Positions 1 to 28,264 of a stretch of 28,264 bases of DNA are shown here, piece after piece. Position 1 is the first letter of the stretch, and each line of letters begins with the position of its first letter. Origin of the DNA: a virus. The stretch lies in the IMG/VR virus record IMGVR_UViG_3300044625_000531, positions 1-28,264 of that record. The stretch is one strand, 5' to 3'. The position numbers and the translations under genes are program-made. Under the pieces are notes generated by a model. It worked only from the letters and a program-made list of their open reading frames with translations, was not told where the DNA came from and made no database searches.

Positions 1-7
1 GCACTAT

Positions 8-541
8 TTGAAAAAATATACTCAAATTAATGAGGCTGTAGATACAAACTTAATACGCCCTGCTATCTATTTAGCACAGGATAAATATTTACAGCTGTGG
101 CTAGGTACGGACCTTTACAACAAAATAAAAACTGAAATACAAAATAACACGCTAAGTGGAGTTTATGAAACTTTACTAGACCAATATATTTTAAAGCCTA
201 CTGTGTGGTGGACTATGGTAGAGCTTTACCCTAGCTTAGTTTATAAGCATGATAACGGCAACTTAGTCAGCCGTCAAAGTGAAAACACTACAGCTATAAG
301 TAAAAGTGAACTAGACGCGCTTATAGACAAGGCTAGAGATAACGCTAATTGGTACACTCAGCGCTTAGTAGATTATTTATGTAATAACGCTAGCGCATAC
401 CCTGAATACCGTAGCAATACTTACCCCGATATTTCACCTTTGAAAAAAGTAAATAGGCAGAGTTCCGTTATTTTTTCAGAGGGTAGAACTGAGCCTAGCG
501 CCTGGAGTAGATTTGGAGTAAGAGATTTTTATAACTCTTAA
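8..541 (+). CDS. DUF6712-like head-tail connector protein
   Basis: Product of 177 aa. The N-terminal pattern KKYTQIN..VD...I.PAI..AQD.YLQ..LGT.LY resembles the DUF6712 family of Bacteroidota phage structural proteins that usually follow portal or capsid genes; the proposed role at the head-tail joint is inferred from that position. The start is TTG at 8; if the sequence is circular, an in-frame TAG lies just upstream, so TTG 8 would be the only available start. If it is not circular, the gene could extend left of the window. Under the circular reading the portal gene ends at 30, a 23 bp overlap typical of this compact genome. Confidence 0.65.
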   Translation: MKKYTQINEAVDTNLIRPAIYLAQDKYLQLWLGTDLYNKIKTEIQNNTLSGVYETLLDQYILKPTVWWTMVELYPSLVYKHDNGNLVSRQSENTTAISKSELDALIDKARDNANWYTQRLVDYLCNNASAYPEYRSNTYPDISPLKKVNRQSSVIFSEGRTEPSAWSRFGVRDFYNS

Positions 542-547
542 TTTTTT

Positions 548-670
548 ATGACAAGGGAACAGCACGAAAAAACAAACCGCAAAGAGCAGGAGAAAAAGCT
601 CCGCATTTACTTAGCAAAAATTAAAAAGCAAATTAATGACAGCGCCAACAATAGACCAACTAAAAGCTAA
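548..670 (+). CDS. Small charged hypothetical protein (40 aa)
   Basis: A short ORF begins at ATG 548 right after the connector gene and overlaps the endolysin start at 636. The peptide is very rich in Lys, Glu, Gln and Arg (start MTREQHEKTNRKEQEK) and should be a single charged helix. It fills the only gap between two well supported genes and has the A-rich upstream sequence common here. No family recognised; a coding role is inferred from position only. Confidence 0.45.
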   Translation: MTREQHEKTNRKEQEKKLRIYLAKIKKQINDSANNRPTKS

Positions 671-1181
671 ATTCGCAGAACTCGGTTATAAGTGGGAGCC
701 ATTCCATTTGGTAGGCATTCGTTCCGCTGCTAATGAGCCTAATAAATTTGACGATCTAATAGGAGTAGTTAACGGCAACGAGTTAAAGTTTTTTACCGGT
801 ACTACTAACCCAGGTACTTTTTGGCTTAACTCACCTATGAACCCTAAAGGCGCTGCAGTTTTGAAATGTGGCCAATACGTCGATAGTTGGGTAATGGGGT
901 TGCATAAAGGCAAGTATAGAGCTTTAACACAAGCGAAACCAATTACTGTATGGCGCGACGCAGATAAGGACAGCATAGCAGAGGAGCAGGGCAAAGAGGA
1001 TACGGGTATTTTTGGAATTAATATACACCGCGCTAATGAAGCTGTAGCCTCTAAAAACATTGACAAATGGAGCGCAGGCTGTCAGGTACTAAACGACCCT
1101 AAGCAATTTAAGGAGCTACTAGATTTATGCGAGCAGAGCAAAAAGAAATATTTTACTTATACTTTACTCCATGAACTCTGA
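636..1181 (+). CDS. Putative endolysin, YkuD-like (L,D-transpeptidase fold)
   Basis: Product of 181 aa. The core INIHR ... WSAGCQV places His131 14 residues before Ser146-Ala-Gly-Cys149. That matches the His-x(14-17)-S-x-G-C active-site layout of YkuD/L,D-transpeptidase domains, where Cys is the nucleophile. The remainder (FFTGTTNPGTFWL, LHKGKYRAL) resembles a Bacteroidota phage family. No signal peptide is visible, so release would need a holin. It heads a cluster of overlapping genes for small membrane proteins (1171-2242), which supports a lysis role. The lytic activity itself is inference; a virion-associated murein enzyme is an alternative. Confidence 0.6.
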   Translation: MTAPTIDQLKAKFAELGYKWEPFHLVGIRSAANEPNKFDDLIGVVNGNELKFFTGTTNPGTFWLNSPMNPKGAAVLKCGQYVDSWVMGLHKGKYRALTQAKPITVWRDADKDSIAEEQGKEDTGIFGINIHRANEAVASKNIDKWSAGCQVLNDPKQFKELLDLCEQSKKKYFTYTLLHEL

Positions 1182-1422
1182 GAAAGAAATAGAACAAATG
1201 CACGAAGAAATTAGAGAGATTAATAAAAAACTAGATAGGGTTCTAGTTACTCTACTTGGCGACGAACAAATGAATATAGACGGCCTTACGCATAAAGTAG
1301 CGCAGCACGAAAAATATATTCAAAAGCAAAAATTATTCATGGCTAAAATGAGCGGAATAGCTACGGCAATGGGAGTACTCGGTAGTCTATTAGTGCAACT
1401 TGTTTTAAAATTAATGTCGTGA
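1171..1422 (+). CDS. XhlA-like small membrane protein (holin-associated)
   Basis: Product of 83 aa. The N-terminal half is a predicted coiled coil (IREINKKLDRVLVTLLGD, then heptad-like residues up to about 55), followed by one hydrophobic segment at about 60-82 (SGIATAMGVLGSLLVQLVLKL). This layout is that of XhlA/haemolysin-type proteins that act with holins. The start overlaps the endolysin end by 11 bp. Family assignment rests on topology, not on a specific motif. Confidence 0.55.
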   Translation: MNSEKEIEQMHEEIREINKKLDRVLVTLLGDEQMNIDGLTHKVAQHEKYIQKQKLFMAKMSGIATAMGVLGSLLVQLVLKLMS

Positions 1423-1661
1423 GAAAGTGGCTTAAAAGCATTTTAGCCGTAGACGGTAACCAAAGTTCTAAACGACTAAGCGCAGTAATGGCGCTTTTTT
1501 GTTGCATAGCTTTTTCATGGATCGCGACGTTTACGCCTTACCAATGCCCCGAATACATGTTTGAAGGCTTGCTAGTAATTGCAGGCGGTGGGTTAGGTCT
1601 TACTGTAATTGAGAGTATATTTACAAGATATAAAAAGAACAATGGAAGCGAGGAAAATTAG
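1419..1661 (+). CDS. Small two-TM membrane protein, candidate holin
   Basis: Product of 80 aa with a GTG start at 1419 overlapping the previous stop by 4 bp (GTGA). Two hydrophobic segments are visible: about 22-38 (LSAVMALFCCIAFSWIATF) and about 48-66 (FEGLLVIAGGGLGLTVIESI), with a charged C-terminus. Size, two membrane spans and its position between the endolysin and spanin-like genes fit a class II-type holin. Sequence identity to a known holin was not recognised. Confidence 0.5.
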   Translation: MRKWLKSILAVDGNQSSKRLSAVMALFCCIAFSWIATFTPYQCPEYMFEGLLVIAGGGLGLTVIESIFTRYKKNNGSEEN

Positions 1662-1956
1662 AATAGGGTTAATAGTTATTTTTAGCTTATTGATGTGGGC
1701 GCTAATTAGCACTACTAAATATCAGGCGGAAATAATAAAGCGCAACAAAGTAGAAAAGGCTCTACTAACTAATAAAACACAAATAGATAGTTTAAAAGGT
1801 GTTAATGCGGAACGCCAGGCGCAAATAGACGAACTTAGCAGGCAATTAAAAATAAATGAAAATGAGTATAAAGAAAATATTAAGGCTATTGACAGTCTCA
1901 ATAATCTTAATTTGCGTAAAGCCATGGAGCGCCTACTCGCAGAGCTTACCAAGTGA
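1642..1956 (+). CDS. Putative i-spanin-like (Rz-like) protein
   Basis: ATG 1642 gives 104 aa; an upstream TTG at 1609 is possible but would deepen the overlap with the preceding gene. An N-terminal membrane segment (about residues 6-22, IRIGLIVIFSLLMWALIS) is followed by a long charged helix rich in Lys, Glu, Asn and Gln, likely a periplasmic coiled coil. That N-in topology with a periplasmic rod is what inner-membrane spanins have. Its last 101 bp also encode the start of the next gene in another frame, as in Rz/Rz1 pairs. Assignment by architecture. Confidence 0.5.
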   Translation: MEARKIRIGLIVIFSLLMWALISTTKYQAEIIKRNKVEKALLTNKTQIDSLKGVNAERQAQIDELSRQLKINENEYKENIKAIDSLNNLNLRKAMERLLAELTK

Positions 1957-2242
1957 TACTATTATTTGTTTAAATGCTGTTGAGGTAAGAGCTTTATTAA
2001 AGCTAAAAGCGGAGCGCGACTATTTACATAGTCAACTAAAAGTCATGGTAAAGGCTGACAGTCTTAAAACAAAAGTCATAATAGATAACGACAAAACAAT
2101 AAATAAGCTTTCTCTAAACTTATCCGACGCTGAAACTAAATACAACGATCAGTTAAATAAAAAAGAAAATTGGCGCACCGCTACGCTAGTCGGCATTCCC
2201 GTAAGTATTCTAAGCGGTCTCATTCTCTCTATATTCCTATAA
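1856..2242 (+). CDS. Secreted, C-terminally anchored protein overlapping the Rz-like gene (spanin partner?)
   Basis: Product of 128 aa, starting inside the preceding gene in a different frame. Residues 1-30 form a clear signal peptide (MKMSIKKILRLLTVSIILIC...) with a probable cleavage site near AYSQS. The middle is a helical, Lys/Asp-rich rod, and the last ~18 residues (TLVGIPVSILSGLILSIFL) form a membrane segment. There is no canonical lipobox: the Cys at 21 is preceded by Leu-Ile rather than a small residue. The protein is therefore not a standard Rz1 lipoprotein, but position and overlap fit a spanin partner. ATG 1862 is an alternative start. Confidence 0.5.
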   Translation: MKMSIKKILRLLTVSIILICVKPWSAYSQSLPSDTIICLNAVEVRALLKLKAERDYLHSQLKVMVKADSLKTKVIIDNDKTINKLSLNLSDAETKYNDQLNKKENWRTATLVGIPVSILSGLILSIFL

Positions 2243-2300
2243 ATTTCCCTCTCATTTTCTGATATTAACATTTACTTTGTTAATAAATATGTTTTTTTTG

Positions 2301-2331
2301 TTTGTGTAATTAAAAAAAGGTTGTACATTTG
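2301..2331 (+). promoter_or_regulatory. Bacteroidota-type promoter (-33 TTTG, -7 TACATTTG)
   Basis: TTTG at 2301-2304, 19 bp spacer, then TACATTTG at 2324-2331, a perfect match to TAnnTTTG. Expected transcription start is near 2338, about 20 nt before ATG 2359. It lies in the short non-coding gap after the lysis block and likely drives the early gene block. Confidence 0.8.
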
Positions 2332-2358
2332 CTCTATAACCATAAAACAAAAAACAAG

Positions 2359-2532
2359 ATGAAAACAAACTTTAGAATTTTAAATCAAGAAGGTAATGTA
2401 AAATATACAGGAACAATTACTGGTTCATGGTTTACTTTAGAAGATGCTAAAAAGTTAGTTAATCGTTCAAATGGTGAATCCATTTATGAATATTCTATGA
2501 AAACAATGTCTAAATTATGGGAAGTTTTTTAA
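2359..2532 (+). CDS. Hypothetical protein (57 aa), first gene of early operon
   Basis: ATG 2359 is chosen because an earlier in-frame TTG (2329) lies within the -7 box of the promoter and would be upstream of the transcript start. The product contains a pattern (FRILNQEGNVKYTGTI... W.TLEDAKKLV) seen in small Bacteroidota phage proteins of unknown function. It is soluble and predicted alpha/beta. First gene after the promoter, so probably early and well expressed. Codons are more A/T-ending than in the virion genes. Confidence 0.65.
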   Translation: MKTNFRILNQEGNVKYTGTITGSWFTLEDAKKLVNRSNGESIYEYSMKTMSKLWEVF

Positions 2533-2555
2533 TCAAATAACAAAACAAAAATAAA

Positions 2556-2678
2556 ATGAGAAAAGAACTTAAATTTATACTCGGCATAATTATTCTTTTT
2601 ATTGCCTGGGGACTTATCGGTAACGACGAATACGAGTTCCAAAAAAGACACGAAAGCGTAACAATTAATACCAAATAA
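2556..2678 (+). CDS. Small single-TM protein (40 aa)
   Basis: ATG 2556 follows an A-rich leader. Residues about 6-21 (KFILGIIILFIAWGLIG) form one membrane helix; the tail is charged (NDEYEFQKRHES). The stop at 2678 is 1 nt before the next ATG at 2680, which supports a real gene in the operon. No family recognised. Confidence 0.55.
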   Translation: MRKELKFILGIIILFIAWGLIGNDEYEFQKRHESVTINTK

Positions 2679-2679
2679 C

Positions 2680-2943
2680 ATGAATTCAATAGACATGCTA
2701 ATAGATTCTTTTAGAAAATCACTTGAAGAGCATAATATAAAATTAGATGTTCAATATATTATATCTCAATTAAACCATGAAGTAATAGCCGCAAGAGATA
2801 AACACAAAGATGAGATTGTAAATGCATTACTTCACAGTATGTTTGAACACAAATATCTTGAAGAGTATGATTGGAATGATGTAAAAAATGCAATTATTGA
2901 AGCTGAAAGGTATTACAAAACAAAAATTAACAACTCAAAATAA
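2680..2943 (+). CDS. Hypothetical protein (87 aa)
   Basis: Soluble, all-helical looking, acidic-and-basic protein (MNSIDMLIDSFRKSLEEHN...). No catalytic motif or membrane segment. It lies in the early operon, 1 nt after the preceding stop, with 6 nt to the next gene. Function unknown. Confidence 0.65.
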   Translation: MNSIDMLIDSFRKSLEEHNIKLDVQYIISQLNHEVIAARDKHKDEIVNALLHSMFEHKYLEEYDWNDVKNAIIEAERYYKTKINNSK

Positions 2944-2949
2944 AACAAC

Positions 2950-3132
2950 ATGGACAAAAAAACAAAGTGGACACTAGTAGAGTGCGTACGTTATGACCGC
3001 ATTTACTTTATGCTGAAAAAAGACGGCGACAGCGTAAAAGCATTTAACAATTACGACCAAGCCTTAGACGAATTTAATCAGGCAGTAAACTTTATCGAAA
3101 CCGATACTGTGATAAGGGAGGTTGAAGTATGA
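2950..3132 (+). CDS. Hypothetical protein (60 aa)
   Basis: Short protein of mixed alpha/beta character (WTLVECVRYDRIYFMLKKDG) with no recognised family. Its 3' end contains GGGAGG at about 3116-3121 followed by ATG 3129, so it supplies a Shine-Dalgarno-like site to the next gene, and the two reading frames overlap by 4 bp (ATGA). Likely translationally coupled. Confidence 0.6.
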   Translation: MDKKTKWTLVECVRYDRIYFMLKKDGDSVKAFNNYDQALDEFNQAVNFIETDTVIREVEV

Positions 3133-3359
3133 AGTACTCCGTAGTAGTTATACCCATTGACGAGGTTAAAGTAAGCTTATACGATAGGCTGAAAGTGAGC
3201 ACTGAATTTCACACCGATAATTTCGACGTAGCTCAGCAAATGCTAGCCATACTTGCGGACATATACCAAATGCCTAAGCCGATATGGTCAGATACGCCAG
3301 GTGAATTGGAGGTAATAGACGAAAGTTTAATTTTAAAAATAACCATAGATCAAAACTAA
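3129..3359 (+). CDS. Hypothetical protein (76 aa)
   Basis: Soluble protein beginning MKYSVVVIPIDEVKVSLYDR, with alternating hydrophobic residues suggesting beta strands at both ends. A GGAGG site 7-8 nt upstream and the ATGA overlap with the previous gene decide the start. No recognised motif. Confidence 0.6.
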   Translation: MKYSVVVIPIDEVKVSLYDRLKVSTEFHTDNFDVAQQMLAILADIYQMPKPIWSDTPGELEVIDESLILKITIDQN

Positions 3360-3371
3360 AATTTAAAAAAC

Positions 3372-3644
3372 ATGACACAGGAAAAGAAATTTATTTTTGT
3401 AGTATTCAAATCGCCTAGACGTTTAATAGTTAGCACATCGGAGGCAGGTACCGGTAACAGCGGCGAGAATATCATTCTAGACAGCAAGCGAACCACTGAT
3501 TTTTATTTATGCCATGGCACCGAAGAAGAGGTTAGCAAATGGACTAATGCGCGTATGGCTGAAGGGTTCGACTTCGACGATTACTACAACCCCGTTCCAA
3601 ATTTTAACCCTTTGGATTTTAAGGACGTTTTGATATATTTGTAA
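3372..3644 (+). CDS. Hypothetical protein (90 aa)
   Basis: Begins MTQEKKFIFVVFKSPRRL; ends in a Pro/Asn/Asp-rich segment. No membrane span or catalytic signature. The last 34 bp of the gene contain a near-perfect promoter (3611-3641) for the downstream block, so its C-terminal codons carry a second function. Confidence 0.6.
   Translation: MTQEKKFIFVVFKSPRRLIVSTSEAGTGNSGENIILDSKRTTDFYLCHGTEEEVSKWTNARMAEGFDFDDYYNPVPNFNPLDFKDVLIYL
3611..3641 (+). promoter_or_regulatory. Bacteroidota-type promoter inside the end of a CDS
   Basis: TTTG at 3611-3614, 19 bp spacer, TATATTTG at 3634-3641. Both boxes and the spacing equal those of the 2301 promoter. Start of transcription is expected near 3648, giving a leader of about 17 nt before ATG 3665. 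Confidence 0.75.
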
Positions 3645-3664
3645 ACAATTAATAACCTATAAAC

Positions 3665-3895
3665 ATGACACAGTTTAAAAATGTACTTGGAACGGTAACC
3701 GTTTCCAAACGGAGCAGCTCAGATCGTGAATGGCTAGCTTACAGCTCATGCGAAGATTACGCGCTATTAGATTTTAACGAAGTTGCTCGGCAAAACGAGG
3801 TAATGGTAGAGGACGCTAAATACCTTTATCAGTTCGAAAGTTACTGCGAGGCTAAAATTCAAACTTATTTCGGAAGCGATGAGTACTGTATCTAA
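3665..3895 (+). CDS. Hypothetical protein (76 aa)
   Basis: First gene after the internal promoter. Soluble protein (MTQFKNVLGTVTVSKRSSSD...), N-terminal residues similar in style to the gene at 3372 (both begin MTQ), but no clear shared domain. Overlaps the next start by 17 bp. Function unknown. Confidence 0.6.
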   Translation: MTQFKNVLGTVTVSKRSSSDREWLAYSSCEDYALLDFNEVARQNEVMVEDAKYLYQFESYCEAKIQTYFGSDEYCI

Positions 3896-4163
3896 ATTGC
3901 AGCAGCGCGCAAAGAGTAAATTCATTTGCGTGCAGAGTAGTTACGGCCAGGCTGAGCACTCATTTAACGAATTAGTAGAATTACACCAATACGAAAATGG
4001 AACTACCGCCTACGAAAATTGGAGAGCCCATTTCGCAAATAACCCCCAAGAATTATGGACCATATCAAATGGACAAAGCTTAAACCCGAGTTCGATTGGG
4101 ATAGAGCAGAAGAAAACCTTGCTAACAAGATGCAAGGAGTACATAAATACATTGAAAAAATAA
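3879..4163 (+). CDS. Hypothetical protein (94 aa)
   Basis: Helical protein (SFNELVELHQYENGTTAYENWRAHF, as two short pieces) with no recognised domain. The stop at 4161-4163 sits 2 nt before the SSB-like ATG at 4166, which supports this frame. The second half (3997-4163) is open in all three forward frames, so the C-terminal third is less certain. Confidence 0.55.
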   Translation: MSTVSKLQQRAKSKFICVQSSYGQAEHSFNELVELHQYENGTTAYENWRAHFANNPQELWTISNGQSLNPSSIGIEQKKTLLTRCKEYINTLKK

Positions 4164-4165
4164 AT

Positions 4166-4621
4166 ATGAAAACAGCTAAAATAACAGCGTGTACTTTTGC
4201 TCGGGAGTGGGCAGGTGCAAATGGAACAGTTTACTACCACGATCTAACGCTAGACAATGGCGACAGTGGAAGCGTAGGAACTAAAGAAAAGAACAGCTCT
4301 AAAATTGCAGTAGGTGAAACTATTACCTACAATTTAGAAGCTAAAGAGTTCAATGGTAGAACTACCTACAACATTAAACTAGCAGCTCCTGCTCCTAGCT
4401 TTAACAAGCCTGCAGGCGGTGGCTATTCTAACCCTGCAAATCAAAATGAAATTCGCAAAAGTGTAGCGTTAAATAACGCGGTGCAATTTCATAAGGACCA
4501 AAAAGGGGCGACACCTGGAGCCGTACTCGAGACTGCAGAGATTTTTTTAGCATGGCTTCAAGAGGGTAAGGCAGAGGTAAAGCCTGAGGCTAAAGAGAGT
4601 GAAAACGAAATGCCATTTTAA
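4166..4621 (+). CDS. SSB-like protein with acidic C-terminal tip
   Basis: Product of 151 aa. Residues 1-75 look like a compact OB-type beta barrel (MKTAKITACTFAREWAGANG, YYHDLTLDNGD, ITYNLEAKEFNGRTTYNI). A Pro/Gly/Asn linker (about 74-95) and a helical segment (about 96-132) follow, and the extreme C-terminus is acidic and ends EMPF, like the DDIPF tip that bacterial SSBs use to bind partners. ATG 4166 is chosen over an in-frame ATG at 4055 because the upstream gene ends 2 nt before. It sits next to a DnaA domain IV-like gene, consistent with replication. Single-strand binding is inferred. Confidence 0.55.
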   Translation: MKTAKITACTFAREWAGANGTVYYHDLTLDNGDSGSVGTKEKNSSKIAVGETITYNLEAKEFNGRTTYNIKLAAPAPSFNKPAGGGYSNPANQNEIRKSVALNNAVQFHKDQKGATPGAVLETAEIFLAWLQEGKAEVKPEAKESENEMPF

Positions 4622-4623
4622 TT

Positions 4624-5133
4624 ATGAAAAATATAGAGGAGCAATTAACAATTAACCTAGATAACCTTTTGAAAATGGTTAAAAAAGAGGACCGCCTACG
4701 CGCTAAGAGTTTGCTTTACAAGATACACAACAACATTAATGCTGTGGACGGTAAGCAAAAGCACGAAAGCTACGGCTCGCCATTTGCTACTGAATTGCTT
4801 TCTAATATTTCTAACGTTAGCGCAGTTCCCTACCTAGATTTGGTGGGGCGCTGTCGGAAGCGTGAGTATGTAGATATTAGGCATTTTTGCTTTTGGGCAA
4901 TACGCAACAGCACGAAACTACCTTTAAATAAAATAGGTAAATTTTTCGAGCGCGATCATGCGACAGTATTACACGGCATTACAAATTTTGAGAATTTATC
5001 TAAGCACGATGAGAGCTACAGGAACCAAGTAACTCATTACCTACTAGCTTTAGATATTCCGTTATTAATTGAGAAATACGAAACACTAACCGACACAGTA
5101 ATAAAAAATGAAAAAGACACAATTAGCAATTAA
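4624..5133 (+). CDS. DnaA domain IV-like DNA-binding protein
   Basis: Product of 169 aa. Residues about 74-125 match the DnaA C-terminal domain: GRCRKREYVDIRHFCFWAIR, then LPLNKIGKFFERDHATVLHG. The RDHATVLHG segment (110-118) corresponds to the DnaA signature that contacts DnaA boxes. There is no AAA+ ATPase part, so this is a stand-alone binding module with its own helical N-terminus. It lies 2 nt after the SSB-like gene. It could mark a phage origin or compete with host DnaA; either role is inference. Confidence 0.75.
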   Translation: MKNIEEQLTINLDNLLKMVKKEDRLRAKSLLYKIHNNINAVDGKQKHESYGSPFATELLSNISNVSAVPYLDLVGRCRKREYVDIRHFCFWAIRNSTKLPLNKIGKFFERDHATVLHGITNFENLSKHDESYRNQVTHYLLALDIPLLIEKYETLTDTVIKNEKDTISN

Positions 5134-5455
5134 ATTTAATAAGCAAACCGTAACCAAAGAGAGAATAAAGGCAGTTTGCGATTTAATAAATACCGGTAAC
5201 TCACCGAGTTTAGCTTTAAAAAGCTTAGGCATGACAACGCGATATGTTACGCCATTGCTTAAATCAGGTATAATAACCAAAACCCCCAAAGGTTACACCG
5301 CAGTAAAAAAGCTTTACATTGAAAAGTTCGAGCATTTTAAAGAGCTAGAGATTAAAAGTAGATCTACAGCAGTACCAACTATGCAGGCTCACGAGATAAA
5401 AAGAAATTGGCTGAGTAGATTTTTTCTATATTTGTCCAAACTAATAAACAAATGA
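5108..5455 (+). CDS. Hypothetical protein, possible HTH (115 aa)
   Basis: Basic protein with an N-terminal helical pair and a segment (about 25-65) that reads like a helix-turn-helix followed by a wing: SLALKSLGMTTRYVTPLLKS, then GIITKTPKGYTAVKKLYI. Overlaps the DnaA-like gene by 26 bp and contains the next promoter near its end. DNA binding is a guess from pattern only. Confidence 0.55.
   Translation: MKKTQLAIKFNKQTVTKERIKAVCDLINTGNSPSLALKSLGMTTRYVTPLLKSGIITKTPKGYTAVKKLYIEKFEHFKELEIKSRSTAVPTMQAHEIKRNWLSRFFLYLSKLINK
5407..5434 (+). promoter_or_regulatory. Candidate Bacteroidota-type promoter
   Basis: TATATTTG at 5427-5434 is a perfect -7 box; TTG at 5407-5409 lies 17 bp upstream, slightly closer than the 19 bp seen elsewhere. 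It lies in the end of the previous CDS and about 17 nt before ATG 5452, the same layout as the 3611 promoter. Confidence 0.5.
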
Positions 5456-5760
5456 ACCTAGCTTTTTTAATTCAGCGCCTGGAGGCGTTAGAGGCTCGGA
5501 TAGAAAAATTAGAAAAGAGAAAAGGCGTGGAAAAATTTGAAGCGCCTACTCTTTTCGAGATTGAAAACGAGTGCGGAAATAAAGTAATAGCCCAAAACTT
5601 TTTTAATTACTACGAGGCCAACGGTTGGCACGTAGGTAAAGTAAAAATGAAAAATTGGCGTGCGGCTTTACGTAAATGGATAACCCCTAAAATAAACGAA
5701 AATGAGCGAGTTGGTAGAATACAACAATCTGAGCTTCAAGCGTTCCTTAACAAGCCTTGA
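5452..5760 (+). CDS. Hypothetical coiled-coil protein with conserved phage C-terminal module
   Basis: Product of 102 aa. Residues 4-24 form a coiled coil (LIQRLEALEARIEKLEKR). The C-terminal half has the pattern NFFNYYEANGWHVGKVKMKN followed by WRAALRKW, which is common in Bacteroidota phage replication-region proteins, often next to HTH or replication initiator domains. It overlaps the following gene by 59 bp. A DNA replication or transcription role is inferred from that module. Confidence 0.6.
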   Translation: MNLAFLIQRLEALEARIEKLEKRKGVEKFEAPTLFEIENECGNKVIAQNFFNYYEANGWHVGKVKMKNWRAALRKWITPKINENERVGRIQQSELQAFLNKP

Positions 5761-6445
5761 AAAGCATTTTGTAGACGAGCTGCACGGTAAAAAAGTAATT
5801 AGCTTAGACCCTTCCACCTGGCGCCAACTTATAGCGCAGGCATGCGTAACAAATGGAATAAAGGACTTGCCTAGCGACATAGAGGTAGACTTACTACTCA
5901 AAAGTTTTGAAAGTAATAAGTTTGTAGGTATTACATTACAAGCTTTTAACCTAGCGTTCTATTTAAATGCAATGGGCACGGAATGGGAGCGAGTGGATAG
6001 CTTTAATTGTTTCTCGGTGGCGTTTATGTGCGACGTACTTAACAACTATCTAGAGCTTAAAAATAAGAAATGGATAGAAATAAATAAGGCTATTAAGCAA
6101 CCTGACACGCTACCCAAAACTACTAACTCGGAAATGGATCTACATGAATGGCTGCAGTCAGATATTAAACGCTATTCAGAGGGTAAATGGCAGTATATCG
6201 AAGTATACGCAGCTAGTGTAGCTCGGGAAATGTTTAGTAAAAAATTATTTACGCCTGAGGACTTTACACCGGATCAGTGGAATAATTGGCGCAGCTCGGC
6301 ACAGTTCCGCACCCAGGGCAAATGGAAAAGCGAAGGCAGGCGTTTAGAATTTGCTAAAGAGGATTTTACTTTTGAGGTTAACCAAGAAGTAGGTAGAGCT
6401 GTTTACGAGTACATTTTAAAAAATAAATTAAACCCTAAAAACTAA
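5702..6445 (+). CDS. Hypothetical protein of replication region (247 aa)
   Basis: Soluble, Trp-rich helical protein (for example QWNNWRSSAQFRTQGKWKSE). No Walker motif, zinc ligands or nuclease signature are visible. By position, after the SSB-like and DnaA-like genes, it could be a helicase-loader-like or replication accessory protein, but nothing in the sequence proves this. The deep overlap with the preceding gene suggests coupled translation. Confidence 0.65.
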   Translation: MSELVEYNNLSFKRSLTSLEKHFVDELHGKKVISLDPSTWRQLIAQACVTNGIKDLPSDIEVDLLLKSFESNKFVGITLQAFNLAFYLNAMGTEWERVDSFNCFSVAFMCDVLNNYLELKNKKWIEINKAIKQPDTLPKTTNSEMDLHEWLQSDIKRYSEGKWQYIEVYAASVAREMFSKKLFTPEDFTPDQWNNWRSSAQFRTQGKWKSEGRRLEFAKEDFTFEVNQEVGRAVYEYILKNKLNPKN

Positions 6446-6450
6446 AAATT

Positions 6451-6669
6451 ATGGAAAAGAAACAAACTGCGGTTGAATGGTTGGAAAGTCAAATCAATCT
6501 TGGATTATCTGAGAGAGGTTTAATTAGTGCTATTAAAAAAGCCAAAGCAATGGAGAAGGAACAGATTATTGATGCTTATGAGGACGGTCATTTAATGGGT
6601 TCACACAATTTAGAAAATACAGGTAGACAGCACTACCGAGAAACTTACGGAGGTCAAGATGAAAAGTAA
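6451..6669 (+). CDS. Small phage protein ending in ETYGG (72 aa)
   Basis: N-terminal part (TAVEWLESQINLGLSE) and C-terminal part (IIDAYEDGHLMGSHN ... YRETYGGQDEK) belong to a small-protein type repeatedly seen in Bacteroidota phages, function unknown. The codons for the terminal Gly-Gly contain GGAGG, placed 5 nt before the next ATG at 6659, so the C-terminus doubles as a Shine-Dalgarno site. Codon use is richer in aaa/gaa/tta than in the virion genes, suggesting a cassette gene. Confidence 0.7.
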   Translation: MEKKQTAVEWLESQINLGLSERGLISAIKKAKAMEKEQIIDAYEDGHLMGSHNLENTGRQHYRETYGGQDEK

Positions 6670-6673
6670 AACA
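6649..6673 (+). repeat. Left copy of a 25 bp direct repeat
   Basis: Starts GGAGGTCAAGATG and is identical to 7170-7194. It covers the Shine-Dalgarno site, the end of one gene and the first codons of the next, and bounds a two-gene cassette. Confidence 0.85.
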
Positions 6674-6928
6674 GCAGAAAGAAAAATCGGAAATTCCGAT
6701 AAATCTAATGTCATATATACACACGAAGATGTTATTAAAATGATGGATACATTTCATACAAGTATATTGAATCGAGATTTATGTATGGCAAAACTAACAC
6801 CTATTAAAATGAAAATTAAAAAGTATCAAGCGTTTAAAATTTTCAAAGCGGGTCAAGATTCAATGGAAGAAGGTGGGAAAGGATTTGAACAATACTACAA
6901 CGAAACATACGGAGGTAACAATGAGTAA
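6659..6928 (+). CDS. Small phage protein ending in ETYGG (89 aa)
   Basis: Starts MKSKTAERK. Its C-terminal 30 residues (AFKIFKAGQDSMEEG...FEQYYNETYGGNNE, in parts) are related to the end of the preceding gene, suggesting shared ancestry of the C-terminal module. GGAGG inside its final Gly-Gly codons lies 5 nt before the next ATG at 6921; the two genes overlap by 8 bp. Function unknown. Confidence 0.7.
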   Translation: MKSKTAERKIGNSDKSNVIYTHEDVIKMMDTFHTSILNRDLCMAKLTPIKMKIKKYQAFKIFKAGQDSMEEGGKGFEQYYNETYGGNNE

Positions 6929-7190
6929 TTGGATAAGCGTAAAAGAGGCACTGCCAAAATCTATAAATGATGAGTATTATTATAGCGAAAATGTTTGGGT
7001 GCTTTGCGACAATGAGGTAATGGTAATGAGATTGGTCTTAATACAAGATGATGATGGAGATTGGGCTTGGTTATGGGCAAATTGCTATGGAAATGTTTTT
7101 GGAGATGGTAAAGTGGATGATGATTACGAAGTAACACATTGGATGCCATTAGAAATTCCACAAAATTTAGGAGGTCAAGATGAAAAGTAA
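6921..7190 (+). CDS. DUF551-like protein (89 aa)
   Basis: ATG 6921 is chosen for its upstream GGAGG and because it starts MSNWISVKEALPKS, the typical beginning of DUF551. The closing motif YEVTHWMPLEIP (about 70-81) is the hallmark of that family, common in phages and of unknown function. The last codons (GGQDEK) are identical at DNA level to the end of the 6451 gene, part of the 25 bp repeat. Confidence 0.75.
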   Translation: MSNWISVKEALPKSINDEYYYSENVWVLCDNEVMVMRLVLIQDDDGDWAWLWANCYGNVFGDGKVDDDYEVTHWMPLEIPQNLGGQDEK

Positions 7191-7194
7191 AACA
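7170..7194 (+). repeat. Right copy of the 25 bp direct repeat, with orphan start
   Basis: Identical to 6649-6673. The repeat ends in a start codon (ATG 7181) that opens an 18-codon remnant (MKSKTLLSTN...) sharing only MKSKT with the 6659 product. The remnant is probably not functional. Confidence 0.85.
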
Positions 7195-7352
7195 CTTTTA
7201 AGTACGAATAAATGTACACATCAACACATATCTTGACTTATGCTCTTAAAAGTCATACTATAGGTTGATATGAAATAGATGTTAAAAACCACATTTGTCA
7301 CAAATTTAGCAAACTTTTGTGACAAGCATTGTATAAAAAAACAACAAAAGAA
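7195..7352. other. Regulatory gap without genes
   Basis: About 160 bp with no credible gene beyond the 18-codon remnant. It holds a possible -7 box CACATTTG (7290-7297) that overlaps the first palindrome of the double operator, and a TTG start candidate at 7329 that I do not favour. Confidence 0.5.
7293..7325. promoter_or_regulatory. Double palindromic operator
   Basis: ATTTGTCACAAAT (7293-7305) is a perfect palindrome about a central C. TTGTGACAA (7317-7325) is a second one. The centres, 7299 and 7321, are 22 bp apart, two helical turns, so two repressor dimers could bind on the same face. The same bases also form a 10 bp inverted repeat. It lies just upstream of the 7353-7735 pair that includes an HTH protein. 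Confidence 0.65.
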
Positions 7353-7526
7353 ATGAGTAAAACTTTAGAATCAGTTATTGCTGACCTTCGCCAGAGGGAA
7401 GAGAAAGGAATTCAGACCTATGGAGGCACAGTAGACCAGGCGAACTTAAAAAAAGAGCAATGGCTACAGCATGCATATGAGGAAGCTCTAGACCTTTGTA
7501 TATATCTTAAAAAGTTAATGGCATGA
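7353..7526 (+). CDS. Small helical protein, possible MazG-like fragment (57 aa)
   Basis: ATG 7353 is chosen over TTG 7329, which lies right beside the operator. The pattern LRQREEKGIQTYGGTVDQAN then EEALDLCIYLKKLM resembles a small phage family with a compact helical NTP-pyrophosphohydrolase-like core (EE..D.. motif), but it is much shorter than active MazG enzymes. It overlaps the HTH gene by 4 bp (ATGA). Catalysis is unproven. Confidence 0.6.
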   Translation: MSKTLESVIADLRQREEKGIQTYGGTVDQANLKKEQWLQHAYEEALDLCIYLKKLMA

Positions 7527-7735
7527 GTAAAATAATTCCTTTACATAAGACAGTTAGAATGTACCGTATTTTCTATGGTTATTCTCAAGAATATGTAGCT
7601 TTTCAGCTTGGGATAGAGCAGAGTAACTACCACCAAAGAGAACACGGGAATACCATGTTTAAAGACTCCGAAATAGAAGTTTTAAAAGACTTATTTAAAA
7701 TTGAAATAAGAGAGGATGTAAATTACACTATATAG
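7523..7735 (+). CDS. Cro/CI-type HTH transcriptional regulator (70 aa)
   Basis: Residues about 10-63 form an XRE-type helix-turn-helix: VRMYRIFYGYSQEYVAFQLG followed by IEQSNYHQREHGN, with the recognition helix around 31-41. There is no extra effector domain, so it is Cro-like in size. It is cotranscribed with the 7353 gene downstream of the palindromic operator and is followed directly by a terminator, which suggests autoregulation. Confidence 0.75.
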   Translation: MSKIIPLHKTVRMYRIFYGYSQEYVAFQLGIEQSNYHQREHGNTMFKDSEIEVLKDLFKIEIREDVNYTI

Positions 7736-7753
7736 TAGTGTTAATAACTAACT

Positions 7754-7783
7754 AAAGAGCTGTATTAACCTACAGCTTTTTTT
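7754..7783 (+). terminator. Intrinsic terminator
   Basis: AGCTGTA (7758-7764), 6-nt loop, TACAGCT (7771-7777), extended by G-U and A-T pairs, then a run of seven T in total. It ends the early block after the HTH gene. Confidence 0.85.
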
Positions 7784-7796
7784 ATATATTTACAAT

Positions 7797-8159
7797 ATGT
7801 GGCCATTTAAAAAGAAAGTAAAACAAGCGGTTAAACCTGAGGAGCTATTAAAAGACTTGCAGCCTACCCTATGCAGTACCTACGTTATTCAGTGGAACTA
7901 TGCCGAGGATCTAGAGAATGAGGCCATTTTTGCTGATAACGTGCCCCTAGCTTTTGACGCAAAAGAGGCGGTAGCTATTCAGGCGGAAGTAGAATTTAAC
8001 TCAGACGGCACGTATAAAGTAGGTCATAAAACGCTAGTGTTTATTAAGGGAATACATGCGCCATTTATAGTGGACGTGCCATACAACGAGTTTAAAAAAT
8101 ATTGGCAGGAATTTAAAACTAATCAGGCATATAATGAAATCTACACGCACAGGCCGTAA
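7797..8159 (+). CDS. Hypothetical protein (120 aa)
   Basis: Begins MWPFKKKVKQAVKPEELLKD; the rest is mixed alpha/beta with many aromatic residues. No motif recognised. It starts 13 nt after the terminator's T-run, with only an imperfect -7 box (TATATTTA, 7785-7792) in between, so its promoter is unclear. It overlaps the phosphoesterase gene by 26 bp. Confidence 0.6.
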   Translation: MWPFKKKVKQAVKPEELLKDLQPTLCSTYVIQWNYAEDLENEAIFADNVPLAFDAKEAVAIQAEVEFNSDGTYKVGHKTLVFIKGIHAPFIVDVPYNEFKKYWQEFKTNQAYNEIYTHRP

Positions 8160-9009
8160 TATAATTATAACCGAAGCTACAATAAGCAACCGTTTTTTTA
8201 TGCTATCGGATGTCCATTGGGATAACCCGCACTGCGACCGCAAATTATTAAAACAGCACCTAGATAAATGCCTAGCCGAGAATATAGGCATAGCAATTAA
8301 CGGAGATTTGTTTTGCTTAATGCAAGGAAAATATGACCCTCGCAGAAGTAAAAATGACATTCTACCTGAGCACAATGTAGCGAACTATTTAGACGCGGTA
8401 GTAAATACAGCTATAGATTATTTTAAACCTTATGCCCATTTAATACAGTTCGTTGGATATGGTAACCACGAAACGGCTATAATTAAAAACTGCGAAACCG
8501 ATGTAATAGAAAGGTTTGTGAGTGGATTAAACCGAGAGGCTAAAACTAATATACAGGTAGGCGGTTACGGCGGTTGGTGGGTGCTAAAAATTAGCACGAG
8601 AAAAGGTAGAAATTGCTTATTTAAAATTAAATACTACCACGGCTCGGGCGGTGGCGGAATAGTTACTAAAGGCGTTATTCAAAATAATAGAATGCAGGTA
8701 ATGATTGAAGGGGCCGACTGCATTTGGAGTGGCCACGTGCATGAACTTTACCACCACGCGGATATGGTAGAGGAACTTAGTTATGCTAACAACGGCGGCT
8801 TTAGAATAAACACTAAATACATACACCACGTACGCACCGCAAGCTATAAAGAGGAATACGACGAGGGTTATATGGGTTTCCATGTGGAGCGCATGCGCCC
8901 TCCAAAACCATTAGGCGGTTACGAGTTAAATTTCACCATGAGACGCGAAAGAGGCGACCACGATATAACCGAAATAGTGCCTAATTTTGTGCAATGGCGA
9001 GACAAATAG
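8134..9009 (+). CDS. Calcineurin-like metallophosphoesterase
   Basis: Product of 291 aa with the full set of metal-binding motifs: SDVHWD (Asp26, His28), NGDLF (Asp58), GNHE (110-113), YYHGSGGGG (His169) and GHVH (200-203). These bind two metal ions and cleave phosphoester bonds. The fold is used by nucleases, phosphatases and phosphodiesterases, so the substrate cannot be read from sequence. It overlaps the terminase gene by 16 bp, so it may act in DNA processing or packaging, or as a nuclease against host DNA. Such proteins next to terL occur in other phages. Confidence 0.85.
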   Translation: MKSTRTGRNIIITEATISNRFFMLSDVHWDNPHCDRKLLKQHLDKCLAENIGIAINGDLFCLMQGKYDPRRSKNDILPEHNVANYLDAVVNTAIDYFKPYAHLIQFVGYGNHETAIIKNCETDVIERFVSGLNREAKTNIQVGGYGGWWVLKISTRKGRNCLFKIKYYHGSGGGGIVTKGVIQNNRMQVMIEGADCIWSGHVHELYHHADMVEELSYANNGGFRINTKYIHHVRTASYKEEYDEGYMGFHVERMRPPKPLGGYELNFTMRRERGDHDITEIVPNFVQWRDK

Positions 9010-10313
9010 AATGGACATTTAAACCATTACCACGGCAGCAGGAAGCTCTAACGTATTTAAGTAACGACAGTAATACCGAAGTAATACTTTACGGAGGCGC
9101 TGCAGGTGGTGGTAAGACAATGCTAGGTTGTACTTGGCAAATTATACGACGTCTTAAATACCCAGGCACGCGGTCATTAATAGGCAGGGCGAAATTAGAT
9201 ACTCTAAAGAAAACTACCATAGCCACGTTTATGGAGGTGGCTAATAACATTGGTTTAGTACCTGGGCAAGATTTTGTATATAATCAGCAGAGCCACATAA
9301 TTAAATTTATGAATGGCTCAGAAATAATATTAGCCGATTTATTTTTATACCCAAGCGACCCTCATTTTACGGACCTCGGAGGCTTAGAAATTACCGACGC
9401 CTTTATAGACGAGGCTACCGAGATTAGCGAGAAAGCTTTTAACATAGTGAGCTCACGTATTCGCTACAAATTAAACGAGTATAACCTTAAGCCAAAAATA
9501 CTACTAACCTGCAACCCGTCTAAAGGTTGGATATACAACCAATTTTATTTACCATACAAAAATAAAAACCTAGCAGAGCACCGCGCGTTTATTCAGGCAT
9601 TACCTGGAGACAATTTACACCTGCCGAGTGGCTATGTGGTTAGCTTACAAAGATTGCCTGAAGTAGACCGTAAACGACTACTAGAGGGCGATTGGGAGTT
9701 TGACAACTCAGCAGATAGGCTATACCAATATGACGAGCTTATACGCTGTTTTAGAGAGCCTTTAAATATTGGCGAGAGCTTTATAACAGGTGATATAGCG
9801 CGACTTGGTAAAGATAGAACTGTGCTTTGTGCTTGGAAGGGTTTATCATGCGTAGACATTGTTATACTTAGGCAGAAGCGCCAAGACGAAGTAAAGGCAG
9901 AAATACAGCGACTGCAGAAAATGTATAACGTAAAACTGTCTAACGTACTTGTAGACGAAGACGGGGTAGGGGGTGGCCTAGTTGACGCCATGCGCTGCCG
10001 CGGTTTCCAAAACGGAAGTAAGGCGGTAAGAGGTTCGCACTACCAAAATTTAAAAGCCGACTGTTACTTTAAACTAGGGGAGCTAATAGATAAAAACGAA
10101 ATAACTCTACCGGTACGACTGCAGGAAGATATAGTAAAAGAATTAGAGCTAATTAGACGGGTGGACCCTGACAAGGAAGGGAAGCTAAGGGTTACGAGTA
10201 AAGATACAATTTCACAGCGGACAGGTGGACTTTCGCCCGATATTGCAGACGCCATAATGATGCGAGCCTATTTTGAATTACAACCGAATTTTAACAAGTA
10301 CGCGTTTATATAG
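8994..10313 (+). CDS. terL: Terminase large subunit
   Basis: Product of 439 aa. ATPase: Walker A GGAAGGGKT (34-42), Walker B with acidic pair AFIDEA (Asp138-Glu139), coupling motif LLTCNPSKG (169-177). Nuclease (RNase H fold): Asp266 in TGDIARLGKD, Asp320/Asp322 in VLVDEDGVGGG and Asp415 in SPDIADAI. All key residues are present, so it should pump DNA into the head and cut it. Unusually, the small-terminase-like gene is about 3 kb downstream and the portal about 17 kb downstream. Confidence 0.95.
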   Translation: MARQIEWTFKPLPRQQEALTYLSNDSNTEVILYGGAAGGGKTMLGCTWQIIRRLKYPGTRSLIGRAKLDTLKKTTIATFMEVANNIGLVPGQDFVYNQQSHIIKFMNGSEIILADLFLYPSDPHFTDLGGLEITDAFIDEATEISEKAFNIVSSRIRYKLNEYNLKPKILLTCNPSKGWIYNQFYLPYKNKNLAEHRAFIQALPGDNLHLPSGYVVSLQRLPEVDRKRLLEGDWEFDNSADRLYQYDELIRCFREPLNIGESFITGDIARLGKDRTVLCAWKGLSCVDIVILRQKRQDEVKAEIQRLQKMYNVKLSNVLVDEDGVGGGLVDAMRCRGFQNGSKAVRGSHYQNLKADCYFKLGELIDKNEITLPVRLQEDIVKELELIRRVDPDKEGKLRVTSKDTISQRTGGLSPDIADAIMMRAYFELQPNFNKYAFI

Positions 10314-10465
10314 TCTAGTAAACTTTTGCGAAAACCAACAAAAGACAATAAAAGACGTCTAGTGGCAAACGTTTGACGTAGATAATTTTCACCAAAATAA
10401 GGCTTATAGTTGATAATAACCCACAGGACCACAACTCCTAAAAAGTGTAAATTTTTACATTTATT

Positions 10466-10535
10466 GGTACTTAAAAATGTACCGTAAGGGTATAATGACT
10501 AAGAAACCATATTTTAATATACCCGATAAGGTACA
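10466..10535. repeat. Competing inverted repeats
   Basis: GTACC at 10479-10483 can pair with GGTAC at 10466-10470 (8-nt loop). Alternatively, as TGTACC (10478-10483), it pairs with GGTACA (10530-10535), enclosing a second stem GGGTATA (10488-10494) / TATACCC (10518-10524) with a 23-nt loop. The two folds exclude each other, as in attenuators. Confidence 0.6.
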
Positions 10536-10537
10536 AA

Positions 10538-10570
10538 AAAAAAGGGCTCACCTTTGTGAGCACCTTTCTT
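10538..10570. terminator. Bidirectional intrinsic terminator
   Basis: GCTCAC (10546-10551), loop CTTT, GTGAGC (10556-10561). With A562 bulged the stem extends through GG/CC and AAA/TTT to 11 bp. A run of A precedes it and TTTCTT follows, so it can act on either strand. It ends the terL transcript; on the - strand the T-run is even longer. Confidence 0.7.
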
Positions 10571-10591
10571 AAACCATAAACAACTAACTTT

Positions 10592-10629
10592 TACATTTGA
10601 CACAGCAGAAAATTAGTGTTACAAATGTA
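10592..10629. promoter_or_regulatory. Inverted pair of TACATTTG boxes
   Basis: TACATTTGACAC (10592-10603) faces GTGTTACAAATGTA (10616-10629), whose complement is TACATTTGTAACAC. Both are perfect TAnnTTTG boxes, one per strand, but neither has a clear TTTG 19 bp upstream. It may be a promoter for 10712 with overlapping operator, or a hairpin. Confidence 0.4.
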
Positions 10630-10711
10630 TTCAGTGAATTTCTATTGTTAATAAGATAGTTGTTAAACGAATAGCCAAGTTATTAAATAGAATTACTTTT
10701 ATAATTAGAAA

Positions 10712-11056
10712 ATGAAGCACGAAGAAAGTAAAATACAGGAACTAGTAGTTAGGTACTTACGAGCTGCCTACCCTACGGCTTTATTTTGCGCAAGTTCGGG
10801 AGGTGCTAGAATGAGTATGGAACAAGCTTTAGTTATGAAACGCACGGGTTACGTTCGCGGCGTTCCCGATCTAGCCATTTACGAACCTAGAAATAATAAG
10901 CACGGGTTATTTATCGAAATTAAAACCGATAAGGGAGTAGCTAGCTCATTTCAAAAAGAATGGCAAGAAAAGTTAATAGAGAGAGGATATGAGGCGAAGA
11001 TATGCAAAGGCTTAGATGCATGTATAAAAACTATAGATGAGTATTTTAGACCGTGA
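10712..11056 (+). CDS. VRR-NUC domain nuclease
   Basis: Product of 114 aa. It is a complete minimal VRR-NUC fold: N-terminal ESKIQELVVRYLRAAYP, then RGVPDLAI (Asp53), GLFIEIKTDKG (Glu69, Lys71) and Gln81 in SSFQKEW. These match the PD-(D/E)xK-type active site. Stand-alone VRR-NUC proteins in phages are thought to be structure-specific endonucleases, for example acting on branched DNA before packaging. First gene of a four-gene overlapping run. Confidence 0.85.
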   Translation: MKHEESKIQELVVRYLRAAYPTALFCASSGGARMSMEQALVMKRTGYVRGVPDLAIYEPRNNKHGLFIEIKTDKGVASSFQKEWQEKLIERGYEAKICKGLDACIKTIDEYFRP

Positions 11057-11564
11057 AATAAATAAGTATTACGCGGAATGGCGGAGAATTGCTCGGAGTG
11101 AATACCCAGGCAATAGTGAAAAAGCCGACGACTTACTCCACGAAGTACTTATAAAAATACTAGAGGGCGACCGCGACAAGATAGAGGGAATAATAAAGAG
11201 AAATAAGTTTAAGCAGTACGTTAGTAATTGCATTCGATTTATGGCCCGCTGCTCTAACAGTTCGTTTAATTACACAGTAATGAAATTTGAGAAAATTAGA
11301 ACGGAGCTCACGGGCGACATTCAAGAAGATTTTACCTCAGCTATACCTGTTCGATTATTTAATGAGCAGATAGATATTTATATTAGTAGGCTCCCATTTT
11401 TCGAGCGAGAGCTATTACTACTATACGCGCTAGACGATTTTAGCTACCAAAAATTAAGCGAAGAAACGAATATAAGCCGCAGTTATTTATACCGGACAAT
11501 AGAAAACGCTAAGACTATGCTAAGAAATTCACTAACCTTAAATAAGTACGATGTTAATAAATGA
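11037..11564 (+). CDS. Sigma-70-like (region 2/4) protein
   Basis: Product of 175 aa. Residues about 5-60 resemble sigma region 2 (EKADDLLHEVLIKILEGDRD), and residues about 120-165 resemble region 4 with an HTH (LPFFERELLLLYALDDFSYQ, then KLSEETNISRSYLYRTIENA). The size and two-part layout are those of small ECF-type sigma factors or phage sigma-like regulators. It could redirect host RNA polymerase to late genes, which have few Bacteroidota-type promoters. Overlaps the nuclease gene by 20 bp. The late-gene role is inference. Confidence 0.7.
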   Translation: MSILDREINKYYAEWRRIARSEYPGNSEKADDLLHEVLIKILEGDRDKIEGIIKRNKFKQYVSNCIRFMARCSNSSFNYTVMKFEKIRTELTGDIQEDFTSAIPVRLFNEQIDIYISRLPFFERELLLLYALDDFSYQKLSEETNISRSYLYRTIENAKTMLRNSLTLNKYDVNK

Positions 11565-12066
11565 AAACGACTATAACGCGAGGCTAGACATTTGTAAAGC
11601 CTGTCCGGTGTTCAATGAAAAGTTTGCAACCTGCGGACCACCAACGAATGCTATTAACCCATTTAAAAAACGCCATACGCTAGACGGTGTAACATTTAAG
11701 CCGTGCGGTTGCCCTGTTGCCCATTTGGCTAGCTATGCTGTCCAAGATTGCCCAGGCAAACGGTGGCCAAAGATAAACGCGGAGAAGTGGAAGCCTGAGG
11801 CCATGAAGTTTTTACAGGAACTAAAAGAGAGAGGCGAAAAGCAATACAACACGCGAATGAGTGCGAAGGAAGTTAGCCAAGTATTCGAGCTAAGAAAAGA
11901 GCTACTAGGCAAAAGGGATAACAAGACTTTCACTAACTGCGGTAGCTGTATGAAGGATTTAATTAATACCCTAACTATATTTTTAGCCAATGATCTAAAA
12001 ACTACTGAGTCCGTTCCGGTAGAAAAAAAGAAAAGAGGCCGCAAACCTAAAAACCCACAATTATGA
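11551..12066 (+). CDS. Cys-rich zinc-binding-like protein with AT-hook tail
   Basis: Product of 171 aa. Clustered cysteines at about 15-67 (CKACPVFN, CGPP, CGCPVAH, DCPGK) and a later CGSC (about 130-133) suggest one or two zinc sites. The C-terminus has KKKRGRKPKNPQL, a good AT-hook (GRKP core) for the minor groove of AT-rich DNA. It follows the sigma-like gene with a 14 bp overlap, which hints at a partner in transcription or DNA binding. Family not named with certainty. Confidence 0.65.
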   Translation: MLINENDYNARLDICKACPVFNEKFATCGPPTNAINPFKKRHTLDGVTFKPCGCPVAHLASYAVQDCPGKRWPKINAEKWKPEAMKFLQELKERGEKQYNTRMSAKEVSQVFELRKELLGKRDNKTFTNCGSCMKDLINTLTIFLANDLKTTESVPVEKKKRGRKPKNPQL

Positions 12067-12245
12067 TATTAGCTATTTACTTAGTAGTACTTACTATTCA
12101 CACACTATTTTTAAGCGCATACGTTGCGAATTACGAACGCGAGTTCGTTAATTGGTATACATTCCTCGGCATATTCTTAACAGGCTTAGTATGGCCTTTA
12201 TTTTGGTGCCATTGGTGTTACCTTAATTTATTTAAAAAAAAGTGA
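12063..12245 (+). CDS. Small two-TM membrane protein (60 aa)
   Basis: Two hydrophobic stretches are visible, about 2-22 (ILAIYLVVLTIHTLFLSAYV) and about 32-56 (YTFLGIFLTGLVWPLFW...), with a short charged loop and a Lys-rich tail. It overlaps the previous gene by 4 bp. Function unknown; a membrane role such as superinfection exclusion is possible but unsupported. Confidence 0.6.
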   Translation: MILAIYLVVLTIHTLFLSAYVANYEREFVNWYTFLGIFLTGLVWPLFWCHWCYLNLFKKK

Positions 12246-12287
12246 ATAACTAAATTTCTAACCTATCTAAATATTGTTAATCTTTGT

Positions 12288-12381
12288 GGCATGCGAAATA
12301 GGGGATACAATAGTTTAGTTCAAGATTTTCCAAAAGTGGTGCCTGGGGTGGTTTCGCATACGCCCTGGGCATTTTCTTTTT
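12288..12381 (+). ncRNA. Attenuator-like RNA ending in an intrinsic terminator
   Basis: Terminator: TGCCTGGGG (12340-12348) pairs with CCCTGGGCA (12363-12371), nine pairs with two G-U, 14-nt loop, then TTTTCTTTTT. Upstream ATGCGAAA (12291-12298) is perfectly complementary to TTTCGCAT (12352-12359) in that loop, and GGC (12288-12290) to GCC (12362-12364). The two folds compete or form a pseudoknot. A poor -7 box (AATCTTTG, 12279-12286) precedes it. Small RNA or attenuator. Confidence 0.5.
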
Positions 12382-12514
12382 ATGACTAGAGAAACCCATT
12401 TAACCTGCGTAAGGCAAAGCGCAGTATAGAAAGCCTAAACTTGCAGAACACCAGTGCTTGGATCGACTAAATGCTTCTTCTGAAGCGTGAACGTTTGTTT
12501 TTCTTGGGGGAGCT

Positions 12515-12569
12515 TTTTCTTTTCTTTCTTTTTCTTTTTTAGCTTTTTTCTTTTTCTTTCTTTTCTTTT
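12515..12569. repeat. Perfect polypyrimidine mirror repeat (H-DNA motif)
   Basis: Left arm 12515-12540 and right arm 12544-12569 are exact mirror images of 26 nt each, around the centre AGC. Read outward from the centre, each arm is T6 C T5 C T3 C T4 C T4. Such homopyrimidine mirror repeats can fold into an intramolecular triplex under negative supercoiling. It lies between the terminator RNA and the AT-rich segment. Confidence 0.9.
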
Positions 12570-12596
12570 AATGTACTGTAATATATAAGTATATTT

Positions 12597-12620
12597 AAGT
12601 AACTAACTAAGTAACTAACT
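12597..12620. repeat. Two tandem 12-mers (AAGTAACTAACT)
   Basis: AAGTAACTAACT occurs at 12597-12608 and again at 12609-12620, in an AT-rich stretch (12570-12671). The size and spacing (about one helical turn) fit iterons, but there are only two copies. Confidence 0.7.
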
Positions 12621-12671
12621 TAGATAAACAGCGTATAATTTTACACTATTTAATAGAATAATCTATTTAAC

Positions 12672-12818
12672 ATGAATAATGAATACAATTTTTTGCGCGC
12701 TCAGGTAAAAGCTTTTCACCCTAATTGGAATGAGGAGCAAATAAACAAAGAGATAGAACGCATTTTAAACGAAGGTGAGGGTGGTGAAGATGAAAACTGC
12801 CTTTACTGCGGTTCATAA
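12672..12818 (+). CDS. Small CxxC protein (48 aa)
   Basis: ATG 12672 to TAA 12818. Starts MNNEYNFLRAQVKAFHPNWN, continues as a charged helix and ends DENCLYCGS, with a CxxC pair that could hold half of a metal site or be a zinc knuckle remnant. The stop lies 11 nt before the ParB-like gene. The A-rich leader and protein-like composition support coding; no function recognised. Confidence 0.6.
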   Translation: MNNEYNFLRAQVKAFHPNWNEEQINKEIERILNEGEGGEDENCLYCGS

Positions 12819-12829
12819 ATTAAAGCAAT

Positions 12830-13333
12830 ATGATAAGGGACTACTTAGCTATAGATCAATTAAAGCCACACGAGGATAACCCGCGGACTATTTCTAAAAA
12901 GAAATTCAACAAGCTTAAAAAGTCTATAGCTAATTTTCCCGATATGTTAGCAGCTCGCCCCATTGTAATTAATGAGAATAAAGAAATTATAGGGGGCAAC
13001 ATGCGTTTTATGGCTTGCCGAGAGTTAGGCATTACAACCGTTCCTGTTATTATTGTTAATTGGCCCGTTGAACGCCAACGCGAGTTTATGGTAAAGGATA
13101 ACATAAGCCTTGGAAGTTGGGACCTGGATAAGTTATTCAATGAATGGGAACCTGAGGAAATTAAAGAGTGGAATATACCGGTAGTACATGAGGTTATGTT
13201 GGACCTATTCGACACCCAAGAAATTACTTTTAGACTGAACCAAAAAGAGGCGGACTTCGTTACGTCGGAGCTGTCTAAATTTGGAGTAAATTTGGAACAC
13301 GCACTACTTAAATTATTGAAGTACAATGAGTGA
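12830..13333 (+). CDS. ParB/Srx-domain protein
   Basis: Product of 167 aa. The N-terminal ParB-like domain is clear: LKPHEDNPRTIS (11-22), KLKKSIANFP, RPIVINENKEIIGGNMR (43-59) and MVKDN. The IIGGNMR segment is the phosphate/CTP-binding region of the fold. There is no ParB HTH part, so it is unlikely to act as a partition protein. Such proteins often precede small terminase or methyltransferase genes in phages, and this one overlaps the small-terminase-like gene by 8 bp. Exact role unknown. Confidence 0.8.
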   Translation: MIRDYLAIDQLKPHEDNPRTISKKKFNKLKKSIANFPDMLAARPIVINENKEIIGGNMRFMACRELGITTVPVIIVNWPVERQREFMVKDNISLGSWDLDKLFNEWEPEEIKEWNIPVVHEVMLDLFDTQEITFRLNQKEADFVTSELSKFGVNLEHALLKLLKYNE

Positions 13334-13676
13334 ACAAAACTTAACACTAAAAAAGGAAGCCATGATAAAGGCACTAGAGAAAAGCTTAGGCGTAGTAACT
13401 AGCGCGTGCAGATCGGTAGGAATAAGTAGAACTACTCACTACGAATGGCTACAAGTAGACCCTGAGTATAATCAAGCTGTACAGTCTTTATCTGACTTAG
13501 CTCTAGACTTTGCAGAAAGTAAACTACATTCATTAATTCAAGAGGGCGATACTACGGCGACAATATTTTATTTAAAAACTAAAGGCAAGCAAAGAGGATA
13601 TATCGAACGCCAGGAAGTAAGCACCGAACTCAAAAGTATTAACATAACCATAGACGGGGGTAGTACGAATATATGA
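13326..13676 (+). CDS. Terminase small subunit-like protein
   Basis: Product of 116 aa. HTH at about 22-48 (VTSACRSVGISRTTHYEWLQ), then DPEYNQAVQSL and a helix pair with FAESKLHSLI, and the distinctive TATIFYLKTKGKQRGY. This is the pattern of phage small terminase / phBC6A51-type proteins that recognise packaging DNA. It is separated from terL by about 3 kb. Its TGA stop overlaps an ATG (ATGA at 13673), where a duplicated start of the 13931 gene begins. Confidence 0.75.
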   Translation: MSEQNLTLKKEAMIKALEKSLGVVTSACRSVGISRTTHYEWLQVDPEYNQAVQSLSDLALDFAESKLHSLIQEGDTTATIFYLKTKGKQRGYIERQEVSTELKSINITIDGGSTNI

Positions 13677-13695
13677 CACCAAAAGAAAAGGCAAA
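13672..13695. repeat. Left copy of 24 bp direct repeat
   Basis: Starts TATGACACCAAAAG and is identical to 13930-13953. It overlaps the small-terminase stop codon in the ATGA arrangement that neighbouring genes also use, suggesting this is the original junction before an insertion. Confidence 0.9.
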
Positions 13696-13723
13696 ATGTG
13701 TTGTTCCCTTGAGAAAGGAATAA
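13673..13723 (+). pseudogene. Truncated duplicate start of the 13931 gene
   Basis: ATG 13673 opens MTPKEKAK, exactly as in the 13931 gene, then diverges (CVVPLRKE) and stops at 13723. A 16-residue relic of the ancestral gene start. Confidence 0.7.
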
Positions 13724-13793
13724 AGACAAGATGCTTGGTTAATCCTCTAAAGGAAATAGCATACAACACAGAGGGGTTCTCTCCCTCTCACAT
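13696..13793 (+). ncRNA. Structured RNA module next to the tRNA-like gene
   Basis: Outer stem TGTGTTGT (13697-13704) / ACAACACA (13763-13770). Inside it are two arms, TTCC../..GGAA around 13705-13719 and ATGCT (13731-13735) / AGCAT (13758-13762) with an inner TCCT/AGGA. A hairpin GAGGG-7 nt-CCCTC (13771-13787) resembles a T-arm but lacks the TTCGA core. The ends ATGTG/CACAT can also pair. It begins right after the direct repeat and ends right before the tRNA-like gene. No known RNA family recognised. Confidence 0.4.
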
Positions 13794-13908
13794 AGCACAG
13801 TGGCGGAATTGGTAAACGCACGGAATATAGGGTACACGGGGGTGTAACGGTTGAGCTGCTCCTATGGCTGAAGGCTCACAAATACAGGTTCGAATCCTGT
13901 CTGTGCTA
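13794..13908 (+). tRNA. tRNA-Leu-like gene with aberrant anticodon region
   Basis: Acceptor stem AGCACAG (13794-13800) / CTGTGCT (13901-13907), discriminator A13908, no encoded CCA. The D-arm GGCGGAATTGGTAAACGCA is of Leu type, and the T-arm ACAGG-TTCGAAT-CCTGT (13884-13900) is perfect. Between A26 (13820) and the T-arm are 63 nt instead of about 33, and no 5 bp stem with a 7-nt loop exists in it. ATAGG/CCTAT (13827-13831, 13861-13865) can pair with a 29-nt loop holding TACAC/GTGTA. No anticodon can be assigned; it may be degenerate or have a non-decoding role. Confidence 0.6.
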
Positions 13909-13929
13909 CTAACTTTAAAACTAAATAAC

Positions 13930-13953
13930 TATGACACCAAAAGAAAAGGCAAA
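13930..13953. repeat. Right copy of 24 bp direct repeat
   Basis: Identical to 13672-13695, 258 bp apart. Contains the start codon and first codons of the intact 13931 gene. Confidence 0.9.
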
Positions 13954-14173
13954 GGAATTATTAGAAAAAATGAATGTTATTCACTATCTAAAAGGGAATG
14001 GCCTGCCTGTATCTATGCACAAAAGTCAAGTAAAAAAATGTGCTTTAATAGCAGTAGATGAGATAGAGGAAGCACTTACCGATTATGGTAGAGGATATTC
14101 ATTTCAACTTCAAAATATGGATTCTGAATTTAGATTTTGGCAAGAAGTAAAACAAGAAATAGAGAAGCTATGA
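13931..14173 (+). CDS. Conserved small phage protein (80 aa)
   Basis: Pattern AKELLEKMNVIHYL ... KKCALIAVDEIEEAL ... FWQEVKQEIEKL is one I recognise as a widespread small protein of Bacteroidota phages and mobile DNA, of unknown function, all-helical. The start is the right-hand copy of the direct repeat; the left copy lacks the rest of the gene. Ends ATGA with the next gene. Confidence 0.7.
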   Translation: MTPKEKAKELLEKMNVIHYLKGNGLPVSMHKSQVKKCALIAVDEIEEALTDYGRGYSFQLQNMDSEFRFWQEVKQEIEKL

Positions 14174-14412
14174 ACGAAATTGAAGTGTTCATTAATCGAT
14201 TGAAAAAAATAGGCATTGAAATTTCGCTTGTCGGTAATTACCCGTGGATCTATCTTGACTCTGTGAATAGCAATAAAATTAAGTATGAAGATTTTGTTAA
14301 TGCTAATCACGGTTATACCATTGCGTGGAGTGGTTTAAAAGTAAATGATAAACCGCATCTCAACTGGCAAGACATTAAAAAAACTTTTGAGTTAATTCGC
14401 AAGTACAAATGA
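14170..14412 (+). CDS. Conserved small phage protein with NYPWIYLD motif (80 aa)
   Basis: ATG 14170 overlaps the preceding TGA (ATGA), which favours it over TTG 14137. The pattern VGNYPWIYLDSVN ... NHGYTIAW ... DIKKTFELIRKYK is typical of a small Bacteroidota phage family of unknown function, usually found with the 13931 type of gene. It overlaps the tail chaperone gene by 4 bp. Confidence 0.7.
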   Translation: MNEIEVFINRLKKIGIEISLVGNYPWIYLDSVNSNKIKYEDFVNANHGYTIAWSGLKVNDKPHLNWQDIKKTFELIRKYK

Positions 14413-14984
14413 AGATAAGCCTTAAATATTCAGACCAAACGCTAGGCACGTATATGGACTTTATGGCTGCAGGTAATGACCCCATAGGGCAACTTTCAGC
14501 AATTACAGGTAAGAAACGCGACCAACTGCGCGAGCTTCCAATGGAGCAAGTAGAGCAAATAACCGCGAGCTACATATACAATTTAAAACAAGAGGAAAAA
14601 GTATTTAAGCAATTCATTGAATTAGACGGTATTAAATTTGGCTTCCACCCGCATTTAAAATCCATTACATTTGGAGAATGGTTAGACGCAATGGACTACG
14701 CTAAGGACTTACCTAAAAATTATGCTAACCTCTTAACCATACTCTATAGACCTGTTACCGCTGAGTTTAATGATCGCTACACTATCGAACCCTACGACGC
14801 GGATATTCACGGCAAGTATGCAAGTAAAATGAGACAGTTACCTCTACCGGTTGTAAATGGCTGCATGCTTTTTTTTTCGACATTACTCAGCGACTTAATG
14901 AGCAATTCCCCCGAATACTTGGAGGAGCTACTGACGAAACTACAGGCGGAAGTGAGGGAAATACAGAGCGAGGTAGAACTTTAG
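14409..14984 (+). CDS. Tail assembly chaperone, G-like product
   Basis: Product of 191 aa if read without frameshift. Helical protein (MKISLKYSDQTLGTYMDFMA ... ) placed between early genes and tail structural genes, as tail assembly chaperones are. It carries the slippery run T9 (14869-14877) at codons 154-157, and the -1 frame stays open downstream to 15151. The zero-frame end reads STLLSDLMSNSPEYLEELL... and is also protein-like, so both products may be made. Role inferred from architecture. Confidence 0.6.
   Translation: MKISLKYSDQTLGTYMDFMAAGNDPIGQLSAITGKKRDQLRELPMEQVEQITASYIYNLKQEEKVFKQFIELDGIKFGFHPHLKSITFGEWLDAMDYAKDLPKNYANLLTILYRPVTAEFNDRYTIEPYDADIHGKYASKMRQLPLPVVNGCMLFFSTLLSDLMSNSPEYLEELLTKLQAEVREIQSEVEL
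14869..14877 (+). other. Slippery run of nine T for -1 frameshift
   Basis: Zero frame reads CTT TTT TTT TCG; the heptamer T-TTT-TTT (14870-14876) allows both tRNAs to re-pair after a -1 slip. After the slip, translation continues TTC GAC ATT ACT. Confidence 0.65.
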
Positions 14985-15151
14985 CCAACACGTACGAATG
15001 GTTCCATGTAATTGAGGAAATGGCGGAGAGAGACGTAACTAAATTTGAAGCCATTACCAACATGCGAGCAAGCACAATATTTGCCCATTTAAGTTATTCG
15101 CTAGACTACTATAACACTGAGTTGGCGAAAATGAACCCTAATTTACACTAA
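14876..15151 (+). CDS. -1 frame extension of tail assembly chaperone (GT-like)
   Basis: After slippage the frame encodes 91 more residues: FDITQRLNEQFPRILGGATD, a Thr/Gly linker, then TLANTYEWFHVIEEMAERDV and a helical end AHLSYSLDYYNTELAKMN. The fusion would be 247 aa (156 + 91). The frame is open from about 14826, has no good start of its own and ends 7 nt before the next gene, filling what would otherwise be a 174 bp gap. This matches the G/GT frameshift arrangement of siphophage tail chaperones. Confidence 0.65.
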   Translation, partial: FDITQRLNEQFPRILGGATDETTGGSEGNTERGRTLANTYEWFHVIEEMAERDVTKFEAITNMRASTIFAHLSYSLDYYNTELAKMNPNLH

Positions 15152-15158
15152 TTAATAT

Positions 15159-15629
15159 ATGACTACCGTAGACTACCATTACAAGATTATAATAGACAGG
15201 TTCCGCACGTTCGCGGATAACCATTACCAACTAAGGCGTTTTACTCATGGCCTAGTTACTCAGGCAGATTTAGAAAAAGAGGCAGAGTGGCCGTGGCTGC
15301 ATGTTAAACCCTTAAATATTAATTATGAAAAAGGCGCAAAAGTTTATAGTTTCGATATTTATATTTCTGACCTTCCCCGAGTTGAAGAAGATAAAACAGG
15401 GTATGAAGCCGAAAGTATTAACCTTTGCTCGCTCATTATGGGCGACCTTCTCGCTGTTATTAATAATGGGAGTTTATTTGGTGGTGATATTCAGTTACGG
15501 GCTCCTGTTCAAGCCGATGTTGAAATTGAAGTATTTACTCACACGCTTGTTTCAGTAACTGCTACAATTAACTTAGAGGTTGATTGGGATTGGAACGCTT
15601 GTATTGTACCTATGGACCAACCTAATTAA
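15159..15629 (+). CDS. Hypothetical tail protein (156 aa)
   Basis: Soluble, beta-rich in the C-terminal part (VEIEVFTHTLVSVTATINLE), with an N-terminal helix that starts MTTVDYHYKIIIDRFRTFAD. No motif recognised. Position at the beginning of the tail structural genes suggests a tail terminator or tail completion role, not proven. Confidence 0.6.
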   Translation: MTTVDYHYKIIIDRFRTFADNHYQLRRFTHGLVTQADLEKEAEWPWLHVKPLNINYEKGAKVYSFDIYISDLPRVEEDKTGYEAESINLCSLIMGDLLAVINNGSLFGGDIQLRAPVQADVEIEVFTHTLVSVTATINLEVDWDWNACIVPMDQPN

Positions 15630-15636
15630 ATAAGAT

Positions 15637-16698
15637 ATGCCAATTAATAGCACGGGAGCAGATTATAACGACCTGATAAATACGCCAGGAACGAGCGGAG
15701 CTACACCATTAAATTGGTTAGAGTTCGATACTACCCCGACGGGAGTACCAAGTACGCAAGGTACGTTATCATGGGACGTAGACCATAGCACATTACAACT
15801 TGTATTAAATGGTCATGTGGGCCAACTGATGCAAGACACCTTTTACTACGCTAAAAACCAAACGGGTAGTACAATTCCTGCAGGTACTGTTGTAAGAGCT
15901 GACGGCACGCTAGGCACAAGCGGTAGAATAAAAATAGCGCCATTCTTAGCAGATGGAAGCTACCCGAGTAAGTACTGCATGGGCGTAACTGCTGAGGATA
16001 TAGCAAACGGAGCCGACGGCATGGTAATGCATTTCGGACAGCTCAGAGGAATAGATACGAGCGCATATACTGACGGCACTATATTATATGCAAGTAGCAC
16101 CTCAGCAGGTGGCTTTACTACTAACATGCCTGGCTACCCTAATAATCAGGTAACGGTAGCTATTGTTATTCACGCTGCGGTAAATGGTATACTTCAAATA
16201 AGGCCTACATTCGAGCAAACGCTATCAGTTATTAACAAGCAGTCAGTAACTGACGGAAGTATAGTAACCGGTACAACTGTTAGCACGAAAACAGCTCACG
16301 TTTTAATACCTGCAAATACAATAGCAGTAGGCGACATTTTAAACTTTAGGGTTAGAACGCGTAAAACGGGGACAGCTGGCACACATATAATTCGTGCCTA
16401 TGTAAATACTACGAGCTCAGTTGGGGGGTCATTAGTTGCAACAAGTGCAACGGTTGGAAATACGAATACATACGCGCAAATTTCACGCGTATTAGCAGTT
16501 AAAAGCGCAACGAATACGGAAGGTTTTGCAGCGGCTGTAGGTGTGTTTTTTGATGATACGCAAACAGGCACAACGGTAACGAGCTCGAATATTAATTGGG
16601 CTGTAGATCAGTATTTAATAGTAGCTGTTCAAAACGGTTCTACTGCTGACAGCTCGCGCAGTTCATTCATTCATATGCAAGTAAACAAGGGAGGGTAA
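15637..16698 (+). CDS. Tail fibre-like / receptor-binding structural protein
   Basis: Product of 353 aa. Residues about 40-200 contain a module frequent in Bacteroidota phage fibre proteins: TLSWDVDHSTLQLVLNG, YYAKNQTGSTIPAGTVVRAD, YCMGVTAEDIANGADGMVM, then LYASSTSAGGFTT. The C-terminal part (from about 205) is a Thr/Ser/Val-rich beta-sandwich-like domain. Likely virion surface or tail-tip protein. Ends KGG, with GGGAGGG just ahead of the next start. Confidence 0.6.
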   Translation: MPINSTGADYNDLINTPGTSGATPLNWLEFDTTPTGVPSTQGTLSWDVDHSTLQLVLNGHVGQLMQDTFYYAKNQTGSTIPAGTVVRADGTLGTSGRIKIAPFLADGSYPSKYCMGVTAEDIANGADGMVMHFGQLRGIDTSAYTDGTILYASSTSAGGFTTNMPGYPNNQVTVAIVIHAAVNGILQIRPTFEQTLSVINKQSVTDGSIVTGTTVSTKTAHVLIPANTIAVGDILNFRVRTRKTGTAGTHIIRAYVNTTSSVGGSLVATSATVGNTNTYAQISRVLAVKSATNTEGFAAAVGVFFDDTQTGTTVTSSNINWAVDQYLIVAVQNGSTADSSRSSFIHMQVNKGG

Positions 16699-16699
16699 G

Positions 16700-16894
16700 A
16701 TGGAAGTAATACTAAAAAATGGAAATAGCGTAACTTATAGGAATATCGAATATTCATTTAATGGTTACGAGCTTGTAGATAGTAACTGCATGCATTTATT
16801 TTTAAATGAGGGCGTTTACGCCATAACATTACCATGCGTAGTTAATGGCGAGGAAATTAGTACAATGGATAACTTAAGCGCATTAATGAAATGA
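16700..16894 (+). CDS. Hypothetical protein (64 aa)
   Basis: Small mostly beta protein (MEVILKNGNSVTYRNIEYSF). A GGGAGGG stretch lies within 10 nt upstream of the ATG. Overlaps the next gene by 4 bp. Function unknown; its place suggests a small tail component. Confidence 0.6.
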   Translation: MEVILKNGNSVTYRNIEYSFNGYELVDSNCMHLFLNEGVYAITLPCVVNGEEISTMDNLSALMK

Positions 16895-17487
16895 GTATAC
16901 TCAGCGAACTATTCAGTAATGGCGCTTTACTCGAGGTTATGATGGACTTTAGCGAGGAAGTGGTAAGGCAGGCACGCTCAAATATTCGCATTAACCAAAC
17001 TAAATACGGACGCAAAAGAAAAGCCAATACAAGCGGTAGGCTTGCAGCTTCATTAAAATTCGATATTAACCCCGATACAGGCGCAGTTAAATTTGTCTCT
17101 AGCGAACCTTACGCGGGAGTAATCGAGTTTGGAGCACGCGGTAGCGAGGAACTAGCCAAGGGAATTAGTAAGCTTTCACCTGGTCCGCTCCGACCACCTG
17201 CGGATAGTATACTAGATTGGATGAACAAAAAGAAAATACGGTTACGAGAGAAAACAGCTACCGGTAGTAAGTTCGCCAAAGAGACACCTTCAAAAAGAAA
17301 ATCGGTAGCTTACGCCATTGCGCAAAGTATACATAAAAAAGGTTTCTCGCCTCTCGAGTATTTTCAAGACGCATATAAAGAAACGCTACCCGATTACAGC
17401 GGAAAAATAGCACAAGCTGCAGCTGAGGCTGTAGGCTTAACCATACTTTCACAAAATAGAACTTTAAATAATATAAAACCTAAGTAA
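16891..17487 (+). CDS. HK97 gp10-like tail completion protein
   Basis: Product of 198 aa. Residues about 35-85 and 100-160 show the gp10-like layout: a basic region, SSEPYAGVIEFGARGS, a Pro-rich LSPGPLRPPADSILDWMN, then VAYAIAQSIHKKGFSPLEYF. Proteins of this type join the tail to the connector or end the tail tube. Assigned by pattern; the last 25 residues are variable. Confidence 0.65.
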   Translation: MSILSELFSNGALLEVMMDFSEEVVRQARSNIRINQTKYGRKRKANTSGRLAASLKFDINPDTGAVKFVSSEPYAGVIEFGARGSEELAKGISKLSPGPLRPPADSILDWMNKKKIRLREKTATGSKFAKETPSKRKSVAYAIAQSIHKKGFSPLEYFQDAYKETLPDYSGKIAQAAAEAVGLTILSQNRTLNNIKPK

Positions 17488-18788
17488 TGGCAATTACCCT
17501 AGTAGATAGACCCTACAAATTTACAGCACTAAAACAAAAGTTAATCTTTACAGCTACAAGCTCGCAAGTCGGACAGCCTGGCTTTAGATTCGTGGCGCAA
17601 GTTAGCGCTACAGTCGACGGTAATACAAGTACGCAAACTGTATACATTCAGCCTAATTTAAATGGGGCAATGGTTTTAGATGTTAATCCTATTGTAAGGG
17701 ACTTAATAGACTTATCGGTAACCGATGCTTCCGTTTCTAATTTATTTTTACAAGATACGGTATATTATACGCCATACACGGACCTACATAATATAATGGA
17801 GGTAACGGTAGATTTATACGACGGTTACGAGGTGCTAGGTATATTTACTGTTAATCCTTTAAGCCTTCCTGTAGTTAGAACTCGAATGAGTTTAATAGAT
17901 GCAGCCTTCCAAATTTCACAAGGCTACAGCCCTGACCCCGATTTAATTTTTGCTTTAAGCGGTCCGACCATGTACGAAATGACCGACTTAACGCCTGATG
18001 TTTATGATTTAAGTACGGAAATTAGTACATATTCGCTCGGTGTAAATACAATAGGAGTAAGAGCTAGATTTAACGCGGACTATGGTGTAATGACTATACC
18101 AATAGACGACGGTAGCCGCTTAGCAGCCAATACCATAGACGAAATGCAGGTAATACAGTTCAACAGCGCAGGCGCCCCCATTCAAACGGATAGTATACCC
18201 ATTGCACCGCAAGAGGGCCATATAGTACATACAGGTATTTACCCAATGAACGTTAGCAACTCGCTAGGCTTTGCTGCAAATATGCACCACTACCTCGTAA
18301 ACTTTTTATACTTGGGTAGTGCAGTCGCGCGCTCCATTGCATTTTTTGAGGCAGAAGATGAGTGCCGTTTTGATACCTACCGCCTAGCCTGGATAAACTC
18401 GCGCGGAGGTTGGGATTTTTGGAACTTTACTAAACGCAGTGAGGAAACTTACTCAATAGAGAAAAAGCGCTATAGAAAAGTTATAGGTAATTACGCTACG
18501 GCTAATGCAAATTTTAGTTTTAATAATTACGACAGGGGACTAACGGAGCGAAACGCATTCGTAGAAAAAATGCTAACCGTTAGCACCGACTTTTTAAGCG
18601 AGGCTCAGTTTGAGTTTTTAAAAGGCTTAACCTTTTCGGATAGCGTGTACATAATTGACGACAGCGGAACACCTACTCCGGTACTTGTGGAAAATACCAA
18701 CTTCACAGCTCTAAAAAATAGAAGTTACATAAAAGAGGGCACGCAGTTAACAATACAATTAAAATACAGCCAAGACTATAACGCATGA
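17487..18788 (+). CDS. Baseplate / distal tail-like structural protein (433 aa)
   Basis: Beta-rich, acidic protein. Pattern YRLAWINSRGGWDFWNFTKR (about 296-315) followed by SEETYSIEKKRYRKVIG is shared by a Bacteroidota phage structural family that precedes long tail-tip proteins. It lies directly upstream of the 1020 aa tail protein (4 bp overlap). No enzymatic motif. Exact place in the tail tip is inference. Confidence 0.55.
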   Translation: MAITLVDRPYKFTALKQKLIFTATSSQVGQPGFRFVAQVSATVDGNTSTQTVYIQPNLNGAMVLDVNPIVRDLIDLSVTDASVSNLFLQDTVYYTPYTDLHNIMEVTVDLYDGYEVLGIFTVNPLSLPVVRTRMSLIDAAFQISQGYSPDPDLIFALSGPTMYEMTDLTPDVYDLSTEISTYSLGVNTIGVRARFNADYGVMTIPIDDGSRLAANTIDEMQVIQFNSAGAPIQTDSIPIAPQEGHIVHTGIYPMNVSNSLGFAANMHHYLVNFLYLGSAVARSIAFFEAEDECRFDTYRLAWINSRGGWDFWNFTKRSEETYSIEKKRYRKVIGNYATANANFSFNNYDRGLTERNAFVEKMLTVSTDFLSEAQFEFLKGLTFSDSVYIIDDSGTPTPVLVENTNFTALKNRSYIKEGTQLTIQLKYSQDYNA

Positions 18789-21700
18789 CGCCAACCGTAA
18801 TACTACAAGTTAATTATAGCGGGCAAACCGCCGTACTCGATTTATACGAAAATGAAAGTGTAAGCTTTTCAAACGCGTTTACCGATATAACCGACTTTAA
18901 GGCTAGGGGTGGTTTTAGCCGTGAGTTTAGAATACCTGCAACCAAGACGAATGTAGAGTTTTTTGGAGCACAGCATAAGGTAGGATTATTTTCTACTATT
19001 GACATTAAAAAGAAAATAGATGCGCTTTTAACAGTAGACACTCTACCCATTGCGGAAGGGCACATACAATTTAAAAGAGCCATTACTCAGCAAGGTAAGT
19101 TATTTGAGTACGAAATAGCTTTTTTCGCTGAGGTTGTAGACGCGGCTAGATCCATAGGCGATAAAATGATTAGCGAGCTAGATTATTCTAGCCTAGCGCA
19201 TTCGAGCACGTGGGATAACGTAGTAGATGCAAACGACGGTACAATATTAGGCGGCAACGTTTGTTATACGCTAACGGACAGAGGTCAAAATTGGACCGAG
19301 AGTAATGCCACAGGAAGCCGTCGTATTTTCAGCTCAGTAAACCCGATTTATACAAACGAGTTAACCGTAGCCGTAAAAACAAAATGGCTACTAGATAAGA
19401 TATTTAGCGAGGCAGGGTTCACCTGGAGCGGCACTACCATAGAGGCAGAGCTACAGCACATGTGGTACCCGTTTATAAAGAGTAATATTACTCTAGGTAA
19501 CGTAACCGCAGACGCATCTAGATTTAGAGCGGACTTTGCAGCCAATACTAATTTTACTATAGACCAATTACAAGCCGACGGCAGTTATATAAAACAGCTT
19601 ACAGGATTTACTGAAACATTCGACCCTAGTAACAGCTTCGCTACTGACACCTATACGGCTAACGGAAATTTTACCGTGAACTTTGGTATTAATTTCGAGG
19701 TAACCGTTAACACTACAGGCTTTGCAACTTGGCAACCTCACAATTATGATTTTTATTTACAGCTAACGCGAGGCGGAGTAGATTATATAATTAACCTACC
19801 ATACGGGCAGAATATTAGTACTGTAAATTACGAGTACGATCAGAGCGGGCAAGTATATCAAACTGTAATAACTAACCCGTTTCTAGTTAATATTTCTACA
19901 ACGAATTTAAACTTAGAAGTAGGGGACCAATTAAAAGTATTTGTAAGAGCGCACCAAGGCAGCAGCCAAGCTATAACTATTACGGCTGACAGTAGTATAG
20001 GAATTAGTTACGTGAGTGGAGAACTACAAGCGCAGCCTGTAAGCTTTTCTAATAACTCACCTGAGCAGAAACAAATAGATTTTGTAAATGACATTTTAAA
20101 GTTATTTAATGCTGTAATTGTTCCCGATGCCACTACACCAAATGCAGTAAATATTATTCCCATAACGGAGTTTATAGCGAGCGGTACGGATTACGACTGG
20201 ACTACAAAATTAGACGAGAGTAAAGATATTTTACTTAGACCTGCTACGGATCTACAACGTAGGTTTTTAAGATGGAGTTATAAAGAGCAGAGCGACCGGT
20301 TAAACGCATATTATAAAAATGGAGCGCAGAGGGTTTATGGTGAACTTCGTTTAAATAACCCTGAGAGTGATTTTGCAGTAGGAGATTATACAGTAGAGTT
20401 AACCTTTGGTCCTACGCCATGTAATAGCATTCCGAATACTACTTATGTAATTCCAAAGTTTATAAATGACAGCGGACAGTTTGTTAACCCAGGGCCGAGG
20501 ATATTATATAGACGCCCATACGCTGAGAGTGCTAGCGTGCAGGTTTATGACGAGGCTACAAATGCTAGCCAACTTACCGTAATACCATTACTTAACCACT
20601 ACAAAAATGTACCTACCGACGTAGGAACTGACGACTTAAATTTTGGCCAAGAAATACCTCTTTTCCAAATAGACGCAATGCCATTGCGCACTATGTGGGA
20701 TAAATATTGGAGGGAATATATAGCGGAAATATACGACAGTGAACAGCGTATAATGGAGGCTTATTTTGCACTCGGAGTTACTGACGTTTTCAACTTAAAG
20801 TTTAACGATAAAATTTTTGTTAAAGACGGACTTTGGCGAGTGCTAGAAGTTAGCGATTACGTAATAGGCGACCAACTCAGCACGAAAGTAACTTTAATTC
20901 GATTACTAGATTTAGGGGCGCTTTGTACTTACACACCTTACCAAATTAACGCCACTACAGGAGCAGTAACGTTTCTAGATCAGGCAGGAGGTACTAGCGT
21001 AGGTAACCAAACTTGCTGCGAGTATTACGGCTATACTTGGGATACCTCAAAAAATAAATGTTACGCTACCCTTCCATTCCTAACTGATAAGCCTATTTTA
21101 AGTTCGCCAGGCAGTATAGGCGAGAGTAACTTAGTAATAGCCAACGGAACGCAGAAAAGCGCGACGGGTTTAGGAACTGTAGCGGGTGGAGATATAGAAC
21201 TAGGAAACGAGAGACTTTTAGTAAATGGTAGTGGTCATGCCATTGCACCGAATAACCGTAACTCTTTTGTAAGCGGTTCGGATAACTTAGTTAAAACGAA
21301 CTTACCTAGCTCCGCAGTACTTGGTAAAAATGCCTTTGGTGAATTACGCGGTATTCATTTTGGCGGTGGCTCATATTGGGATATTACGAGTGATACAGCC
21401 GCTCCGGTGCCAGGCAGAACTCAACACGGTTTTATAACATTAATGGGTGAAGCTCCGCTAACAGGAACGGTAGATATTGACGTAACTATAGACGGCGCAG
21501 AGTCGCTGTTTATAAACATGCCTACGGAAACAACTTGGCTAGTTAAGGCTTACGTTTCGTTTGTGGAGTATGATTACGGGGTAGGAGATTTTACAGGAGT
21601 AGTGGCAGGCGGTGAGTGGAACGGTTTATTTTTTAAAGATAAAACTACGCATACGGTAAGTAAAATGATTATGCAAGCGAGACACGGAAACATTTTACCG

Positions 21701-21847
21701 CCTGGGGATATTGACTGCAGCGCGGCTGTAGTAGGTGGCGAAATAGTACCGACTGTAACAATTAAAAGAACCTCAGGTTATACGGGTCTAGTTAGCGTGG
21801 TGCTGCAGTATACACAAACTAAATTCCAACGAACACCAATATTATAA
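18785..21847 (+). CDS. Large tail tip / baseplate protein with adhesin-like C-terminus (1020 aa)
   Basis: N-terminal part (ENESVSFSNAFTDITDFKAR, FSREFRIPATKTN) is typical of the tail-tip hub proteins of Bacteroidota phages. At about 743-762 is a small Cys module TCCEYYGYTWDTSKNKCYAT. From about 770 onward there is a Gly/Ser/Asn-rich, head-like adhesin region (GSGHAIAPNNRNSFVSGSDN, PSSAVLGKNAFGELRGIHFG) and a C-terminal beta domain, a likely receptor-binding end. It overlaps its neighbours by 1-4 bp. Confidence 0.65.
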   Translation: MTPTVILQVNYSGQTAVLDLYENESVSFSNAFTDITDFKARGGFSREFRIPATKTNVEFFGAQHKVGLFSTIDIKKKIDALLTVDTLPIAEGHIQFKRAITQQGKLFEYEIAFFAEVVDAARSIGDKMISELDYSSLAHSSTWDNVVDANDGTILGGNVCYTLTDRGQNWTESNATGSRRIFSSVNPIYTNELTVAVKTKWLLDKIFSEAGFTWSGTTIEAELQHMWYPFIKSNITLGNVTADASRFRADFAANTNFTIDQLQADGSYIKQLTGFTETFDPSNSFATDTYTANGNFTVNFGINFEVTVNTTGFATWQPHNYDFYLQLTRGGVDYIINLPYGQNISTVNYEYDQSGQVYQTVITNPFLVNISTTNLNLEVGDQLKVFVRAHQGSSQAITITADSSIGISYVSGELQAQPVSFSNNSPEQKQIDFVNDILKLFNAVIVPDATTPNAVNIIPITEFIASGTDYDWTTKLDESKDILLRPATDLQRRFLRWSYKEQSDRLNAYYKNGAQRVYGELRLNNPESDFAVGDYTVELTFGPTPCNSIPNTTYVIPKFINDSGQFVNPGPRILYRRPYAESASVQVYDEATNASQLTVIPLLNHYKNVPTDVGTDDLNFGQEIPLFQIDAMPLRTMWDKYWREYIAEIYDSEQRIMEAYFALGVTDVFNLKFNDKIFVKDGLWRVLEVSDYVIGDQLSTKVTLIRLLDLGALCTYTPYQINATTGAVTFLDQAGGTSVGNQTCCEYYGYTWDTSKNKCYATLPFLTDKPILSSPGSIGESNLVIANGTQKSATGLGTVAGGDIELGNERLLVNGSGHAIAPNNRNSFVSGSDNLVKTNLPSSAVLGKNAFGELRGIHFGGGSYWDITSDTAAPVPGRTQHGFITLMGEAPLTGTVDIDVTIDGAESLFINMPTETTWLVKAYVSFVEYDYGVGDFTGVVAGGEWNGLFFKDKTTHTVSKMIMQARHGNILPPGDIDCSAAVVGGEIVPTVTIKRTSGYTGLVSVVLQYTQTKFQRTPIL

Positions 21848-22047
21848 TGAGAGACTACTCACTAGATTTTATTGCCTCCATGAATTTATTGAGAAATGGG
21901 GTAAAAGGAAATAGCGAAGCTTATAAGATAGCTAGCGGTAGCCATAGCACTAAACTTAAGTGGTGGAAAATAAAGGCTATTAATTACACTACATTAATAA
22001 TACTAGCGCTTTCATTTGGCGCATTAATTTATTGGATATGGCAGTAA
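21847..22047 (+). CDS. Small protein with C-terminal membrane segment (66 aa)
   Basis: N-terminal part soluble (MRDYSLDFIASMNLLRNGVK); residues about 46-65 (INYTTLIILALSFGALIYWI) form one membrane helix. It starts on the last base of the previous gene's stop codon. Its end overlaps the tape measure start. Might be a tail chaperone or injection component; not recognised. Confidence 0.6.
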   Translation: MRDYSLDFIASMNLLRNGVKGNSEAYKIASGSHSTKLKWWKIKAINYTTLIILALSFGALIYWIWQ

Positions 22048-23804
22048 CTGAAATAATAACACTACAAACCGACGCAAGCGGAGCGGTTACAGGAATAGAG
22101 CAAGTAACCGAGGAAATGAAGAAACTCGATACTGCTACTACTCAAACCGAGGAAGCGACAAAAAGTTTAAAAACTCAAATTCGTGAAATGACGAACGAGC
22201 TTTTAAATATGGCAGAAGATGACCCAAGAAGGCAAAAGTTAATAGAGCAACTTGGGGAAATGAAGGATAGAGCGGCAGACGCAGCCGACCAAGTTAAAGG
22301 TAATACAGGTCCTGCCTTTGAAAGTATGAGTAACACCTTTGGCATTATGACGGGCCAACTAGCTAACTTAGATTTTGACGGGTTAGGTAAGTCGTTAACT
22401 CAAGTAGGCGCAGCTGTAGGTAGGGTAAATTTTAAAAGTTTAATGACCGAGCTTAAAGGCTTCGCTCAGGGAATAGGTAGCCTAGGAAAAGCTTTACTAA
22501 CTAACCCAATTTTTTTAATAGGGTCAGTAATAGCGGGCGCAGCTGTTTTAATTTCTCAAAACTTTGATAAGATTATTAGCTATTTCCCACAAATAGAAAC
22601 GGCGTTAACAGGAATAAATAAAATAGACAAGGAAGCGGCTAAAAATGCGCAGCTTCGCGCAGACGCCTCTAAAAGGTCTTACGAGAGTATTACGCTAGAA
22701 GAAAACGCCTTAAGGTTACAGGGTAAGAGCGAGAGAGAAATATTAAATTATAGACTAGCTAAACTTAAAACAACTATTGAGGATGCAAAGGTAAGTTTAG
22801 AAACGACTAGAAAAAATAGTGAGCTCCAAATGGAAGCCGCACGAAAACACGCGGAGACTATAGCCAAAATTGTAGAAATTACTAGCTTCCCTATTTTAGT
22901 TTTATTAGACGGTGTCGACCAACTTAGGCGCGTAATGGGGGAGACTTCAAACCTAGCTGACGATTTTAAAAAGGGAATGACTACTTACGTATTTGACGTT
23001 AACCAGGTGGAGCAGTCTTGGACTAAAAACCTTGGTGAAATGGAGCAGGGTATTAAGCAAATGGAGAGCGATTACGCAGGGTTGCAGTTACAAATTAGAC
23101 GCATGGACCAAGAAGCCGCAGACAAAAGGAAAGCGGATAAAGAAAAAGAAAAGGCAAATGAACGAGAAGCTATAGACGCAAACTTAGAATTTTTAAAGGG
23201 TAAAGATTTAGAACGCCTAGACACCCAAAGAGAAATTAGTTTAGAAAGCATAAATATAAAACGCGTAGAGACTAAAACTATAAACGAACTAGACGCGGAG
23301 TTAGCAAGATTACAAGAGGAACGTCTTAAAAAACAAAGAGCTACAAGAATACAGCAAGCCGAGGAAGCATTCGCAGTTTTAGCAGATTTAAATGACACCT
23401 TTATAAGTCGTGATGAAAAAGCAGCTAAAAAGCAATTTGCAGTAAGTAAGGCTTTAAATATGGCAGCCGCTATTATGAATACTTACGGAGCTATTAACAA
23501 GGCTTTAAACGACGAAACCATGCCAAGCACAACCGCAAGAATTATACAGGCTACAATAGTAGGCGCCTCAGGTTTTGCTAACGTGGCTAAAATTGCTAAA
23601 ACTCAATTTAGTAGCACAACTTCCCCAGGGCCTAGCGGTGGTTTAAATGGCGGTGGTAATAATATGCCTACAGCTCCTGCGGTAGACTTTGGTTTTTTAC
23701 AGCAAACGGGACAGCCTAACACAGTAGAGACTTACGTACTTGCGGGCAACGTAGCCAACGCGCTAGAGGCTCGCCAAAAAATAATAGATCAGTCGTACTT
23801 GTAA
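22038..23804 (+). CDS. Tape measure protein (short)
   Basis: ATG 22038 gives 588 aa; a TTG at 22032 is possible. It is a long helical protein: N-terminal VTEIITLQTDASGAVTGIEQ, coiled-coil regions at about 20-85 and 220-460 (rich in Glu/Lys/Ala), and a hydrophobic segment at about 157-175 (TNPIFLIGSVIAGAAVLISQ) as tape measures have. A Gly/Ser/Pro-rich stretch and a helical end follow. The length predicts a short tail (about 90 nm at 1.5 angstrom per residue), an estimate by rule of thumb. Confidence 0.75.
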   Translation: MAVTEIITLQTDASGAVTGIEQVTEEMKKLDTATTQTEEATKSLKTQIREMTNELLNMAEDDPRRQKLIEQLGEMKDRAADAADQVKGNTGPAFESMSNTFGIMTGQLANLDFDGLGKSLTQVGAAVGRVNFKSLMTELKGFAQGIGSLGKALLTNPIFLIGSVIAGAAVLISQNFDKIISYFPQIETALTGINKIDKEAAKNAQLRADASKRSYESITLEENALRLQGKSEREILNYRLAKLKTTIEDAKVSLETTRKNSELQMEAARKHAETIAKIVEITSFPILVLLDGVDQLRRVMGETSNLADDFKKGMTTYVFDVNQVEQSWTKNLGEMEQGIKQMESDYAGLQLQIRRMDQEAADKRKADKEKEKANEREAIDANLEFLKGKDLERLDTQREISLESINIKRVETKTINELDAELARLQEERLKKQRATRIQQAEEAFAVLADLNDTFISRDEKAAKKQFAVSKALNMAAAIMNTYGAINKALNDETMPSTTARIIQATIVGASGFANVAKIAKTQFSSTTSPGPSGGLNGGGNNMPTAPAVDFGFLQQTGQPNTVETYVLAGNVANALEARQKIIDQSYL

Positions 23805-23805
23805 A

Positions 23806-23970
23806 ATGAAAAAAGCAAATTTTCCACTATTAAGAAAGGCTATTAAGCGAGGTACTCTAATAGGATTAGAACGCATAGAGGAATTAGATATAACTAAAGA
23901 GGAGGCTATAATAGGGGAAATAACCGAGGCAATTTTAGAACAAATAGAGGAACTATACAATTTTGAATAA
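23806..23970 (+). CDS. Small hypothetical protein (54 aa)
   Basis: ATG 23806, 1 nt after the tape measure stop, to TAA 23970, which shares a base with the next ATG (TAATG). Sequence MKKANFPLLRKAIKRGTLIG then acidic helices (ERIEELDITKEEA). No family recognised. Spacing and composition support coding. Confidence 0.6.
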   Translation: MKKANFPLLRKAIKRGTLIGLERIEELDITKEEAIIGEITEAILEQIEELYNFE

Positions 23971-24560
23971 TGAATAACGAAGTAAAAGTAATTGAATACG
24001 GGCTAGGTGATAACGACGAATACGGAGTTTACGCCATAAGCCTAGTAGACGAACCCGCTATAGAGGTAGACTTTGTAGCCTTGAATAAGGACCGCATTTT
24101 ATTAGCTCGCGTTCAAGACGGTGAAAAGCGCATGCTATACGGTCCTGCCTTAATTCCTAATCAGGCTATTGTTCGCTTTGATAAGAACGGGCAAAAGTAT
24201 TTTATTAAGTACTCGCCTGAGACCATAGAGAAAACTGCGCAGGAATTTCTTAAACGCAATTTGCACCATAACCACACTGTACAACACGAGCTACCGGTAG
24301 CAGGTCTAACGGTGGTCGAAAGTTGGATAAAGCAAGGCGCAGACAAAGGGCAAGAGTTCGGGTTCGACCTTCCCGACGGCACCTGGATGATAGGGGTTAA
24401 GGTAGAAGATGATAACACGTGGGAAGCCGTAAAACAAGGCGTACTTAAAGGCTTTTCTATTGAGGGTTTTTTCGTACCCGAAAAAGAGGAAGTTTACAAT
24501 GAGAGCGAACTAGAGGCTATTCTAACCTCACTAGTTAATGAAATTGGTGAAATAAAATAA
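23970..24560 (+). CDS. Prohead maturation protease, XkdF-like
   Basis: Product of 196 aa. The pattern ALIPNQAIVRFD, PETIEKTAQEFL, His-rich NLHHNHTVQHE (97-107), VVESWI, LPDGTWMIGVKVED and KGFSIEG (160-166, Ser163) is that of the XkdF family of phage serine proteases, with His and Ser as likely catalytic residues. It would cleave scaffold and capsid during head maturation. It lies directly before the scaffold and capsid genes, as expected. Confidence 0.8.
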   Translation: MNNEVKVIEYGLGDNDEYGVYAISLVDEPAIEVDFVALNKDRILLARVQDGEKRMLYGPALIPNQAIVRFDKNGQKYFIKYSPETIEKTAQEFLKRNLHHNHTVQHELPVAGLTVVESWIKQGADKGQEFGFDLPDGTWMIGVKVEDDNTWEAVKQGVLKGFSIEGFFVPEKEEVYNESELEAILTSLVNEIGEIK

Positions 24561-24593
24561 ATGTTTTTTACACTATATAAAAAAGTAAAAATA

Positions 24594-25199
24594 ATGATTG
24601 CTGAGATTTTAAACAAATTCGCCCCATTGCTCGAAAAGCACGGGGTAAAGCTGTCAGCTGTAGAAGCTCCTGCAGAAGTTGCTACTGAGGAAACGAAGGT
24701 AGAAATGATGGTAGAGGGCGCACTAGCAGACGGTACTTACATAGCTTCGCCTGCCTCTGAGTGGGTAGAAGGCGTGGAAATTTTCGTAATGGATGCGGAA
24801 GGAAACCCACAGCCACTAGCAGACGGTGAATACCAACTCGACAACGGTAAAATGATTGTTGTTAGCGAGGGTAAAATTGCCTCTATTAAAGAAATGGAAA
24901 CAGAGGTAGAAATTGAAGTAGAAGCGGAAGCCACCGAGCAGTCAGTAGAAGAAACTTACAGCAAGGACCAAGTAGAGGCTCTATTAAATAACGTAATTTC
25001 TGAGTTTTCTACTAAGCTTTCAGCAGTAGAGGAAAAGCTTTCAGTAGCAGAGGCTAAAGTAGTAGAGCTTTCGCAAGCTCCTGCCGTAGCACCTGTTAAA
25101 CAAAGAGCAGCAGTTCAAACTCAGCAACCATTACAATTAAATCAAATTCAAAACACTGCGGAGCGTGCTCGCGCTATCGTGGCTAAATACACCAAATAA
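24594..25199 (+). CDS. Scaffold protein
   Basis: ATG 24594 gives 201 aa; an in-frame ATG at 24561, directly after the previous stop, would add 11 residues (MFFTLYKKVKI). I prefer 24594 since its A-rich leader and hydrophilic start fit better, but both are possible. The protein is very acidic and helical: EVATEETKVEMMVEGALADG, then Glu/Val-rich repeats and a C-terminal coiled coil (FSTKLSAVEEKLSVAEAKV), then a basic end. It lies between protease and capsid. Confidence 0.65.
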   Translation: MIAEILNKFAPLLEKHGVKLSAVEAPAEVATEETKVEMMVEGALADGTYIASPASEWVEGVEIFVMDAEGNPQPLADGEYQLDNGKMIVVSEGKIASIKEMETEVEIEVEAEATEQSVEETYSKDQVEALLNNVISEFSTKLSAVEEKLSVAEAKVVELSQAPAVAPVKQRAAVQTQQPLQLNQIQNTAERARAIVAKYTK

Positions 25200-25218
25200 A
25201 TAAAAACAAACAAAAAAA

Positions 25219-26133
25219 ATGGCAACAAATTTAACCATTACTTCAAGTTACGCGGGCGAATTAAGCCTCCCGTACATTGCGGCTGCTGTCCTTTCAGGTG
25301 ACACTATCGCGAACAACTACGTTACTGTTAAAGAGAACGTAAAACACAAATTAGTCCTTAAGACTTTATCTACTACAGGTATCGTTAAGGCATGGGGTTG
25401 CGACTTCGATAATACCGGAGCAGACCTAGATTTAACTGAGGCAGTACTTGAGGTTACTGACCTTAAGGTAAATGTTGAGGTTTGTAAAGACCAATTCGCT
25501 AAAGATTGGGAAGCTTTGCAAACAGGTAGAGGTTTCGCGAACGACACAATTCCTGCTAACTTCGCAGACTTCATTATTGGAGTTTTAGCTGCTAAAGTTG
25601 CTGAGAATATCGAGTACACTATTTGGCAAGGTAACTTCGGTGCTTCACCTTACACTGCGTTCGACGGATTGTTGAAAGTAATTGATGACGCTAAGTCTAA
25701 TACTCCTGACGTTAACTTCCCTACTTTAAGCGCGTCTAACGTAATTGCTCAGTTGCAATTATTAGAGGCTGCTATTCCTGCTACATTGGTAGGTGATGCA
25801 AACGTTAAATGCTACGTTAATAAACAAACTGCACAGTACTACCGCCAGGCTATCGGTACTTTGGGTTATTTACAACAGTATAACGCTGCTGTAGCTATTC
25901 CTTTGACTATTGACGGGTATGAAATGTATGTATGCCCAGGTATTCCTAACGGAACTGCATTGTTCGCGAAAAAAGATAACCTTTTTGTAGGTACTGACTT
26001 AGTGAGCGATTTTAACGAGGTTAAAGTTGTAGACATGTCAGCTACTGACGGAAGCGACAACGTACGCATGGTGATGAAATTCCGTGCAGGTACACAGTGC
26101 GCTTTCCCTGCTGAAACTGCTCTAGGTTACTAA
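25219..26133 (+). CDS. Major capsid protein
   Basis: Product of 304 aa. Order after protease and scaffold, size and composition fit an HK97-fold capsid protein: N-terminal arm, E-loop-like region near 55-95, spine helix around 114-135 (FADFIIGVLAAKVAENIEYT), and C-terminal beta strands (VKVVDMSATDGSDNVRMVMK). Codon use differs from the neighbours, with many C-ending codons (ttc, aac, gac) and gct/gtt, as expected of a highly expressed gene. A terminator follows. Confidence 0.8.
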   Translation: MATNLTITSSYAGELSLPYIAAAVLSGDTIANNYVTVKENVKHKLVLKTLSTTGIVKAWGCDFDNTGADLDLTEAVLEVTDLKVNVEVCKDQFAKDWEALQTGRGFANDTIPANFADFIIGVLAAKVAENIEYTIWQGNFGASPYTAFDGLLKVIDDAKSNTPDVNFPTLSASNVIAQLQLLEAAIPATLVGDANVKCYVNKQTAQYYRQAIGTLGYLQQYNAAVAIPLTIDGYEMYVCPGIPNGTALFAKKDNLFVGTDLVSDFNEVKVVDMSATDGSDNVRMVMKFRAGTQCAFPAETALGY

Positions 26134-26153
26134 GATTTTCCTTTGTTATGTTG

Positions 26154-26182
26154 AAGGGTTGGCGCTACGGCGCCGCCCTTTT
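26154..26182 (+). terminator. Intrinsic terminator after the capsid gene
   Basis: GGCGC (26161-26165), loop TACG, GCGCC (26170-26174), extended by GGG/CCC and AA/TT around a small internal loop, then TTTT. It is the most GC-rich hairpin in the window and ends or attenuates the transcript after the most expressed gene. Confidence 0.75.
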
Positions 26183-26217
26183 ACTGCAAATAATAATAAA
26201 TAAAAAACATTAATAAC

Positions 26218-26763
26218 ATGGCATGTAACGCAACCGCAGGAATGGCCCTTAATTGTAAAGAGGGAATAGGTGGAATTAAAGCTATTTATGTAGCTAACTT
26301 TTCCGCTATGCAAAACAATTTTACTTTAACCGGTAACGAAGTAGCTACTATACCTGGAGCTGTAACTGTATTCGAGTACAAGCTGCCTAAAAACACAGGT
26401 AACTTTACTGAGGAGGCCGCTATTAGCATTGAAAACGGAACAGTATTTTATACTCAGACGGTAGTAGCTTCATTACACGGATTAACTACTGATCGTGCGC
26501 AAGAGCTTCAAACTATTGCTAAAGGTCGTTTAACTGTATTCGTACTAGATTCAAATGATAACATTTGGATGGTTGGCGGAAATACAGGCGCTGAGGTAAC
26601 AGCTTTCTCGACTATGACAGGAACCGCTAAAGGCGATATGAACGGGTACACTATTACCTTCACTGCAGAGGAAAAGAATAAGGCTTACTACCTAACTAAT
26701 ACAGACCCTGCCGACCCATTCGACGACTACGCACAAGTTACTGTAACTGCAGGCACATTGTAA
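26218..26763 (+). CDS. Virion structural protein (181 aa)
   Basis: N-terminus MACNATAGMALNCKEGIGGI and a pattern (IKAIYVANF ... VFEYKLPKNTGNFTEEAAIS) common to a Bacteroidota phage structural family. Beta-rich, with Thr/Ala strands and no motif. It follows the capsid gene and precedes two genes before the portal, so may be a head decoration, tail tube or connector protein. Role unresolved. Confidence 0.6.
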   Translation: MACNATAGMALNCKEGIGGIKAIYVANFSAMQNNFTLTGNEVATIPGAVTVFEYKLPKNTGNFTEEAAISIENGTVFYTQTVVASLHGLTTDRAQELQTIAKGRLTVFVLDSNDNIWMVGGNTGAEVTAFSTMTGTAKGDMNGYTITFTAEEKNKAYYLTNTDPADPFDDYAQVTVTAGTL

Positions 26764-26764
26764 A

Positions 26765-26772
26765 TAAATTTG
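26765..26772 (+). promoter_or_regulatory. Isolated -7 box TAAATTTG
   Basis: A perfect TAnnTTTG in a 24 bp gap before ATG 26788; no TTTG 19 bp upstream, so a weak or activated promoter at most. Confidence 0.3.
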
Positions 26773-26787
26773 TGCTATATTTAAAGC

Positions 26788-27198
26788 ATGGTTTATTTAC
26801 TAAAAAATACAGCAGCACAGCTCCTCTTTTTGCAAATACAAGAAGGGGAGCTTTTGCTGTCTAATTTTTATACTGACTACTTGCTCGAATTAACTAACGA
26901 GCAGACACTAGAAAAGCTTTATTGCATTCCAACAGTCGTAACAACCAACGCGAGATTTACGAGTATAGAAGTTGGCACGAATGCAAATAACCCAACGTCA
27001 GGCAGTTTATTAATTAACTACCCTGCACGTTTCTCATTTAAAATTTACGGGCAAAATAGTAGCACTAATTTAGACCCGACTAATAATACAGTAGTAGGAC
27101 TAATTGAAAAAGGTTATTTAATGGTCCAAGATATTACTACACCTTACTTTACTGACCCCAACTTAACAATTCCTGCAGATGTCGCATATAACGGATAA
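26788..27198 (+). CDS. Conserved Bacteroidota phage structural protein (136 aa)
   Basis: Pattern MVYLLKNTAAQLLFLQIQEG ... YLLELTNEQTLEKLYCIP, and a GSLLINYPARFSFKIYGQ strand pair, belongs to a small beta-rich family I recognise from Bacteroidota phages and mobile DNA (usually before portal or tail genes). No enzymatic motif. Overlaps the portal start by 20 bp. A hairpin in its 5' part (26819-26852) looks like a terminator but is within codons. Confidence 0.6.
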   Translation: MVYLLKNTAAQLLFLQIQEGELLLSNFYTDYLLELTNEQTLEKLYCIPTVVTTNARFTSIEVGTNANNPTSGSLLINYPARFSFKIYGQNSSTNLDPTNNTVVGLIEKGYLMVQDITTPYFTDPNLTIPADVAYNG

Positions 27199-28264
27199 AA
27201 ATATAATAGCCGAGCCTATGGTAATTAACATGGCAGGCATAGCCTTGCAAGAGGCAAGCGAACGAGAGATGCCTACAGGGTGGGTTAGTTACGGAGATTC
27301 AAATTTATTTCCTAATTACTTAATAGAATTATACAACGATTCGCCCGTACACCGGAGCCTTAGCATGTCTATAGCTTTCACGGTTGCAGGAAAAGAATTT
27401 AAGACAAGTTTACCCGTAGCTAATAGAGAGCTTTCAAGATTAAAATTTGACGAGCTACGCCATTGCACGGCCTTAGACTTAAAACTACATGGAGGTTTTT
27501 ATTGGGAGGTGATATGGAGCGTAGACAGGTCTACAATAGCTAGAGTAAACCATTTACCGTACGAAAATTGCAGGCTAGCAGTAACTAACGACGAGGATAT
27601 TATACCAGGCGTTTATTACTCTAAAGATTGGGCAGACTTCCGTAAAAAGAAAAATAAGCCTAGCTTTATACCTATGTTTAACCCTGCAACTAACGCAGAG
27701 GAACCTAGCCAAGTTTTATTCGTTTCAGTTATGACGCCAGGGAGCGCTTATTACCCTAAGCCAGATTATTACGGTGCTATAAATTATATTGAATGTACGC
27801 GAGAAATTAGCGAGTTTTACCGCGCTTTCTTATCGAATGGAATGGCGCCTAGCTACATGCTGCATTTTAATAATGGCGTTCCCGATCCGGAGGAACAAAT
27901 AGCCATTCGCAGACAGTGGGATAAAATGATTGGCGCTCAGAAAAGCGGTAAGGTTGTACTTACTTTTAACGAAAATGCGGAGCGCACGCCTAAGTTAGAT
28001 TTGGTCCCAATGACCGACGCAGATAAGCAGTGGGAGACGTTAACTAACCAAAGTAGAGAAATGATAATGAACGCGCACCGCGTTACCTCACCTCTTATTT
28101 TTGGTATTCGAGACAGTGGCGGACTAGGTAGTAATTCGGACGAAATAAAGCAAGCCTTTAGATTATTCGATAAGCAAGTTATAGAGCCTTACCAAAAAAT
28201 GATTAGCGACGCGGTAGAGGAAATTCTAAGAGGTATTGGTATAGTTGCAAAAATAGAGCTAGAG
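27179..28264 (+). CDS. Portal protein, 3' end cut by the window edge
   Basis: Starts at ATG 27179 and is open for 362 codons to the last base. Features: N-terminal MSHITDKNIIAEPMVIN, WVSYGDSNLFPNYLIELYND, a beta-rich core, YYGAINYIECTREISEFYRA, a long helical region (QWDKMIGAQKSGKVVLTFNE) and a C-terminal helix FRLFDKQVIEPYQKMISDAV. These are patterns of phage portal proteins of Bacteroidota siphophages. If the sequence is circular, the frame continues in bases 1-30 with nine codons (ALFEKIYSN) and a stop. Confidence 0.8.
   Translation, partial: MSHITDKNIIAEPMVINMAGIALQEASEREMPTGWVSYGDSNLFPNYLIELYNDSPVHRSLSMSIAFTVAGKEFKTSLPVANRELSRLKFDELRHCTALDLKLHGGFYWEVIWSVDRSTIARVNHLPYENCRLAVTNDEDIIPGVYYSKDWADFRKKKNKPSFIPMFNPATNAEEPSQVLFVSVMTPGSAYYPKPDYYGAINYIECTREISEFYRAFLSNGMAPSYMLHFNNGVPDPEEQIAIRRQWDKMIGAQKSGKVVLTFNENAERTPKLDLVPMTDADKQWETLTNQSREMIMNAHRVTSPLIFGIRDSGGLGSNSDEIKQAFRLFDKQVIEPYQKMISDAVEEILRGIGIVAKIELE

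Follow-up and report, generated by a model that had tools for sequence, protein, structure and literature searches.

A covarying polypyrimidine mirror repeat in a predicted structured RNA gene of phage contigs: a candidate transcription-coupled triplex

The window, that is, the whole stretch of DNA analysed, is a contig of 28,264 nt (IMG/VR record IMGVR_UViG_3300044625_000531), with no end repeats noted. It presents a polypyrimidine mirror repeat on the plus strand at 12515-12569. Arm 1 (12515-12540) and arm 2 (12544-12569) have 26 nt each and are separated by the centre AGC (12541-12543). The pyrimidine tract starts at 12513. Both arms read outward T6 C T5 C T3 C T4 C T4 and are exact mirror images, so the letters and coordinates given in an initial annotation of this DNA are confirmed. 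In relatives, the centre is ACC, AAAC, AAC, ACTC, GTCC, CCC or ATAGTGCTTACACG. No other mirror repeat with arms of at least 12 nt is present in the window, and the two arms are its only plus-strand pyrimidine runs of 15 nt or more. The annotation also considered a chance origin unlikely. Our simulations agree: when the window was simulated 40 times with a first-order Markov model, mirror arms of pure pyrimidine or pure purine reached 9 nt at most. An assembly artefact was ruled out, as many samples yielded independent contigs with this tract. A coding explanation was also rejected. Read by eye, one relative (L012) appears to have an open reading frame that runs through the tract, whereas in the window this frame is broken by stops.

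The tract is flanked by two other features. Upstream lie a shorter pyrimidine stretch, Y0 (GTTTGTTTTTCTT, 12493-12505), and a G-run linker (GGGGGAG), together at 12493-12512 on the plus strand. Downstream, positions 12570-12671 are AT-rich with short repeats (TAAGTAACTAAC, 2.1 copies at 12596-12620). Relatives are AT-rich at this place too, with unlike sequence. Y0 is a partial mirror of the outer end of arm 1, with a mean score of 12.4 against 9.0 (sd 2.8) for shuffled upstream sequence, a weak difference because some of the best matches are purine-rich stretches and not Y0. Similar mirroring across the G-run or a GTAGG linker seems to occur in group B loci (T6 C T3 on both sides) and in L326 (T5 C T4). 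Y0 and the outer end of arm 1 could form a second, alternative triplex.

A conserved RNA core adjoins the tract on its 5' side, on the same strand. It consists of a hairpin, a pseudoknot and two more hairpins. The first helix, S1, pairs CTGCG (12405-12409) with CGCAG (12420-12424). It is 100% paired in 21 sequences, and three of its pairs are changed on both sides. The pseudoknot helix S2 joins AGGC in the S1 loop (12412-12415) to GCCT (12433-12436) and is 95% paired. One S2 pair is found as U-A, A-U and G-C, and in other lineages the whole helix is re-spelled (TTGCC/GGCAA, TTGGC/GCCAA, GATG/CATC, GGCT/AGCC). A near-invariant segment follows (ACTTGC...GCTTGGWWC, 12439-12464), formed by invariant alignment columns. 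Within it, the two sides of helix P2 (12443-12445 with 12455-12457) vary in concert. Helix P3 pairs TGCTTC (12472-12477) with GAAGCG (12482-12487). It is 99% paired, with five of its six pairs changed on both sides.

Taken together, S1, S2, P2 and P3 pair in 98.7% of cells over the 21 group A sequences, and 11 of the 18 pairs show two-sided changes. The covariation score of the core is 0.382, compared with 0.168 (sd 0.015) for shuffled alignments; none of 500 shuffles scored as high. Sliding the helix partners by 1-3 columns destroys the covariation. The signal therefore exceeds both shuffled and slid controls, as a structured noncoding RNA should. Minimum free energy folding of the RNA alone was no better than for shuffles (z -0.22), so the structure claim rests on covariation and not on energy. 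A further 5' domain (12290-12371, plus strand) belongs to group A only. It carries a hairpin, TGCCtGGG/CCCtGGGCA, at 12340-12371, whose loop TTTCGCATA (12352-12360) forms a candidate pseudoknot with CATGCGAAA (12290-12298), recognized by eye. Locus L022 has equivalent 5'-domain pairings in different letters, also by eye and with no formal count.

The predicted RNA spans 12287-12570 in the window. This changes the reading of two earlier claims. The "terminator-like RNA" upstream of the repeat belongs to a longer, conserved structured RNA (about 230 nt). Likewise, the repeat is not a free-standing DNA element in a gene-free region; it is the 3' part of an RNA gene.

Searched at gathering and permissive thresholds, Rfam families matched the element neither in the window nor in 15 relatives. 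We found no published description of it in the open-access literature. Judged from sequence, the core is a previously undescribed structured RNA family without an Rfam counterpart. The group A covariance model also matches group B and other members, with modest scores. The RNA model R1 found no confirmed member in 396 Bacteroidota genomes under strict filters, which could miss weak copies. A single weak match in these genomes (E 0.0036) lay in an unrelated context and was judged to be chance. There was no confirmed member among 50,697 phage records, and no DNA match of the group A or B RNA in cultured phages. Two loci (L279 and L378) have the RNA core (40 bits) with other sequence in place of the pyrimidine tract. 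A separate use of the core is possible in these loci.

A promoter motif lies immediately upstream of the predicted RNA. The consensus of the Bacteroidota -7 promoter element is TAnnTTTG (PMC7366714). The window has a near match, TAATCTTTG (12278-12286, plus strand), with one extra base; relatives show the exact motif at the corresponding position. In group B, the exact motif occurs within 45 nt upstream of the core in 66 of 80 loci, compared with 33 of 2803 control windows, and 62 of the 66 motifs lie 15-17 nt upstream of the core. Group A places it 110-210 nt upstream of the core in 92 of 112 loci (138 of 1342 control windows). These locus counts are slightly inflated because some loci are two cuts of one contig.

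The window terminase shares 47% identity with its counterpart in Flavobacterium phage 11b. Other nearest matches of the window include Cellulophaga, Bacteroides and Polaribacter phages. The host is therefore probably a member of Bacteroidota. Mirrors of pyrimidine or purine with arms of 11 nt or more were absent from Flavobacterium phage 11b, Polaribacter P12002L and the first 50 kb of Cellulophaga phi10:1. Elsewhere in the window, a tRNA-like gene of 115 nt (13794-13908) has standard acceptor, D and T arms and scores 43.5 bits with the Rfam tRNA model. About 60 nt replace or expand its anticodon region, and ARAGORN does not call the gene. A small protein with a DnaA C-terminal domain is encoded at 4624-5133 (Pfam Bac_DnaA_C, E 8.6e-14) and is present in many relatives too.

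The element is widespread in IMG/VR. Using the neighbouring ParB-like gene as query, we obtained 10 contigs, and the tract was present in all nine with enough upstream DNA. Several of these relatives have an extra gene inserted between the tract and the ParB gene. A tract-only pattern matched 88 stretches, a looser one at least 119, and overall the element is found in well over 100 contigs from many samples. It has one copy per genome in 35 of 35 matching contigs, most of them 29-34 kb long. The strand of the tract relative to the core is always the same. In group A, the gene order is VRR-nuclease, sigma-factor-like gene, one or two hypothetical genes, the element and then the terS region. The group A arms are nearly letter-identical even where the sigma-like proteins are only 28-37% identical. 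Group B (L213-L268 and others) has the element between two genes that were annotated, by eye and from similarity, as holin-type and NinG-like.

Mirror-like sequences of other kinds were also observed. Two longer contigs, L042 (145 kb) and L093 (72 kb), carry a perfect 24-nt mirror, T5 C T5 C T3 C T4 C T3, with the T/C spacing of the window. These mirrors are without the RNA core and lie directly 3' of a different hairpin. Loose mirror pattern matches in GTDB genomes were mostly simple repeats, and we discarded them as a different element. Seven GTDB loci (L102, L128, L129, L145, L146, L175 and L202) show a pyrimidine arm, a loop, a second pyrimidine arm and a purine arm. They resemble intrastrand triplex motifs. 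Several have near-identical contexts in Gastranaerophilales; others come from Diapherotrites and further groups.

The decisive test was a search by the RNA core alone, blind to the tract. Nearly every core found in this way has a pyrimidine mirror, and often a different one. At least 10 other T/C spacings were observed, and most of the re-spaced tracts have identical gaps in both arms. Examples are T8 C T4 C T3 C T4 (L296), T6 C T3 C T3 C T4 (L269), T6-7 C T5 C T6 C T3 (L272) and T5 C T5 C T4 (L324, L341 and L346). L273 and about 20 others form a class with a 14-nt centre. In L315, the right arm has decayed to almost pure T with the core intact, and this locus is a candidate natural loss-of-function variant.

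We counted the mirrored positions in 61 distinct tracts. Among 1098 positions, 889 are T/T, 147 C/C, 34 C/G or G/C, 13 other pairs of two non-T letters and only 15 T/non-T. Clashes of T with C number 5, while about 274 would be expected under independence. Because the centre is chosen to maximise the mirror, the test was repeated with the run order of arm 2 shuffled and the same centre search. No T/non-T clash over 20 nt was seen in 52 of the 61 real tracts, compared with 168 of 1830 shuffled ones. When the arms are aligned at their best shift, a mirror gives 216 matches and 21 clashes, and a direct repeat 139 matches and 122 clashes. Thus, the symmetry is kept across changed bases and changed spacing. 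The opposite pattern, a variable pyrimidine tract with no mirror in the relatives, was looked for as evidence against the initial proposal and did not appear.

Simple slippage or template switching gives direct or inverted copies, not mirror ones. For this reason, and because compensatory change of both arms over many lineages is evidence of selection on symmetry, we infer that the mirror symmetry itself must be under selection.

Isolated, non-adjacent C's are expected for pyrimidine-motif triplexes near neutral pH. None of the 61 tracts has adjacent C's in its arms, and the window element, a homopyrimidine mirror with 26-nt arms and a 3-nt centre, is well beyond the arm length of about 10 nt looked for in H-DNA mirror repeats. 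A pyrimidine third strand forms the triplets T.A-T and C+.G-C, so T faces T and C faces C (PMC4689454). Replacements of C/C by C/G (19) and by G/C (15) are about equally common, so neither arm is fixed as the duplex arm. Tracts of the L273 type mix both replacements within one tract. By the triplet rules, a C/G replacement is compatible with G.G-C in one isomer, and the A/G tracts of L271 and five others agree with G.T-A. Six mirrored positions show G/G or A/A; these lie outside the canonical triplets and may be mismatches that are tolerated. A mirror hairpin with U.U and C-G pairs was rejected: it explains C/G, but not why C/C predominates or why T opposite C is avoided. Compensatory change of mirrored arms is the signature of pyrimidine-motif triplex pairing under selection. 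The triplex part of the initial proposal gains strong support from the matched arm changes; its suggestion of a replication origin fares worse, as discussed below.

What would the partner be? In 11 genomes, no purine copy of the tract was found elsewhere with up to 2 mismatches. Matches at 3-4 mismatches were scattered in these genomes, and the window itself has none within 4. Since the spacing varies between lineages, the purine strand of the locus itself is the only partner certain to covary, and it is the likely one. The data fit both a displaced DNA strand (H-DNA) and an RNA (RNA-DNA-DNA triplex) as third strand. We regard RNA as more likely because the RNA gene almost always precedes the tract.

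The reading that we prefer, with a slight balance of probability in its favour, is a triplex formed while the RNA gene is transcribed, which would stall RNA polymerase and hold the RNA at its gene. The Bacteroidota-type promoter would start the RNA, and the core would fold into its pseudoknot and hairpins. Transcription would then enter the mirror tract, where the purine strand serves as template. One pyrimidine arm would stay in duplex with its own purine strand. The other would fold back into the major groove to form a Hoogsteen third strand, with T.A-T and C+.G-C triplets and, in some relatives, G.G-C or G.T-A. This third strand might be the displaced DNA or, more likely, the nascent U/C-rich RNA. 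RNA polymerase would stall, and the folded RNA would stay tethered at its own gene. Such a structure might insulate the adjoining transcription modules, or serve as a stable RNA-DNA primer for host replication enzymes; both uses are speculative.

A pure DNA element is unlikely by comparison. Supercoiling would here extrude H-DNA without any RNA, and the structure would pause forks, or would open the AT-rich DNA downstream for a replication start. Such an element could draw on the AT-rich repeats downstream and on the DnaA C-terminal-domain protein, and the mirror covariation suits H-DNA as well as an RNA-DNA-DNA triplex. However, the RNA core and the promoter motif accompany nearly every tract, always on the same strand. 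Moreover, GC skew was examined in 10 whole contigs and the window. It tracks the direction of the genes, also where the early genes are reversed, and shows no strand-composition switch at the element. An origin role is therefore not supported, although unidirectional replication would be compatible with an absent switch. The element forms the 3' end portion of a new RNA gene, which favours a role coupled to transcription over a bare DNA switch.

A packaging site (pac or cos) is also unlikely, given the distance between element and terminase genes in group B. The element is near terS in group A, but in two group B genomes 6.7-8.9 kb separate it from terminase-like genes (by eye), so its closeness to terS is not constant. 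The reading of contig ends as genome ends was rejected as well: in 35 contigs, they are scattered relative to the element. What remains, speculatively, is a module boundary and transcription stalling, possibly with primer formation.

The finished RNA might instead act in trans, its U/C arms clamping a purine-rich host or phage RNA or DNA in the manner of MALAT1/ENE, with its own purine strand absent. Two mirrored pyrimidine arms with a short loop do have the layout of a triplex clamp, and the RNA core is conserved. Nevertheless, the C spacing shifts between lineages while the arms agree, which makes a fixed external partner unlikely, and the purine search in the 11 genomes points the same way. 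We consider this reading quite unlikely.

Very unlikely, in our view, is a terminator or module boundary in which an unstructured U-rich tail ends the RNA and separates operons, with symmetry as a by-product. The tract does follow a hairpin-rich RNA and lies between gene modules, ahead of terS and the structural genes in group A and between the holin-type and NinG-like genes in group B. An ordinary U-tail, however, needs no mirror, and it would leave the two-sided changes over at least 10 spacings without a cause. Nor was a hairpin of terminator type seen directly next to the tract. Finally, a protein reading the pyrimidine DNA or RNA in two mirror-related halves would suit arms that are near-invariant across many lineages, but it is highly improbable, as double helices have dyad and not mirror symmetry and recognition of base identity would not tolerate so many different matched spacings.

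The preferred transcription-coupled triplex leads to a broader proposal, which we offer tentatively and hold to be possible but on balance doubtful. The element might represent a new class, in which a phage RNA gene carries a covarying mirror repeat that encodes an RNA-DNA-DNA triplex, anchors its nascent transcript to the template by this triplex and so controls replication start or the hand-over between transcription modules. It is an old question whether triplex DNA serves any selected function in cells, since mirror repeats abound and their link to function is mostly no more than a correlation. This element is small, well delimited and open to experiment, and it is accompanied by a structured RNA family, so far undescribed, that is widespread in IMG/VR contigs.

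Several known systems share part of this organization. GOLLD and ROOL are also structured noncoding RNAs of uncultured phages, whereas the present RNA has no Rfam match, is much shorter and carries a mirror tract at its end. The primer RNAs, ColE1 RNA II and the mitochondrial CSB II transcript, likewise place a G-run and a T-rich stretch after a structured RNA, with one copy per genome. This likeness is an analogy, and GC skew lends it no support. The MALAT1 and PAN (ENE) triple helices have two U-rich segments in a structured noncoding RNA, together with an A-rich third segment; the predicted RNA at 12287-12570 contains none. The TMECO/BoxC motifs are conserved triplex-type sequences of prokaryotic DNA that form their triplex inside a single strand, using a purine segment of their own, and are G/C-rich and multicopy (PMC4666352). 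In contrast, the present tract has no adjacent purine segment on the same strand and has one copy per genome. With this segment missing, neither a TMECO-type intrastrand triplex nor a MALAT1-type RNA triplex fits. Physically, the element would act like H-DNA or an RNA-DNA triplex. In form, it resembles H-DNA mirror repeats: perfect homopyrimidine arms of more than 20 nt, a short centre, isolated C's and an intergenic position. Sequences capable of H-DNA are described as few in prokaryotes (PMC4666352). Unlike them, the element described here shows compensatory mirror change over many lineages and is tied to a structured RNA gene.
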